A stretch of DNA of 64,000 bases from contig JAFTXQ010000011.1 in the NCBI GenBank assembly GCA_017461565.1, forward strand, positions 124,001-188,000, in the 5' to 3' direction. This DNA is from Oscillospiraceae bacterium (lineage in GTDB: Bacteria; Bacillota; Clostridia; Oscillospirales; Ruminococcaceae). The notes under the pieces were generated by a model. That model did not search any database and was not told the origin of the DNA. It saw only the letters and a list, made by a program, of their open reading frames with translations. The translations under genes were made by a program, and so were the position numbers. Positions within the stretch are counted from its first letter, which is position 1, and each line of letters opens with the position of its first letter. Below, piece after piece: positions 1 through 64,000 of this stretch.

Positions 1-10
1 TGAGCGGATA

Positions 11-1123
11 TTATTTTTTTGAGCTTTTTTCGTTTTTACAAAGCTCATTCAGGTGCTTTTCAAACAGCGCCTCATCAGTGGGGATGTCTGCCCAATCGTT
101 CGTCCATGCTGATATGTATGCCGCATTAGAGATAGAAAGAGAATTAAGCCCCTCTTTTCCGTCGGCGATCATTTCAGTTCCTTTCAGGATGGACTGTGCA
201 AATGCCTCAAGCACCTCGGGATGGCCCTCAGGCTCTGGTGCAGTGAATTCTTCATAGGTGGTCGAAGGTGTAGCAAATCCCTCCTTGGATGTGAAGCAGA
301 ATTCACGCTCGGGAGTTTCAAGCTTCCACCAGCTGAGCTTGCCGTGCTCGATCACGATCTTTCCTCTGTCGCCTGTTATCTCAAGGCGATTTGTTCCACA
401 GGCATCACCTGTTGTTGTGATAAATGCAGCGGTCGCTCCGTTTTCATATTCGCCGAAAATAGTCACATCATCCTCTACGCCAATATTGTGATACTTGCCG
501 AACTCGCAGAAGGCTCTGACTCTTTTCGGCATACCGAATATCCACTGCCAGAGATCGAGATTATGCGGCGCCTGATTCAGCAGCACACCGCCGCCCTCGC
601 CGTTCCAGGTTGCACGCCAGCTGCCCGAGTCATAATAAGCCTGTGTACGATACCAGTTCGTGATTATCCACACCATTCTCTTAAGCTCGCCCAACTGACC
701 GCTGCTGACAATTTCCCTTGCCTTTGCATACATGGGATTTGTACGCTGATTGAACATTATGCCAAACTTTACACCTGACTTTTCGGCTGCTTCGTTCATC
801 TCACGCACCTGCCTTGCGTATACGCCTGCGGGCTTTTCGGTGAGAACATGGATACGGCGCTTAAAGCACTCCTTTGCTACCGTCGGGTGATCGTAATGCG
901 GAACTGCTATCAGCACTGCGTCAACAAGTCCGCTGTCAAGCATTTCAATATAATCTGTAAAACACACTACTTCGGGGTGAGCATTTGCCTTTTCCATTTT
1001 ATCAGCGATGATATCACAAACAGCTGTGACCTTGACCGACGGACATTTGCCGCCCATTACATTGTAAAAATGTCCGCTGCCCATGTTGCCTAAGCCGACG
1101 ATACCAAGTCTTATCTTTTCCAT
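11..1123 (-). CDS. Gfo/Idh/MocA-family oxidoreductase
   Basis: Predicted cytoplasmic NAD(P)-dependent sugar or inositol dehydrogenase of 370 residues, a normal length for the family. The N-terminal Rossmann fold carries GIVGLGNMG at residues 7-15 and the family EKPAG signature at 96-100, which positions the catalytic lysine. A second signature, NQAPHNLDLW near residue 185, supplies the usual catalytic histidine. The ATG at 1123 follows TAAGGAGA. It is the second gene of a two-gene operon, 11 bases after an isomerase/epimerase-like gene; this pairing is common in inositol and keto-sugar catabolism. The substrate cannot be read from the sequence. Confidence 0.9.
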   Translation of the reverse strand: MEKIRLGIVGLGNMGSGHFYNVMGGKCPSVKVTAVCDIIADKMEKANAHPEVVCFTDYIEMLDSGLVDAVLIAVPHYDHPTVAKECFKRRIHVLTEKPAGVYARQVREMNEAAEKSGVKFGIMFNQRTNPMYAKAREIVSSGQLGELKRMVWIITNWYRTQAYYDSGSWRATWNGEGGGVLLNQAPHNLDLWQWIFGMPKRVRAFCEFGKYHNIGVEDDVTIFGEYENGATAAFITTTGDACGTNRLEITGDRGKIVIEHGKLSWWKLETPEREFCFTSKEGFATPSTTYEEFTAPEPEGHPEVLEAFAQSILKGTEMIADGKEGLNSLSISNAAYISAWTNDWADIPTDEALFEKHLNELCKNEKSSKK

Positions 1124-1134
1124 AGCTATTCTCC

Positions 1135-1953
1135 TTATATCAGTTCCTTAAGTGCATTTACAGCAGCGTCAAATGCCGCTCTTGAGGATGGGTAGCAATA
1201 TCCCATCTTTGTTTTTTCCTCTGCTTCCAGCTTGTCAAAGCCGTCAAACACTGACAGATGAGGTTCCAGTGTCAGAACGCTTCCCTTATATTGCTCCAGC
1301 AGATACGGCAGGTTGCCTGTTCCCTTTCCTGCCGGCACTACCGAGCCATCCGATGTTGCATCCTTTATATGCATATACTCGACATAAGCGGAAAGCTTTT
1401 CCCATGCTTCTTTTGTATCCTGACCGCACTGGATGAAGTTAGCAGGATCAAACACTGCCTTCAACTGCGGAAACTCCTTATGTATCTCCTCGCAGCGTGA
1501 AGCTATGTCGCCGTAGATACCCTTTTCATTTTCATGGCACAGTATTATTCCGCTGCCCTCTGCGGCACAGATGAACTGTTCAAGACGACTCATGACCACG
1601 TCACGGTAACGCTCTGCGTCGTCTGACGGAACGTAAAAGCTGAACATCCTGATATGCTTTGCACCAAGGACCTCAGCAAGCTCCAGACCATGCTTGAACT
1701 TACCAAGGTGCGCTGAAAAATCATCGCATATCCCTGTCTTTCCGTAAGGCGAACCTAGCGACCACACAGCAAGTCCTGCATCGTCAAGCTGCCTGCGGAC
1801 TTCACGTGCCTTATCAAGCGAGATATCAGAGATATTCTCACCGTCAACACCTCTTATTTCAAGATAATCAACGCCGTTATCACGCATAGCCTTTATCTGC
1901 TCTGATATTCTGCCGTCTGCCTCATCTGCAAATGCTGCAAGCTTAAACCTCAT
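1135..1953 (-). CDS. Xylose-isomerase-like TIM-barrel sugar phosphate isomerase/epimerase
   Basis: 272-residue TIM-barrel protein of the AP-endonuclease-2/xylose isomerase-like family (IolE/IolI/tagatose-epimerase type). These enzymes use a divalent metal to isomerise, epimerise or dehydrate sugars. The expected metal ligands are visible as E141 (in CHENEKG), D169 (FDPANF), H195 (YMHIKDA) and E230 (LTLEPH). The ATG follows CGGAGG. It is the first gene of the operon with the downstream Gfo/Idh/MocA dehydrogenase and is divergent from an AraC regulator 131 bases away, so AraC control of the pair is likely. Exact reaction unknown. Confidence 0.87.
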   Translation of the reverse strand: MRFKLAAFADEADGRISEQIKAMRDNGVDYLEIRGVDGENISDISLDKAREVRRQLDDAGLAVWSLGSPYGKTGICDDFSAHLGKFKHGLELAEVLGAKHIRMFSFYVPSDDAERYRDVVMSRLEQFICAAEGSGIILCHENEKGIYGDIASRCEEIHKEFPQLKAVFDPANFIQCGQDTKEAWEKLSAYVEYMHIKDATSDGSVVPAGKGTGNLPYLLEQYKGSVLTLEPHLSVFDGFDKLEAEEKTKMGYCYPSSRAAFDAAVNALKELI

Positions 1954-2001
1954 AATGATACCTCCGTTTTATTTTATATCTATATTTTATCACGGATGTT
2001 T

Positions 2002-2042
2002 TTGCATTTCCATTGCATTTTTAAGCCAATAGTATTGCAAAT
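2002..2042. promoter_or_regulatory. Direct-repeat AraC-type operator half-sites
   Basis: TTGCATTT occurs at 2002-2009 and again at 2013-2020, one 11-base helical turn apart, and a third related TTGCAAAT lies at 2035-2042. The spacing and tandem orientation match the way AraC proteins bind DNA. The first two lie just upstream of a TAAAAT -10 for the leftward sugar operon and the third overlaps the -35 of the AraC gene. Binding by the adjacent regulator is inferred. Confidence 0.5.
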
Positions 2043-2063
2043 CAGCGCATCTTATGTTAAAAT
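2035..2063 (+). promoter_or_regulatory. Promoter of the first AraC regulator gene
   Basis: TTGCAA at 2035-2040, a 17-base spacer, and TAAAAT at 2058-2063. The start codon of the AraC gene is 22 bases downstream and is preceded by GAGGTGAG. The -35 coincides with one of the TTGCA repeats, which would allow autoregulation. Confidence 0.55.
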
Positions 2064-2084
2064 AGCAATCAGAGGTGAGATATC

Positions 2085-2894
2085 ATGCTTTGCGAATACA
2101 GCTTTGACAACATCTATATAAGACACGCCGTTGACGACTTCCCCAACGACAAGGATTTTACCATGCATATACACGAACAGTGCGAGATATATTTCCTCGT
2201 CGCAGGCGATGTGACCTATCTTGTAGAAGGCTCGGAATATCCACTGCGGGAAAACAGCCTGATGATAATGCGTCCCAGCGAGGCTCACAAGCCCAAAATA
2301 ACAGCCTGCGGCAGATATGAACGCTACGCCGTAAATTTCCCTCTTACATTTGCAGACAGCATCGACCCTGAGAGACGTCTCTTCATTCCATTTACCGAAC
2401 GCCAGCTGGGAAAAGATAATATGTTCTGCCCGACAGACGTTGATACGGCACTTGTACACAGACTCTTTAAGGAAATGTGCGAAAACAACAGTGATTACAA
2501 CAGACGACTTACGGTAAATACTCACCTGCTTATGCTGCTCGACACTATTTCACGTGCCTTTTTCACCAAAGGCTCGACCGAACACACACCTAAAAGCACT
2601 GCGGAACGTATTGTTATATATGTAAACGAGCATCTGTTTGAAGAGATCACCATCCCTAGCCTTGCAGGTCACTTTTATCTCAGCCCATCACAGTTTACAC
2701 GTATATTCAGGAAAGCAACAGGTGCTGCACCCTGGGAATACATAACCCAAAAACGACTGACTGCCGCAAAAAGCATCATCCGCAGCGGCTCTTCGGCACA
2801 ACACGCTGCCGAAAGCTGCGGTTTCAAGGATTATTCTGTATTTTATAAGGCATATATCGGACATTTCGGGTGTGCACCCACACACGACAATTAA
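2085..2894 (+). CDS. AraC-family transcriptional regulator
   Basis: 269-residue one-component sugar regulator. The N-terminal half is a cupin-like effector-binding domain with several histidines (MHIHEQCEIYFLV, residues 26-38), and the C-terminal 100 residues contain the paired helix-turn-helix of AraC (EEITIPSLAGHFYLSPSQFT, then the second HTH around GFKDYSVFYKAY). Start chosen at the ATG preceded by GAGGTGAG. It is divergent from the isomerase/dehydrogenase operon and probably controls it through the TTGCATTT repeats in the shared intergenic region. The inducer is unknown. Confidence 0.9.
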   Translation: MLCEYSFDNIYIRHAVDDFPNDKDFTMHIHEQCEIYFLVAGDVTYLVEGSEYPLRENSLMIMRPSEAHKPKITACGRYERYAVNFPLTFADSIDPERRLFIPFTERQLGKDNMFCPTDVDTALVHRLFKEMCENNSDYNRRLTVNTHLLMLLDTISRAFFTKGSTEHTPKSTAERIVIYVNEHLFEEITIPSLAGHFYLSPSQFTRIFRKATGAAPWEYITQKRLTAAKSIIRSGSSAQHAAESCGFKDYSVFYKAYIGHFGCAPTHDN

Positions 2895-2909
2895 ATTCGT
2901 ATAAACTGA

Positions 2910-2933
2910 ACGGAGCGGCAATGACCGCTCCGT
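2910..2933. terminator. Bidirectional hairpin between convergent genes
   Basis: Perfect 9-bp stem, ACGGAGCGG at 2910-2918 paired with CCGCTCCGT at 2925-2933, around a 6-base loop. It sits in the 51-base gap between the rightward AraC gene and the leftward short-chain dehydrogenase, so it can end both transcripts, although neither side has a clear U-tract. Confidence 0.55.
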
Positions 2934-2945
2934 TGATGTATTCAC

Positions 2946-3698
2946 TTATTTTCCGTAAGGACTGTCAAACTCTGCCTCAGCCTTTTTCACAGCGTCCTCT
3001 AAAGTCATGCCTGTGAAATAGGGAGCATTGAGGTATCTGCCCGACTTCTTGTCGTCAACAAATGCGCCTACCACTATTCCCGGAATAGCGCTCTCGGGAG
3101 CATTTGGTGCGTGAGGACCTCCGAGGTCTGTTCTGCACCATCCGGGATCTGTGAGATTTATCATCACGTCAGTACCCTCTACCGTTGAGCCGAGGTCGAT
3201 AGTTATCTTATCAAGTGCCGCCTTGCTTGCGGAATAACCAGCCTGCTGAGGCTCAAGTCTGATTCCGCTTGTAGTGTTGAGGATACGTCCAAAGCCACGC
3301 TCTATCATCTTTGGCATAAAGTGATAGCATATCATGGCAGGAGCGATAGTGTTTATCTTGAAGCTCTCTGTGTAGTCAGAAACGGGCGTGGTGAAATACT
3401 CGGTCCTGTATGCGATCTGCACCGCCGCATTATTAAGCACTATGTCAACCACAGTCCCCTTTTCATCGATCTCCTTAAGCATTGCAGCAACTGCATCAAG
3501 ATCGGAAAGCTCTGCCGAAACGCAGTAGGCTTCAACTCCCAGCGCCTTTACCTCAGCGAGCACCTTTTCTGTGTGCTCAGGCTTTCTGCTGTGAAGGATA
3601 AGGTTACATCCCTGCTGTGCCATGAATATGGCAGAGAGGTATCCGATACCTCTGCTTGCGCCTGTGATGAGCGCCCATCTTCCCTTTACGTTTACCAT
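2946..3698 (-). CDS. Short-chain dehydrogenase/reductase (SDR)
   Basis: 250-residue classical SDR, NAD(P)-dependent. TGASRGIG at residues 12-19 is the cofactor-binding loop, NNAA at 89-92 is the NNAG-type structural motif, and S144, Y155 and K159 (GYSASK) form the catalytic triad. The ATG follows AAAGGAAG. It is the last gene of a three-gene oxidoreductase operon (iron alcohol dehydrogenase, epimerase-like protein, this SDR), 18 bases after the preceding stop. The operon suggests successive oxidation/reduction of a sugar or sugar alcohol; the substrate is not identifiable. Confidence 0.88.
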   Translation of the reverse strand: MVNVKGRWALITGASRGIGYLSAIFMAQQGCNLILHSRKPEHTEKVLAEVKALGVEAYCVSAELSDLDAVAAMLKEIDEKGTVVDIVLNNAAVQIAYRTEYFTTPVSDYTESFKINTIAPAMICYHFMPKMIERGFGRILNTTSGIRLEPQQAGYSASKAALDKITIDLGSTVEGTDVMINLTDPGWCRTDLGGPHAPNAPESAIPGIVVGAFVDDKKSGRYLNAPYFTGMTLEDAVKKAEAEFDSPYGK

Positions 3699-3716
3699 AA
3701 TGTTATCTTCCTTTCG

Positions 3717-4736
3717 TTATCCTTTAATTAAATTCTTTGCCTGTTCGAGTGCCGATATCACCTTATCGCACCACTCATCAAATTCTTTATCCTCAGTCTG
3801 GATCTCCTCATGTGCAAGCACGTTCTGAACAGCCATACGCACACCCTGATCAAATCGCACTGTTGCTGTAAAACCAGGCACTGCGTTTTTGAGCTTTGTA
3901 TTGTCAAACACAACAGAGTTTGCCTTATCGCCGATAAGCGAGCCTTCAAAATCATAATCGCTTACGGCATTGAGAAAGTCTGACGGAACATAATACGGCT
4001 TAAGTTCTACGCCAAGCGCATCAGCAATGCTCTTATATATCTGGTTCCATGTAAGGCTCTCGTCAGATGTTATCTGGAAGCTTTCGCCGATGGCATGGAT
4101 GTTACCCATAAGTCCGATGAAGGCCTTGGCAAAATCGCTATTATGGGTCATCGTCCACAAAGATGTACCGTCGCCGTGTATGATGACAGGCTTGCCCTCA
4201 AGCATACGCTTTGCCACCTGCCAGCTGCCCTTGTCACCGTGAACGCCGAGCGGTATAGAGCGCTCGTCATAGGTGTGACTGGGACGGATGATAGTCACGG
4301 GGAAGCCGTTTTCACGGTACTGCTTCATAAGGTATTCCTCGCAGGCTATCTTGTTACGGGAATACTCCCAATATGGATTTGCAAGAGGAGTACCCTCGGT
4401 TATACGATAGTCAGACAGCGGTTTCTGATATGCGGAAGCAGAGCTGATATACATGAACTGCTTTGTTCTGCCATTGAAAATACGATAGTCACGCTCAAGC
4501 TGCGATGGAACAAAGCCAATGAAATCACAGACTGTATCGAACTTCAGATCACCAAGCTTTTCAATGACATCCTGCTCATTATTGATATCAGCGTTTATGA
4601 CCCTGATATTTTCAGGTAGCTCTGCGCTCCTTGTACCACGGTTTATGAGATACAGCTCCCAGCAGGGATCAGCGCTGAGCTGTTTTGTTATCGCCATACT
4701 GATAGTGCCTGTGCCGCCTATGAATAATGCTCTCAT
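3717..4736 (-). CDS. NAD-dependent epimerase/dehydratase-family protein
   Basis: Extended SDR of 339 residues. The N-terminus MRALFIGGTGTIS contains the GxxGxxG nucleotide loop, an SSASAYQ segment supplies the catalytic serine region, and EYSRNK gives the YxxxK catalytic pair near residue 125. The start at 4736 is preferred over an upstream in-frame codon at 4760 because GGGGAGG lies 8 bases upstream of 4736 and because the longer form would overlap the previous gene. Middle gene of the three-gene operon. It could act on a nucleotide sugar or on a free sugar-derived substrate; the family does not decide this. Confidence 0.85.
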   Translation of the reverse strand: MRALFIGGTGTISMAITKQLSADPCWELYLINRGTRSAELPENIRVINADINNEQDVIEKLGDLKFDTVCDFIGFVPSQLERDYRIFNGRTKQFMYISSASAYQKPLSDYRITEGTPLANPYWEYSRNKIACEEYLMKQYRENGFPVTIIRPSHTYDERSIPLGVHGDKGSWQVAKRMLEGKPVIIHGDGTSLWTMTHNSDFAKAFIGLMGNIHAIGESFQITSDESLTWNQIYKSIADALGVELKPYYVPSDFLNAVSDYDFEGSLIGDKANSVVFDNTKLKNAVPGFTATVRFDQGVRMAVQNVLAHEEIQTEDKEFDEWCDKVISALEQAKNLIKG

Positions 4737-4756
4737 GACGTTATCCTCCCCGATGC

Positions 4757-5941
4757 TCAACTAAGCGATGCGTTTGCCGCAAGACTGTAAATATCAGCGC
4801 AATCCTGCGCAGTCAGCTGTCTGAAGCCCCAACGGACTCCATCTCCCACACCGAGCTTTTCTACAAGCAACGGTATATCCTCTTCCCTTGCACCAAGCTG
4901 TGCGAAGTTTATCGGCATACCGATATCGTGCAGGAACTGACGGAATGCACGTATACCCTTGAGCGCAGTGGACTTAGGATCCTCAAAGTTCATCTGTACG
5001 CCCCATACTCTGCTTGCCATCTGTGCAAAGCGCATAACATCGGTATCAACAACAAACTCCATCCATGCAGGCATAATCACTGCAAGACCTGCACCGTGGG
5101 CAACATCGTACAGTCCAGAAAGCTCATGCTCAAGGCCATGGCTGTTCCAGTCCTGCGAACGGCCTACGCCGCAGATATTGTTATGTGCTACCATACCTGC
5201 CCACATGATGTTTGCACGGGCGTCATAGTTTTTGGGATCTGCTATAACACGAGGAGTTTCCTTTATCATCGTGAGAAGCACCGCCTCACACAGACGGTCT
5301 GTTATCTCGACCTCCTTTGTGGTGGTGAAATATCTCTCAAAAACGTGTGCCATGATATCGGTAGCACCGCAGGCAGTCTGATACGCAGGCAGTGTAAAGG
5401 TAAGCTCAGGATCAAGCACGGAGAACTTGGGACGGAGCAGATCGGAGCCTGCGCCACGCTTTTCCATGCCGTCCTCTTTAGTTATAACGGTATCGGGCGA
5501 ACCCTCGCTGCCTGCCGCTGCGATAGTCAATACAGTACCAACAGGGAGCGCCTTTTGTATCTTCGCCTTGCCGCAGTAGAAATCCCAGAAATCACCGTCG
5601 TAGCAAGCGCCAGCCGCAATAGCCTTTGAGCTGTCTATCGCTGAACCTCCGCCAACAGACAGGATGAAGTCGATATTTTCCTTTCTGCAAAGCGCTATTC
5701 CCTGTCTCACCAAACCGTCACGGGGATTCGGCTTTACGCCGCCAAGCTCGAAATATTCAACGCCCTCTGCCTTGAGCGAGTCAGTCACTCTGCCCAGCAG
5801 ACCGGATCTTACCGCAGAGCCTGAGCCGTAATGCACCAGCACTCTTGTGCCGCCATGCTTTTTGACAAGCGCTCCGCAGCTGCTTTCTGTGCCTCGTCCG
5901 AACACGAATTCAGTAGGGCTGTAAAAATTAAAATTATCCAT
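4757..5941 (-). CDS. Iron-containing alcohol dehydrogenase
   Basis: 394-residue member of the iron-dependent alcohol dehydrogenase family (Fe-ADH, BDH/YqhD type), cytoplasmic. The cofactor loop GGGSAIDSSKA is at about 99-109; likely metal ligands are in TDIMAHVFER, DWNSHGLEHEL and VAHGAGLAVIMP. DWNSHGLEHELSGLYD matches the butanol-dehydrogenase-like branch, which usually reduces aldehydes with NADPH. ATG at 5941 follows AAAGGAGC. First gene of the oxidoreductase operon. The AT-rich 5' region contains TATAAT-like sequences but no convincing -35. Confidence 0.9.
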   Translation of the reverse strand: MDNFNFYSPTEFVFGRGTESSCGALVKKHGGTRVLVHYGSGSAVRSGLLGRVTDSLKAEGVEYFELGGVKPNPRDGLVRQGIALCRKENIDFILSVGGGSAIDSSKAIAAGACYDGDFWDFYCGKAKIQKALPVGTVLTIAAAGSEGSPDTVITKEDGMEKRGAGSDLLRPKFSVLDPELTFTLPAYQTACGATDIMAHVFERYFTTTKEVEITDRLCEAVLLTMIKETPRVIADPKNYDARANIMWAGMVAHNNICGVGRSQDWNSHGLEHELSGLYDVAHGAGLAVIMPAWMEFVVDTDVMRFAQMASRVWGVQMNFEDPKSTALKGIRAFRQFLHDIGMPINFAQLGAREEDIPLLVEKLGVGDGVRWGFRQLTAQDCADIYSLAANASLS

Positions 5942-6051
5942 AGTATAGCTCCTTTCGGATAAAATGTTACATAATTATTATAACACACATCAAGCATTCT
6001 ATAATATAATAATGCAACGCAAAAATAGTAAAAATCTATCATAAGCAGCAA

Positions 6052-6079
6052 GCGGTATCGGCTACTGCACCGATACCGC
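6052..6079 (-). terminator. Hairpin downstream of the GH26 gene
   Basis: Perfect 10-bp stem, GCGGTATCGG at 6052-6061 with CCGATACCGC at 6070-6079, 40 bases beyond the GH26 stop codon on the leftward strand. No strong U-tract follows, so termination strength is uncertain. Confidence 0.5.
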
Positions 6080-6118
6080 ACATCGATATTATGTTGTGCC
6101 TGTCACTTGCTGTTAAAC

Positions 6119-7965
6119 TCACCAGTCAAGCTCATCAAGCGTTATTACATATTCGCTGTCGTACACCTTTTGCAGAATATGCTTTTCGGTAAATTTCTCG
6201 CTGTAAGAGTTTCCATTCACCACAAAATCTCCACACCAGGTGTTGAACCATGCCCATTTTACATTGGCCTCAACTGCCTGATCTATATCGAACACACATC
6301 CGTTTTCGGTCAGCGCTATTATCTTATTGGAGTCAGTGTACTCAGTTGCCTGAACGAATCGTGCAGTCTGCGGCGAATATACACGCTCACCGGGATAGAT
6401 GTCCTCGCCGATGATGTCGACATACTCATCGCCCGGGTACCATTCAGCGTTCTGCCCGTTGAACACCCAGATCAGATTGTTGCACTGATACTCGTAAGTA
6501 AGCTGCTCATACAGGTATATCCACAGCTTTTTGAACGCTTCAGCGCCCTGTGCACCCCACCAGAACCAACCTCCCGAAGCCTCGTGAAGTGGTCGCCACA
6601 GCACGGGAATATTCTCCTTTTCTAGCCGTTTAAGCTGCTTTGCTATCTCTGCTATGTCACGGTCGATCAGTTCTTTGCCTTCGGGGTCGCTTCCATTCAT
6701 GACAGCAGATATGTCAAAGGTGCTGTTTCTTGTATAAAATCCGCCCCACCAGCGAGGATTTCCGTTATCGCTGTCATTGCCTGCCTTAAGGTACTCCGTA
6801 GGTGCATTCCAGTGCCAGCAGAAGCTGACTATTCCGCCTTTTTTGCCGAACTCTATCGCCGTATCGACTGCATGAGAGCGTGCGCCAAGCGCCGTGCGTG
6901 ACGGTGCATAGTCCATCATGTCAAGACCGAGTATGGCAGGATACTTACCTGTGACATCATGTATGGCGGTAAACTCTCTTCCGTACAGGCCATCATCACA
7001 CACCTGACCCGACAGAACATATTCGCCGTAACAATCACAAAGATAGCTGAAAAGCTCCTTTGTACGCTTGTCGGCATTTTCGTTGACCAGGCGGTCGCTC
7101 ACGTTATATATCTCGTCGTCTATACCCTCGGACTGCTCCACTCTGATGCAATCAAGACGTATCCATCCCCATGACTTTGTTATACGCAGCTCATGATTGC
7201 CTTTCGAAAGGCTTACCGTCGGAATAACGCTGCTTGTAAGCTTTTCATTCTCGCTTGTAAACATTCCGATATGTGAACCGTCGATATAAGCATTGTTTTC
7301 CTTGTAAGAACCTATGCCCGAAGACACAAAGGTGATATCATACGCACCGCTTACAGGAATATCAATAGAGAATACTATCTGGTCAGAGTCATTGGCAAAA
7401 TTCTCGACTGCCTTTCCTCCCGACCATGCGGAGTTGCTTGAAACAGTAAGTGCTCCTCTCAGCACAGCATCCTCCGCCTCGTATGTTTTTGAAGTAACAA
7501 CAGGCTTGGGGTCATTTTCCTCAGGCACAGTTACAGATGTCGCAGGCGTTTCGGGAACAGGCGCTGTCTGCGGCGGTGTATCAGGTTCATCAGTGACAGG
7601 CGTAGTCTGCGGCGGCACTTCAGATTCATCAGTATCGACTGTCGGCTCATCGGGAACAGGTTCCGTCTGCGACGGCAGGTCTGTTTCGACCGTATCAGCC
7701 AAAGGCGTATCTGAGGACGGCACTTCAAACGAGACATCAACGTTTTCGGTCTCTGTGCTGACTTCAGGCATCGGAAGCACCGTGTCAGCAGTATCATCAG
7801 TGCCTGATGTAACGTCCGCAGTGATCATGCCAGATGACTGCAAGGTCTCCTCTGCGGCGGTCTCAGGCTCGGATGAGCTTTTCACATCGGATGTACAGCC
7901 CGAAGCAAGCAGCACAGCAGCACACATTATAGAAATCATACGTTTTTTGATAATAAACACCTCCA

Positions 7966-7966
<1 letters not shown>
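6119..7966 (-). CDS. Secreted GH26 beta-mannanase-like lipoprotein with CBM35-like module
   Basis: About 615 residues. A lipoprotein signal ends in LLASGC near residue 24, followed by a long Pro/Thr/Glu/Asp/Val-rich linker (to about 150), a CBM35-like galactose/mannan-binding beta-sandwich (about 160-280, opening YEAEDA), and a GH26 barrel. WRPLHEASGGW carries the acid/base Glu (about 461) and ALTENG the nucleophile Glu (about 551), so the enzyme should be active on beta-mannan at the cell surface. Start: ATG 7966 gives a normal signal peptide; ATG 7939 is possible because GGAGGTG overlaps the first codon. The gene sits directly behind a modular repeat whose second TATAAT abuts the start codon. 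Confidence 0.88.
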
Positions 7967-11265
<3,299 letters not shown>

Positions 11266-11279
11266 TCAAAGGTGAAAAA

Positions 11280-12086
11280 ATGTATTTTTATGATTTTCCT
11301 ATCATACGCAACGAAAGCGAGCTTCCCATATACCTTACAAGCATTGGACAGCACGAGTGTCAGCCGCACCTTATACGCAGCGAGGGATATGCCTATCCTC
11401 AGATACTATACTGTACAAAAGGAAGCGGAACACTAAAACTCGGTGAAAAGCTGATATTGATACCACCTATGACTGCCATATTCCTGCCTGCAAGGCTTCC
11501 GCACGAATACTATCCAAACGAGGATGTCTGGGACATACACTGGGTCGCACCATCAGGATTTGCAGCCGACAGGATATTGTCACAATTCGGGCTGACCGAA
11601 GCCGCTGTATTTCACCTTTCAGGCTCAGGGCTGCTGGAGCATTTCTTCAGGAGGATGCACGAGTCCATCATGGGCGACAGCATTTTCGGCAACTTCAGGG
11701 CATCGGGCTATCTGTACGATTTTCTCATCGAGTTTTACAGAATAATATCAGGAAAGGCGTCTGATACCTCGCAGAATTCTACGATAACAAAAGCAGTGGA
11801 CTATATTAACAGCAACTATACCTCTGATATAACACTGGACGAGCTGTGTTCCACAGTCTGCGTTTCCAGGCAGCATCTTTGCAGACTGTTCCGCAGCGTA
11901 CTGGGTTCACGCCCGATGGAATATATCGCAAAAAGACGCATACAAGCAGCAAAGGAGCTGCTGTCACATTCGTCCTTATCCATAGAGGAAATAGCGGAGC
12001 AGACGGGTTTCTGCTCGGGAAGCTACTTCTGCAAGCTGTTCAGGCGCTACGAGGGTATAACACCAACGCAGTTCAGAAGATCATGA
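11280..12086 (+). CDS. AraC-family transcriptional regulator
   Basis: 268-residue regulator with an N-terminal cupin (YCTKGSGTLKLGEKLILIPP, then LPARLPHEYYP) and a C-terminal AraC double HTH (SDITLDELCSTVCVSRQHLC and GFCSGSYFCKLFRRYEG). The start at 11280 is chosen because AAAGGTGA precedes it; the next upstream in-frame ATG at 11259 lacks a ribosome site. Divergent from the GH2 beta-galactosidase gene and upstream of a co-directional GH13 gene, so it probably controls galactoside/oligosaccharide use. The effector is unknown. Confidence 0.9.
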   Translation: MYFYDFPIIRNESELPIYLTSIGQHECQPHLIRSEGYAYPQILYCTKGSGTLKLGEKLILIPPMTAIFLPARLPHEYYPNEDVWDIHWVAPSGFAADRILSQFGLTEAAVFHLSGSGLLEHFFRRMHESIMGDSIFGNFRASGYLYDFLIEFYRIISGKASDTSQNSTITKAVDYINSNYTSDITLDELCSTVCVSRQHLCRLFRSVLGSRPMEYIAKRRIQAAKELLSHSSLSIEEIAEQTGFCSGSYFCKLFRRYEGITPTQFRRS

Positions 12087-12194
12087 ACTAACGACAAAAG
12101 ATCTATTTTTCAGGAACTATTGAAAAAACAACGATTTTATTGTATCATAATATCAAGCAAACCCGCTTAACTTATCATTGAAAGGAAAATTTAT

Positions 12195-13757
12195 ATGAAC
12201 TCAATATCACAACCCTCATGGCTTGACAATGCAATATTTTACGAGATATATCCCCAGTCATTCTTCGACAGCAACGGCGATGGAATAGGCGATATCAACG
12301 GTATCACTGCAAAGCTGGATCATATCATGGAGCTTGGCTGTAATGCTATATGGATGAACCCCTGCTTCGCTTCGCCGTTCGGCGACGCAGGCTACGACAT
12401 TTCGGACTACTATCAGGTTGCCCCGAGATATGGTACAAACGATGATATAAAACGCCTTTTTGACGAAGTTCACAAGCACAGTATGCACATCCTGCTCGAC
12501 CTTGTACCGGGACATACCTCAGTGGAGCACGAGTGGTTCAAACGATCAATGAAAGCGGAGCTGAACGAATTTACCGACAGATATGTATGGACGGACAGCA
12601 TCTGGGAAGAGCCTCAGGGCATGGGTTGTATAAGAGGGATCTCCGACAGAGACGGCTCATGCGCCGTAAATTTCTTTTCACATCAGCCTGCACTTAATTA
12701 CGGCTTCTATGCTCCCGACCCTGACAAGAAATGGCAGCAATCAACTGACAGCGATGGCGCAAAGGCTACCCTTGAAGAACTAAAAAACATAATGCGTTTC
12801 TGGCTGAAAATGGGCTGCGACGGTTTCCGTGTGGATATGGCCGGCTCGCTTGTAAAAAACGATCCCGACGGCAAGGGCACTATAAAGCTGTGGCAGGATG
12901 TACGCAGATTTCTGGATGAAGAATTCCCTGACGCTGCCATGGTCTCGGAATGGGGCGAACCCGATAAGTCTCTGCAAGGCGGATTTCACATGGATTTTCT
13001 GCTGCATTTCGGTCCTTCACACTACAATGACCTGTTCCGCTGTGCTGAACCCTTTTTCTCGGACCGTGGTAAGGGCGATGTGTCCGAATTTGTCAGAAAA
13101 TACATTGAAAGCTATGAAAGATCAGACCGCAAGGGACTCATCTGCATACCATCGGGCAATCATGACATGGACAGATTGGCACGCAGCATCCACGGTGATA
13201 ACCTGAAAATAGCGTTTGCTTTTCTTTTATCTATGCCAGGTGCGCCTTTCATCTATTACGGTGATGAGATCGGAATGAGATATGTGGAAGGTCTGGTTTC
13301 GGTTGAAGGAGGATATGGAAGAACAGGCTCACGCTCGCCAATGCAATGGGATGACACCAAAAACGCCGGCTTTAGCACGGCAGCAGCGGATACACTTTAT
13401 ATCAGGCAGGACAGCAGCATAGACAGACCTACCGTAAAAGCTCAGAAAGCCGATCCAAGCTCGCTGTACAATGAAATAAAGAAGCTTATTTCAATAAGGC
13501 TCACACATTCCGCATTACAAAGCAAAGGTCGGATAGAATTCATTTATGCGCAAAAGAATGAATACCCACTCGCCTATCTGAGAACCGCCGAAAACGAGAA
13601 GATACTGGTCATAATCAACCCTGCCGACAGACATACTGAATTTGAATGTGAATATATCATAAACGACAAGGTTTATTCCATTGGCGGCGAGGCGAATGTA
13701 AACAATGGACGCATAACCGTACCCCCACGCTTTGCCGGATATTATACTATAAAATGA
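12195..13757 (+). CDS. GH13 alpha-glucosidase/alpha-amylase-family enzyme
   Basis: 520 residues without a signal peptide, so intracellular breakdown of alpha-glucosides. The (beta/alpha)8 signatures are all present: DLVPGHTS (region I; most relatives read DLVVNHTS), GFRVDMAG with the nucleophile Asp near 215, SEWGEP with the acid/base Glu near 251, and GNHDMDR with the transition-state Asp near 324. The C-terminal 100 residues form the usual beta-domain. NGDGIGDINGI near the N-terminus is typical of the oligo-1,6-glucosidase/trehalose-hydrolase branch. ATG follows AAAGGAAA. Substrate specificity is not determined. Confidence 0.9.
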   Translation: MNSISQPSWLDNAIFYEIYPQSFFDSNGDGIGDINGITAKLDHIMELGCNAIWMNPCFASPFGDAGYDISDYYQVAPRYGTNDDIKRLFDEVHKHSMHILLDLVPGHTSVEHEWFKRSMKAELNEFTDRYVWTDSIWEEPQGMGCIRGISDRDGSCAVNFFSHQPALNYGFYAPDPDKKWQQSTDSDGAKATLEELKNIMRFWLKMGCDGFRVDMAGSLVKNDPDGKGTIKLWQDVRRFLDEEFPDAAMVSEWGEPDKSLQGGFHMDFLLHFGPSHYNDLFRCAEPFFSDRGKGDVSEFVRKYIESYERSDRKGLICIPSGNHDMDRLARSIHGDNLKIAFAFLLSMPGAPFIYYGDEIGMRYVEGLVSVEGGYGRTGSRSPMQWDDTKNAGFSTAAADTLYIRQDSSIDRPTVKAQKADPSSLYNEIKKLISIRLTHSALQSKGRIEFIYAQKNEYPLAYLRTAENEKILVIINPADRHTEFECEYIINDKVYSIGGEANVNNGRITVPPRFAGYYTIK

Positions 13758-13780
13758 ACCCGGCTCTACTATCTGCCGAA

Positions 13781-13802
13781 GAAACAACAACCTAGTTGTT
13801 TC
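13781..13802 (+). terminator. Hairpin after the GH13 gene
   Basis: GAAACAAC (13781-13788), 6-base loop, GTTGTTTC (13795-13802), a perfect 8-bp stem 24 bases past the GH13 stop, followed by TCTATTCT. Plausible weak intrinsic terminator. Confidence 0.5.
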
Positions 13803-13854
13803 TCTATTCTGTTATGCTAAGATATTCTCACAAAATTTATAAACGAGGTGCGCC

Positions 13855-14538
13855 ATGAAAATTATACTTGTCCGCCACGGACATCCCGACTATGTGAAAG
13901 ACTGCCTTACGCCGCTGGGTCACGAGCAGGCGGAAAAGGCTGCGCTGCGCCTTAAGGACGAGGGCATACAACAGATATTCTCCTCTCCTTACGGAAGAGC
14001 GCAGGAAACGGCACAGTATACCGCAAGAATACTCGATCTGGACATAACCACTCTGGATTTTATGAGGGAGATCAAATGGGGTTCGTCTGACGGAAAAGCG
14101 GTATACGCTGACGGACATCCCTGGGACACCTCGCTATATGCGATTTCTCTTGGACATTCCCTGATGGACGAAAGCTGGACAAAGCAAGCTCCATTCTGCA
14201 ACAACATCGTTTTTCCCGAGATAGAGCGTGTTGCAGAACAGTCCGACGAATGGTTCAGGAGTCTCGGTTATGAGCGAGAGGGGGCAAACTATCGTGTGAT
14301 CGGCGAAAATACCAACAGGACAATTGCACTGTTCAGCCACGGCGGCTCCTCCTCGGCACTGCTTTCTCATCTTCTTAACATCCCGTTCTTTTATCTGTGC
14401 AGGGCGATATGCCCCGATTTTACTGCTATAACAGTACTTAGTCTGTCAGATGAAACGGGGACACTTACTGCACCGATGATAGAGCTTGCCAATGATTCAC
14501 GGCACATTAAAGGCAACGGCGTTACATATAAAATGTGA
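13855..14538 (+). CDS. Histidine phosphatase-family protein (phosphoglycerate mutase-like)
   Basis: 227 residues. The phosphohistidine motif LVRHGHPDY is at residues 5-13, FSSPYGRAQETA is the second conserved block, and LFSHGGSSSALL near 162 supplies the second catalytic histidine. These cytoplasmic phosphatases act on sugar phosphates, nucleotides or small metabolites, and the length fits. ATG follows GAGGTG. Located 97 bases after the GH13 gene with an intervening hairpin, so likely its own unit. Substrate unknown. Confidence 0.88.
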   Translation: MKIILVRHGHPDYVKDCLTPLGHEQAEKAALRLKDEGIQQIFSSPYGRAQETAQYTARILDLDITTLDFMREIKWGSSDGKAVYADGHPWDTSLYAISLGHSLMDESWTKQAPFCNNIVFPEIERVAEQSDEWFRSLGYEREGANYRVIGENTNRTIALFSHGGSSSALLSHLLNIPFFYLCRAICPDFTAITVLSLSDETGTLTAPMIELANDSRHIKGNGVTYKM

Positions 14539-14667
14539 TAAAACTTTCGGCCGATGATATGCACCCATATTCTTATATATTTTCCGACAACTGTCGGACA
14601 CTATTACCAGAATAACGTATATTCCGTCGAAATTCTTATACCCTTATATTACCACCATAAAAAATGA

Positions 14668-14696
14668 TTGATTTCATTAAAGAAGTATGGTATAAT
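14668..14696 (+). promoter_or_regulatory. Promoter of the flavodiiron gene
   Basis: TTGATT (14668-14673), exactly 17 bases, TATAAT (14691-14696) with an extended -10 TGG. A second extended TGGTATAAT lies at 14812-14820. Transcription from the first would give a leader of about 250 bases that contains two strong hairpins. Confidence 0.65.
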
Positions 14697-14925
14697 GAAA
14701 TCAGCTCAAATCAATTGCTTTTGCAATTGCGCTGATTTCATTGAACGGCTGACCTTGCCGTTTTCAACGGCGCTGCTGTCGCAGCCTGTAAACACTTTGT
14801 GTTTACGGTCATGGTATAATGAAATAAGCTCAAATCAATTGCTTTGCAATTGCGCTGATTTCATTGAACGGCAGTGTGGTTTGGTGTTGCCTAACGAACC
14901 ACCTTGCACACTTTTTCTTCACCGG
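14681..14925 (+). repeat. Modular promoter/hairpin repeat, copy B (two tandem units)
   Basis: Two units, each starting TATGGTATAAT or CATGGTATAAT (TATAAT at 14691 and 14815, 124 bases apart). After each comes a near-identical 52-53 base segment (14697-14749 and 14821-14872) that folds as GAAATCAGC...GCTGATTTC with an inner CAATTGC/GCAATTG stem. The second unit continues GAACGGCAGTGTG, GAACCACCTTGCA and TTTTTCTTCA, the same order as copy A at 7966-8200. In copy A the outer stem is formed by different bases that still pair. Confidence 0.85.
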
Positions 14926-14954
14926 ATTTATCAATATACTTACAGGAGGATATT

Positions 14955-16745
14955 ATGTTCATTTCTCAGGATATAAAATATTTAGGTGTAAACGACCACA
15001 AAACTGACCTTTTTGAGGGACAGTACATCATTCCTAACGGAATCTCTTACAATTCATACGCTATTATTGATGAAAAAATAGCCATCATGGATACCGTTGA
15101 CGCAGCCTTCACCCACGAATGGCTGGACAACATCCAGAACGTTGTCGGCAGCAGAAAGCCCGACTATTTAATAATACAGCACATGGAGCCTGATCACTCC
15201 GCAAATATCATGAACTTTGCAAGGGCTTATCCCGAGGCGATCATAGTCTCCTCTGCAAAAGCGTTTGCAATGATGAAGAACTTCTTCGGTACAGATCTTG
15301 CCGAAAGGCAGATGGTAATAGGTGAAGGCGATACGCTCTCTTTAGGAAAGCATCAGCTTGCATTTGTTGCCGCACCAATGGTCCATTGGCCTGAGGTTAT
15401 CGTAACATACGACAGCACTGACAAAGTATTGTTTTCCGCTGACGGCTTCGGAAAATTCGGTGCTCTTGATGTTGAAGAGGGCTGGGCTGACGAAGCAAGA
15501 CGTTATTATATCGGCATCGTGGGCAAATACGGAGCACAGGTCCAGTCTCTCCTCAAAAAAGCAGCGGGTCTTGATATCCGGACTATATGCCCGCTCCACG
15601 GTCCCGTACTCGCCGATGACCTCGGATACTATATCGGTCTGTACAACACATGGTCAAGCTACCAGCCCGAGGAAGAAGGCATAGTTGTAGCATATACTTC
15701 AGTATACGGAAACACAAAAAAGGCAGTTACTCTGCTTGCCGAAAAGCTCAGGTCAAACGGCTGTCCGAATGTAACTATATATGACCTCGCACGCTGTGAT
15801 ATGTCCGAAGCAGTTGCAAGCGCTTTCCGTTACAGCAAGCTGGTACTTGCTACAACCACGTACAATGCAGAGATCTTCCCATTCATGCGTGAATTCATCG
15901 CTCATCTTACAGAACGGAATTTCAGCAACCGCACTGTTGCGTTTATCGAAAACGGAAGCTGGGCGCCGCTTGCAGCAAAGGTAATGAAGGGTATGTTTGA
16001 AAAAAGCAAAAACATCACCTACACCGATGCCAACGTAAAGATACTGTCAGCCCTCAACGATGAAAGCACTGCTCAGCTCGGCGCTCTGGCAGATGAGCTT
16101 TGCAGAGAGTATATCGCACAGCAGGGCTCAGCGGTTGATAAGAATGACCTTAGTGCATTATTCAACATCGGATACGGACTTTATGTCATCACCTCAAACG
16201 ACGGTAAGAGAGACAACGGTCTGATAGTAAACACAGTGACACAGGTAACAAATTCCCCCAACAGGATCGCAGTTGCAATAAACAAAGAAAACTATTCTCA
16301 CCATGTCATCAAACAAACGGGAATAATGAACATCAACTGCCTTACCACCGATGCTCCTTTTGCTGTATTTGAGAAATTCGGCTTCCACAGCGGAAGAAAC
16401 ACAGATAAATTTGCCGACTGCACACCGCTGCGCTCGGACAATGGCCTGGTGTTCCTGCCACGCAACATCAACTCGTTCATGTCGCTGAAGGTTGAGCAAT
16501 ATGTCGATCTTGATACGCACGGTATGTTCATCTGCTCTGTGACCGAAGCCAGGGTCATCTCAGACAAGGAGACAATGACCTACACCTATTATTTTGACAA
16601 CGTAAAGCCCAAGCCTGATACTGAGGGCAAAAAAGGCTTTGTATGCAAGATCTGCGGCTATGTCTATGAAGGAGACACCTTGCCTGAGGACATCATCTGT
16701 CCTCTTTGCAAGCACGGTGCTGCGGACTTTGAAGAGATCGAATAA
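14955..16745 (+). CDS. fprA: Flavodiiron protein fused to flavin reductase and rubredoxin
   Basis: 596 residues, cytoplasmic. FDPs reduce O2 to water (some reduce NO) and protect anaerobes. The metallo-beta-lactamase domain keeps every iron ligand: H76, E78, D80, H81, H144, D163, H215. The flavodoxin domain starts near 243 with TSVYGNT at 248-254. About 410-550 resembles an FMN flavin-reductase domain (NRIAVAINKENYSHHVI), and 559-596 is a rubredoxin with C564, C567, C582, C585. One chain therefore holds the electron-delivery and reduction modules. ATG 14955 follows AGGAGGA; a longer in-frame start at 14904 lacks one. Transcribed behind the long repeat leader and ended by a strong hairpin. Confidence 0.92.
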   Translation: MFISQDIKYLGVNDHKTDLFEGQYIIPNGISYNSYAIIDEKIAIMDTVDAAFTHEWLDNIQNVVGSRKPDYLIIQHMEPDHSANIMNFARAYPEAIIVSSAKAFAMMKNFFGTDLAERQMVIGEGDTLSLGKHQLAFVAAPMVHWPEVIVTYDSTDKVLFSADGFGKFGALDVEEGWADEARRYYIGIVGKYGAQVQSLLKKAAGLDIRTICPLHGPVLADDLGYYIGLYNTWSSYQPEEEGIVVAYTSVYGNTKKAVTLLAEKLRSNGCPNVTIYDLARCDMSEAVASAFRYSKLVLATTTYNAEIFPFMREFIAHLTERNFSNRTVAFIENGSWAPLAAKVMKGMFEKSKNITYTDANVKILSALNDESTAQLGALADELCREYIAQQGSAVDKNDLSALFNIGYGLYVITSNDGKRDNGLIVNTVTQVTNSPNRIAVAINKENYSHHVIKQTGIMNINCLTTDAPFAVFEKFGFHSGRNTDKFADCTPLRSDNGLVFLPRNINSFMSLKVEQYVDLDTHGMFICSVTEARVISDKETMTYTYYFDNVKPKPDTEGKKGFVCKICGYVYEGDTLPEDIICPLCKHGAADFEEIE

Positions 16746-16756
16746 AATAAAGAGAA

Positions 16757-16790
16757 ACGGAGTATCTGTATGATACTCCGTTATTTTTTA
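16757..16790 (+). terminator. Intrinsic terminator of the flavodiiron gene
   Basis: ACGGAGTATC pairs with GATACTCCGT (16757-16781), 10 bp, followed by TATTTTTTA. It overlaps the stop codon of the convergent vWA gene, so it serves both directions on sequence grounds. Confidence 0.85.
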
Positions 16791-17438
16791 TCTGTCTCCT
16801 CTTTCTGCGACGTCCTGCTCTATCTTTCTCTTCCAGCTTCTGCTGACAGGCATATCCCCTCTGAACATACATACTGCCTCGCTGACTGCCTCATAATTCA
16901 GCCTTGTTCCTCTGCTGTCGCTCTTGAACTGTGCGGTCCTGTCTTCGCTGATACCAAAGCTTCCGGCGACCGCAACCGCATCAATATTTGCACCCAGGAA
17001 CAAGAACTCCCAGCCGTACTTTTCCTTTTGCCGCTCTATCATCTTCTTTACTTTAGGAAGCTGATAACAGTGACTTGAATTTTCCATGCCATCCGTTGTT
17101 ATTACAAATATCGTTTTGGCTGGTACGTCCTCATTACGTGCGTATTTGTGGACGTTTCCTATATGGTGTACAGCTCCTCCGATCGCATCCAGAAGCGCAG
17201 TACAGCCGCCTACTGTATAGTCTTCCTCCGTCATAGGCCGGATATCGGAAAGACGCACACGATCGTGTATGACCTGCGAAGTATTGTCAAACAGAACCGT
17301 AGACACGATACATTCACCGTCCTGTTTTTTCTGCTTTTCGATCATTGAGTTGAAGCCACCGATAGTGTCGGCTTCAAGCCCGGACATCGAACCGCTCCTG
17401 TCAAGAATGAATACCAGCTCAGTAAGATCTTTTCTCAT
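16788..17438 (-). CDS. von Willebrand factor A-domain protein
   Basis: 216-residue soluble vWA domain, close in style to the TerY-like vWA proteins found in stress-response loci. The metal-ion-dependent adhesion site begins DRSGS at residues 13-17, right after the first beta-strand, and TTDGMENSS near 114 gives a later MIDAS segment. No signal peptide, so cytoplasmic, where vWA domains act as metal-dependent protein-binding modules. ATG follows AAGGAGG. A TATAAT lies about 70 bases upstream, without a clear -35. It is 106 bases downstream of the co-directional macrodomain gene. Confidence 0.87.
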   Translation of the reverse strand: MRKDLTELVFILDRSGSMSGLEADTIGGFNSMIEKQKKQDGECIVSTVLFDNTSQVIHDRVRLSDIRPMTEEDYTVGGCTALLDAIGGAVHHIGNVHKYARNEDVPAKTIFVITTDGMENSSHCYQLPKVKKMIERQKEKYGWEFLFLGANIDAVAVAGSFGISEDRTAQFKSDSRGTRLNYEAVSEAVCMFRGDMPVSRSWKRKIEQDVAERGDR

Positions 17439-17544
17439 AAAAATATCCTCCTTAATGTCATTGTGTGTTTTGCCTTACAATCACATTATAGAGGATATCC
17501 GTACTTTTTTGGTCGCATCGGAAGCGACATTTTCATATCTGACT

Positions 17545-18558
17545 TCAGCCGCCAAGCAGGCTCTGGTCGAACGCAAACAGCGCCTCATTTATCTCGAAGA
17601 TATTATATATACCTTTTGATATGAAATACTCTATTATCACATCGGCCTTATTGCTGTGCGACAAGGCATAGCCTGCTTTTTTCAGAAGCTCGGCAGTTTC
17701 GGAGATATCCAGTCCCAGCGAGATCGCAAATGCTATCGCAGTTGCCTTACTTGGTCTGTAAGCAACATCGCTGCGTATCTTTGAAAACAGCTTTCTGTCT
17801 ACATTTGCTTTCTTATAGCACTGCACGTCCGTTATACCAAGCTCGTCGATCTTTCTCAGGAGCATCTGTGAAAAGCTCTCGTCAAGCTCCATAACACGCT
17901 TTTTCAGCTCTGACTCGTCAAAGCTGTTGCTGCTGCACTCCTCATAACACACAGGCTGTGACTGCATCATCGGACGTGGCGCCATTGCCTTTATACTGCC
18001 ACACATACCACGGAACCTGTCAGTGTGTTCAGCCACGTAATTGTCATCTATATACTGCTCAATATCGTTATACAGTTTCTCTCCGATATCAAACGAAGCA
18101 CGGTCGAAAACCGTGATATAGACATCCATATCATGGCTGTCAAGGAAAGCGCTGATGGTGTCTACCGCAACCTTTAACGCCTCCGCCTTAGGATAACCGT
18201 AAGCTCCCGAAGAAATAAGCGGAAAAGCTACGGTCTTACAGTCATACTGCTCTGCAAGCTGCAGCGAGGCACGATAGCAGGAGCTGAGCAGCTCCTGTTC
18301 GTTGCTGTTTCCGTCGTGCCAGACAGGTCCTACTGTATGTATGATATATCTGCACGGAAGCTTGTAGCCCTTTGTTATCTTAGCGCTGCCAACGCTGCAA
18401 CCTCCAAGCGCCCTGCACTCCTCAAGAAGCTCCTTTCCCGCCGCACGATGGATGCACCCGTCAACGCCTCCGCCGCCGAGCAGACTTGCGTTTGCAGCAT
18501 TTACTATCGCATCAGCATTCAGCTTTGTGATGTCCTGTCTTATAATAGTAAGCGGCAT
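17545..18558 (-). CDS. Macrodomain (ADP-ribose-binding) protein with C-terminal HTH-like domain
   Basis: 337 residues. Residues 1-170 are a macrodomain: [18 protein letters not shown] (14-31) is the ADP-ribose/distal-ribose loop, VGPVWHDG and ISSGAYGYP are the remaining pocket motifs. Such domains remove ADP-ribose or O-acetyl-ADP-ribose. Residues about 225-337 are a separate helical domain with an HTH-like start ([20 protein letters not shown]) and a conserved tail ([19 protein letters not shown]). That tail domain matches the small protein at 35461-35859. ATG follows AGGGGGT. Upstream of the vWA gene on the same strand. Confidence 0.87.
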
Positions 18559-18620
18559 GTTCCGTACCCCCTAAAGCATTTATGAACGAATTTCAGTAAA
18601 CCAATACCAATTTGTTTTAA

Positions 18621-18651
18621 CTACTCCCCATACATCAGATATGGGGAGTAA
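18621..18651. other. Isolated hairpin in the 243-base gap upstream of the macrodomain gene
   Basis: ACTCCCCATA and TATGGGGAGT form a perfect 10-bp stem with a 7-base loop. It lies downstream of the leftward FabG-like gene, so it may act as its terminator, but no U-tract follows. The palindrome CCGATATATCGG sits at about 18754. Nothing else was recognised between 18559 and 18801. Confidence 0.45.
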
Positions 18652-18801
18652 TACATATCAGAACCACGCACCGTTTTCCAAATCAAAACTTTGGACAGCT
18701 GGGTGGACCTTTAAATATATGTTCCAACAGCTTCACTGGCGTATCGCAATTTCATTCCGATATATCGGCGTAGCATACCACCAAGCGATTAGCATATATT
18801 A

Positions 18802-19545
18802 TTAGTTAACCGTTGCACCATCCACTGCCAGTACTGCACCCGAAACATAGCTTGCCATATCGCTTGCAAGGAACAGGAACGCATTAGCTACCTCCTCCGG
18901 CTCGCCCACCCTGCCCATCGGGATACCTGCCGCAACACGTGCGACCATCTCCTCGGGAAGTGCTGCGACCATGTCTGTCCTCGTAACTCCGGGAGCTACC
19001 GCATTGACACGGATGTTGTACTTGCCAAGCTCACGTGCAAGGCTCTGCGTCATTCCGTTTACAGCGAATTTTGAAGCGGGATAGCCTACTCCGCTCTGCT
19101 GTCCGAATTTTGCAACCATGGAGCTGGTATTGATTATGCTTCCGCTGCCGTTTTCCTTCATCATCGGAACTACCGCCTTGCAGCCATTGAACACCGCTGT
19201 TACATTAAGATCCATGATATTTTTAAATGCGTCGGGTTCATACGCTTCGATAGGCTCCCGGGCGGATATACCTGCATTATTCACAAGGATGTCTATCTTG
19301 CCGAATCTCTCCTTCACCTGCGCAAATGCAGCTTCAACCGACGCATAATCCGTAAGGTCCGGATAAAGTCCCATTATCTCCCACTCGGCATCGACAGCAG
19401 CCAGCTTTTCAAGCGCTTTATCCACTGTTTCCTTACGAGAACCAAGCACAGCTACCTTTGCTCCGTTTTTAGCAAAAAGCTCTGCGATAGCAAAGCCGAT
19501 CCCTCTTGTTCCACCTGTTATTACAGCAACCTTATTTTTCAGCAT
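18802..19545 (-). CDS. SDR-family oxidoreductase, FabG-like
   Basis: 247-residue short-chain dehydrogenase. VITGGTRGIG (8-17) is the NADP-binding loop, NNAGIS (90-95) the structural motif, INTSSM the catalytic serine region and YPASK the catalytic Tyr/Lys. Its length and PGVTRTDMVAALPEE and IPMGRVGEPEEVANA segments match 3-oxoacyl-ACP reductase-like proteins, but the gene is outside any fatty-acid cluster, so the substrate may be a different ketone or sugar. A consensus promoter with an operator over the transcription start precedes it. ATG follows AAGGAGA. Confidence 0.9.
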   Translation of the reverse strand: MLKNKVAVITGGTRGIGFAIAELFAKNGAKVAVLGSRKETVDKALEKLAAVDAEWEIMGLYPDLTDYASVEAAFAQVKERFGKIDILVNNAGISAREPIEAYEPDAFKNIMDLNVTAVFNGCKAVVPMMKENGSGSIINTSSMVAKFGQQSGVGYPASKFAVNGMTQSLARELGKYNIRVNAVAPGVTRTDMVAALPEEMVARVAAGIPMGRVGEPEEVANAFLFLASDMASYVSGAVLAVDGATVN

Positions 19546-19577
19546 GATATGTTTTCTCCTTGATATTATTAGGCATG

Positions 19578-19589
19578 AGTACCTGTACT
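19578..19589 (-). promoter_or_regulatory. Candidate operator of the FabG-like gene
   Basis: AGTACCTGTACT, a 5-bp inverted repeat (AGTAC/GTACT) placed immediately downstream of the -10 and over the expected start of transcription, the usual position for a repressor site. No regulator gene is adjacent. Confidence 0.45.
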
Positions 19590-19590
19590 A

Positions 19591-19619
19591 ATTATATTAC
19601 AAAAAAATGCAGGTGTCAA
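19591..19619 (-). promoter_or_regulatory. Consensus promoter of the FabG-like gene
   Basis: On the leftward strand TTGACA (19614-19619), 17-base spacer, TATAAT (19591-19596): a perfect vegetative promoter about 46 bases upstream of the start codon. Confidence 0.8.
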
Positions 19620-19639
19620 TAGCGACAGTATACACCAAA

Positions 19640-19665
19640 GGCGCAGCCATATACATGACTGCGCC
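19640..19665. terminator. Intrinsic terminator
   Basis: GGCGCAG (19640-19646) pairs with CTGCGCC (19659-19665), followed on the + strand by TTTTTATT. On the - strand it lies 65 bases downstream of the transglutaminase-like gene, with a shorter TTT after the stem, so it most likely ends that transcript before the FabG-like promoter. Confidence 0.6.
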
Positions 19666-19729
19666 TTTTTATTATGCGAAAACTTCAACGATCGCTTTGG
19701 TTACAGATATTATCCTTCCTTACAAAAGA

Positions 19730-21694
19730 TCAATCGTATACCTTTTCCTTCTTTACAGTATATGCGCCCATCCGGTCGTATCTGATAAGGAATCTTCCGC
19801 CTACCTGAGGATCGATCATATATGTCGTTCCTGCACAGGTAAGCTCGTTCCACCAGTGAGGACCTCCCCTTGAAGTCTTACCCGAAACAAGCTTCACATC
19901 AAAGCCTATGTATTTCATCATAGCCTGATATGTTACAGCGAACTGATAGCACTGACCACGTCCTGCCGAAAGAATAGCCTCTATCGGATCAGATGGAATG
20001 CGGCTGTATGTGTACTCGTATATTGCAGCATTATGAACATAATCATAGATCGCTGCCGCCTTTTCTGCCTGTGACATATCATCAGTAATGCATTTTTTCA
20101 GTGCCGCCTTGATAAGCTTCTCATTGGAGGCGCTTACCGTCACGGTAGGCTTAAGCTTAAGTCCGTTAAGAAGAGACTCCGTACAGTCGGTAGTTACCTG
20201 ATTGCTGAAAGCGCTGTAATACTTTTTACCGTTTATGGTCTTATATGCTCTTATTCTGTAAACATATATCTTGCTGCTCTTGATGGAATACGAATAGGAC
20301 GTCTTAGAACCACCCTTAACGGTCGTCTTTTTCTTGAACAGGTCAGGGTCTATGCCATAAAGAGTAGAGCTTTCATAGCTCTGGTTATACTTGCTCAGCG
20401 AGCTTCCGCTGTCATCTTCATAGCCATACCACCACCAATAGTCGCCCCAGAATCCGCCGACGTCCTCATTTGGAGAAAGCGCCTTTACATATATCTCATA
20501 GCCTGCCGCCTTGCTCACCTTATCCCAGGAGAGCGTAGCCTTCTTGGCGGTAGCGCCAAGCTCCAGCTCGGGCGTCTCAAGCATGGTGTAGGTGGTCTTG
20601 GTAACATTGGATATGTATTCTTTCTTTCCGTCTACCATTTTAAAGAAGCGCATCCTGCACTTGTATTTTGTTATAGGCTTAAGCTTCTCAAAGGTAAATC
20701 TGGCTTCATATATCTCATGACCGCCCTTCCAGTCATAATAGCCGAAATACTCACTTGTTCCTGCGTTTATCCACTTTTTCAGCTTGAAGCTGTATTTCTG
20801 AAGATCATAGCCGTCAGCTTCCCAGCGCTCATCGATAGAAGCTGTCATAGTTATGCTGCTGCTTGTAGTCTCAATCGAAATAAGCTCAGGCTCTACAAGC
20901 GGATATGTGGTCTGCACATCAAGATTTGTGCTGCACAGCGGCTCGGTGCTGCTATCCGAATAGAAGTCTACATAGTAGGTGTAATCTGTGCCGGGCTCAA
21001 GTCCCTTGTCGGAAAGCTCTATAACATACAATGAATATCCATCGGACGCCGTTGTATCAGGAAACTTTTTATATTCACCTACCAGCACCTCATCTCCCCA
21101 GTATCCCTGCTTACGGGTAACCTTATAGGAGTCGGGACACCATCTCTCATCAAGAGTAACAGTGAACTTTACGCTCTTATCTCCTACGCTTACAGCTTCA
21201 GCTTTCGGCTTGTAATAAAAACCGCCGGAATTTCCTCCTGTATGCTTTGTGCTTACATCTCGTGTGGTAACAAGATCTGCGCCGTCATAATAGCAGAAGC
21301 GATAGTCGTATGCCTTGCCGTATAACGCCGTGTAATCACAATACTCTACATCTGCATTATTTTCATCATAATCCCAAAACAAGCCTTCGCCTAAGCTCTG
21401 CCAGGAACCGCCTTCACTCTTGCGAAGCACCTCGCATCTGTCAATGCCCCCATGGTCAAAAAGCTGGGAGTAGAGATACATATAGTCACTCTGTGAATAT
21501 GCGTCAAGAAAGATATAATAACCGTCCTTGTAAAACTCTTCACTTGAAAAATACGAATCGTTGACATAAACATAATCGCCTTCAAAATCAGTCGTTTCGT
21601 ATATTAGGACCTCATCCGTCTCATAAGCGCCTGCTACTGTACCGAGACACAACAAGCCCATCACCAAAACAAGCAGTGATAATAACTTTTTCAA
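19730..21694 (-). CDS. Secreted transglutaminase-like protein with Fn3-like repeats
   Basis: 654 residues. A signal peptide (1-22) precedes several Tyr-rich beta-sandwich/fibronectin-III-like repeats (about 120-520; recurring ELGATAKKATLSWDKV and YxCRMRF-type strands). A transglutaminase-like core covers 560-650: GRGQCYQFAV contains the catalytic Cys, GGPHWWNEL the His and MIDPQ the Asp. Such extracellular cores act as proteases, amidases or cross-linkers. No anchor or sortase motif is visible. Promoter at 21772-21800. Its target is unknown. Confidence 0.82.
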   Translation of the reverse strand: MKKLLSLLVLVMGLLCLGTVAGAYETDEVLIYETTDFEGDYVYVNDSYFSSEEFYKDGYYIFLDAYSQSDYMYLYSQLFDHGGIDRCEVLRKSEGGSWQSLGEGLFWDYDENNADVEYCDYTALYGKAYDYRFCYYDGADLVTTRDVSTKHTGGNSGGFYYKPKAEAVSVGDKSVKFTVTLDERWCPDSYKVTRKQGYWGDEVLVGEYKKFPDTTASDGYSLYVIELSDKGLEPGTDYTYYVDFYSDSSTEPLCSTNLDVQTTYPLVEPELISIETTSSSITMTASIDERWEADGYDLQKYSFKLKKWINAGTSEYFGYYDWKGGHEIYEARFTFEKLKPITKYKCRMRFFKMVDGKKEYISNVTKTTYTMLETPELELGATAKKATLSWDKVSKAAGYEIYVKALSPNEDVGGFWGDYWWWYGYEDDSGSSLSKYNQSYESSTLYGIDPDLFKKKTTVKGGSKTSYSYSIKSSKIYVYRIRAYKTINGKKYYSAFSNQVTTDCTESLLNGLKLKPTVTVSASNEKLIKAALKKCITDDMSQAEKAAAIYDYVHNAAIYEYTYSRIPSDPIEAILSAGRGQCYQFAVTYQAMMKYIGFDVKLVSGKTSRGGPHWWNELTCAGTTYMIDPQVGGRFLIRYDRMGAYTVKKEKVYD

Positions 21695-21771
21695 AACACC
21701 AACCTCTTTTTCCTACATGATATTCGTAAATTGCAACAGATTTCGCTGCACGCAAAAAATGTCACAAATTA

Positions 21772-21800
21772 ATATTACCACAATTATGAAGTCATGTCAA
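21772..21800 (-). promoter_or_regulatory. Promoter of the transglutaminase-like gene
   Basis: TTGACA (21795-21800), 17 bases, TAATAT (21772-21777) on the leftward strand, giving a leader of about 70 bases. Confidence 0.65.
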
Positions 21801-21840
21801 GAGTTATAAATATGCAGCCTTTTCTATCGCCGTTCAAGTA

Positions 21841-22410
21841 TCACGATATTTTCAATGCATGGTATATATCATCGCCCTGTCTCAGCCTGCTGCACAGAAA
21901 TTTCCTGCAACGGTTATAATTCTCAAAAGTACGCTGCGCCCTTGTGGTATCTCCGTACACCTTCCAATAACCGCACAGCTTGAAATTACAGCCGTTGTGC
22001 TTTATAAATCCCTCAACATCCTCAACCGGATAATCAAGAAATATACCGATCTCATGCGGAAAATCTCTGTTTTCGCCGATACGTACAGAAAGGCGTTCAA
22101 GACAGGCTTCCATATCCATACTGTCAGCATATCCGTAGATACGCAGTACGCCCCTGCACTCTTCTCTTGAAAGCTGCGCAGCAAGCTTATTCTCATTATA
22201 TAAAAGCAGGAGTACCCGTTCCTCGCACATACAGAGTATTTTTATCCTTAATCCCTTTACTGCGGCACGGCAGTTGAAAAGCTCCAGGTACATTTCATCA
22301 AAACTATCTCTTGCGATCGACATAAGGCTGGCGCACTTTATACCAAGCAGAGACGGAGCTGTATGAAATGCAAGCTTTTGCTCAAATTCGAAATATCTAT
22401 TGTTGCACAT
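21841..22410 (-). CDS. DUF3793-family protein
   Basis: 189-residue cytoplasmic protein matching the DUF3793 pattern: an opening FEQKLAFHTAPSLLGIKCASL, a central strand set ending LLLLYNENKLA, and the terminal HEIGIFLDYPVEDVEGFI...GCNFKLCGYWKVYGD. Function is not established; in clostridia relatives often sit near iron-transport or flavodoxin genes. ATG follows GAGGAT. It lies 116 bases after the DUF2325 gene and has a GTTAG-N6-CTAAC palindrome 18 bases upstream of its start, so the two genes are probably co-regulated. Confidence 0.8.
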   Translation of the reverse strand: MCNNRYFEFEQKLAFHTAPSLLGIKCASLMSIARDSFDEMYLELFNCRAAVKGLRIKILCMCEERVLLLLYNENKLAAQLSREECRGVLRIYGYADSMDMEACLERLSVRIGENRDFPHEIGIFLDYPVEDVEGFIKHNGCNFKLCGYWKVYGDTTRAQRTFENYNRCRKFLCSRLRQGDDIYHALKIS

Positions 22411-22427
22411 ACTTATCCTCAGAATTT

Positions 22428-22443
22428 GTTAGTTTGGACTAAC
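22428..22443. promoter_or_regulatory. GTTAG-N6-CTAAC operator, site 1
   Basis: GTTAGTTTGGACTAAC, a perfect 6-bp inverted repeat just upstream of the DUF3793 ribosome site. One of three sites with the same layout within 430 bases. Confidence 0.6.
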
Positions 22444-22487
22444 CGCACGTTTTATCTCTATTGACGGGAACAGAAACACAGGCGTGC

Positions 22488-22503
22488 ATTAGTTATGGCT
22501 AAC
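22488..22503. promoter_or_regulatory. GTTAG-N6-CTAAC operator, site 2
   Basis: ATTAGTTATGGCTAAC, between the DUF2325 stop and the DUF3793 start. Arms TTAG/CTAA are intact, with the first base changed. Confidence 0.5.
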
Positions 22504-22526
22504 TCAATAAGAAGCAAGACCGACTT

Positions 22527-22811
22527 TTACTTTACAGCATACTCCGACAGTACAGCTTTCAACGCATTGACACTGGCGTTGTGTATCCTTACAACAGGAA
22601 TATCCAACTTTTCTGATCGACGGTTTACACTGTTGACCATTTTATGAGAACAGGTGTTTGTAAATACTACCATGAGGTCAGGGCTGCCAAGCTTGTTATC
22701 AAAATCGGCGGGCATCTGTGTAAACACCTTCGCCTTGCAGCTATACGACCTGCATATTTCCTTATATCTTGTTACCATACGGTCATTACCGCCTATTACA
22801 ACTACACTCAT
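22527..22811 (-). CDS. DUF2325 domain protein
   Basis: Complete 94-residue DUF2325 protein: MSVVVIGGNDRM at the N-terminus, LMVVFTNTCSHKMVN in the middle and VVRIHNASVNALKAVL at the end, an alpha/beta fold of unknown function. Cys residues at Y-S-C-K and T-C-S-H could bind metal or be redox active. ATG follows GGAGGAT. A consensus-like promoter with the operator palindrome over the start of transcription precedes it, so it is probably repressed by a metal- or redox-responsive regulator not encoded here. Shares its regulation format with the downstream DUF3793 gene. Confidence 0.82.
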   Translation of the reverse strand: MSVVVIGGNDRMVTRYKEICRSYSCKAKVFTQMPADFDNKLGSPDLMVVFTNTCSHKMVNSVNRRSEKLDIPVVRIHNASVNALKAVLSEYAVK

Positions 22812-22840
22812 ACTAACATGATCCTCCTTGAAACCATTTG

Positions 22841-22856
22841 GTTAGTTGTGCCTAAC
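22841..22856. promoter_or_regulatory. GTTAG-N6-CTAAC operator, site 3
   Basis: GTTAGTTGTGCCTAAC, immediately downstream of the DUF2325 promoter -10 and overlapping the expected transcript start. TTAG...CTAA arms resemble DtxR/IdeR-type iron boxes, which is the basis for suggesting metal regulation. Confidence 0.6.
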
Positions 22857-22865
22857 TCATATATT

Positions 22866-22894
22866 ATGATAACATATTTTGAAACGGTTGTCAA
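22866..22894 (-). promoter_or_regulatory. Promoter of the DUF2325/DUF3793 unit
   Basis: TTGACA (22889-22894), 17 bases, TATCAT (22866-22871) on the leftward strand, followed directly by operator site 3. Confidence 0.7.
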
Positions 22895-22919
22895 GAGCTT
22901 TTTTAAACTTAAAACAAAA

Positions 22920-22947
22920 GCGGCCTCCGACCAAAATCGGAAGCCGC
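22920..22947 (-). terminator. Intrinsic terminator of the H1-like/SCP2 gene
   Basis: On the leftward strand GCGGCTTCCGA and TCGGAGGCCGC pair around a short loop, then TTTTGTTTT follows. 29 bases past the stop codon. Confidence 0.85.
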
Positions 22948-22975
22948 AGTGTTATAAAAATTCAGTTATCGGATA

Positions 22976-23542
22976 TCAAGCGAAAAGAGCTGCGAGCTTT
23001 GCAGCAACAGCAATGTCACCAAAAGCGTAGAGTCTGCCGTCAGCGAGAGCGTCAGCTATTGTCAGCTTGCCATCGATGATAGCGAGAGCATTCTCAACTG
23101 CGATAGCAGCCTCGATATCCTTTTCGATGTAATCATAAGGAGCTACTGTCAGCTTGCCGTCCTTTACTTCGATATACATGTGAGCCTCAAAAGTACCGTA
23201 CAGCTTGATATCAACAGCGCACTTGCGGTCAATAGCAGCAGCCTTCTTAGCGTCAAGCTTCTTAGCCAGCTTTGCAGCGATATCCTCTACTGTAATAGGC
23301 TTGGGAGCCTTCTTGGCAGCAGCCTTCTTAGCTGCCGGCTTTTTAGCGGCAGGCTTCTTTGCAGCAGCCTTTGTCTCTGTCTTCTTAGCAGCAGGCTTCT
23401 TTGCAACAGGCTTTACTTCTGCCTTGGGAGCAGCCTCAGTCTTAGGTGCTGCTACTGCTTTGGTTGCAGCCTCCTTCTTCACTTCAACGGGAGCAGCCTT
23501 TACTTCAGCTGCGGGGGCAACTGTCTTCTTTGTTCTTGCCAT
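22976..23542 (-). CDS. Histone H1-like Ala/Lys/Pro tail fused to an SCP2-like domain
   Basis: 188 residues. Residues 1-83 are almost only A, K, P, V, E and T with repeated PAAKK/AAKKP units, like eukaryotic histone H1 tails and bacterial Hc1/AlgP-type nucleoid proteins. Residues 84-188 (from KPITVEDIAAKL) look like an SCP2 sterol-carrier-like domain: IDRKCAVDIKLYG, a beta hairpin, then ALAIIDGKLTIADALADGRLYAFGD. The tail should bind DNA or RNA nonspecifically; SCP2 folds carry hydrophobic ligands. No signal peptide. ATG follows AAAGGAAT. The exact function of the combination is unknown. Confidence 0.82.
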   Translation of the reverse strand: MARTKKTVAPAAEVKAAPVEVKKEAATKAVAAPKTEAAPKAEVKPVAKKPAAKKTETKAAAKKPAAKKPAAKKAAAKKAPKPITVEDIAAKLAKKLDAKKAAAIDRKCAVDIKLYGTFEAHMYIEVKDGKLTVAPYDYIEKDIEAAIAVENALAIIDGKLTIADALADGRLYAFGDIAVAAKLAALFA

Positions 23543-23574
23543 GATGAATAATTCCTTTCAAAATTATTTTTATG

Positions 23575-23593
23575 ATCCCGCCGAAGCAGGGAT
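23575..23593 (-). terminator. Hairpin between the amidase gene and the H1-like gene
   Basis: Leftward strand ATCCCTGC, loop TTCG, GCGGGAT, an imperfect 7-bp stem with one unpaired base, followed by CATAAAAATAATTTT. It may end the amidase transcript or form the leader of the H1-like gene, whose own promoter is not clear. Confidence 0.45.
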
Positions 23594-23675
23594 TTACTTA
23601 TACAATATTATTTTATCATACTTTTCCGAATTTTTCAACCTTTTTCAACATTTTTTTGAACATATTTTTAACAGA

Positions 23676-26600
23676 TCACTCGACAGGTATCTCTCCGCCC
23701 TGAGGAGCATCAGTTGTCATTGGTGGCTCCGATGTATCCGATGTATCATCAGTCTCAGACGCTGATACACTTTCAGCAGTATCAGCGGTGTCAGCTGTAT
23801 CTGCCGTTTCGGTGATATCGGTGGTTTCGGATGTTTCTGATGTTGAGGGGAGATCAGGCTCCTGAGTTTCTTCAGGTGGCTGAGTCTGCTCGCCGCCGCT
23901 ATCGGGAACATCCTCACTGCCGTTGCCCGAGTAGTGAATATCACTGCGTGCAAAATACGTGTAAACGCCGTTTGCTATCGCTTCTGCGATCTTGCCCTGG
24001 TTTGCATCGTCAGCCATCACCATACACTCTCGCTCATTGGAGATGAAGCCCATCTCAACAAGCACAGAGGGGAAATCCTGCTGCAATGTCACCCAGTAAT
24101 AGCTGTACTTATCACCACGGCTGCTTACCGTTCCATCAGCATATATCTGATTGTCGTACAGGGCGGAAAGCTCATTGTTTATCGCTTTTGCGAGAGGCTG
24201 CGAGAATGACGTGAAATAATACACCTCAACGCCGTGGGCGTCAAGATTTGTTGCCGAATTACAATGCAGTGAAATGAACATATCCGCACCGTAGGTCCTT
24301 GCTACATTCGGGCGCTCGGTAGTTATATAAAGGTCGCTCTCGGTATTGAGTCTGATAACGGTGGCACCAAGCGCTGTGAGCTTGTCTTCAAGCTTTTTGG
24401 CAACCGCAAGATTTACAGAGAACTCTGTGACGTTTCCGATAGCACCGGGGTCGAGCCAGTCAAGCGTCTTGCCGTAGCCGTGTCCCGGATCGATAACGAT
24501 GACCTTACCCGAAAGCGTATTGGTAGGCACAGCAAAAGTCAGCATAAGATCGCCGTTGTCGTCATAATATGCACCGCAGCCGCTGAAAATTCCTGCCTGC
24601 GTAAGCGTGAGCGCAAGCCTGAACTTGGGCACTCCGTTCTCTGTAACCGTTTCCCATGTTCCGCTGCTGAAAAGCGAGCAGGCAGTGAAATCGGGAAGCT
24701 TTGTTACGCTTGTCACATTGTCAAAGGTTATATACACCTTGTCAGCGTCGTAATTCCGCACGCCGTAGGGTCCATCCAGCGCATCGTGATAAGTCACGGG
24801 AGCAACAACATTAAACGACGATTTATAATCAAGATGCAGCTTTATAAAGCTCTTTCCGCCGCTGTTTCCTATTGCCTTTACAAGCAGCTTGTTTTCACCG
24901 AGTCCGGTATCGGTAAATGTAGTCACATCGGACTCAGCAAAACGCTTACCCGAGGTGGTGGTGAAATATCCGCCCGACTGGCTCATTACATAGTCAAGCG
25001 TACCTGCGGGAAGCTGAGAGAACAAGGGAGACGGTATCTTACCTGTCGTCTTTGCATCATAAACAGTTGTGTAATTTCTCAGCACTTTTACATACTGCAC
25101 ATACTCGGTATCTGTGATGATAGGAGGCATCGTGCCGACGACCTCGCCTGTACCCACCGCACTCTGGTCGATAATGATCTCCGCAACGATGTCCTTCGGA
25201 GGCTCCGGCTTTGCCTGAATGGTGACGCTTCCGCCGGACATCTGCTCGCTGTATCCGCTGAAGCTTGCATAGTATACTATATCGCCGAGGTACTGTTCCT
25301 GTCCGATAAGCCCGTCACCGACGGTATAATATCCTACGAACTTCGCATAAGAGGAGTTTGCGTCAAGCTCCTCGCCGCTGTTTTCCTTTTCCTTGAGATT
25401 TATCGTCTGCCCTGCGATCGTTGCACTTACCTGAGAGCCGCTGTAAGCCACCGCAACAAGCGCTATCTGCGTTCCGCCCTCAACAATGACATCCTGATCC
25501 TCTACCGAGGTCATAACATCTACTCTGCGTTCGATAGAATAATTATAAGTCTTGCCCTTATGCTCTATCACAAAGCTGTTCCATCCGACCTGAAGCGGCT
25601 CCTGGAAATAGAAGTTTCCTGCCTCGTTCAGCTTTATCTTCTCTCCGTCAAAATAAACGTCAAAATTCTCATCAAACGTACCCATGAACTTCACGGAGGC
25701 ATCGTATGTTACAAAGCTTAAGGAGGTGGGAGAGATCATCTCAAGATCCTCAAAGATCGTTTCAGTGTTTATCTGCTCAGCAAAGTATTTAAGAAGCGTG
25801 TCGGTAGTGCCGAGGGGATTTTTTTTCAGCGAAGCAAATGAATTGAAAGCGCTGCCGCCGATATTCTCATAATCCTCCAGTACGGTAAGCTGACGGAGAA
25901 GCTGATCCTCATACCAGCCGTTGTAGCTTCCGATGCGCTCGTTAAGGTGCAGCACATAGGTCTTGTCGCCGTTTGCTTCGGTAAGATCGTACCACCACTT
26001 TACAACATTGTCAAAATTCAGCGAATAATCTCCTGTCGTACCATAAGCCTTTACAAGCACAAAATCGGAGTAATTCTTTTCGATATACTTCTTTGTGTCT
26101 GAAAAGCCGTCATAAAGCGACTGCACAGTATCCTGAGTCTGGGAGCCTTGCTCATTCACACTGCTGTTCGCCCACATATCGCTGATGAGCAATCCCACCG
26201 CAACGGTGTTGTTGGTGCGGCGTATTATCTCGGAAATACTGCGGACTATGTATTCGTTGGTTTCGTACAGCCAGTTCTGATAGCCGATGCCCGAACCGCA
26301 CTCCATATACTGCGAGAACATCTCCGGTGTATCGGATGTGTAGTAATTCGACAATATGATACCGTCGCAGGCGTATTTCATCACGAACTTGTGCATGGCA
26401 GCCGAAAAGCCGCTCTTTATACCTATTCCCTGCTGCGCAAGACGATCGATCATTGCGTTTACATCAAGTATCACAAAGGTCGAAAGCCCAGCTTCACGGA
26501 ACCGCTGTATCGTAGTCCCCAGAACACAGGTGCCGGAATTGATATCAAGGTCGTAGTACGCATTTCCATCATAGTCCGAGTTGATAAGCACCGTATTCAT

Positions 26601-26882
26601 GCCGTAGCCTGTCAGTTCCTCGACAAGCACGGGAAGCTCCGATGCGAGTGCGCTGTCGGAAGCGTCCTCCACGCAGTAATCGACCCCGGGAGTAACCGTG
26701 ACCGCCCTCATTCCGCTGCGCATGAACACCCTGCTCTCCGTCGGGACAACAGGCTGTGCAAGCTCCTCGATTATCTCCTGCTGCGTGCCGCCATCAGCAG
26801 GCTCGGCATAAGCCGTAAGCGCCGAAAATGCCATACTGAGCGCCAACGAAGCGCACAATATCCGTTTCAGTATCTTTTTCAT
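23676..26882 (-). CDS. Secreted N-acetylmuramoyl-L-alanine amidase with GH-like N-terminal half
   Basis: 1068 residues. Signal peptide 1-26. Residues about 40-360 look like a catalytic-barrel domain of the DUF4015/glycoside-hydrolase-like kind (LVEELTGYGMNTVLI, FVMKYACDGIILSNYY). Beta-sandwich segments follow. The Amidase_3 zinc domain spans about 790-965: PGH (about 800), TEFSVNL (Glu about 819), SLHCN (about 871) and VEMGF (catalytic Glu about 942). The C-terminal 90 residues are Thr/Ser/Glu/Asp-rich. It should cleave peptide stems from glycan in peptidoglycan. Start 26882 gives a clean signal peptide; 26897 is also possible. Second gene of a cell-wall operon, overlapping closely with the lipoprotein gene. 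Confidence 0.9.
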   Translation of the reverse strand: MKKILKRILCASLALSMAFSALTAYAEPADGGTQQEIIEELAQPVVPTESRVFMRSGMRAVTVTPGVDYCVEDASDSALASELPVLVEELTGYGMNTVLINSDYDGNAYYDLDINSGTCVLGTTIQRFREAGLSTFVILDVNAMIDRLAQQGIGIKSGFSAAMHKFVMKYACDGIILSNYYTSDTPEMFSQYMECGSGIGYQNWLYETNEYIVRSISEIIRRTNNTVAVGLLISDMWANSSVNEQGSQTQDTVQSLYDGFSDTKKYIEKNYSDFVLVKAYGTTGDYSLNFDNVVKWWYDLTEANGDKTYVLHLNERIGSYNGWYEDQLLRQLTVLEDYENIGGSAFNSFASLKKNPLGTTDTLLKYFAEQINTETIFEDLEMISPTSLSFVTYDASVKFMGTFDENFDVYFDGEKIKLNEAGNFYFQEPLQVGWNSFVIEHKGKTYNYSIERRVDVMTSVEDQDVIVEGGTQIALVAVAYSGSQVSATIAGQTINLKEKENSGEELDANSSYAKFVGYYTVGDGLIGQEQYLGDIVYYASFSGYSEQMSGGSVTIQAKPEPPKDIVAEIIIDQSAVGTGEVVGTMPPIITDTEYVQYVKVLRNYTTVYDAKTTGKIPSPLFSQLPAGTLDYVMSQSGGYFTTTSGKRFAESDVTTFTDTGLGENKLLVKAIGNSGGKSFIKLHLDYKSSFNVVAPVTYHDALDGPYGVRNYDADKVYITFDNVTSVTKLPDFTACSLFSSGTWETVTENGVPKFRLALTLTQAGIFSGCGAYYDDNGDLMLTFAVPTNTLSGKVIVIDPGHGYGKTLDWLDPGAIGNVTEFSVNLAVAKKLEDKLTALGATVIRLNTESDLYITTERPNVARTYGADMFISLHCNSATNLDAHGVEVYYFTSFSQPLAKAINNELSALYDNQIYADGTVSSRGDKYSYYWVTLQQDFPSVLVEMGFISNERECMVMADDANQGKIAEAIANGVYTYFARSDIHYSGNGSEDVPDSGGEQTQPPEETQEPDLPSTSETSETTDITETADTADTADTAESVSASETDDTSDTSEPPMTTDAPQGGEIPVE

Positions 26883-26899
26883 GTTTGATTTCCCCATTT

Positions 26900-28474
26900 T
26901 TAATTATCTGTATTTATTATCTGTTTATATTCCTCTATCTCTGCGCCGACCTGCGCTTTTACGCTGCTGTCTGCGCCGAAAATGCTCTTATAACTGTACA
27001 ACGAAGCACCGCCGTAGCTTGTACACTCCATCGCCTCTGTAAGCTGGCGTGCAAGGATAGCGCTGTCGGTAAGCCACTCATTCCTGCCATCTCCTGCCCA
27101 CTTATCCTCATAGCCTATTTTAGCGACGGTAAGACCTACTACAAGAGGGATACCGCCCTCTGACGCTAATGCCTCCCAGCGTGAAAGGCACTGTGAATAC
27201 GGCTGAGTGGAATTATCAAAGCCGTAGTAGATCTGCGGCACGATATAATCCAGATATCCGCTCTCGGTACACCACTTTTCAACGTCAGCGTACATAAGAT
27301 TATAGTTATTCTCTATGCTGCCCTGACAGCTCACGCTGAACAGTGCACGTGGATTTGATGCTTTCACTGCATCATATATGGACTCGACCAGTTTGTCGCA
27401 GTTGCTGAAGCGGAACTCAGACAGCACCGTAAAGCTGCTGTCATTAAATGCCGTACTATCAAAGGAAGCGTCGGTAGTGGGATAAAAATAATCGTCAATA
27501 TGAAGCCCGTCCACATCATAGCTTGCCACGATCTCAGCTGCGCCGTCTGAAATAAGCTCTATAACATCATCGTAAGCGGGATTGAGATAATAATATCCGT
27601 TCACCTCAACAACACGCTCTCCGTCGTTCAATTCGGTTACGGGATAATCACCGTAGCTTACCATATCAGCCTTGCTGCAAAGGCGCAACGGATTTATCCA
27701 CGCCTGCACCGAAATACCACGGCTGTGAGCCTCTTCTATAACGATCTCAAGCGGATCAAACGAAGGCGATGTATTAATTGCACCCGAAGCATACTTCGAC
27801 CACGGGAAAAGCTTAGACTCATAATAAGCGTCGCCATGAGAACGCACATGAATATAAACTGTGTTAGATCCCAGCCCCGAAATATTGTCAAACGCCTGTG
27901 ATATATTGCTCCTGAACACGCTCTCGCTTTTTCCCATAAGCATATCGGCAAGCTCAAGATAGGATATCCAGACGCCCTGGACCTCGGAATAGTTTATTGT
28001 TTCGTAGGTGTTAACGCCGAAATCGCCAGGGACTTCAACAGGCTCTTCCGTTTCCTGCTGCTCCGAAGACGAAATAGGCGCCTCGACAGTCGGCTCAGAA
28101 GACGTTGAAGGCGGTGTTGTGGAAGACGTTGTCGGCGGAGTAGTAACAGGCTCCTGCTGCTCCGGCTCTTCAGACGGTGCCGATACCGTTTCCTGATGTG
28201 TTTGCGATGATGACTGCGGAAGCGTTGCCTCTTCTGAATCCGCAGCAGGCGGTATCTCTTCCGTGATATGCTGTGTATCCGAGGTTTCTGTCACAGGCTC
28301 GCTTTCTTCTGACGAAGAGGAGCTTACAGTAGCAGATGTTTCGGGTGCAGAAGTATACCCTTCTGCATCAACTATATTTATATCGGACACGTCCGAAGTC
28401 TGCGCCGAGGAACAACCTGCAAGCAGCGCTGACGCCAGCAGAACAGACAGGACGCAACGTGATCTTTTCTTCAT
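26900..28474 (-). CDS. GH10-like (DUF187/GHL10) surface lipoprotein
   Basis: 524 residues. The signal ends in the lipobox LLAGC at about residue 21, followed by a Ser/Thr/Glu/Pro-rich linker (to about 150) and a glycosyl-hydrolase-like 10 barrel: VQGVWISYLELADML, HVRSHGDAYYESKLFPWS, GISVQAWINPLRL, VDGLHIDDYFYP and YLDYIVPQIYYG. The family is linked to cell-wall or surface-glycan processing; the substrate is unknown. Start 28474 is favoured by AAGGGGG and the signal peptide; the longer reading frame begins in an AT-rich leader. Operon with the amidase that starts within 20 bases of its stop. Confidence 0.87.
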   Translation of the reverse strand: MKKRSRCVLSVLLASALLAGCSSAQTSDVSDINIVDAEGYTSAPETSATVSSSSSEESEPVTETSDTQHITEEIPPAADSEEATLPQSSSQTHQETVSAPSEEPEQQEPVTTPPTTSSTTPPSTSSEPTVEAPISSSEQQETEEPVEVPGDFGVNTYETINYSEVQGVWISYLELADMLMGKSESVFRSNISQAFDNISGLGSNTVYIHVRSHGDAYYESKLFPWSKYASGAINTSPSFDPLEIVIEEAHSRGISVQAWINPLRLCSKADMVSYGDYPVTELNDGERVVEVNGYYYLNPAYDDVIELISDGAAEIVASYDVDGLHIDDYFYPTTDASFDSTAFNDSSFTVLSEFRFSNCDKLVESIYDAVKASNPRALFSVSCQGSIENNYNLMYADVEKWCTESGYLDYIVPQIYYGFDNSTQPYSQCLSRWEALASEGGIPLVVGLTVAKIGYEDKWAGDGRNEWLTDSAILARQLTEAMECTSYGGASLYSYKSIFGADSSVKAQVGAEIEEYKQIINTDN

Positions 28475-28483
28475 ATTTCCCCC

Positions 28484-28505
28484 TTGCCGTTTTCCCCGAC
28501 GGCAA
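28484..28505 (-). promoter_or_regulatory. Leader hairpin next to the ribosome site
   Basis: TTGCCGT and ACGGCAA form a 7-bp stem in the leader of the GHL10 lipoprotein mRNA, ending a few bases before the AAGGGGG ribosome site. Could modulate access of ribosomes. Confidence 0.4.
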
Positions 28506-28552
28506 ATAAGCAAAACAACTTTATTATAATAAATATATTTATAGTTATAGAT

Positions 28553-28581
28553 ATTATAACAAATAACCCTTATCAAGTCAA
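28553..28581 (-). promoter_or_regulatory. Promoter of the GHL10-amidase operon
   Basis: TTGACT (28576-28581), 17 bases, TATAAT (28553-28558) on the leftward strand. The 330-base gene-free stretch 28475-28804 otherwise contains the leader hairpin, AT-rich sequence and the rightward pot promoter. Confidence 0.72.
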
Positions 28582-28714
28582 TATATAAACCATATTTTTT
28601 TACATTTATGAGTGATTTTCGGGACAATTTCCACACAATAGCTAACCCAAAAGCGCATTTTGTGTAAGATTTAATATATTATCGTGCTAAATCGCCTTTT
28701 TTTGAGAAAAACTA

Positions 28715-28748
28715 TTGACATTGACAGGCTTTTCAACTAAACTATATG
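28715..28748 (+). promoter_or_regulatory. Promoter of potABCD
   Basis: Two tandem TTGACA hexamers (28715-28720 and 28721-28726) precede TATATG (28743-28748); the second gives a 16-base spacer. About 55 bases upstream of potA. Confidence 0.6.
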
Positions 28749-28804
28749 CTAGAGTACTTTGTGTATCTCTGCGGTCACGCATTTTTTACAAATAAGGAAG
28801 GGTT

Positions 28805-29860
28805 TTGCCAAAAATGGAGAACATCATCAGTCTGAGAAACATCGTCGTGGAATTCGACGGCGAGCAGATACTCAAGAATATCGACCTTGACATCAAGGAC
28901 AAGGAGTTTGTAACGTTTCTCGGTCCGTCAGGCTGCGGAAAAACAACTACACTAAGAATAATCGGAGGCTTTCTTACCCCCAACAGCGGCGACGTAATGC
29001 TTGAGGGCAAGCGCATTAACGATCTGCCTCCCCATAAGAGGGATGTCAACACTGTGTTCCAGCGTTATGCACTGTTCCCTCACCTCAATGTATACGAGAA
29101 TATCGCTTTTGGTCTGCGCATAAAAAAGCTCCCTGAAAAGGAGATAGTAAAGCGTGTCGGAGAGATGCTTGACCTTGTAAATCTTCGTGGCTATGAAAAG
29201 CGTACTGTACAGCGCCTTTCAGGCGGTCAGCAGCAGCGTGTCGCTATTGCGAGAGCACTTGTAAACCGTCCTAAGATCCTGCTTCTGGACGAGCCTCTCG
29301 GCGCACTTGACCTGAAGCTGAGAAAAGAGATGCAGATAGAGCTTCGCAAGATCCAGCAGGCACTGGAGCTTACATTCGTGTATGTAACGCACGATCAGGA
29401 GGAAGCGCTCACAATGAGCGACACCGTTGTGGTAATGAACAATGGTCACATCCAGCAGATAGGCTCTCCCACTGATATCTACAACGAACCTGTAAACGCT
29501 TTCGTTGCTGACTTTATCGGCGAAAGCAACATACTTAACGGCTCTATGCCACGTGACTGCCTTGTAGAATTCTGCGGCAAGCAGTTCGAGTGCGTGGATA
29601 AGGGCTTCTCTCCCAATGAAACTATCGATGTAGTTATCCGCCCCGAGGATATTAAAGTGATCCCTGCGGCTTCCGCAAAGCTGACAGGTATCGTTGAGTC
29701 CGTTGTGTTCAAGGGCGTACACTATGAGATGATCGTTGACGGCGTTGACCACAAGTGGATGATACACTCCACAAAGGCTGAGCCTGTCGGAAGCATGATA
29801 GGCATGACCTTTGATCCGTTTGATATCCATATCATGAAGAAGACCAAGGAGGAAAACTGA
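28805..29860 (+). CDS. potA: Spermidine/putrescine ABC transporter ATP-binding protein PotA
   Basis: 351 residues. Walker [10 protein letters not shown] (42-50), Q-loop, signature LSGGQQQR, Walker [13 protein letters not shown], and the H-loop THDQEEA are all intact, followed by the TOBE regulatory domain. It energises polyamine import with PotBC and PotD. Translation can start at TTG 28805, correctly spaced from AAGGAAG, or at ATG 28814. First gene of a compact potABCD operon (gaps of 2, 9 and -1 bases). Confidence 0.93.
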
Positions 29861-29862
29861 AA

Positions 29863-30672
29863 TTGAAGAAGCTCAGATTTCTTGCCACTCCTTATCTTGT
29901 ATGGATGGTGGTATTTATCGTTGTACCCCTGCTGATGGTTGCGTACTTCGCATTTACCGACAAGAACGGACAGTTCACCCTTGAAAACGTAGCAAACGCA
30001 GGTCAGTACACAAATATCTTTGTCAGATCGATATGGCTCGCTATCATCGCAACTATCGTCTGCCTTATCATCGCATATCCGCTGGCGTTCATGCTCTCCC
30101 GTATGAAAAAGCATCATCAGGGAACTATGCTTATGATAGTGATGCTGCCAATGTGGATGAACTTCCTGCTTCGTACCCGTGCTTGGGTGACTCTACTCGG
30201 AAACACAGGTGTTATCAACACCCTTCTCGGCTTTATCGGGCTTGAGCCTATAAAGATGCTTAACACTGAAGGGGCTGTCGTCCTCGGAATGGTGTATAAC
30301 TACCTCCCCTATATGATACTCCCCCTCTACTCCGTCATGGTAAAGATCGACCAGTCGGTACTTGAGGCTGCAGATGACCTCGGCTGCAACTACATGACAA
30401 AGCTGTTCCGTGTTATCGTTCCGCTTAGTCTGCCGGGAATCACATCGGGAATTACTATGGTGTTCGTACCTGCCATCAGTACATTCATCATTTCAAGAAT
30501 GCTGGGCGGCGGTTCCAACCTGCTCATCGGTGACCTTATCGAGATGCAGTTCCTCGGAAACGCCTACAACCCACAGCTCGGTGCGGCGATCTCGCTGGTG
30601 CTTATGGTCATAATCCTGCTTATTATGACGATCATGAACCAGTTCGACCCCGACGACCAGGTACTGATGTAA
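29863..30672 (+). CDS. potB: Spermidine/putrescine ABC transporter permease PotB
   Basis: 269 residues with six hydrophobic segments and the cytoplasmic EAA loop (EAADDLGCNYMTKLFRVIVP) that docks with PotA. Starts with TTG preceded by AAGGAGG located inside the end of potA. Pairs with PotC as the heterodimeric channel. Confidence 0.92.
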   Translation: MKKLRFLATPYLVWMVVFIVVPLLMVAYFAFTDKNGQFTLENVANAGQYTNIFVRSIWLAIIATIVCLIIAYPLAFMLSRMKKHHQGTMLMIVMLPMWMNFLLRTRAWVTLLGNTGVINTLLGFIGLEPIKMLNTEGAVVLGMVYNYLPYMILPLYSVMVKIDQSVLEAADDLGCNYMTKLFRVIVPLSLPGITSGITMVFVPAISTFIISRMLGGGSNLLIGDLIEMQFLGNAYNPQLGAAISLVLMVIILLIMTIMNQFDPDDQVLM

Positions 30673-30681
30673 GGAGGTGCG

Positions 30682-31488
30682 ATGATGAAAAAACTTGGAA
30701 AAATATATATCGCACTTGTGCTGATGTTTCTGTATATCCCTATTTTCGTGCTGATCGTATTCTCGTTCAACGAGTCCAAAAGCACGGTGTTCACCGGATT
30801 TACGCTTGAATGGTATGCAAAGCTGTTCAGAAATGACATGATCATTTCTTCACTGATAAACACTATACTCATTGCAGTTGCGGCAAGCATACTCTCCACC
30901 ATTCTCGGAACACTTGCCGCTATCGGTATCCACACCATGCGAAAGGTCCCCAAGGCAGTGGTAATGAACATCACCAATATGCCTGTTATCAATCCCGAGA
31001 TCGTAACGGGTGTTTCGCTGATGCTGCTGTTCGTGTTCTTTGCGGCACGTATGAACCTTGAGTTCGGTTTCTGGACGCTGCTTATTGCTCATATAACATT
31101 CAACGTTCCCTACGTTATTCTTAACGTAATGCCTAAGCTCAGACAGATGGACCCCAACCTGTTTGAAGCAGCTCAGGATCTCGGCTGCGGTCCATTCACA
31201 GCGTTCAGAAAGGTCATCCTTCCAGAAATAATGCCCGGCGTACTCAGCGGCTTCCTGATGTCCTTTACCTATTCACTGGACGATTTCGTAATAAGCTACT
31301 TCACCTGTGGACCTACCTCACAGACACTGCCCATCACTATCTACTCAATGGTGCGCAGAAAGGTATCTCCCGAGATCAACGCACTGTCTACCATTATTTT
31401 TGTAGTGGTAGTTGTAGTGCTTATCGTAAAAAATATCATTGAAAACCGTAAATATAAGAATACGGCTTCAGGAAAGGCGGATTATTGA
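30682..31488 (+). CDS. potC: Spermidine/putrescine ABC transporter permease PotC
   Basis: 268 residues, six membrane segments, EAA loop EAAQDLGCGPFTAFRKVILP. Two adjacent ATG codons (30682 and 30685) follow AAGGAGGTG. The TGA stop overlaps the potD ATG by one base (TGATG), indicating translational coupling. Confidence 0.92.
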   Translation: MMKKLGKIYIALVLMFLYIPIFVLIVFSFNESKSTVFTGFTLEWYAKLFRNDMIISSLINTILIAVAASILSTILGTLAAIGIHTMRKVPKAVVMNITNMPVINPEIVTGVSLMLLFVFFAARMNLEFGFWTLLIAHITFNVPYVILNVMPKLRQMDPNLFEAAQDLGCGPFTAFRKVILPEIMPGVLSGFLMSFTYSLDDFVISYFTCGPTSQTLPITIYSMVRRKVSPEINALSTIIFVVVVVVLIVKNIIENRKYKNTASGKADY

Positions 31489-32777
31489 TGAGGATCAGAA
31501 GATACTTTGAAGCAGCCGCCTCCCTGCTGCTGACCGTTTCAATACTGTGCTCCTGCGCAGGCGGCGAAGCCTCTGACGAAAGCAGTGAAAGCGGCGAGGG
31601 CACCGAAGAAGCCTACGAGCAGACTCTCACCGTAGAGGATATGGAATACTATACCCGCTACAAGGATCAGGGCATATCGATAAATGTATACAACTGGGGC
31701 GAATATATCTCCACAGGTGCCGATGAGGGCACGCTCAACGTCAATGCGGAATTCACAAAGCTTACAGGCATCCAGGTGAACTACACCACCTATCCCTCAA
31801 ACGAGGATCTGTACTCCAAGCTTAAGAATGGCGGAGCAAGCTACGATGTAGTCATCCCCTCCGACTACATGATCTCCAAAATGATAAACGAGAAGATGAT
31901 ACAGCCGATCGATCTTGATAATATCCCGAATTTCAAATATATCATGGATAATTTCAAGAACCCTGCATACGATCCCGAAAATCTCTACTCTGTTCCCTAT
32001 ACATGGGGCACTGTTGGTATCATCTACAATACAACTCAGATTGATGTTCCCGAAGAGGAGATAGACTGGGATATCCTGTGGGACGAGACTTACGCTGACC
32101 AGATACTGATGTTCGATAACCCTCGTGATGCCTTTGCTATCGCTGAGATAATGGAGGGCTTCTCCCTCAACACCGAGGATCATGACGAGCTGATAATCGC
32201 CTCCGAGCGCCTTAAGGAGCAGAAGTCCGTTGTACAGGCGTATGTAATGGACGAGATCTTCGACAAGATGGCGGCAGGTGATGCGTGGCTCGCCCCCTAC
32301 TATGCAGGCGATGCGCTCACCATCCTTGAGGAGAATGAGGATCTTGCATTCGTAGTCCCCGCAAGCGGAACAAATCTGTTCGTAGACGCAATGTGTATCC
32401 CTGTCGGTGCCAAGCAGAAGGAAGCGGCAGAGATGTACATCAATTTTATGTGCGAGCCTGATATTGCATTTGCGAATATCGACTACATCTGCTACTCCAC
32501 TCCCCATTCGGCGGCATTTGAGATGCTGGACGAGGAGACACAGAACGACCCTGTTTCCTATCCCTCTGACGAATATCTCGCAGAAAACACGACTGTATTT
32601 GTAAATCTCTCAGACGAAGCCAACGCACAGATGCAGACCCTCTGGACTGAAATGAAATCTGCACAGCCCGAAAACAGCAATCAATGGATCGTACCTGTTT
32701 TCCTGATACTCTGTGTTCTTGCTATGATAGGAATACTGATACGTCGATATATCAAAAACAAAAAGGATATATTCTGA
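31488..32777 (+). CDS. potD: Polyamine-binding protein PotD with an extra C-terminal membrane anchor
   Basis: 429 residues, about 70 more than a typical PotD. An N-terminal signal with lipobox LCSC (about 18-21) is followed by an acidic Ser/Glu linker and the periplasmic-binding-protein fold (INVYNWGEYIS, YDVVIPSDYMISKM, YSVPYTWGTVGIIYN). Unusually, the last 35 residues form a hydrophobic helix plus basic tail (WIVPVFLILCVLAMIGILI then RRYIKNKK). The ATG at 31488 is used; the upstream TTG at 31485 overlaps the potC stop. Confidence 0.92.
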   Translation: MRIRRYFEAAASLLLTVSILCSCAGGEASDESSESGEGTEEAYEQTLTVEDMEYYTRYKDQGISINVYNWGEYISTGADEGTLNVNAEFTKLTGIQVNYTTYPSNEDLYSKLKNGGASYDVVIPSDYMISKMINEKMIQPIDLDNIPNFKYIMDNFKNPAYDPENLYSVPYTWGTVGIIYNTTQIDVPEEEIDWDILWDETYADQILMFDNPRDAFAIAEIMEGFSLNTEDHDELIIASERLKEQKSVVQAYVMDEIFDKMAAGDAWLAPYYAGDALTILEENEDLAFVVPASGTNLFVDAMCIPVGAKQKEAAEMYINFMCEPDIAFANIDYICYSTPHSAAFEMLDEETQNDPVSYPSDEYLAENTTVFVNLSDEANAQMQTLWTEMKSAQPENSNQWIVPVFLILCVLAMIGILIRRYIKNKKDIF

Positions 32778-32785
32778 TAAAGCAA

Positions 32786-32816
32786 AACGGTATCGTATTA
32801 TCTGCGATGCCGTTTT
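32786..32816 (+). terminator. Terminator of potABCD
   Basis: AACGGTATCG pairs with CGATGCCGTT (one G-U pair) at 32786-32814, followed by TTTTCC, 9 bases after the potD stop. Confidence 0.75.
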
Positions 32817-32956
32817 CCATTAGGCGAAATTCGGCTTGACAATGCGGTTCAAAACTGCGCAACCTATATTTTACACAAGGTCTAGCGATAGTTGGTGGTG
32901 TTTCCAGTGATATTGTTGTATACTGAGTTCACAACAACCGAAAGGAGAACTTTTCA

Positions 32957-33367
32957 ATGAATATGACTTTAAATGTAGCAGGCTTTCTGGGGTTTGGATT
33001 GTTACTGGCACTTTCTGTCACAGCGGCAATAATAGTTGTGGTAGTTATTGTATCACGCAACAAAAAAGCAGATCCGCATAACGAACTATCAATGAACCCT
33101 ATACCAACTGAGAATGGCATGGCAGACACACAACCCGAAAACACGGAAACGATCTGTGAGCAGCCACAGACTCTCGGAGAGATCATTAAAAGCCACCGTA
33201 TACGCTGCAACATGACGCAGGAATATGTGGCGGAAGCACTGAACGTGACCCGTCAGGCAGTATCCAAATGGGAGACCGACAGCTCTGACCCCAGCACTTC
33301 TAATCTCCTGGCACTTGCAAAGCTGTATGGTATCTCTGCGGCAGAGCTTCTAAAAGACTGCGAATAA
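32957..33367 (+). CDS. Membrane-tethered XRE-family HTH protein
   Basis: 136 residues. A single N-terminal transmembrane helix (about 8-33, GFLGFGLLLALSVTAAIIVV) and a short polar linker lead to a C-terminal XRE HTH (about 72-132: LGEIIKSHRIRCNMTQEYVA, then NVTRQAVSKWE). The DNA-binding domain is at the C-terminus, the reverse of most HTH-TM proteins. ATG follows GAAAGGAGA. Lies downstream of potD but separated by a terminator. A membrane signal that changes DNA binding is an inference; the target is unknown. Confidence 0.82.
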   Translation: MNMTLNVAGFLGFGLLLALSVTAAIIVVVVIVSRNKKADPHNELSMNPIPTENGMADTQPENTETICEQPQTLGEIIKSHRIRCNMTQEYVAEALNVTRQAVSKWETDSSDPSTSNLLALAKLYGISAAELLKDCE

Positions 33368-33399
33368 AGAAACAAGAAACACGTTCGCCATAATGCTTC

Positions 33400-33410
33400 T
33401 GATATGCACC
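33400..33410 (+). repeat. TGATATGCACC element
   Basis: TGATATGCACC occurs here at the foot of the HTH-gene terminator, at 14555-14565 downstream of the histidine phosphatase gene, and at 61082-61092 plus an inverted copy in hairpin repeat copy 3. All are intergenic. The sequence resembles terminal repeats of IS3/IS150-type elements, but no transposase is present. Confidence 0.55.
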
Positions 33411-33446
33411 TTGAAAAGTCAGACACTTTTGAAGGTGCATTTTTTT
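33405..33446 (+). terminator. Terminator of the membrane HTH gene
   Basis: TGCACCTTGAAAAGT pairs with ACTTTTGAAGGTGCA (14 of 15), followed by TTTTTTT. The stem starts inside a TGATATGCACC element (33400-33410) also found at 14555 and 61082. Confidence 0.85.
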
Positions 33447-33553
33447 GCCAAAGTCACAAACATCGGAATTAAAGAAACGAGCCCGTTAAAGCAACGGACT
33501 CGGACTCAACCTATTTACTTTTGTACGTTTTTTTACCGACAACAAAACAACAT

Positions 33554-35398
33554 CTATGATACCACGATCGTTGACCCTGAAAGCTGCTCTGAAGCGTAAA
33601 TATAACTATCTTCGTCCACTCTAAGATTAACGAAGCTTTTACAGTTTTTCAGTGCCGTAAAATCCTCCGTTCCGCAACCAAGCAGCGTAAGAGTCGTTAT
33701 ATTTGTCTGTGCTATCTCCGCAGGAAGAGCTTTGATACGTGCATTATTGAACCCTGCAGTATCAAGCAGCTGCATATTTGATATTCCATCCATATCGCAT
33801 AGGTTCGGCGTATCGAGAATAAGCCCCTCAAGCGCTGTCAGCCTGCTGATGACCGAAAACTCCGTCAGCGCATCACAGCCGCACAGCTCAAGCTCCTTAA
33901 GCCCTGTAAGGCTTCCTATCTTCTCAAGGGTCGGCGCTGTTACATTGCCTGCGATCAGATGCTCAAGCTGTAAAAACTCATCCACAAATGGCACATCATA
34001 GACCTCAGTGAAATTTATACACAGCTTTTCAAGCGGCTTTTCTCTGAGAGAACTGATATCACTGAGAGCCACACAACATGCAGCGTCCACGCTTTTCAGC
34101 CTGTCCAGCTCCTCAAGGCAGGATATATCGTTTATCTCATAATTTGAAGATATCCACAGGTACTCAAGCTCATGACATCCGGTAACCGACGATATATCGG
34201 ACAGCTTGTTGTCGCATACACTCAGCGCCACAAGTCCATTGGGAAGATCATCGGGGAGCTCTGAAACCCCTTGCTTATCCAACGCAAGATACTTAAGGCC
34301 CGTAAGCAGACCGATATCATCCAGCGGCAGCTTCGGCTCTTCCGGAACATCCATTTCCGCATACTGATCGAACAGGTAAGTGTGTAAATTCTCCAGCTCA
34401 TCCCAGCTGTCAAGCACACGATCTCCCGATAATAACAGATGATCTATCTTTGCAGCTTCGTCAAGATAGATCTTTTCGTTTTCGGATATGCCAAGCTGTC
34501 TGCGCACTTCCTGCTCTATCACGGGACTGACAAACACCGCCTCCCTGCGGAAGAAATGCGGCGCAACAAATACCGCAATGGCCACAAACGCTAAAGCAGC
34601 CGCAGAAAATGCTACGGCTTTAAAAACTTTGTTATTGATGCATTGTCTCAGCGCCCCACACATTTTACCTACACTCTGATACCTGTCTTTAGGATTGAAC
34701 TCAATGCTTCTGTTGATTATCGCTTTCAATCGCTTCGGCATAACACCGTTACGGTCATAAGAGCCCGTGGATATATACAGAAGCAGCATACCCAGCACAT
34801 AGACATCTGTACGGCAATCTGACTGCGCAAATCCAAACTGCTCGGGTGCTGCCATCTCCTTAGTTCCTATACACATGGCGTCATGATCGGCATTTTCATC
34901 ATATTGCTTTGCCGAATCAAAATCGATTATTTTTATGCTTCCGTCATCAGCGATCAATATATTTGACGGATTGAGGTCACGACATATAATTGGCGGATTC
35001 AGCTTATGGAGCTTTTCAACTATTCCGCACAGAACCGAGATAATGCTGGCAGCCTCTTTCTCGCCGAAAACGCTTCCCGTCTCAACGATCATTTCAAGAG
35101 TACTGCCTTTTACATATTCACGAAGATAATATGATCTGTCATTTTCGGTGAAAAAATCTATCGGCTTCAATATAAAACCGCAATCCTTTTCTTTTAAAAG
35201 ACGGCGTACTATTCTGTATTCATTTTCAAGCAAACATCCACTCTTGCCGTTTCCGCATTTAAGCAGAACATAAGCACCGTCAGAGATGCTTTTCAGTAGA
35301 TATACGCTTCTTTCCTCGGTGTACTTGAGACAAGTGACGATATCATATTTTCCCCGTATCTTTTCGGGAACATCAAGCGTAAAATCGTACTCCTCCAA
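33554..35398 (-). CDS. Membrane Ser/Thr protein kinase with extracellular leucine-rich repeats
   Basis: 614 residues. Kinase domain about 17-255, then a membrane helix (about 259-280) and an extracytoplasmic LRR region (about 320-600, LxxLxxLxLxxN-type units). Lysine K47, Glu E58/E60, D141 and N146 (CRDLNPSN) and D159 are present, but the glycine loop is absent, HRD reads CRD and DFG reads DFD. Catalytic residues for phosphotransfer are kept, so activity is possible but unusual. Start is TTG 35398, without a good ribosome site; an AGGTGAGG lies further upstream. Follows the small HTH gene by 62 bases on the same strand. Confidence 0.85.
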   Translation of the reverse strand: MEEYDFTLDVPEKIRGKYDIVTCLKYTEERSVYLLKSISDGAYVLLKCGNGKSGCLLENEYRIVRRLLKEKDCGFILKPIDFFTENDRSYYLREYVKGSTLEMIVETGSVFGEKEAASIISVLCGIVEKLHKLNPPIICRDLNPSNILIADDGSIKIIDFDSAKQYDENADHDAMCIGTKEMAAPEQFGFAQSDCRTDVYVLGMLLLYISTGSYDRNGVMPKRLKAIINRSIEFNPKDRYQSVGKMCGALRQCINNKVFKAVAFSAAALAFVAIAVFVAPHFFRREAVFVSPVIEQEVRRQLGISENEKIYLDEAAKIDHLLLSGDRVLDSWDELENLHTYLFDQYAEMDVPEEPKLPLDDIGLLTGLKYLALDKQGVSELPDDLPNGLVALSVCDNKLSDISSVTGCHELEYLWISSNYEINDISCLEELDRLKSVDAACCVALSDISSLREKPLEKLCINFTEVYDVPFVDEFLQLEHLIAGNVTAPTLEKIGSLTGLKELELCGCDALTEFSVISRLTALEGLILDTPNLCDMDGISNMQLLDTAGFNNARIKALPAEIAQTNITTLTLLGCGTEDFTALKNCKSFVNLRVDEDSYIYASEQLSGSTIVVS

Positions 35399-35460
35399 AA
35401 AGCTTTTGTTGATGTTTTTGATAATATCACCTCACCTATCCTGTTCTGATATAGCTCTGC

Positions 35461-35859
35461 TCATGTTTCAACAGGAAAATAAATAAAGTTCATAGCCTGT
35501 TCATAAGTATAGTGGTGTTCAAGAGCGAATACAACCTTTGCATCCTCTACATTTCTGACATACAGGCACTCTCTGCCACATATCTTTAGAAGCTGTTGCA
35601 TCTGCTCTACGGTAATCCCGAGATAAAGTCCTATGAGTATGATCTGCTTTTTGGTGGGTATACGTGTTCCATTTAATATCTGATAGCCATAGGTGCGGTC
35701 AAAATTAAGGTGAAGTATAAGATCTGAGCGCTTCATATTACGCTCGCTAAGCAGCCTGTCTATCAAACGATAAAAGTCGGGAGCGGGATTTTGACGGATC
35801 AGCTCCTCGTCAAATCTATCAGCCTCACAAAGCTCCTTTTCAAGATCGATAGTCCTCAT
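35461..35859 (-). CDS. Small HTH-domain protein paired with the LRR kinase
   Basis: 132 residues. After a short acidic start it has an HTH-like segment (LSERNMKRSDLILHLNFDRT, GYQILNGTRIPTKK) and a helical tail (IGLYLGITVEQMQQLLKICG...NVEDAKVVFALEHHYTYEQA). The whole aligns with the C-terminal domain of the macrodomain protein at 17545-18558. It is the first gene of a unit with the membrane kinase, so it is a candidate kinase partner or substrate. A perfect palindrome lies in its promoter region. Function not established. Confidence 0.78.
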   Translation of the reverse strand: MRTIDLEKELCEADRFDEELIRQNPAPDFYRLIDRLLSERNMKRSDLILHLNFDRTYGYQILNGTRIPTKKQIILIGLYLGITVEQMQQLLKICGRECLYVRNVEDAKVVFALEHHYTYEQAMNFIYFPVET

Positions 35860-35928
35860 ATTGTCTTCTCCTACCTTATCATTTTTAATTGATAATAATT
35901 ATTATACATTATCGGAAAGATTAATAGG

Positions 35929-35944
35929 TGTGCAAATTTGCACA
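35929..35944. promoter_or_regulatory. Perfect 16-bp palindrome upstream of the small HTH gene
   Basis: TGTGCAAATTTGCACA at 35929-35944. A TATAAT on the leftward strand (35901-35906) lies 22 bases downstream, so the palindrome sits at the -35 edge, a position suited to a dimeric repressor, perhaps the HTH protein itself. Confidence 0.5.
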
Positions 35945-36060
35945 AATGCATCAGACCATTGCTCCGGACACAAGCCTTATTTACCGTAGCCTGATTTAAG
36001 TATATCACTCTTTTTCACGAAATGCAACGGTTTATAATGGCAAAACATTCACCAACACAA

Positions 36061-36101
36061 AACAATGAGGACTCCCGAGCTTTTCAGGAATACTCATTGT
36101 T
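36061..36101 (-). terminator. Terminator of sigG
   Basis: Leftward strand AACAATGAG...CTCATTGTT long imperfect stem with inner TCC/GGA pairing, followed by TTTTGTGTT, 14 bases past the sigG stop. Confidence 0.65.
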
Positions 36102-36114
36102 CATGTCTGAATTC

Positions 36115-36885
36115 TTATATCCTGTTCTTTATCTTCTGAAGCGCACTTTTTTCCAGCCGTGATACCTGCGCCTGACTTATCCCTATCTCCTTAGCGACCT
36201 CTACCTGTGTTTTTCCGCTGAAAAACCTAAGTCCAAGTATGCGCTTTTCACGCTGGCCCAGCTGGTGCATAGCTTCCTTGAGCGATATCTCGTCAAGCCA
36301 GTTATCGTCGTCATTGTGGTCGCCCAGCTGATCGAGGACATAGATAGTGTCGCCCGACTCTGAAAACACAGGTTCGTAAAGCGATATAGGCTCGCTTATC
36401 GCCTCAAGCGCTATCACTACCTCCTGCCGTGAAACGCCTACTTCCTTTGCCACTGCCTCTATCGTAGGCTCTTTCCCATGCTTTTTCGTAAGCTGCTCCT
36501 TTGCCTGCATCGCACGATATGCAAGGTCACGTATAGACCTGCTTACTCTTACAGGAGCATTGTCACGAAGGTAGCGGCGAAGCTCACCCTGGATCATCGG
36601 AACAGCGTAGGTGCTGAACTTTACAGGCTGAGTAATATCAAAGTTATCTATCGCCTTGATAAGCCCGATACACCCCACCTGAAACAGATCGTCAGCGTTC
36701 TCACCTCTTCCCGAAAAGCGCTGGATAACGCTCAGAACAAGGCGCAGATTGCCGTTTATCAGATCCTCACGTGCCTGCATATCTCCCTGCTTGACCTTAT
36801 GGAGCAGAGCCATTTTTTCTGCTTCCTTGAGGACTTTTAGCTTTGACGTATTTACACCGCTGATCTCGACTTTATTATAATACAA
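36115..36885 (-). CDS. sigG: Forespore RNA polymerase sigma factor SigG
   Basis: 256 residues, sigma-70 family. From the TTG at 36885 the N-terminus reads MYYNKVEISGVNTSKL, aligning residue for residue with the SigG start (MxxNKVEIcGVdTSKL), which supports this start over the GTG at 36918. Region 2 (NGNLRLVLSVIQRFSGRGEN, DDLFQVGCIGLIKAIDNFD, VKFSTYAVPMIQGELRRYLRD) and region 4 (GKTQVEVAKEIGISQAQVSRLEK) are complete. SigG directs late gene expression in the engulfed forespore, so the strain descends from or is a spore former. GGGAG is 7 bases from the TTG and lies in the stem of the upstream hairpin. Confidence 0.93.
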   Translation of the reverse strand: MYYNKVEISGVNTSKLKVLKEAEKMALLHKVKQGDMQAREDLINGNLRLVLSVIQRFSGRGENADDLFQVGCIGLIKAIDNFDITQPVKFSTYAVPMIQGELRRYLRDNAPVRVSRSIRDLAYRAMQAKEQLTKKHGKEPTIEAVAKEVGVSRQEVVIALEAISEPISLYEPVFSESGDTIYVLDQLGDHNDDDNWLDEISLKEAMHQLGQREKRILGLRFFSGKTQVEVAKEIGISQAQVSRLEKSALQKIKNRI

Positions 36886-36887
36886 AA

Positions 36888-36942
36888 AACCACTCCCGGA
36901 ACTTAAACTTGTCTGCACAAGTATTATTGTCCGTGAGTGGTT
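36888..36942 (-). terminator. Hairpin overlapping the sigG ribosome site
   Basis: On the leftward strand AACCACTCACGGA pairs with TCCGGGAGTGGTT (12 of 13), with a second stem ACTTGT/ACAAGT inside, and is followed by TTTTTTG. It has the form of an intrinsic terminator for the DUF368 gene; its 3' arm contains the sigG ribosome site GGGAG and its U-tract contains the TTG start codon. Confidence 0.65.
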
Positions 36943-36951
36943 AAGTTATGC
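36923..36951 (-). promoter_or_regulatory. Possible sigma-F/sigma-G-type promoter of sigG
   Basis: GCATA (36947-36951), 14 bases, then GGACAATAAT (36923-36932) on the leftward strand. GCATA fits the -35 of forespore promoters; the -10 is only a partial match. The predicted transcript would begin inside the terminator loop. Confidence 0.4.
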
Positions 36952-36952
36952 C

Positions 36953-38131
36953 TCAGGCTTTTTCTGTTTTATCAGGCAGCTTATTTTCTTCGGCAGGTTT
37001 TCCGACCTTGTCGATGATGACCGAAACAAGTATACCGCATATCAATGCCACAAAGCCGTATCCGGTCTCGAGATTGAATCCGAAGCCGACAGGCAATATC
37101 GCATACACCGAGCCTATTACAAGTCCCATGATAGCACTGTACATCATAAGGCCGTGCTTTTTAATAAGCGTGGACACTAGCCTTGCTCCAAGCACAACGC
37201 CCAGAAGCGCACCGATAGCGCATGGGATTATTATAAGGATATTAATATCCTTTATAGCTGCAATAACTGTCGAATAAACACCGAGCAGCATCATCACGAA
37301 GCTTCCCGATACGCCAGGGATGATCATCGCAACAGCTGCAACAAACAGTGCTCCCATCATAGTAAGGAAAAACAGCACATCCATAGAGTAGCTTAAATTG
37401 AGGGACATCTCCCCTGCCTCGCTGGGAAGCTCACCGTCATAGGTAAATGTATAGCTGCTGTCAGGCGGGATGACATCGCCATCAATACCTGTGAACATAT
37501 TGGCAGCCATATCGGGAAGCTTCACCCCGAATATACTCTTGATCTTATCGAAAGTGGAATGATCGTGGACAGCGTCTGCGCCTGTTACCTTTCCATCAAG
37601 AGCGATGTTTTCATCACCGAACTCGATAGACCATTCCTCTACCGTCCTTGTGCTGTCATTATGGATAGTCACAGAGGTGATACCGTTGTTGACGGCGGTT
37701 TCAAGGCTATACGGCGTGGAAGCTCCGTTTTCGGCTACCGCAAGACCTATAACCAGTGCAAGTCCTATTATAAAAGGAACTGCGCAAAGAGGCTTTATCT
37801 TTTCTGTTGCCGTTGCGGTACGGACGATAAGGGGCACACTGCCGAGGATCAGACCAATAAAGAACATATTCGTCTGAACACCGAAATTGCTGAACAACCA
37901 AGTGATAATGAAGGCAAATCCCAGAATACCAAAACCCGCACCCGCTGCAAAGCTTATAAGGAAACCAATATTATTGATGATCCTCTTGACGCCCGAAATA
38001 GCCTCGGTAAGCTTATCATATATTCCGAATACCACGAGCATCGTGCCACCGCTTACGCCGGGGATCACATTGGCTATTCCGAAAGCCAGTCCGCTGATAA
38101 AAAACCTGAAATAAAGTCCTATCTTACTCAT
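36953..38131 (-). CDS. DUF368 (PopT-like) undecaprenyl-phosphate transporter with inserted extracytoplasmic domain
   Basis: 392 residues versus about 280-320 for typical DUF368 proteins, which are now linked to recycling of undecaprenyl phosphate across the membrane. Both inverted-topology motifs are present: PGVSGGT at 24-30 and PGVSGS at 262-267. The extra length is a soluble domain at about 130-240 with ITSVTIHNDST, VEEWSIEFG and IPPDSSYTFTYDG, a CBM2/Ig-like beta-sandwich pattern. ATG 38131 follows GGGAGA. It starts 22 bases after the stop of the P-type ATPase-like gene, so the two are co-transcribed. Confidence 0.86.
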   Translation of the reverse strand: MSKIGLYFRFFISGLAFGIANVIPGVSGGTMLVVFGIYDKLTEAISGVKRIINNIGFLISFAAGAGFGILGFAFIITWLFSNFGVQTNMFFIGLILGSVPLIVRTATATEKIKPLCAVPFIIGLALVIGLAVAENGASTPYSLETAVNNGITSVTIHNDSTRTVEEWSIEFGDENIALDGKVTGADAVHDHSTFDKIKSIFGVKLPDMAANMFTGIDGDVIPPDSSYTFTYDGELPSEAGEMSLNLSYSMDVLFFLTMMGALFVAAVAMIIPGVSGSFVMMLLGVYSTVIAAIKDINILIIIPCAIGALLGVVLGARLVSTLIKKHGLMMYSAIMGLVIGSVYAILPVGFGFNLETGYGFVALICGILVSVIIDKVGKPAEENKLPDKTEKA

Positions 38132-38152
38132 ATTTTCTCCCAATCGCTTTGT

Positions 38153-40612
38153 TTATCTGAATTTTATAAGAGATCTTACGATCGCATAACCCACTGCAGG
38201 TATGATGCCCGTTATAATTGAAATAAACAGTGCAAGCATATCTATCGCCACAAGCCCGAACGCTGTATTTATCGCAGGGATATATGCAAGAATTATCGGA
38301 AGCGCCGCAAATAGCGCTGCACATATCATCTGCTGTCGGCTCGCACTGCGGATCGCTTTGAGCGGAGCCTCGTAAGAGAGACCCATTAGCGTGAACAGCG
38401 CATAGCTTATTCCCAGGGAAATAAAGGAGCTAGTCCTTGCGAACTCGGGGACAGCGCCCGTATACATGAACATATAGGAAGCCACCGAGACAGCGCCGCA
38501 GAGAAGTCCTATCATAAGCGAATGTCCCAAAAAGGAAAAGTTGATCTTTCTTGCTGCAACATAATCGGATCTTGGCATCTCACTGCCGATATCTCTTCTG
38601 TTGCTTACGTAAGCCAATGCCGCAAAAGGAAGCAGCACCATTGTCAGAAGTGCAAGCAGCGGCGGATTGAGCATAAGCAGCGTATCATCCACAAACAGAT
38701 TCATTATCGTGAGTACCAGCAATGCCGCATAGCCTGATAACAACGCCGCAACGCCTCTCTTGATATTGCGGTGTATCTGTCTTGCCGACGATATCAGTGC
38801 TGCAATAGAGGAAAGGTTATCGTCGTTCATGATGATATCCGCAGCCTCATACGCGCTTCCTGCGGTATGCTGTGCAATGGTTATTCCGACGTCCGCAAGC
38901 TCCAGTGCCTCGGCGTCAGTGGTGCGTGTACCCGTCATAGCCACTACCTCGCCCTGCTTTTTCATGCGGTCAAGGATATATAGCTTCTGCTCGGGAGTGA
39001 CTTTTGCATAGATATCAGCGTCAAAGGTGATATCAGCGCCGTACTTTACGGAATCCGATATCTGCTTGCCGGTAATGGTCTTTCCTTCAAGACCTATTGC
39101 CCTGGCGGTCGCTGCTGCAACATGAGGACTGTCCTCGGTGAGCATTACCACCTTTACGCCTGCCATTGCGCAGGTCTTGACAGCACCCACGACCGAATCC
39201 CTGAGCGGCGCCGCAAATGCTACAAAGCCCACAAAAGTATATGCAAAGCCTGCGGTCGAATCGCAATCACGCTCTATTGCGTCGGCACAGGCGACAGCCA
39301 TCACACGATAACCTGCAGCATAATACTCACGCTGCTTCTTCTGGATATTGAACAGCTGATCACCCTTGAATTTACACAGTGGAAGTATCTGCTCAGGTAC
39401 GCCCTTAATACAGTAAAGTCTTGATTCTCCGACCTCCCAGAGCGCTCCGCTCATGACGTTATTGCTTTCGGGGATCTTTTCTATAAACTTATTTTCGTTG
39501 TAGATATCCTTGATATTTTCATCAAAAAACGATGCCTTGACCAGCAGCGCACGCTCTGCCTCGTCTGTGGTGTTCTTGTCACAGGCAAGAACGCCGACCT
39601 TATACAGAAGCTCCTCGCTCTTGGTGAAGATGCTCTTCACCTCCAGATGGCTCTTTGAAATAGCGCCCTGCTTCTCAATGCACAGCACCGAGACTGAATT
39701 AAGGCGCTCCACATCAGCGAGCGATTTTACAACGGCGGAACGGGTTATCATATCAGTTGCGCCCTTGATGTAATAAAACCGCACTATCGCAGAAATCCCT
39801 GTAGGCACAAAGCACAGACCAACCGAAATACCACGTAGAGCCGCCTCGACAACATCATTTCCCGAGAGCGACCAGAACAGCAACGATACCAGCACAAGCG
39901 CCACTGCCACTGCGGAAGCGATCGGCACTATGCCCTGTATAGTGCGTTCCATACGGGTATAATAGGTGTGATTATCAGTCTTTTCGCCTATTTTCTGATA
40001 ATATTTTGTATCTACTCCTGCCGCACTTACCTTACATATAGCAATACCGCTCAGGATAGTGGTGCCGCTGTATACAAAGGACTGGCTCAGCTCCGTCTTG
40101 GAGATAGCACCAGGATACTTTGCAATCGGCTTATTGGAGCCTGTAAATATACTTTCATCAGCGACAAGATCACGAGCTTCCTGTATGTATGCGTCAGCCG
40201 GAACACGCTCGCCAGCCTGAACAACAAGGATATCCTCTGGGACGATGAATTCTTTTTCAATAAGCTCCAGCTTACCGCCACGGATTACACGGAATTTCAT
40301 CGCTGTTGTTGCCTTTATCTCAGCAAGCTTCTCATCGGACGCTGTGCCGAAATATATCTCCATGAACGCATAAGCCGCATCGATCAGCAGGATGAAAATG
40401 CCACCCAGCAGGTCAGCACCGAATAAGCTCAGCACGCCTGCTATAAACATCAGCAGAAAAGAGGGAGAAAGTATCACTCTCAACGGCGAAAAGCTCTCCG
40501 TTTTCTTTTCATTTCTGGTATATACATTGTAACCGTAAAGCTCGGTATTCTTTTCTATATCACTTTCGGTAAGACCGAAATAATCGCCTTTGAAATCAAA
40601 AAACTGTGCCAT
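38153..40612 (-). CDS. Catalytically degenerate P-type ATPase homologue
   Basis: 819 residues with the P2-ATPase layout: cation-transporter N domain, membrane helices, A domain, P/N domains, C-terminal helices. Key residues are replaced: TGES reads TGSN (157-160), PEGL reads PTGI (270-273), the phosphorylated DKTGTLT reads EKQGAIS (313-319), and TGDGVND reads TGTRTTD (560-566). The N-domain motif KGVPE survives. Loss of the aspartyl-phosphate site, the actuator Glu and the first hinge Asp predicts no ATP-driven transport. The reading frame is intact, so a regulatory or scaffold role is more likely than decay. Operon with DUF368. Confidence 0.88.
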   Translation of the reverse strand: MAQFFDFKGDYFGLTESDIEKNTELYGYNVYTRNEKKTESFSPLRVILSPSFLLMFIAGVLSLFGADLLGGIFILLIDAAYAFMEIYFGTASDEKLAEIKATTAMKFRVIRGGKLELIEKEFIVPEDILVVQAGERVPADAYIQEARDLVADESIFTGSNKPIAKYPGAISKTELSQSFVYSGTTILSGIAICKVSAAGVDTKYYQKIGEKTDNHTYYTRMERTIQGIVPIASAVAVALVLVSLLFWSLSGNDVVEAALRGISVGLCFVPTGISAIVRFYYIKGATDMITRSAVVKSLADVERLNSVSVLCIEKQGAISKSHLEVKSIFTKSEELLYKVGVLACDKNTTDEAERALLVKASFFDENIKDIYNENKFIEKIPESNNVMSGALWEVGESRLYCIKGVPEQILPLCKFKGDQLFNIQKKQREYYAAGYRVMAVACADAIERDCDSTAGFAYTFVGFVAFAAPLRDSVVGAVKTCAMAGVKVVMLTEDSPHVAAATARAIGLEGKTITGKQISDSVKYGADITFDADIYAKVTPEQKLYILDRMKKQGEVVAMTGTRTTDAEALELADVGITIAQHTAGSAYEAADIIMNDDNLSSIAALISSARQIHRNIKRGVAALLSGYAALLVLTIMNLFVDDTLLMLNPPLLALLTMVLLPFAALAYVSNRRDIGSEMPRSDYVAARKINFSFLGHSLMIGLLCGAVSVASYMFMYTGAVPEFARTSSFISLGISYALFTLMGLSYEAPLKAIRSASRQQMICAALFAALPIILAYIPAINTAFGLVAIDMLALFISIITGIIPAVGYAIVRSLIKFR

Positions 40613-40731
40613 TTAATGCTACCTTTCGCAATTGTCATATTTTAACAAACAGTACATACATTATATATAATATTGTCGCACATTTTGCCTGAAAAATCAA
40701 GTGGTTTTTAACATTATTTAAGAATTAACCG

Positions 40732-40767
40732 AAAAAACTACCGCCATTCCAGTCGGAACAGCGGTTC
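40732..40767 (-). terminator. Terminator of the GNAT gene
   Basis: Leftward strand ACCGCTGTTCC, 4-base loop, GGAATGGCGGT (with internal mismatches), followed by TTTTTT. Confidence 0.75.
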
Positions 40768-40771
40768 TTAT

Positions 40772-41254
40772 CTATATATTCATCAGATCACAGACCATTA
40801 TGTATTCTTCCTCGTTTTCGTCAACGACAACAAAACCTGCTTTCTTATACATTCTCACTGCGTAGTTTGCTTTCTGCACTGCAAGTGAGGCTTTCTCACA
40901 GCCTATGCTCTTCAATTCCCTGAGCATTGCTGCCATAAGTCTTGTGCCTATGCCGAGATTGCGGTACTCCTTATACAGTGATATTGCAAAGGACGGAACG
41001 CCGTCTGCAATATGCCCGTAATCCTTCATATCACGCACCCAAACTGCGCCGATGACCTTCCCGTCAGCCTCAGCAACAAAGCAGATATCGTATTTTTCCT
41101 TTCCGAAATTCCTGATGTATACCTGCAGATCAGGCTGATCGATTATCGATCGTGGCGGCGGAGCTACACCATCGGGAATAAAGATCGCCTCGTACAGGAA
41201 ATCATCCAGAAGCTTATATTCATCCTCACGGATCTTTCTGATATTATGTTCCAT
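40772..41254 (-). CDS. GNAT-family N-acetyltransferase
   Basis: 160 residues, cytoplasmic. The acetyl-CoA site is visible as SLYKEYRNLGIGTRLMAAML (Q/RxxGxG/A form, about 92-111), with a C-terminal SLAVQKANYAVRMYKKAGF segment typical of the fold. It should transfer acetyl from acetyl-CoA to an amine; the acceptor is unknown. ATG follows GGAGGTTCGG. Single gene with its own terminator. Confidence 0.9.
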   Translation of the reverse strand: MEHNIRKIREDEYKLLDDFLYEAIFIPDGVAPPPRSIIDQPDLQVYIRNFGKEKYDICFVAEADGKVIGAVWVRDMKDYGHIADGVPSFAISLYKEYRNLGIGTRLMAAMLRELKSIGCEKASLAVQKANYAVRMYKKAGFVVVDENEEEYIMVCDLMNI

Positions 41255-41312
41255 CCGAACCTCCTATACACCACATATTAACGGTACCATACTTCATCGG
41301 TGTATGATACTG

Positions 41313-41645
41313 CTATTCCTTTATGAATTTTCTGTCAGTTTCAGGAATACCTTTTTCATCAATTACATAACGTTCAACTTTCATACTCAGGCCATATTTT
41401 AAGCGCAGCTCAAGTATCCTGTTCATCATAGTCGATGCATGGTGCTGATCCAATGCCTCCTGATCCTGCCAGCAATCGATCAAAAGAACTGTCTCAGTAT
41501 CATTCATCGGCAAAAAATATTCATATTTTATATTTCCTTTTTCAGCACGGATCTCCTCAACTATTCCGCTGTTTGTCATTTCTTCAGCGAATTTTCTTGC
41601 ACTTCCGTTTTTACCGTAATAATAAATGTTTATTGCAATTGCCAT
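41313..41645 (-). CDS. Antibiotic biosynthesis monooxygenase (ABM)-like protein
   Basis: 110 residues, an ABM/dimeric alpha-beta barrel protein: N-terminal strand MAIAINIYYYGKNGSARKFA, the central VLLIDCWQDQEALDQHHAS typical of this fold, and a Met-rich ending. Family members include quinol monooxygenases and heme-degrading proteins. Start 41645 is supported by GAGGAG. It follows the reductase gene closely on the same strand (21 bases), so a two-gene operon is likely. Activity unassigned. Confidence 0.8.
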   Translation of the reverse strand: MAIAINIYYYGKNGSARKFAEEMTNSGIVEEIRAEKGNIKYEYFLPMNDTETVLLIDCWQDQEALDQHHASTMMNRILELRLKYGLSMKVERYVIDEKGIPETDRKFIKE

Positions 41646-41665
41646 TCTGACTCCTCTGTAATAAT

Positions 41666-42388
41666 TCACGCTCCGCAGTTGTTTTTCCTGTAATTCAGAA
41701 CTACGTTTCCATTTATACTATCAGCCCTGACAAGCCCAAACGCCGAAAATGTGCCATCCGTGAAAAGCGGCTTGTCATCCTTATCCGCAACAACGGGAGC
41801 GACTACAAGGCTCAGCTCGTCGATAGCATCCGCACGCTGAAATGCGCCATTTATAACACTTCCGCCCTCAAGCAGCAGCCTTTCACAGCCGATGACGCTT
41901 TTCAGCTTGAACAGCGCCTGCTGTACATCTATCTCTGTTTTTCCTGCGAATATATATGGTATCTTCATTGCTTCAAGATAACCGAGATATCGCTCGTCCG
42001 CCTGTTCTGTGAGGACCTCTATTATCTGTGCGCCGTCATATCCCGGATCACCGTCAGGGTCGATTATCTTATTTGACTTCCAACCTAGTCTTCCCTTAGG
42101 ATCAAAGGCAACAGCGTAAAATCCTGACATAGCGTCAGGTATAAAGTCCTTTTTTAAACCGTCATCGTAACATATAGGGTCATATTCCGAAAGATCGGGA
42201 TAATATCCACCTGTGAAGCTCCCCTCCATCGTGATGCGTCCGCAGATAAATCCATCTGACCTCAGCCTCCTGTTTATATCATAATAAAGCTCAGTCGCAC
42301 CTGCACATTCGGGACTGAACAGAAAATCTCCTGTAACCTTCCCGTCAACTGAAGTCACCATGTGACAAATTATGTATGGTCTGTTCAT
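41666..42388 (-). CDS. RibD/dihydrofolate-reductase-like protein
   Basis: 240 residues related to the RibD C-terminal reductase/DHFR fold. MNRPYIICHMVTSVDGKVTG at the N-terminus and CERLLLEGGSVINGAF near 185 are the NADPH-binding elements. No deaminase domain is attached, so this is not a full RibD and may reduce another pyrimidine or pterin-like substrate. ATG 42388 is used; GAGAGGG is 11 bases upstream. First gene of an operon with the ABM-like protein. Confidence 0.85.
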   Translation of the reverse strand: MNRPYIICHMVTSVDGKVTGDFLFSPECAGATELYYDINRRLRSDGFICGRITMEGSFTGGYYPDLSEYDPICYDDGLKKDFIPDAMSGFYAVAFDPKGRLGWKSNKIIDPDGDPGYDGAQIIEVLTEQADERYLGYLEAMKIPYIFAGKTEIDVQQALFKLKSVIGCERLLLEGGSVINGAFQRADAIDELSLVVAPVVADKDDKPLFTDGTFSAFGLVRADSINGNVVLNYRKNNCGA

Positions 42389-42517
42389 ATATCTCAAACC
42401 CTCTCTCCAATTCAATATTATACATTATACAATATATTAAACCAAAATGCAATGCCTTGAAAACTTTAGAAAGAACGTCGGTATCGATATTACACGAAAT
42501 ACGATGCATATCTCGTG

Positions 42518-42546
42518 TTGACATTTCACTTTACAGATGATAAAAT
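42518..42546 (+). promoter_or_regulatory. Promoter of the zinc-ribbon LRR kinase
   Basis: TTGACA (42518-42523), 17 bases, TAAAAT (42541-42546), 33 bases before the start codon. Confidence 0.75.
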
Positions 42547-42579
42547 AAGGTAATTGATATAATCGGTGGTGATCAGATC

Positions 42580-44397
42580 ATGGATAAAGCTTGTAGCAAC
42601 TGCTTTTCAGCAATAGATTTTAATGAAAATGTCTGCCCTTACTGCGGCTTTGACTGCTCGGAAGCAGAATATCATTCCTATGCTATCGCAGGAGGAACAC
42701 TGCTTAAGGAGCGTTACGTAATTGGCAGAGTGATCGGCACAGGTGGCTTTGGAATCACATATCTCGGCTATGATACGCAATGCGAAAAGGTCATAGCTAT
42801 AAAAGAATACTATCCGCATGGAGTTGCTGTGCGTTCCGACGACAACCTTACTCTGGAACCACTCGGCTCATGCAACACTGAATTCTTTCGCAAAGGTATA
42901 GAGCGGTTTCTCTGCGAGGGCAAATATATCGCAATGTTTGAAACGGCCTCAGAGATAATGGGCGTCTACGACGTATTTGAGCAAAACGGCACAGCATATT
43001 ATGTAATGGAATATTTTAACGGAATCACCTTAAAAGCCTACCTTGACAAATACGGCAGGATATCCGCTCAACAAGCAGTATTGATAGCGTATCATATTTC
43101 AGAGGCCTTCAGCGTTATACACAAGGGTGGTATCATACACCGTGATGTCTCGCCCGACAACATCATGCTGTGCAGAAACGGCAATGTAAAACTGATCGAT
43201 TTTGGTGCAGCCAGATCGTTTGCAGACGACGACAACGGACTTTCGGTATTGCTCAAGCAGGGCTTCACTCCACTGGAACAGTATCAGCGAAACGGAAAAC
43301 AAGGTGCATGGACTGACATTTATTCGCTTGGAGCTTCACTGTATTATGCGCTTACATTGTGTATGCCCGATGACCCTATGTCCCGTTTCGAAGATGACAG
43401 TGCATTTAAAGAGCAGCTCTCACAGTATCCCGATAAGCTCGTTCAACTTATCAGCCGTGCCTGTGAAGTACGTGCAAATGAGCGCTACCAGACAGCTGAG
43501 GAGCTTCAACAGGCACTTACAGAATGTGGTATAGTATCCTGCGGCTTTGAGGAAAAAAGATTACGTCGCAACAGGATATATCCTCCTCGTACCGAACTTA
43601 CCTATCTCAGAAAAAGCAAAGTACAGCAAGTAAGGATTGCGGGCGAAATGATGCCTATCGATCTGGTAGAGCTTGACCTCTCCGACAGGCAACTCACAAA
43701 TGCACAGATACAAAATCTCAGGCATCTAAAAAAGCTTGAAAAGCTTGACTTAAAAAACAATTTTATTACCGATCTTTCCTGCCTGAGCGGACTCACAGAG
43801 TTGAAAAACATCTGCTTTAACAACAACAATGTGCAGGATATTGAATTCGCAAGGGACATGATATCGCTTCAGCACATCTCAGGTGAAAACAGCGGAGTTA
43901 CTGATATTTCGCCTCTTAAAGGAAAAACAGAGCTTGTAAGCGTTTTCTTCGGCGATGCGGGAGTAACTGATATCTCACCGATAAAGGATTGCCAGAAGCT
44001 TGTTATGGTAGGATTCAACGAAGCTCAGATAGGTGACATTGAAGCGCTGCGCAACAAGCCTCTTCTGGAGATGGTATGCCTTTCGGGATGCGGACTACGG
44101 GACATCTCGCCTCTGGAAGGCTGCCCTAATCTTAACGAGGTGTTTGTAGGAAGGAACAAGCTTACTGATCTTTCCCCACTGAAAGGAAAAAAGCTTTCAA
44201 ATCTTTTCTTCGACAACAACATGATGTCGCAGGGCATCGATACTCTTGAGGGGATCTCAGCAAAGTGGACAGTCGCAGCCGAACACAATGGCTTTACCAT
44301 GGAGCAGGCGGTGCGTGTATCGGAAATAATCGGATATGGCACTTTGTATTTTGAACAGGCACTGGGTGGAATATGGAAGAACAATAAACAATCATAA
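42580..44397 (+). CDS. Soluble zinc-ribbon Ser/Thr kinase with C-terminal leucine-rich repeats
   Basis: 605 residues. A zinc ribbon (C5, C8, C19, C22) precedes a canonical kinase: GTGGFG (53-58), K75, HRDVSPDN (187-194) and DFG (207-209), with EQYQRNGKQGAWTDIYSLG as the activation-segment end. The LRR region covers about 340-560 (LxxLxxLxLxxNxI units). No transmembrane helix is evident, so the LRRs are cytoplasmic, unlike the kinase at 33554-35398. It is expected to be active. ATG follows GGTGGTGATC. Role likely in intracellular signalling; substrates unknown. Confidence 0.9.
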   Translation: MDKACSNCFSAIDFNENVCPYCGFDCSEAEYHSYAIAGGTLLKERYVIGRVIGTGGFGITYLGYDTQCEKVIAIKEYYPHGVAVRSDDNLTLEPLGSCNTEFFRKGIERFLCEGKYIAMFETASEIMGVYDVFEQNGTAYYVMEYFNGITLKAYLDKYGRISAQQAVLIAYHISEAFSVIHKGGIIHRDVSPDNIMLCRNGNVKLIDFGAARSFADDDNGLSVLLKQGFTPLEQYQRNGKQGAWTDIYSLGASLYYALTLCMPDDPMSRFEDDSAFKEQLSQYPDKLVQLISRACEVRANERYQTAEELQQALTECGIVSCGFEEKRLRRNRIYPPRTELTYLRKSKVQQVRIAGEMMPIDLVELDLSDRQLTNAQIQNLRHLKKLEKLDLKNNFITDLSCLSGLTELKNICFNNNNVQDIEFARDMISLQHISGENSGVTDISPLKGKTELVSVFFGDAGVTDISPIKDCQKLVMVGFNEAQIGDIEALRNKPLLEMVCLSGCGLRDISPLEGCPNLNEVFVGRNKLTDLSPLKGKKLSNLFFDNNMMSQGIDTLEGISAKWTVAAEHNGFTMEQAVRVSEIIGYGTLYFEQALGGIWKNNKQS

Positions 44398-44400
44398 AAA

Positions 44401-44431
44401 CTGCCCCTTTTCCGCAAACGGAGAGGGGCAG
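44401..44431. terminator. Bidirectional terminator hairpin
   Basis: CTGCCCCT (44401-44408) pairs with AGGGGCAG (44424-44431) with inner TCCG/CGGA, between the rightward kinase and the leftward giant protein gene. Confidence 0.65.
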
Positions 44432-44450
44432 CGCCTATTTATTGGTCTCC

Positions 44451-44486
44451 ACATAGGAAAGCGGCTCTCCGTGAATGGAGAGCCGC
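44451..44486. repeat. Hairpin repeat ACATAGGAAAGCGGCTCTCC, copy 1
   Basis: ACATAGGAAA followed by GCGGCTCTCC, GTGAAT loop, GGAGAGCCGC (10-bp perfect stem, 44461-44486). Related copies at 50329-50362 and 61060-61133. Terminator-like in its position at the 3' end of a gene. Confidence 0.7.
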
Positions 44487-44530
44487 CGTTCTGTATCAGA
44501 GCGGTCGCATCAGGTGCTCCAATAGTTTAT

Positions 44531-47500
44531 TCATAAAGTTGTACCGTAAACCGTTCCCGAAGCCGTCTTCCATGCGCCGTTGACGAACGCCTTAACTCGG
44601 AATGCGTACTTTGTTCCGTTTGTGAGTCCAGTAAAGGTGTAGCTCGTGCTTGTTACAGCGTTAGACTTGCATACGTAAGCACCGTTTTCGAGCATATAAA
44701 CTGCGTACTTTGTAGCGCCTGTTACTGCATCCCAGCTCATTGTTACTGTGCCGTTGCCGCCTGTTGTTTTGATATTCTCAGGGATGACGGATACAGATGT
44801 GCTTGCAGGAGTTCCGTAAACCGTTCCCGAAGCTGTCTTCCATGCACCGTTGACAAACGCCTTAACTCGGAATGCATATTTAGTTCCGTTTGTGAGTCCT
44901 GTGAACGTATAGGATGTTTCTGTAACGGCATTGGACTTGCAGGCAAATGCACCGTTTTCAAGCATATATACAGCGTACTTGGTTGCACCTGCAACTGCAT
45001 CCCAGCTCATTGTAACCGTGCCGTTACCACCTGTTGTTTTGATGTTCTCGGGGATAACGGATGCGGAAGGATCTGCAGGGATCGCATAAATGATCGGACT
45101 TGCAACGCTCCATGCACCATCATAAGCCTTAAGCTTAAATCCGTATTTTTTACCGTTGGTGAGATCGGACACTGTGTAGCTTGTATCTATTATCTCGGTA
45201 TCAAGGCAGGTGTACTTGTTGTTTTCATAGATGTACACAGCGTATTTTTCAGCGTCCTCAACCGCATCCCAGCTGAGGGTCACCTTTGAGTCACCTGCTT
45301 CAGCCTTTATATTCTGAGGATAAGTTATCTGTTCCTTCGCTATGTAGATCATATCGCTGACAGCATTACCGAATTCTGTTACTTTCTGATTGGTTTCGTC
45401 GCCGTATACAATCCAGCCTGCACTGCCTGAAGGCAGCTCAGGAGCGATTATCTCATCCCCGATATTGTATACCGCAGATGTAAGCTCATTTCCTTCGCTG
45501 TCAAGGAAGCTTATTATCGCATACGCAATATCTCCGTCTATCTCCCTTATGTACTGGTCGATAGTATTGTTAAAGGTGTAGTATTCCTCTGATTCTGTGG
45601 TTATCTCGACTGTTATGATGCCTGTTTCCTCGCCTGCACCCAGAAGCTCACTTATATCAAACAGCTCCTGATGAGTGTTCTTACCATTGATGTTTGCAAC
45701 AGGTACACGCTTAAGCTTGTTACCATCCTCATCAGTCAGAAGCAGCGTGCAGCCTGCAGGCACATAGCTTTCGTTATGTATATCTACCACCAGATAAGCA
45801 TTGTTGCCGCCTATCACCTCTCTGGAGGTCACTGACAGCTCTGTCCTGCCTAATGTAAGCTTTGCGCTGTCGTTTGATGTATTCTGATCATTGTCAGCAG
45901 ATATAGTAACAGTGTACTCGGTTTTGTCTACCTTTTCAACAGGCATCTGCACTACTATTTCTGCCAGCTCGCCCATCTCTATAACAGTACTTACTGTTGT
46001 ATCAAGAACAGTGCCGCTGCTATCGGTTATTCTTACTGCGATCTCGCTTATGGGAGTTGTACCCTTGTTTTCGACAGTCAGTGTCACAGGAAGATCGCCG
46101 CCGACTGTGATATCCTCGTAGTTGAAATCTGTCTGTAAAATTGCCACATCGGTGTATTCACTGTACAGGAAATACTTCATTACAGAGCTGTCCGACAACT
46201 CGTCGTCACCTGCTGTGATAAGTGTATCCATGAATACTGCCATATCCTCGCATGCAGTGAAAGCAGAGATCTCGTTATCCGACGTGTATATCACCACAGG
46301 TGCACTCCATCCGCTGCCATTGTAGCTTGTCATATATATGCAGCCCTTGTTCTCTGCATTCACGCCATAATACAGGACGCTGCTGCCTGCTACCACATAT
46401 CTGTTGGTGATACCGAGGTCCTCGCTGAGCGTTTCTGTTTCGGATCCACCGAAATAGCTGAGTGTTCCGCTCTCGTGCCAATATATAACATCGCCGCTTA
46501 CAGAGGGTAATTCACCTATATGCAGACCCGAAATTGCTCCGACCGAAGCTTCCTGTCCTTCTGCATACAGTGTTATATCATCAGTTGTGGAGAAATCATT
46601 GTCGCCGTCTGTCATGTACACTATCTGCATCTCACCGTCAACATCGCCTATTGCAAGTCCAGTGACTGTGTTCAGACCGCTTGTATATGTAACAGGCTCA
46701 CTCCATACACCCTGCTGACAAAGGCTATACATGATGCTGTTGGTAGTGTTAAGGCCAAAGAAGTCTGTATCCTCATTGTTTACCCATACCGCCGCAGGCT
46801 CGCCGTTTACTAAGCCCATAGCTGCGGAATGATTGTAACCATCACTGCCGGATACAGCCACAGGCTCAGTGAAGCTGCCGATCTCAACATCAAAACGTGC
46901 AGCCTTTATCACAAAGGACTCAGCCAGTTCGTCTGTTGTAACGGTATCCGAAAATGTATCCGCTGCATCCTGATAGATCGCCCATATCTCGCCGTTTATC
47001 TCATAGATATCTGCACCCCAGTCAACGGTGCCGTTGCTGTCAAGCTGCTTAGGCTCGCTCCATGTTCCGTCTTTGTACACCATGTATTTAAGAACGGTCT
47101 GGTTTGCAGTTCCCCTCTCAACGTCAGAGTCGAGGTAAATCAGGACCATATCCTCTCCATTCGTCGCAAGCTTTGGTGCTGCTGCAAGATATGCGTCCTC
47201 TATCAGTGCAGCAGGCAGTGTATCTGCTGTAGCTGCTGCTCCAAGGAATTCAGACTTATATTCGCTCGCTGAAAGCTCGACATAAGAGCTGCTGTTGTAC
47301 AGCGGAGCCAGAGCAGATTTATATTCAAGCGCTGCCGCTGCGGTACTGCTTCTGGAATACAGGTTCCATGTTTTCTCGGCAATTTTATGCTCATACTTGA
47401 ACGGACCCAGGTAAGCTTTGATGCCTATTCCTGCGGTGAGATCTACTGCATCAACGCCTGACGGCTCGGATGTGGACACAAGCACGATATCTATTGCAAG

Positions 47501-49870
47501 CTCGCCCTTGCCTGTTACGCCTAAGCCTAAAAGTTTATCGACACCCACACCAACAAATGGTTCAATAGCTACTTCTATGTTAAGATCAGCATCGCCATAC
47601 ACTTCCATAGCCTCATAATCAAGTCCGAATTGTATATCTAGAGTTCCCTTTGCGGAAAAATCAAAATCAACTACCACTGGAATGAAGCCTAACACAAAAG
47701 TCTTACAGCAGTTATTACCATAATCTAATGTTCCAATAATATGAATGTTTGCTTTAGCAACTTCACCATTGGTTATCTGAGTCTCTCCATAACCTGCAAT
47801 AGTAAGATCGCATTTTTGATCTTTGTCAACTAATCGTACTTTGTTGACAGGAGTCGTTAACCACGACTTCAATGATTTTATCTTATATTTTCCAAGCAGT
47901 TTGTTGTATTGATTTATTAACTTAGCATCTTCAAACTCCTTTTTAAAGTCAAAAAACTTATCTTTGTCATCCAATACATCTTTTTTTACATTAACCCCAA
48001 ATCTAACTGTTCCATCTGATGATACAGAAATCTCAACAGGCAATTTCAGAGCATCACAGGCAATTGTCATATTGCCAATTATTTCATTGTTAAACTTAAA
48101 TTCAAACCCATCAGAACCGCCCAATTTTATTTCTGAAGCTTCAAAAAAGGGGCTTTCTTCCACTTCTAGCATAAGCGGCGTTTTAGCATAAGTTCCATCA
48201 TGAGCAGTAACAACCACATAATAATCCTTGCCTGCCGTCAGTTCGCTCATTTTCAGATCGAACAAACCATCATCAGTAGTCTTTATTAGCTTGGTGCCAC
48301 AATACAAAGAGTAATCGCTAACTTTATCTTCATCCCCCTTGGTGGAGCAGGCAATCGTGAATGTTGTAGATATATCCAAAGCTACAACATCACCAAATGT
48401 TATCTTATGATGCTCTTTCAATAGATCTTTTGTTAACGACCCAGCAGTATATACAGCACTTTCAAGAGTATGCTTGGACGGTTCTGCAAAGCTTGGCAGT
48501 CCTGTTGAAATATTATTATCAGCGTCAGCAGTGTTGTTGTTTGTGCTTGTGGCACCATCTACATGGTTATAATGGATGGTAGCACTTGTGAGATATTCAT
48601 TATCATCACCAATATCTATCTCCGCCCACTCCGCTTCTATACCCGTATAATATACGTTTGTTAACTGAGAACAATAGGCGAAAGCAAAATCATTGATTTT
48701 TATAATATTACTGGGAATTGTTATATCCCTTAAGCTTTTACACCCTAAAAACTGAGCACTACTTATATAAGCAACACATGGTAATTTTATACTTGTTAGG
48801 CTACTACACATACGAAACGCACCTTGGCCTATAGAGGTGACACTATTCGGTAATTCCATACAAGCCAAATTAGTACAATTGAAAAAAGCTTCTTCGCTTA
48901 TACAAGTAACGCTTTTCGGAATCTTTACGTCTGTTAAACATACACAATCTTGGAATGCGCTTGCTCTGATTGTTGTAACATGATTTGGTATATCATAGTA
49001 TTCATTTTTTTTGCCAGCCGGATAACGTACTAATGCAGTTCCATCCTTACTGAAAAGAACACCATCTATGCATTTAAAATATGGATTATCAACATCAACA
49101 AATATACTTAACAAATTAGTACAGTCATAGAATGCATAAGGACTGATAAAAGAAACGTTTTTGGGAATAGTAATGCTAGTCAAACCGTTGCAATGTCCAA
49201 ACGCAAATGTTTCAATTGATTTAAGATTAGGAGACAAAGATATATTGGTTAGGTATACACAATACATAAAAGCATCATACCCTATATCAGTAACGCTATT
49301 TGGAATAATATAATTTGCATCCACTTTTCCTGCTGGATAACACAGTAGTTTTGATACATTGATATCAAAAAGGACGCCATCTATACTTTTATAATACAAA
49401 TTATTATCATCTATATTTATATTTGTTAGATTAATACAACCTCTAAACACAATACTACCAATATTAGTAACACTAGCTGGAATCATAACATACGTTATTC
49501 CAGTACAATCTTGAAACGCTCCCTGTTTAATAGAATTGACCCCATCTGGTATTATTACACTGGTTATACTCTTGCAATTTAAAAAAGCATAAGAATCAAT
49601 ACTTGACACCTTATACCCATCTATCTCAGACGGAATACTAAGATCGGACGCAAAGCCTGTATAATCTGCAATTTCAATAGTCCCATCATCAAGCAGATTA
49701 TATTTGTAATCCCCCGAGGTAATGGCGCTATTGAACTCTTCCGCGCTGACCGCAGGCTGTTCCAACGTATCCGTAACGTACTCTGCGGCTGTGGTCAGCG
49801 GCAGAGCGCTCGCCGTCAGGACGACCGCAGTCAGTGCCGCAGCTATCCGTCTGAAAATGTTAGTTTTCAT
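44531..49870 (-). CDS. Giant BspA-like LRR surface protein with propeller, CARDB and Fn3 modules
   Basis: 1779 residues. Signal peptide 1-30; BspA-type LRR_5 repeats (about 50-450, units like SVTSIGQGAFRMC and IPKSVTCISEEAF); an Ig-like region; a beta-propeller-like section with repeated GTWSEP/GVWSEP/GSGWSAP (about 900-1250); CARDB-like domains; three C-terminal Fn3 domains with a 90-residue period, the last two nearly identical. No LPXTG or other anchor is visible. ATG 49870 follows AGGAGAA. The LRR half is much more AT-rich than the rest. Likely a secreted adhesin or binding scaffold. Confidence 0.87.
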   Translation of the reverse strand: MKTNIFRRIAAALTAVVLTASALPLTTAAEYVTDTLEQPAVSAEEFNSAITSGDYKYNLLDDGTIEIADYTGFASDLSIPSEIDGYKVSSIDSYAFLNCKSITSVIIPDGVNSIKQGAFQDCTGITYVMIPASVTNIGSIVFRGCINLTNINIDDNNLYYKSIDGVLFDINVSKLLCYPAGKVDANYIIPNSVTDIGYDAFMYCVYLTNISLSPNLKSIETFAFGHCNGLTSITIPKNVSFISPYAFYDCTNLLSIFVDVDNPYFKCIDGVLFSKDGTALVRYPAGKKNEYYDIPNHVTTIRASAFQDCVCLTDVKIPKSVTCISEEAFFNCTNLACMELPNSVTSIGQGAFRMCSSLTSIKLPCVAYISSAQFLGCKSLRDITIPSNIIKINDFAFAYCSQLTNVYYTGIEAEWAEIDIGDDNEYLTSATIHYNHVDGATSTNNNTADADNNISTGLPSFAEPSKHTLESAVYTAGSLTKDLLKEHHKITFGDVVALDISTTFTIACSTKGDEDKVSDYSLYCGTKLIKTTDDGLFDLKMSELTAGKDYYVVVTAHDGTYAKTPLMLEVEESPFFEASEIKLGGSDGFEFKFNNEIIGNMTIACDALKLPVEISVSSDGTVRFGVNVKKDVLDDKDKFFDFKKEFEDAKLINQYNKLLGKYKIKSLKSWLTTPVNKVRLVDKDQKCDLTIAGYGETQITNGEVAKANIHIIGTLDYGNNCCKTFVLGFIPVVVDFDFSAKGTLDIQFGLDYEAMEVYGDADLNIEVAIEPFVGVGVDKLLGLGVTGKGELAIDIVLVSTSEPSGVDAVDLTAGIGIKAYLGPFKYEHKIAEKTWNLYSRSSTAAAALEYKSALAPLYNSSSYVELSASEYKSEFLGAAATADTLPAALIEDAYLAAAPKLATNGEDMVLIYLDSDVERGTANQTVLKYMVYKDGTWSEPKQLDSNGTVDWGADIYEINGEIWAIYQDAADTFSDTVTTDELAESFVIKAARFDVEIGSFTEPVAVSGSDGYNHSAAMGLVNGEPAAVWVNNEDTDFFGLNTTNSIMYSLCQQGVWSEPVTYTSGLNTVTGLAIGDVDGEMQIVYMTDGDNDFSTTDDITLYAEGQEASVGAISGLHIGELPSVSGDVIYWHESGTLSYFGGSETETLSEDLGITNRYVVAGSSVLYYGVNAENKGCIYMTSYNGSGWSAPVVIYTSDNEISAFTACEDMAVFMDTLITAGDDELSDSSVMKYFLYSEYTDVAILQTDFNYEDITVGGDLPVTLTVENKGTTPISEIAVRITDSSGTVLDTTVSTVIEMGELAEIVVQMPVEKVDKTEYTVTISADNDQNTSNDSAKLTLGRTELSVTSREVIGGNNAYLVVDIHNESYVPAGCTLLLTDEDGNKLKRVPVANINGKNTHQELFDISELLGAGEETGIITVEITTESEEYYTFNNTIDQYIREIDGDIAYAIISFLDSEGNELTSAVYNIGDEIIAPELPSGSAGWIVYGDETNQKVTEFGNAVSDMIYIAKEQITYPQNIKAEAGDSKVTLSWDAVEDAEKYAVYIYENNKYTCLDTEIIDTSYTVSDLTNGKKYGFKLKAYDGAWSVASPIIYAIPADPSASVIPENIKTTGGNGTVTMSWDAVAGATKYAVYMLENGAFACKSNAVTETSYTFTGLTNGTKYAFRVKAFVNGAWKTASGTVYGTPASTSVSVIPENIKTTGGNGTVTMSWDAVTGATKYAVYMLENGAYVCKSNAVTSTSYTFTGLTNGTKYAFRVKAFVNGAWKTASGTVYGTTL
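44541..45090 (-). repeat. Tandem 270-bp Fn3-coding repeats
   Basis: Nearly identical units start at 44541 and 44811 and a diverged third at 45081, exactly 270 bases apart (90 residues). Silent and single differences separate the first two, indicating recent duplication or gene conversion. Confidence 0.85.
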
Positions 49871-49922
49871 ATCACTTTTCTCCTTTTTCAGCATCCGAAA
49901 ATGCCTATAATATTACAGATTA

Positions 49923-49951
49923 ATTATAGCACCTTTTGATCCTTTATGCAA
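49923..49951 (-). promoter_or_regulatory. Promoter of the giant surface protein gene
   Basis: TTGCAT (49946-49951), 17 bases, TATAAT (49923-49928) on the leftward strand. Directly upstream lie two tandem copies of AGTATTTTAC (49951-49970) that could bind a regulator. Confidence 0.7.
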
Positions 49952-50141
49952 GTATTTTACAGTATTTTACCCTGAATCTGTAAAACTCCAGATCATTTTT
50001 GAAAATACTTAACTTTATAAATCAGCACATAAAAAACACACAACGAAATATTTGTCGAAACAATGAATAAATTCCCGCCCTGCGGTAACAATATCTGTGC
50101 AGACATAAAAACAACTTTTTCTATGAAAGGAATTGTGATAT

Positions 50142-50324
50142 ATGAAAGCTACAGGAATCGTCCGCAGGATCGATGACCTCGGACGTATCGTTATCCCTAA
50201 GGAGATACGCAGGACTATGCGCATCCGTGAGGGCGACCCCTCCCTGAACACATTGTTACAGTCTGAAGCTCTGGCTCTGTCGCTGGCCGAAACCGCTGGT
50301 GGTGCGGGTTCAGAGGATGTCTGA
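50142..50324 (+). pseudogene. Truncated AbrB/SpoVT-family transition regulator
   Basis: 60-residue reading frame. Residues 1-32 are a normal AbrB/SpoVT DNA-binding start (MKATGIVRRIDDLGRIVIPK then EIRRTMRIREGDP), but the rest diverges from the family and is encoded by DNA belonging to the hairpin repeat that follows. ATG follows AAAGGAATT. Most likely a spoVT-like gene cut off after its DNA-binding domain; a short functional peptide cannot be excluded. Confidence 0.7.
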
Positions 50325-50362
50325 ACACATAGCAATGCGGCTCTCCGTTGGTGGAGAGCCGC
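50303..50362. repeat. Hairpin repeat, copy 2
   Basis: GGTGCGGGTTCAGAGGATGT, then CTGAACACATAGCAAT, and the stem GCGGCTCTCC / GGAGAGCCGC (50337-50362). The first 30 bases match copy 3 (61035-61059) and supply the C-terminal codons of the truncated AbrB-like reading frame. Confidence 0.7.
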
Positions 50363-50367
50363 TCTCT

Positions 50368-50675
50368 TTATGCTTTTGTGATCTTCTCGATAATGCAGGA
50401 GTGACCCTTGCTTTCGTCATAGCTGATACCTACAAGAAGTATCTCACCGCTGAATGCTGTCAGTTTTTCAGTGTAGTTCTTTTCCTTTATCTGCTGAAGT
50501 GCAGACTCTGCGGTCTTGTTATATTTTAGCTCTATTACCATCGCAGGTGAATCCACTCCCCTGCGCGGAATAAACGTCAGGTCAGCATAACCCTTGCCGC
50601 TGGGAAGCTCCCTGAACATCTCATAATCATTCCTTGCAGAATAATACGCAAGAGCATACTGTACCTGAAAACAGG
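50368..50675 (-). pseudogene. C-terminal remnant of a PD-(D/E)XK-type AAA-ATPase-like protein (DUF1703)
   Basis: Open frame reading ALAYYSARNDYEMFRELPSG, KGYADLTFIPRRGVDSPAMV and IELKYNKTAES...IEKITKA, the end of the family of ATPases with a C-terminal restriction-endonuclease-like fold. The nuclease core FIPR...VIELK is kept but the whole ATPase part is missing, and the frame runs directly into the 3' end of the ECF sigma gene. The reading frame has no start or ribosome site of its own, so it is a decayed fragment. Confidence 0.75.
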
Positions 50676-51197
50676 TCAGCTGTTCAACTCCAGCATATTA
50701 TCCGTGCGCAGCTTTTTAAGGCTCCTTGAAAGCACTGTTCCCACTGTACTCTCGTTCATGTCAAGCAGATCAGCTATCTGTCGGTTGCTGTACCCTTCAA
50801 AGTATTTATAGTAAATGACCAGCCTCTCCTTCTCCTTAAGCAGAGAAAGCTCCTTGAATATCACCTTTCTTCTGTCAGAGTTTATCTGCTTCAGCTGGGC
50901 TTCCACATCAGCTATCGACGCCACATCAGCATCCTCGTATGAAACGCACATGACCTTTTTCTGGCGGTAATGGTCAGTAAGAGTGTTTTTGGCTATATTG
51001 TATATCCATGTTGCGAAGTTCGCCCTGTCCGGATCAAAGGAACGGGCATTCTTTGCGACCTTAAGAAAAATATCGCTGACGATATCCTCTGTGTCCTCAC
51101 GTGACAGGATACGATAAAAAATATAATTATAGATCTTCGGGAAATACTCGTGGTACATATCCTCGAATACCTGTTCGCTCAGAAGGTCATATTCCAA
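50676..51197 (-). CDS. ECF-type RNA polymerase sigma factor
   Basis: 173 residues with sigma region 2 (YNYIFYRILSREDTEDIVSD, FLKV, FATWIYNIAKNTLTDHYRQK) and region 4 (LSLLKEKERLVIYYKYFEGY, RQIADLLDMNESTVGTVLS). It directs transcription of an extracytoplasmic-stress-type regulon. Start is TTG 51197, six bases after GGGAGGG. No anti-sigma gene follows; the next DNA downstream is a nuclease remnant, so a partner may have been lost. Confidence 0.9.
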   Translation of the reverse strand: MEYDLLSEQVFEDMYHEYFPKIYNYIFYRILSREDTEDIVSDIFLKVAKNARSFDPDRANFATWIYNIAKNTLTDHYRQKKVMCVSYEDADVASIADVEAQLKQINSDRRKVIFKELSLLKEKERLVIYYKYFEGYSNRQIADLLDMNESTVGTVLSRSLKKLRTDNMLELNS

Positions 51198-51246
51198 AGC
51201 CGTCCCTCCCTCTTCATCCGTAATTAGTAAGCAGACGCAATTACTT

Positions 51247-51275
51247 TTTATACGATTATACTAAATCAAGTGCAA
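51247..51275 (-). promoter_or_regulatory. Promoter of the ECF sigma gene
   Basis: TTGCAC (51270-51275), 17 bases, TATAAA (51247-51252) on the leftward strand, about 50 bases before the start codon. Confidence 0.6.
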
Positions 51276-51326
51276 CAAAAGTACAACAACGGCTATCGAT
51301 TCCTTATATTTCCAGTATAATTATTG

Positions 51327-51361
51327 AAAAATCGGCACCTCTGACATACATCAAAGGTGCC
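51327..51361 (-). terminator. Terminator of the S41 peptidase gene
   Basis: Leftward strand GGCACCT and AGGTGCC (51334-51361) with a GATTTTTC tract after the stem, 50 bases past the S41 stop. Confidence 0.7.
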
Positions 51362-51412
51362 ATCTGATATTTCAGGAAAAAACCATTATGAACGTTCCAT
51401 CAGCCTGTAGTA

Positions 51413-53290
51413 TCAAAGCAGGCTGTTGATATAATCGGTCAGTGCTTCTCTGTCGTAGAAGCTTTCAACCTTAATAAGCGGAATATCAGGCGTCACACCG
51501 CCGTCGATATCGCTGTAAGCGCCGTTGAATACAGTGCTGAGCCTCATATTGCTGGAGTAGCTGAACAGTGTACCGTCAGCGGTAGAGCCCTGATTTACAG
51601 TGCAGGCACCGCCGCCCGATGGCTGTCCGATAAGTGTAACTCTGCCCGAGTTCTTGAACACAGCAGGCACAAGATTACCGCAGGAGAAGCTGTTGGGCGA
51701 GATCATGCAGTAGAGATTCTTTGAGGAAACGGTGTCAGAATCATCGAACTGACGGTCAAGGTCTACATCCACCCTGTACTGAACTGAGCTTTGTCCGCCA
51801 TTGATGGTGTCAACGAAGTTCATATTGCAGTTTCCGAGGAACCAGCCGATGACATAGATCGCCGCATCAGCCTGTCCGCCGCTGTTGTTGGAAAGATCGA
51901 TGACCACATTTTCTATGGGGCTGTTCTCACGCATTATCTGTGAATGTGCATAGCTTACAAGACCCATGGTATCCGTCGCATCTGCCGTTGCAGGCTCGCT
52001 GTAATAATCGCTCTGGTTGACAAGGAATGCGTCAAAGGTAATGTAAGCGGTATTTCCTATCTCCTCGTATCCCGGCACGCCCTCCGGATAAGCCTCCATA
52101 CGTGCAACAGCATAACGAGGCTTATTTGTCATTGCCGCATCAATAAGGTCAAGAGAATATCCGCCCTGTGTCAATGTACTTACAGACGCTTCTGCGCCGA
52201 CATAATGGGACAGTGCCCTCGGAGATGTATGTCCGTCTGCAAGATATCCTAAGGATATCTTATACAAAGCCTGTGAATATACGATGGGATCAGTGCTTAC
52301 AAGCTCCTCGTAAAGACCCGATTCAAGGAACATCTCATTGAAGCTGGTAATATCGTGCTGTTCGGCAAGGCCGTAGAAAAGATCGAGCATAAGGCACATC
52401 TCATTGTAATTAAAGACAGCCATATCCTCGCTTCTCATACCAGGCTCCACCGAATAATAGAGATCAGACAGCGCACCGAAGCCTGAACCGATCGTAAGGA
52501 AAACATCCTTCTGATTATAGACCAGGCTGTACGCATTGGAGATCATGAACAGATCATTCATCGTCTGAAGCGGAACATATCCCTTTCCGTCACGATACAG
52601 CATCGGCAGAAAACGCCTGTCCATATCGATCATGACAGCTCGGCCTGTGCGCTCGAACACGTTGCCCGTCCTCTGGAAGTACGCAGGCTGACCCTCGCTG
52701 TCAAAGCCGTCTGACGACAGGATGTCGATTCCTGCGCTTCTGAAAGGAAGCTTATTGAAAAGATTAAGATCATCAAAATAGATAGAGTTTTCCACGAAGT
52801 CAAATATCGCTCTGCTGCCGTTGTCACGGGTAAGTGTTATGACTCCCTCGCTGTTATCAGCTGTCAGAGTGTATTCGCTGTCCATTGATCCGTAAAGCGA
52901 CAACATTACATTTTCAACGAAATATTCAAGATCGACGAACGGAACATCCTCATATATGTCCACAAATGCAAGCTCTATGTCCTCATTCACCTCGGGAATA
53001 ATATAATATGCGGTAGCGGTAGTTGGGGTAACTGACGCACCTTCAAGCTCTGCCTTCCACTCCTTCAGAAGCTCTGCCTGCTGCTTGTCGTATTCAGCTG
53101 TCAGACGATCCTGCAGCGAGCCAACGGGAGCGGACTCCTCTGGGGCAGCTGTCGTTGACGATGATGTAGATGTGCTCACCTCTGATGGTGATGCGTCCGA
53201 CGAGCCTCCTGCAGGCTCTGAAGGTGTGCTGCAGCCTGTCATCAGCATGACAAAGGACAGCACAAGCGCAATTCGTTTTGTATATCTCAT
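51413..53290 (-). CDS. S41-family (tail-specific protease-like) lipoprotein peptidase
   Basis: 625 residues. Lipobox LMTGC ends the signal near residue 20 and a Ser/Pro linker follows. The S41 core lies at about 400-600: VIDLSNNSGGQADAAIYVI (substrate-binding strand), ISPNSFSCGNLVPA with the nucleophile Ser, and IGQPSGGGACTV. No PDZ domain is visible. An N-terminal 120-350 region resembles a copper-amine-oxidase-like/cell-wall region. It should cleave extracellular peptides or proteins at the membrane surface. ATG 53290 follows GGGAGAGATG. Last gene of the co-directional block from 60749. Confidence 0.85.
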   Translation of the reverse strand: MRYTKRIALVLSFVMLMTGCSTPSEPAGGSSDASPSEVSTSTSSSTTAAPEESAPVGSLQDRLTAEYDKQQAELLKEWKAELEGASVTPTTATAYYIIPEVNEDIELAFVDIYEDVPFVDLEYFVENVMLSLYGSMDSEYTLTADNSEGVITLTRDNGSRAIFDFVENSIYFDDLNLFNKLPFRSAGIDILSSDGFDSEGQPAYFQRTGNVFERTGRAVMIDMDRRFLPMLYRDGKGYVPLQTMNDLFMISNAYSLVYNQKDVFLTIGSGFGALSDLYYSVEPGMRSEDMAVFNYNEMCLMLDLFYGLAEQHDITSFNEMFLESGLYEELVSTDPIVYSQALYKISLGYLADGHTSPRALSHYVGAEASVSTLTQGGYSLDLIDAAMTNKPRYAVARMEAYPEGVPGYEEIGNTAYITFDAFLVNQSDYYSEPATADATDTMGLVSYAHSQIMRENSPIENVVIDLSNNSGGQADAAIYVIGWFLGNCNMNFVDTINGGQSSVQYRVDVDLDRQFDDSDTVSSKNLYCMISPNSFSCGNLVPAVFKNSGRVTLIGQPSGGGACTVNQGSTADGTLFSYSSNMRLSTVFNGAYSDIDGGVTPDIPLIKVESFYDREALTDYINSLL

Positions 53291-53372
53291 TTACATCTCT
53301 CCCTTACCTGAAAAAAATTCATTTATACGGATGTAGCCCGTATTATCTGTCAGCTTAAGCTTCAGGCATCGT

Positions 53373-54170
53373 TCAGATCGGCTTTATCCTGCTGTTGATA
53401 GCTGCCGATTCGAATTCCGCCCAGCTGTAATTCGCCATAAATTCACCGTTGTAGCTGTTGATGACTTTTGCGTCACCCGCAAGAAAGGAATAATAATCAC
53501 AGTCGATCTTACCCGTGTCTATCGCAAGACTGTTATAGGATTTCAGTATTATAGCCTCCACCCCTGCTTTTTTTAATGACCTTCTCATATCTGCCACGAT
53601 AGTCTGGAAATAGCTCTTTTTCGTGTGGTCGTAGGCGCTGTCCTCAAACAAAACGGAATATGCCTCACGTGTTGTGACTGCTGCGCCCTTTCGGTCAACG
53701 AGATATGCGAAAAGCTCCTTTGACTTCTGTCGTCCGAAGTTCAGTATCTCGCCGTCCACCCACACCTCGAAATTGCCGAAGGTCTGCACTCTGACACGCT
53801 TTCTTTCCATCCTGTCCTCGCCGTAGACAAAGGTCAGCTCACGCTTCAGCTGTTCCTTTTGCACGGGCTTCAGAAGATATCCTGTTGCATGTATGGAAAA
53901 CGCATCCACCGCATACTGTGCAAAGCTGGTAACGAAAATGATATGTATCTGCGGATGCATGTCCTTAAGCTGCTTTGCGAGCATTATACCGTTTGACGTA
54001 CCAAGCTCTATATCAAGAAACGCAACATCAGGTGCTTCCTTTTCGGCTATCCGCAGCGCTTCCCTTGCCTTAGTGCAGGTGAACACCTCGCAATCAGGCA
54101 TTATATCCTTTATCAGCGCCGCTTCCTCATTCAGTATCACACGCACATCGTCAACTACGAGAAATCTCAC
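53373..54170 (-). CDS. Response regulator with SARP/OmpR-like C-terminal domain
   Basis: 265 residues. Receiver domain 1-120: acidic pocket DD near 7-8, phosphoacceptor D53 (AFLDIELG), T81 (FVTSF) and K103 (LLKPV). C-terminal winged helix begins VQTFGNFEVWVDGEILNFGR and continues through QKSKELFAYLVDRKG, the layout of activators with a SARP-like DNA-binding domain. It starts 6 bases after the histidine kinase stop, so the two are partners. Target genes are unknown; the adjacent proteases are candidates. Confidence 0.88.
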   Translation of the reverse strand: MRFLVVDDVRVILNEEAALIKDIMPDCEVFTCTKAREALRIAEKEAPDVAFLDIELGTSNGIMLAKQLKDMHPQIHIIFVTSFAQYAVDAFSIHATGYLLKPVQKEQLKRELTFVYGEDRMERKRVRVQTFGNFEVWVDGEILNFGRQKSKELFAYLVDRKGAAVTTREAYSVLFEDSAYDHTKKSYFQTIVADMRRSLKKAGVEAIILKSYNSLAIDTGKIDCDYYSFLAGDAKVINSYNGEFMANYSWAEFESAAINSRIKPI

Positions 54171-54176
54171 TCTTCC

Positions 54177-55450
54177 TCAACTCCCTTTTGGCATTGATAT
54201 ACAGACGGTCGTTCCCTTTCCCTGTACGCTTCTGATATCAAGAGTACCTCCGCAAAGGACTTCAAGCCGCTTTCTGACATTTTTTATTCCGATATGTCCG
54301 CTCTCCGTGAGGATACCTGTATCAAAGCCTGTTCCGTCATCAGAAACAACTATCCTGTAATGCTGCTCTGTTTCCTCAGTTCGGATAACAACTGTTCCTC
54401 CGCCCTCTTTCTTTCGTATGCCCTTCTGCACTGCATTTCCACCAAGGGCTGAAGCGACAGTGCAGGAACACAGAAATACGTCGTCCCGATATCATACTCC
54501 ACATTGAGATTGCTGTCAGAAAGATACTGCTCCAGATTGAGATAGCTCCTGACATGGCGAAGCTCCTGTTCAAACGGGATAGGTCGGTCGTTTGTAAGAG
54601 AATCCATATTTACTCTCAGAAACAGCGACAGATCATTTATAGCCTCTTTTGCCCTCGCAGGGTCGGTCTCGCACATTCCACGTATCGCTGCAAGAGTATT
54701 ATAGAGAAAATGCGGCTGTATCTGGCTTAGCATGACCCTGATGTTTGCTTCTGTAAGCTCCTGCTTGTCCTTTTCATGCTGTATATCACGATCCAGCTGG
54801 ATATTGAAAAAGATGAACAGAACAGACAGCGTTATAGCAGGATTGAGCGTTGCGACTCCACGAAACAGGAACTGTATACCCTGCCCAAGCAAAGGGATCC
54901 ATACATAGCTGAGCAGCGCTATGACGATACGTGGCTTCAGCACCTTACGATATCTTATACACATCAATGTTGTCAGGGTATACACAGCAACAGGAAGCAC
55001 ACTCGCAAGTAATACAAGCTCACCACGTTTATAGATGTTTTCATCGGTTATGGTATAATACAGACCCGTAAAGGGTGTTACAAAACAGCCTGTCAGATGG
55101 AGGACTGCTATCACCTGAGCAATGCGCATATACATCCTCGACACCTGCGTATATCGGCTGAGATATTCTGTAACATACATCAGCAGCGTAAGCACCAGCG
55201 GAGCGCACACCGTGTAATATACGAACTGTCCGACATGCAGCGCCACAGGGTACCACGGCTGCTCCGTTCCGTTACAGCACCAGTCACTGAGATCGCCAAG
55301 GATAAACAGCAGATTCAGGACACATATCCATATAAAGCAATAGTTCTCCTTGGTCCTGTTTCTTCGGCTTATCAGATAACTGCCGATCATGATAGTGATA
55401 AACGCACTGAACACATCCAGCGCTATGTTTATATCATTATAATTTCCCAT
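54177..55450 (-). pseudogene. Sensor histidine kinase, LytS-like, 7TM, interrupted by a frameshift
   Basis: N-terminal seven-helix membrane domain (about 1-215), then a dimerisation/phosphoacceptor segment QIQPHFLYNT (His about 238), and the His-kinase ATPase core. The frame breaks at 54436-54438: upstream reads LQPLVEMQCRRAY, while the other frame reads QKGIRKKEGGG and continues DDGTGFD and GIKNVRKRLEVLCGGTLDI. Adding one A to the A-run restores LQPLVENAVQKG, the N-box. This is either a real loss of function, a phase-variable homopolymer, or a sequencing error. Partner of the response regulator. Confidence 0.85.
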
Positions 55451-55504
55451 ATCGTATCCGAGCGTTCCTTTTCGTTGATATTATCCTTTCAACACAAAGA
55501 CATA

Positions 55505-55699
55505 TTACTTGTTATCCAATCGTTTTTCAGACAGCGTGAGTTCATCTGTAGTTCCCGCCGCATCCGGACACTCACGGATGTCATCTGGTGCACCGAAATA
55601 CCTGCATCTGATGCTGTCAAGCAGCGCATGCTGTAGACGGCTGTCACAGGAAAAATCCAGCTCATAGTTATCAGACGGAGGCTTATTATGCAATTTCAT
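55505..55699 (-). CDS. Small 64-residue protein next to the histidine kinase
   Basis: ATG 55699 follows AAAGGAGAT at ideal spacing, supporting translation. The sequence is charged, with no signal peptide or membrane helix and three Cys (FSCDSRL, IRCRYF, RECPDAAG), ending in an acidic-basic tail. Position just upstream of a 7TM histidine kinase suggests a peptide precursor or a small regulator, but no family is recognised. Confidence 0.55.
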   Translation of the reverse strand: MKLHNKPPSDNYELDFSCDSRLQHALLDSIRCRYFGAPDDIRECPDAAGTTDELTLSEKRLDNK

Positions 55700-55777
55700 G
55701 ATAAATCTCCTTTTATTTTGCACGAGCATTTCACGTCGTGCCGATTCATTGCCGGGAATGGTCTTCCCGTTTTCAGA

Positions 55778-57628
55778 TCATTCTGCAACGATATCGTTCA
55801 TCGTAATTGATTTTCCGTCGAAATAAACGGAAGCCATAGCCGAATAATGAAGATCGTCATAAATGTCTAAAATATAGGGCATATACTGATACTTTCCCTC
55901 CACAAGCTTTCGGACAGAGAGCAATGCATCCTCTCCCCACACAGCAGTCCCCTCGATACAGGTATGAGGTTCATCTGATGCAGGATCGGTATACACCACA
56001 GCGATCTCATCTCCGTTTTTCAGCTCATGGATACGTGATGCGTCCTCGTCCATCAGGTAGTAACCGTCCACCGACAGACTGCCTGACTGACCGAAATACG
56101 CAAACACCAGATAAGCAAGCTCCCCGTTCACCATTACAGGCGCTGAAAATATAGTATAGCTGTCCTTTTCCTCGATCACATTCGTATGAAGCAGCATATC
56201 ACCGAGAAACGCCCAGCCGCCATCAAATTCAACGGTAAATGTATTGCCGCTTGCAGTTACATCGTTATCTGTGCCGATACAGTATATCTTCTGCGCTTCA
56301 GGATCGACTGTAAAAAGTGCATACCCCACCGATCTCACATATTGAAGCGAGGTATCGGACAGGGTCATGAAATACTGACCGTCATCGTTTATGCCTATCT
56401 CGGAAAAAACTACAGGCTCATCGGGTGTGTAGCTGAAATAATCGTACAGGAACTCGGTGTAGTCCTCGTCCTGACTGACCTTTGCATATTCGTCCACAAG
56501 CTCCTCACAGTCGGTCGGAAAATACAGTGTCATTCCTGTGGCTTCCTCATGCGCAGAGCCGTTTACCGAAGTAATGAAGTCGGAAAGTCCGTGCTCAATT
56601 CCCAGATTATCGGCGAGCTGTCCCAGATCGTAAAGCGATGTTCCGCCGCTGTTCAAGTCCTTGCTGCCGAATTCCTTGCTCCCGGAGAGCGCAGGTCCCA
56701 CATTGGACAGATCAAAGTTTATATGGTGAGTTATCTTCTGCACCACATCCTTTGCGGAGGATAGCTTTGACAGATCAGCTGCGGAGAGCGTGTAGGTCGC
56801 CTTTTTGGAGTGCTTTGCCGCATAGCCGTTCAGCACGTCGACGCAGAAGCTGTCCTTGCCAAGGGACGAAACAAGCGTTTTATAGTCCCATCCCGATGAC
56901 GGCTCAAGCTCCTCCGATGCAATCATATAGTCCGCAAAAGGCTCCAAAACACACGCCATATCGTAGGTAGCCATCAGGCATGCGTCAAAGCCGACAAAGT
57001 CGTATTTCCTTCCGCTTGCCGCAAAGACCTCTTCAAATGCAGTTTTAAGCTCGGGCAGGGTAAGCGAGTCGCCCGAGAATTGCTGATCGCTGCAAACGCC
57101 CCTCATGCTGCCGCCGCCGTGATCCCACAGGATGACTCCACGCTTTTCGGCAGGATAGTTCTCCTCGCCCCACATCAGGAAATCGCTCAGCGAGGACGGC
57201 TCGCCCATATTCACAGGAGAGCCTTGCTCTATCAGGCAAAGCTCACCGTCCTTTATCTCGTAGCGGCTGCTGTGAGCGGAGGAGATATCGTATTTTCGCC
57301 ATTTGTCGGCGCCGCCAGTCTGGATGATCACCCTTGTGGATTCGGGCAGCTCTGCCGAAAGCATCTCGGTGATGTTCTTTGTCGCATAGCCCGATCTTGT
57401 TTCAAGGCTGCTGCCGCACATGTAGATCATCAGTGTGTATGAACCGTCGTCATAATTTATGATCGGCTCGGGAGCCGATGGCTGTGCAGCGCTGCTTTCG
57501 GACAGCACCGTGCTTTCTGCCGCACTCTGCGCCGTATCATGAGAGGATGATATCTCCGCAGAGCCGCACCCTGCAAGAGCCGTCACAAACAGCACCGCCG
57601 CAGCCATAAGCAATAAGTTTTTTTTCAT
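55778..57628 (-). CDS. Clostripain-family (C11) cysteine peptidase lipoprotein
   Basis: 616 residues. Signal with lipobox LAGC near residue 20. The C11 core is at about 50-420: YTLMIYMCGSSLE, VILWDHGGGSMRG with the catalytic His, and VGFDACLMATYDMA with the catalytic Cys. C11 enzymes cleave after Arg or Lys and often self-process. The C-terminal 180 residues form a beta-rich extension. Start 57628 gives the signal peptide; the ribosome site is poor and the preceding gene ends 13 bases upstream, so translation is probably coupled. Confidence 0.88.
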   Translation of the reverse strand: MKKNLLLMAAAVLFVTALAGCGSAEISSSHDTAQSAAESTVLSESSAAQPSAPEPIINYDDGSYTLMIYMCGSSLETRSGYATKNITEMLSAELPESTRVIIQTGGADKWRKYDISSAHSSRYEIKDGELCLIEQGSPVNMGEPSSLSDFLMWGEENYPAEKRGVILWDHGGGSMRGVCSDQQFSGDSLTLPELKTAFEEVFAASGRKYDFVGFDACLMATYDMACVLEPFADYMIASEELEPSSGWDYKTLVSSLGKDSFCVDVLNGYAAKHSKKATYTLSAADLSKLSSAKDVVQKITHHINFDLSNVGPALSGSKEFGSKDLNSGGTSLYDLGQLADNLGIEHGLSDFITSVNGSAHEEATGMTLYFPTDCEELVDEYAKVSQDEDYTEFLYDYFSYTPDEPVVFSEIGINDDGQYFMTLSDTSLQYVRSVGYALFTVDPEAQKIYCIGTDNDVTASGNTFTVEFDGGWAFLGDMLLHTNVIEEKDSYTIFSAPVMVNGELAYLVFAYFGQSGSLSVDGYYLMDEDASRIHELKNGDEIAVVYTDPASDEPHTCIEGTAVWGEDALLSVRKLVEGKYQYMPYILDIYDDLHYSAMASVYFDGKSITMNDIVAE

Positions 57629-57641
57629 AGATATCTGTTTA

Positions 57642-60600
57642 TCAGCTAAGATTGAAAATAAGCAAGGAATTAGGATGCTTGTATTCAAGATGATAGATTT
57701 CCGAACCTACTATAAAGAAAGACTCGGCATATCGGCCAAGTGCGGCAAGCATATTATTATGTGTAATTGTTCCGTTTAGGTCGATAGTGTCGCTGATCCA
57801 ATAGTAGGTGTATTTTGTAGTAAAATATTTTTTGGAAAGCTTTTCGTAATCGCCTACCTCGACCTCTTCACCTACATTGAACCAAGATGAGTCTTCATGT
57901 TTCCATTGGATCTTAAGCTGTATTTTTTCATTAAGTGGGATCGGTTGTTTTGAAGGCGCTGACGTTAAAACTATACCGTTCTTAAAAGCTTCGGGCATAA
58001 TAGCACGGGTGACAAGATAGTCACCAAAGGTTTCTGTTCCTTGAGTACCTAAAATACTTTTACTCTTCAGCATTTCATATCTGCGTATCATAAGAGCCAC
58101 TTCGGTTTCTGTCATGAATTTACCGGTCGAAGGGAAAACAATGGGATTCGCCCAGGTCCGGTTAGCAGATACGCAGCTGGAAATGACTTTTCCGTCATTA
58201 ATAGTGTTATATGGAAATACTTCCGTGCAGGACAGATCTTTTCCGGCTATATAGCAGTAATTATCGTTATGCTCACCGTCATTTACAGACAGCTCGTTAA
58301 TAGCCAGAGCAACAGCATTTGCCACAATATCCTTCTGTGCTGCGGGATAAAAAGTATATGCAAGCGTTGCAATGGCGGAACCCTTAAACAGTGTATCCTT
58401 AAGCCAGGTGCGGATTATTGATATATCTTCCTTTGCCTCAGAATAGAAATTGTAGAAATAATACATCATCTGGTAGTAATAATCAAGCGGCTTTACCGCA
58501 GATTTCGGAACAGATGAACCTGCATTATATCCTGCAAGAGCGTTACAGAAATTCACAAAATCATTGATGATATTGTCCTTACCCACTTCATTCAAAGCGT
58601 ACATTGCCGCATCCATCTGCACCGCAGCGAAATAATCATCATCGGAAATGTCTTCCACAGGCTCTCCGTCAATATCGATAAGGGATATATCCGACGCAGT
58701 GATATCCTCCCAGTAGCCCTCGTAAAGCTTGTCCTTGTTTTTCAATATCTTTGACTTGACATCGGAAAGCTCTGCACTGAGCAAGCATTCCACCTCTTTT
58801 ACGATCTTCACGCCATCAACGGAATATCCCGTCATAGAGCCCGGGAGAGTGACCTTACCGTTTTCATCGATGTATACCGTTACACAGTGTGATACTCCTG
58901 ACCTGTTCACATAATCATGAATGTATTCGTTATACTTACTGTTGTAGGAGTTCATTATCTTTGTAAGAGGTGCGGCGTAGTCATTAAGGAAGTTGTTCCA
59001 ACCGAGAGAAGTAGTGTTGAATGCTGTACCGTGTACAGCTGTGATCACATCTGCTCCATTTGCCGATATGGCAGCTCCAAGTGAGTCCATCTTTTTGTCC
59101 AGGTTACCCAAAGATGTCAGTATCTCTCTGCTCACCCTTTCGATCTTTGCATCGGTATTTTCTATAACTCCGCAGATACCAAGTATTGTCTGTACACCCG
59201 ATATGACAGAGCCCACTGCCCCAACACCCTGTGCAAATGACCAAGCATCCTTTAAGGATTGATAGTTTGTACCGTTCAAATTTAAAAGCGCATCTCTATA
59301 GCTGGGATAAGGAAGCTCCAGAGTCTGAAAATCACTACTGGTGCCGGGCAGATCTTCAGGATCACGATCGGAGACAGGGAGATAGCAGAGCTGTATATAT
59401 TCGCTGTCGCCGCTGCTGCCCCACTCATTCTTCATATTGTCGTGGGCAACTGTGATATCACCGTCAAACGTTGTTTCTTCAAGATCAGCGCCGATGTATA
59501 CAAAGTCGAATGTTACAGTATACGAATCGCCATCCTTTTCAAGCTCTATATTCGTCGCATCTGCAAAATCTCCGCCGAAGCTCAGATCGTCAGCCGTAAG
59601 CTCACCCCACTCGCCGTTCTTTACATAAAGAACTGCTGTCGCGGTGAAGGTATCCTCAGCCTCAGCCTCATCGACATAATCCAGATATCCGCCGATAGAA
59701 GCCTCTACAGCATGCAGCATAACGATATGCTCGCTCTGTGAGCCTGTCATTGCCGCAGGTATCACCAGCGCCTTGTTATCTATCATGTCTATCGCTGTAT
59801 CAATGTCCTCTGCACCTGCTGCGACAGCGAGAGTCACGGTGAGCTTATCCGCCGACACAGCCTTTACTGTATAGGTGATATCATCGCATACTATCTCCTC
59901 GCCTGCTGCTGCGGTAAATGTGTCATTGTCGAATGCGACATCAAAGCTAAGCTCGCCACTTGCAAAAGCAAAGCTGTCATGAACGAGATATCCGCTGCGT
60001 ACCGCAATGACGATCTCAGCGGAAAGCTCCTCGCCTGCCGTTGTTGCGCCTGCGGAAAGCGTTACTCCGCCGTAGCAGGAATCGCCGTCCTCAACCGTAC
60101 CCGAGGTGCTGATGACTATCGTGCCATCCTCGCCCTTTACATCTGTTATCTCCAATCCGCTGAACCTGTCCGTCAGCGTAAGCATATCCTTTGTAAGCCC
60201 TGCAGAAGGTGCTGCGCCGTTCAGCTTAACAGTTATGACGGGGTCCTTTTCATATTCTGATATCGCTCCGCCGATATTCGCAGAATACACGGGAGCCACA
60301 TCATAGGAGCTGTCGCTCCAGTATGCTTCGGCATATTTGCCGCTTTCCATCACATTCTTATGTACTCCGACATGTATCGCCTCGTAGTTTGCAGAGGAAT
60401 CAAAGCTAAGCTTAAGCTCGCTCTCTGATACCTTTTCAACATCAAATACTGTGATATCCTCGCTCACCAGCACAGCGCCTTCGCTTTCAGGACCGTATGA
60501 CAACGCCTTTATCATTACCGAACCCTTTGCCACCTCTTCAGCAAAACGTTCTGTTCCTGCGGACAGAGTAACGATGTAGCGCCCGCCATCCTTTGCGGCA

Positions 60601-60749
60601 GAAGCGTCGATCGATACCCAGTCCTTTTCATCGGATTCCCAGCTGAGCTGAACGCTGTCGGTCTTGTTGTCCGCACAGCCTGACGACGTCAGAAGTATAG
60701 ATGCTGCGACCAGTACGCTAAGTGACCTTTTCCAAATTTGTCTTTTCAT
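57642..60749 (-). CDS. Large lipoprotein with Ig-like N-terminus and hydrophobic/coiled-coil middle
   Basis: 1035 residues. Signal ends SSGC near residue 26. Residues about 30-480 are beta-sandwich-like repeats. At about 520 comes a hydrophobic stretch (GVGAVGSVISGVQTILGICG) followed by a helical heptad-like part (ENTDAKIERVSREILTSLGN) and a helix-rich region to about 870. The order resembles helical pore-forming or membrane-inserting proteins only loosely, and no family is assigned. It is the first gene of the unit with the C11 peptidase (13-base gap) and has a strong promoter with a spacer inverted repeat. ATG follows AAGGAGG. Confidence 0.72.
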   Translation of the reverse strand: MKRQIWKRSLSVLVAASILLTSSGCADNKTDSVQLSWESDEKDWVSIDASAAKDGGRYIVTLSAGTERFAEEVAKGSVMIKALSYGPESEGAVLVSEDITVFDVEKVSESELKLSFDSSANYEAIHVGVHKNVMESGKYAEAYWSDSSYDVAPVYSANIGGAISEYEKDPVITVKLNGAAPSAGLTKDMLTLTDRFSGLEITDVKGEDGTIVISTSGTVEDGDSCYGGVTLSAGATTAGEELSAEIVIAVRSGYLVHDSFAFASGELSFDVAFDNDTFTAAAGEEIVCDDITYTVKAVSADKLTVTLAVAAGAEDIDTAIDMIDNKALVIPAAMTGSQSEHIVMLHAVEASIGGYLDYVDEAEAEDTFTATAVLYVKNGEWGELTADDLSFGGDFADATNIELEKDGDSYTVTFDFVYIGADLEETTFDGDITVAHDNMKNEWGSSGDSEYIQLCYLPVSDRDPEDLPGTSSDFQTLELPYPSYRDALLNLNGTNYQSLKDAWSFAQGVGAVGSVISGVQTILGICGVIENTDAKIERVSREILTSLGNLDKKMDSLGAAISANGADVITAVHGTAFNTTSLGWNNFLNDYAAPLTKIMNSYNSKYNEYIHDYVNRSGVSHCVTVYIDENGKVTLPGSMTGYSVDGVKIVKEVECLLSAELSDVKSKILKNKDKLYEGYWEDITASDISLIDIDGEPVEDISDDDYFAAVQMDAAMYALNEVGKDNIINDFVNFCNALAGYNAGSSVPKSAVKPLDYYYQMMYYFYNFYSEAKEDISIIRTWLKDTLFKGSAIATLAYTFYPAAQKDIVANAVALAINELSVNDGEHNDNYCYIAGKDLSCTEVFPYNTINDGKVISSCVSANRTWANPIVFPSTGKFMTETEVALMIRRYEMLKSKSILGTQGTETFGDYLVTRAIMPEAFKNGIVLTSAPSKQPIPLNEKIQLKIQWKHEDSSWFNVGEEVEVGDYEKLSKKYFTTKYTYYWISDTIDLNGTITHNNMLAALGRYAESFFIVGSEIYHLEYKHPNSLLIFNLS

Positions 60750-60834
60750 AAGCTCCTCCTTATATTTTTCGCAGTCGGAACATGGGCAGCTGTTTCAGCA
60801 CAGGCCTGCCATCCCTGCGGTGTTTGCTGTAATG

Positions 60835-60863
60835 ATTATACAAGACGGTCATGTCTTTGTCAA
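60835..60863 (-). promoter_or_regulatory. Consensus promoter of the lipoprotein/C11 unit
   Basis: TTGACA (60858-60863), 17 bases, TATAAT (60835-60840) on the leftward strand. The spacer contains AAGAC-N6-GTCTT, a possible operator between -35 and -10. Confidence 0.8.
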
Positions 60864-61034
60864 TCATTTACAGACGGTTTTGCACTACAGACATCATTCA
60901 GCTGCTCCATCAGCCATGATCTTATTGATACAGTGGCATGAACAGCTCCGATCTCCTTGTGCTTCATCAATATATACGAATAAGCTCAAAAAGTATCTCA
61001 TTTTCTGTCAATTTTTTTAAACCGCCCTGTACTA

Positions 61035-61133
61035 GTGCGGGTTCGGAGCATATCTGACAACATAGGAAAGCGGCTCTCCGTTGATATGCACCCCAAAAGT
61101 GTCTAACTTTCAGAGTGCATATCACAGAGAGCC
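61035..61133. repeat. Hairpin repeat, copy 3, interrupted by a TGATATGCACC palindrome
   Basis: AGTGCGGGTTCGGAG, ACATAGGAAAGCGGCTCTCC, then the hairpin loop is filled by TGATATGCACC...GTGCATATCA (61082-61122), then AGAGAGCCG. The two outer arms still pair, so the insertion sits in the loop of the older repeat. Confidence 0.7.
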
Positions 61134-61142
61134 GTTTTATTT

Positions 61143-61574
61143 TTATCCGCAAAGCTGTTTCAGCAGCTCGATAACAGGCTTTTCTACCAGCTTTTTATAC
61201 TCCCTTTCAGCAAAATTGCGGAAGGTGCGTGCAAGCTCATTCAGGTCTTTTTCGAGGGTAGTGTTGACCTCGTGGCTGCCTTTGGAATAGTATTTCGTGA
61301 CCTCTTTAAAGTCCCATTCACGAAACAATTTCGGCTTAAGCTCGCCTATCTCCTCGATATCAGGTATGTTCTGAAAATAGTCCAGCTTGTAGAGGGAGTA
61401 ATAATCGCCCTCGTTCATCTCCTCGTTGTAGACATCAAGCAGCTTCCTGTAACAATCGCAGAGCTTTTCAAGCTGTCCGAGTAGCGATGCTTTGTCGCCT
61501 GTACAGAGGCTGTCAAGCTGAGCTTTGTTGTCATCCAGAGCCTTTCGAAGGCTGTCGCTGTAATGACTCGCCAT
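61143..61574 (-). CDS. Helix-rich protein, probably a C-terminal fragment
   Basis: 143 residues from ATG 61574, almost entirely predicted helix (SLRKALDDNKAQLDSL, LNELARTFRNFAEREYKKLV). The GGAG upstream is adjacent to the ATG, too close for a ribosome site, and the same frame continues upstream as AAKYLDTSSGKSLAKE to a TAA near 61625, so it may be the end of a longer protein cut off there. No family recognised. Confidence 0.45.
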   Translation of the reverse strand: MASHYSDSLRKALDDNKAQLDSLCTGDKASLLGQLEKLCDCYRKLLDVYNEEMNEGDYYSLYKLDYFQNIPDIEEIGELKPKLFREWDFKEVTKYYSKGSHEVNTTLEKDLNELARTFRNFAEREYKKLVEKPVIELLKQLCG

Positions 61575-61613
61575 CTCCTTTGCAAGGCTCTTGCCGCTGC
61601 TTGTGTCAAGGTA

Positions 61614-61798
61614 TTTTGCGGCTTACTCGTACACCGCCGCAAAAACGCCTTGTAATCGACACCGTTGACGAGGATGCAGATGTATATATCAGAGTAGTAG
61701 AACCATCAGTGATTGAATATGCTGTTGCAGACGGTGTTGATGCGTTGCAAAATGAAAACTATATCTGTGCACCTAAGAAAGTGGATCTTGCAATATAA
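61614..61798 (+). pseudogene. C-terminal fragment of an unidentified protein
   Basis: The frame reads RTPPQKRLVIDTVDEDADVY, IRVVEPSVIEYAVADGVDAL and ends KKVDLAI before TAA. Its sequence quality and codon use look genuine but it has no start or ribosome site; it begins where the leftward helical fragment breaks off, marking a junction. The following hairpin at 61899 would end its transcript. The rest of 61575-61945 holds AT-rich sequence and that terminator. Confidence 0.5.
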
Positions 61799-61898
61799 AT
61801 ATCGTCAATCAAAAATAGTATTCTTATCAAAATCGATTATATATTATCTCCATGTAGCTATATAAGCTACCCGATCAATTATCGGATCATAGAACGTT

Positions 61899-61926
61899 CC
61901 CCTGAGCTTCGGCTCAGGGGATTTTT
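61899..61926 (+). terminator. Strong UUCG-loop terminator
   Basis: CCCCTGAGC, TTCG, GCTCAGGGG (61899-61920), a perfect 9-bp stem with tetraloop, followed by ATTTTTC. Lies just ahead of the DUF960 ribosome site. Confidence 0.8.
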
Positions 61927-61945
61927 CTGTTTCAAGGAGGAAATC

Positions 61946-62242
61946 ATGGCACAAAAATTCAACAATCAGCATTACTGTACCAAAGGAATTTCAGAGCGAC
62001 TTCCAATCATGACGCAGGTTATCCTGTGGGAACTCATCGACAGTATGGAAGTCGAGGAGCAGGATTATTTACAGGTGTTCATGCTTTCTGTTGAAGATGG
62101 ACAGCAGAAGATAATTCACGAGCAGGAATGCCCTGAATACTCAAAGGAGCATCTGTTTTCTAGTACAAACCCCATCACAGGCAAGATATTCGTCATTGAC
62201 GATGAAACTCACTCAACCATGCTTTTTGCTGAAGAATACTGA
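61946..62242 (+). CDS. DUF960-family protein
   Basis: 98 residues matching DUF960: ILWELIDSMEVEEQDYLQVF, KIIHEQECPEYSKEH, and PITGKIFVIDDETHSTMLFA. Function unknown; the family is frequent on integrative elements and plasmids of Firmicutes. ATG follows AAGGAGG. First gene of a three-gene set with the amidoligase and the glutamine amidotransferase. Confidence 0.85.
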   Translation: MAQKFNNQHYCTKGISERLPIMTQVILWELIDSMEVEEQDYLQVFMLSVEDGQQKIIHEQECPEYSKEHLFSSTNPITGKIFVIDDETHSTMLFAEEY

Positions 62243-62257
62243 TAGGAGGATTACAAA

Positions 62258-63367
62258 ATGCAAAACGATATTATTTTCTGCGACCGCTGCGGATGCGAGC
62301 TTACAAGCGACTCGGCACACTATTTTGATGATGAATATTACTGTTCTGAATGCTTTGAAGAAGAAACTATTGTCTGCTCTTACTGTGGTGATCGTATATT
62401 AAGGGACGATAACGCTGGCACCATGAGCATGCCGCTGTGCGATCGTTGCTACGACAACCACTACACCTCTTGTGAGGATTGTGGTCGTATCATTCATCAG
62501 GACTATGCCAACTACTACGATGATGACAACTGTCCTTACTGCGACAACTGTTTCAGCCACCGCAACGAAGGTCCTATCCGAGATTACAGCTACAAACCCG
62601 ATCCCGAGTTCTTCGGTGAGGGAGATCGATATTTCGGTGTTGAGCTTGAAATCGATGAAGGCGGTAAAATTGGAGACAACGCTCAGGCACTCATCGACCT
62701 TGCGAATGTGCTGTCGGAGCACATCTACATCAAATCGGACGGCAGTCTCAACGATGGTATGGAGATAGTAACTCACCCGATGGCACTGGACTATCATCGT
62801 TCTACTATGCCGTGGGAGAGGCTCTGCGGCAAGGCTATTCATCTCCGCTACAAGAGCCACAAAACGACTACATGTGGACTTCATGTTCACGTTAATCGAA
62901 CAGCCTTTGGCGAGACCCGAGAGGAGCAGGATGAAGCTATCTCTCGGGTTCTTTATTTCGTGGAACATCACTTGGCTGAACTCCTCAAATTCAGCCGCCG
63001 CACCGAGTACGCAATGAACAAATGGGCGGCTCGCTATGGCTACAAGCACGACCCGAAAGAAATCATGGAGAACGCCAAGAAGGGCGGCAACGGTAGATAC
63101 GCCTGCGTAAACATCACCAACTGGAACACCATCGAATTCAGAATGTTCCGCGGCACTCTCAAAGCAAATACTATAATCGCCACTCTGGAGCTGGTTGATA
63201 AGGTGTGTGACCTCGCTCTGTACCTTACCGACAAAGAGATTGCCAATGTCAGCTGGACGACCTTTGTCAAGACGCTCGATGCTACAAAGCATAAGGAACT
63301 GATAGCTTATCTCAAGGAGCGTCAGTTGTATGTAAATGAGCCTGTTGATTTTATGGAGGATGATTAA
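62258..63367 (+). CDS. Amidoligase (PF12224-type) with N-terminal zinc ribbons
   Basis: 369 residues. Residues 1-105 contain CxxC pairs (CDRCGC, CSECFE, CSYCGD, CDRCYD, CEDCGR, CPYCDNC), several zinc-ribbon/LIM-like units. The C-terminal domain is an amidoligase of the carboxylate-amine ligase superfamily: YFGVELEIDEG, IKSDGSLNDGMEIVTHPM, CGLHVHVNR and NTIEFRMFRGTL. These enzymes form amide bonds using ATP. ATG follows AGGAGGA, 15 bases after the DUF960 gene, and the GATase gene follows by 2 bases. A role in making a peptide-like product or modifying a protein is inferred. Confidence 0.88.
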   Translation: MQNDIIFCDRCGCELTSDSAHYFDDEYYCSECFEEETIVCSYCGDRILRDDNAGTMSMPLCDRCYDNHYTSCEDCGRIIHQDYANYYDDDNCPYCDNCFSHRNEGPIRDYSYKPDPEFFGEGDRYFGVELEIDEGGKIGDNAQALIDLANVLSEHIYIKSDGSLNDGMEIVTHPMALDYHRSTMPWERLCGKAIHLRYKSHKTTTCGLHVHVNRTAFGETREEQDEAISRVLYFVEHHLAELLKFSRRTEYAMNKWAARYGYKHDPKEIMENAKKGGNGRYACVNITNWNTIEFRMFRGTLKANTIIATLELVDKVCDLALYLTDKEIANVSWTTFVKTLDATKHKELIAYLKERQLYVNEPVDFMEDD

Positions 63368-63369
63368 TT

Positions 63370-64000
63370 ATGTGCGCTATATTCGGTTTGATTGATTACA
63401 GAAACTATTTCACGAAGCACCAACGCGAAAAAGTCTTAAAGGTGCTATCAAAGGAATGCGAGGTCAGAGGCACTGACGCTACTGGTTTCGCATACATCCA
63501 CGAAAACAGGCTGTCTGTTTACAAAAGACCGCTTGCCGCCCATAAGATGAGGCTCCGCCTGCCGTTTGAGAGCAACATCGTCATGGGGCACACTCGCATG
63601 GCTACCCAGGGCAACAAGTTCGAGAACTACAACAATCACCCGTTTTCAGGAAGATGCGGTATGACAGACTTTGCCCTTGCTCATAACGGAGTTCTTCATA
63701 ATGACGAAAAACTCCGCAAAGACCTCAAGTTACCTGGGACTAAAATAGCGATTGACAGCTACATAGCTGTTCAATTGCTTGAACAGAAAGACATCCTCGA
63801 CTTCACGACCATTGCAGAAATGGTGGAACAGCTCGAGGGGTCTTTTACTATTACGGTGCTGGATGTGGCTAAGAACCTCTACTTTGTCAAGGGCGACAAT
63901 CCGCTTGCGCTGTATCACTTTGAGAAGGAGGGGTTCTACATCTACGCGAGCACTGCCGCTATTCTGGATTGTGCATTGATAACACTCGGATTGGTGACTA
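63370..64000 (+). CDS. Class II glutamine amidotransferase (partial, runs off the window)
   Basis: 210 codons to the window edge with no stop. The N-terminus MCAIFG gives the Cys2 nucleophile of Ntn-type GATases after Met removal. ECEVRGTDATGFAY, MGHTRMATQGNKFENYNNHP and FALAHNGVLHN are the glutamine-pocket motifs. It should supply ammonia from glutamine, probably for the amidoligase encoded two bases upstream. No strong ribosome site is visible, consistent with translational coupling. Confidence 0.9.
   Translation, partial: MCAIFGLIDYRNYFTKHQREKVLKVLSKECEVRGTDATGFAYIHENRLSVYKRPLAAHKMRLRLPFESNIVMGHTRMATQGNKFENYNNHPFSGRCGMTDFALAHNGVLHNDEKLRKDLKLPGTKIAIDSYIAVQLLEQKDILDFTTIAEMVEQLEGSFTITVLDVAKNLYFVKGDNPLALYHFEKEGFYIYASTAAILDCALITLGLVT

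Follow-up and report, generated by a model that had tools for sequence, protein, structure and literature searches.

We report that the window (the whole stretch of DNA that was analysed, 64,000 nucleotides) carries a gene for a protein derived from P-type ATPases, hereafter referred to as the pseudo-pump, followed on the same strand by a gene for a predicted lipid translocase of the DUF368/PopT type and by a sigma factor gene (Table 1). The frame of the 819-aa pseudo-pump is open throughout and its layout is that of a P2-type ATPase, with Pfam matches, in this order, to E1-E2_ATPase (97 bits against a cut-off of 28), HAD Hydrolase (45 against 26) and Cation_ATPase_C (31 against 27). Solved Ca2+ and Mg2+ pumps align to most of its length, and the protein passes the general P-type cut-off of NCBIfam (142 versus 62 bits) and stays far under every cut-off listed there for specific pump families. 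An AlphaFold2 model based on a 23-row alignment (pLDDT 82.9, pTM 0.73) has P-type pumps as its closest PDB structures over nearly the whole length; E1- and E2-like entries tie, and no single state is favoured. By ancestry and fold the pseudo-pump is thus a member of the P-type ATPase superfamily, with the A, P and N domains and the M helices in order, and the domain order, the open frame and the survival of the fold are as the first-pass annotation had described them. The gene is present in a single copy in the window's genome, whose further P-type ATPase matches are found on different contigs and have an intact DKTGT.

Table 1. Genes and motifs of the pseudo-pump locus, with positions in the window
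Feature	Position	Strand	Remark
Sigma-70 family factor gene (SigG-like by reading)	36115..36918	-	next downstream of DUF368
DUF368/PopT-type (PF04018) gene, predicted undecaprenyl-phosphate translocase	36953..38143	-	directly downstream of pseudo-pump
P-type-ATPase-derived pseudoenzyme gene	38153..40612	-	819 aa, stop included; ATG start
Hinge TGDGVND, TGTRTTD here	38915..38935	-	first Asp lost, second kept; alignment
TGD motif, T492-E-D here	39131..39139	-	alignment
N-domain KGVPE, kept	39392..39406	-	alignment
Phosphorylation motif DKTGTLT, E313-K-Q-G-A-I-S here	39656..39676	-	alignment
Arg278 in M4	39779..39781	-	100/100 family members; Thr/Ser in 9/9 intact pumps
M4 ion-site PEGL, P270-T-G-I here	39794..39805	-	alignment
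Actuator loop TGES, T157-G-S-N here	40133..40144	-	alignment

The DUF368 gene is listed with a TTG start at 38143, and by reading the ATG at 38131 behind GGGAGAA is the more likely start. Its product scores 124 bits with PF04018 (cut-off 26) and 133 bits, in two stretches, with the NCBIfam PopT equivalog (cut-off 400), and since it lies above the former cut-off and below the latter its substrate is a predicted one. Between the two halves of the protein there is an insert of ~110 aa (37367-37735, minus strand) with no Pfam match; L101 shares it, as do the four second-genus copies in the alignment, and the remaining aligned copies of the window's genus lack it. Sigma factor genes of the same cluster lie near the pseudo-pump/DUF368 pair in most of the mapped loci of the genus. 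The region is flanked by two proteins that have a protein kinase domain together with leucine-rich repeats (33554-35398, minus strand, and 42580-44397, plus strand), and a 1787-aa protein (44531-49894, minus strand) appears by eye to be of the surface leucine-rich-repeat type with repeated fibronectin-like units in its C-terminal part.

Catalytic motifs replaced, lost and kept

Motifs of the window protein were identified by comparison with solved Ca2+ pumps and intact relatives, and motif counts were taken from an alignment of 109 rows (100 family members and 9 intact pumps). The window protein lacks the phospho-Asp, the TGES Glu, the M4 Glu and the complete hinge of an active P2 ATPase. The first-pass annotation had read EKQGAIS for DKTGTLT, TGSN for TGES, PTGI for PEGL, a hinge without its first Asp (TGTRTTD) and a retained KGVPE, all of which the alignment confirms. 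Its count of three replaced catalytic centres was too low, since TGD has become TED and the adenine-stacking Phe and a nearby Lys, which we take to be the equivalents of F487 and K492 in SERCA, are also gone.

Across the 100 aligned family members the Glu of TGES, needed for dephosphorylation, is present once, the M4 ion-site Glu (PEGL/PEEF) never, the first hinge Asp seven times and the hinge Asn once; the second hinge Asp is found in 93 and the Lys that follows the phospho-site (DK) in all 100. The phospho-site itself is occupied by Asp in 45, Glu in 51, Gly in three and Asn in one, and no row among the 100 has the complete catalytic set, so that the looked-for orthologues with an intact DKTGT and all other motifs are lacking among them. 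One locus, L205, keeps both the phospho-Asp and the TGES Glu without the hinge and the M4 Glu. Besides Arg278 (Table 1), four residues are invariant in the family (E145, D201, E222 and K618, each 100/100), and the same residues occur in 2, 1, 1 and 1, respectively, of the 9 intact pumps.

The two larger genera differ at these positions. Specifically, all 38 aligned rows of the window's genus have Glu at the phospho-site, which shows the replaced residue to be conserved, and all 38 lack the adenine-stacking Phe (an alignment gap) and the nearby Lys. The 45 members that keep the phospho-Asp all belong to the second genus (61 aligned copies), in which the adenine Phe is present in 36 and its Lys in 28, and nucleotide binding may survive there. 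A role as ATP sensor is weakened for the window's genus by the loss of the Phe and the Lys in 38/38 rows and may still apply to the second. The claim that the motifs had changed together holds for the TGES and M4 Glu residues, which are lost nearly family-wide, and fails for the phospho-Asp, which is retained in 45 of the 100 members and has been replaced several times.

Distribution, ancestry and the neighbouring DUF368 gene

The pseudo-pump was found in 108 genomes: 41 of the 43 from the window's genus, 66 of the 71 from a second one and one of one from a third. Orthologues within the window's genus mostly have 49-76% identity and are present in all 27 near-complete genomes. For the wider searches a profile built from 23 members was used. 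In the second genus 61 of the 71 genomes have a match at E<=1e-180; five of the other ten have a DUF368 gene with a diverged or cut-off pseudo-pump copy right beside it, and the remaining five yielded neither of the two genes, although they may hold a diverged copy. No pseudo-pump was found in other lineages in samples of the family (396 genomes), order (345) and class (311). In the family and order samples the lowest member score is 768 bits, against 535 for the best intact pump; members reach down to 624 bits in the second-genus search and the diverged copies beside DUF368 to 264. Each of the five out-of-family matches in the class sample (505-591 bits) is an intact pump. Intact pumps thus score up to 591 bits, a value that L277 (264 bits) and L274 (579) do not exceed and L275 (597) barely does, so that copies of this kind could be hidden in the wider searches, and the membership of L277 rests on its adjacent DUF368 and its tree position, on a very long branch. 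At this second-genus locus (L277:2668-6346) the pseudo-pump and the DUF368 protein are both extremely diverged, as if drifting together, and both have very long branches in their respective trees.

In two quick trees the pseudo-pumps form one clade apart from the tested intact pumps (support 100); in one of these trees the phospho-site must have switched between D, E, G and N at least five times. From these changes we infer that the phospho-Asp was lost late and repeatedly, and the losses of the TGES and ion-site Glu residues are probably common to the clade. Among 18 close pseudo-pump pairs, hand-picked from the tree, dN/dS lies between 0.033 and 0.104 in all 18 (NG86), a sign of strong purifying selection, and that of the neighbouring DUF368 is 0.05-0.20 in 17 of the same 18 pairs. 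We therefore reject decay, i.e. that the gene is decaying and its frame open by chance, as having next to no probability: one copy in the genus, from a fragmented assembly, has a broken frame (G023), and another, close to the end of its contig, terminates ~55 aa too soon (G016/L035), but the dN/dS values of the 18 chosen pairs, the conserved replacement residues and the full-length frames in the fetched loci, contig-edge cuts aside, all speak against it. That the protein is a pseudoenzyme held by selection, as the first-pass annotation had proposed on the basis of the window, is hence well supported, with orthologues in 41 of the 43 genus genomes, dN/dS far below one and a conserved DUF368 neighbour.

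A DUF368 gene lies downstream on the same strand in the window and in 86 of 93 fetched loci, which bears out the expectation that this neighbour is conserved. The seven exceptions are six loci in which the copy ends within 200 bp of the contig end and L090, the only third-genus copy, which has no adjacent DUF368 and is followed by a gene that is CapA-like by reading. In nine further genomes of the window's genus (outside the 93, the window aside) DUF368 is beside the copy in seven, and in two the copy reaches the contig end. The distance between the two genes, with start codons picked by script, is <=150 bp in 77 of the 86 loci, and they mostly overlap or lie within 60 bp of each other, with a 4-bp start/stop overlap (distance exactly -4) in 16. 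In four second-genus loci (L180, L181, L182 and L183) a gene that by reading is phosphoesterase-like (273-302 aa) lies between the two.

As a control, 40 other DUF368 regions (39 taken from the family's other genera, plus the one with the second DUF368 of the window's genome), spanning ~4 kb on each side with several shortened by a contig end, were searched with the family profile; DUF368 was confirmed in all 40 and a P-type ATPase found in none. The linked DUF368s form one clade (90 rows, support 99, quick tree), in which the sole row with the label unlinked, L279, starts right at the edge of its contig. Of the 41 genus genomes that have DUF368, 28 hold a single copy and 13, the window's genome included, a second one elsewhere; the second copy of the window's genome (L271, G000 contig 10) has no P-type ATPase nearby and falls outside the linked clade. 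Moreover, 106 of 196 sampled genomes of the family have a DUF368 match (105 above the cut-off) and only nine of these have the pseudo-pump, so that DUF368 is generally found on its own. The linkage of the pseudo-pump to one DUF368 clade is near-obligatory, and linkage of a pseudo-pump to a DUF368/PopT-type gene is new here.

Proposed function and alternative readings

Judged from its motifs the pseudo-pump presumably cannot run the catalytic cycle, and since its gene almost always lies directly before that of a predicted lipid translocase, our data suggest that an old pump was turned into a non-pumping helper of lipid recycling. On balance we think that it probably acts as a regulatory or structural subunit, without pumping, of the PopT-type translocase encoded by the next gene. 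By its place in the tree it descends from an intact IPEEFP-type P2 ATPase, and it would have lost ATP-driven pumping and been retained as a membrane partner of the translocase. The two proteins would bind each other, the partner would move undecaprenyl phosphate, as expected from its family, and the pseudo-pump would steer the folding, gating or activity of the partner, perhaps via the invariant Arg278 in M4 and its large cytoplasmic domains. A read-through fold of both proteins (pLDDT 78.7, pTM 0.66, below the pump alone) was uninformative on contact. The first-pass annotation had argued for a new non-transport function, of which the selected pseudoenzyme stands and the non-transport part finds no support in view of the pairing with a predicted lipid translocase; given how tight this pairing is, the pseudo-pump may well contribute to transport, although not by cycling ATP. 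A more specific arrangement, which we offer as speculative and would not expect to be right, is a two-part lipid-carrier translocase, in which a hydrolysis-free pump scaffold and the PopT-type protein would jointly make up the path or the gate through which undecaprenyl phosphate passes, and Arg278, replacing the ion-site chemistry of M4, would contact either the phosphate of the lipid or an acidic group on the PopT-type protein.

The same selected pseudoenzyme might instead have a job unrelated to PopT, e.g. as a membrane scaffold or sensor, with the operon providing joint expression only, and we regard this as unlikely although worth serious weight. Linkage indicates co-expression at most rather than contact, L090 has no DUF368 next to it, and the new invariant charges (E145, D201, E222, R278 and K618) would fit any partner. 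Against such a job speak the linkage in two genera despite proteins at 30-34% identity, the short or overlapping gene junctions, and the ten second-genus genomes described above, where both genes occur side by side in five and neither was found in five. Another alternative is an active non-canonical P-type ATPase which energises its PopT-type partner, as KdpB does for KdpA, using Glu as the acceptor in the window's genus and Asp in part of the second. The Asp kept in 45 of 100 members, the invariant Lys next to it and the second hinge Asp (93/100) would fit this, and KdpB-KdpA is a known pump-transporter pair (PMC10654040), but with the TGES Glu in one member, the M4 Glu in none, the first hinge Asp in seven, no row with all of these, and both adenine-contacting residues missing in 38/38 genus members, we consider it quite improbable.

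Comparison with known systems

Pseudoenzymes, pseudokinases among them, are a familiar class of proteins, and SUR in the KATP channel provides a parallel for a degenerate pump that acts as a regulator. The closest intact relatives found are clostridial P2 ATPases of the IPEEFP type, which score 436-591 bits with the family profile and come both from other families of the class (L283-L286) and from the same family (L093-L099). Those from other families have the N-terminal pattern M[AS]K..GF.GDY.GLT in common with the pseudo-pump; unlike it, the IPEEFP-type relatives have intact DKTGT, TGE, IPEEFP and TGDGVND motifs, and no DUF368 was found in their fetched flanks. At one of these loci (L285:1233-10188) there are three consecutive P-type ATPase genes, and it is the middle one that encodes the intact relative carrying this N-terminal pattern.

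A 2014 survey, in its excerpted text, reports DKTGT in 99.77% of P-type ATPases, with 22 single-point exceptions (PMC3896382). In the literature searched, mainly open-access, we found neither a bacterial family of P-type pseudo-ATPases nor a pair of pseudo-pump and PopT-type protein among the matches listed, and none of the listed matches and excerpts on PopT/DUF368 showed a P-type ATPase partner. The partner belongs to a recently recognised type of translocase; if energy-dependent, DUF368 transport has been suggested to use a sodium motive force or another gradient (PMC9876793). The family described here, strongly selected in more than 100 genomes, preserves stages of loss, with the TGES and ion-site Glu gone nearly everywhere and the phospho-Asp repeatedly, and it provides a concrete test case for pump scaffolds as regulatory or structural subunits in the recycling of cell-wall lipids.

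Two published systems come close. In KdpFABC, too, a P-type ATPase subunit and a distinct membrane transport protein work within the same complex, but KdpB is catalytically active (PMC10654040), and the pseudo-pump scores 71 bits in the kdpB equivalog test, far below the cut-off of 528. Human TMEM94 is reported to have a P-type-like fold, in which neither TGES nor ATPase activity nor a catalytic cycle was found, and to hold a lipid by M3, M4, M5 and M7; lipid transport or regulation was suggested (PMC12134183). The class assignment of TMEM94 is disputed by an opposing 2026 paper (PMC13322241). Compared by published description, TMEM94 resembles the pseudo-pump in having a P-type-like fold without TGES and differs in being eukaryotic and in its proposed phospho-site, D417. 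With KdpB-KdpA and TMEM94 as published arrangements, a non-pumping subunit of a PopT-type translocase is a reasonable proposal.
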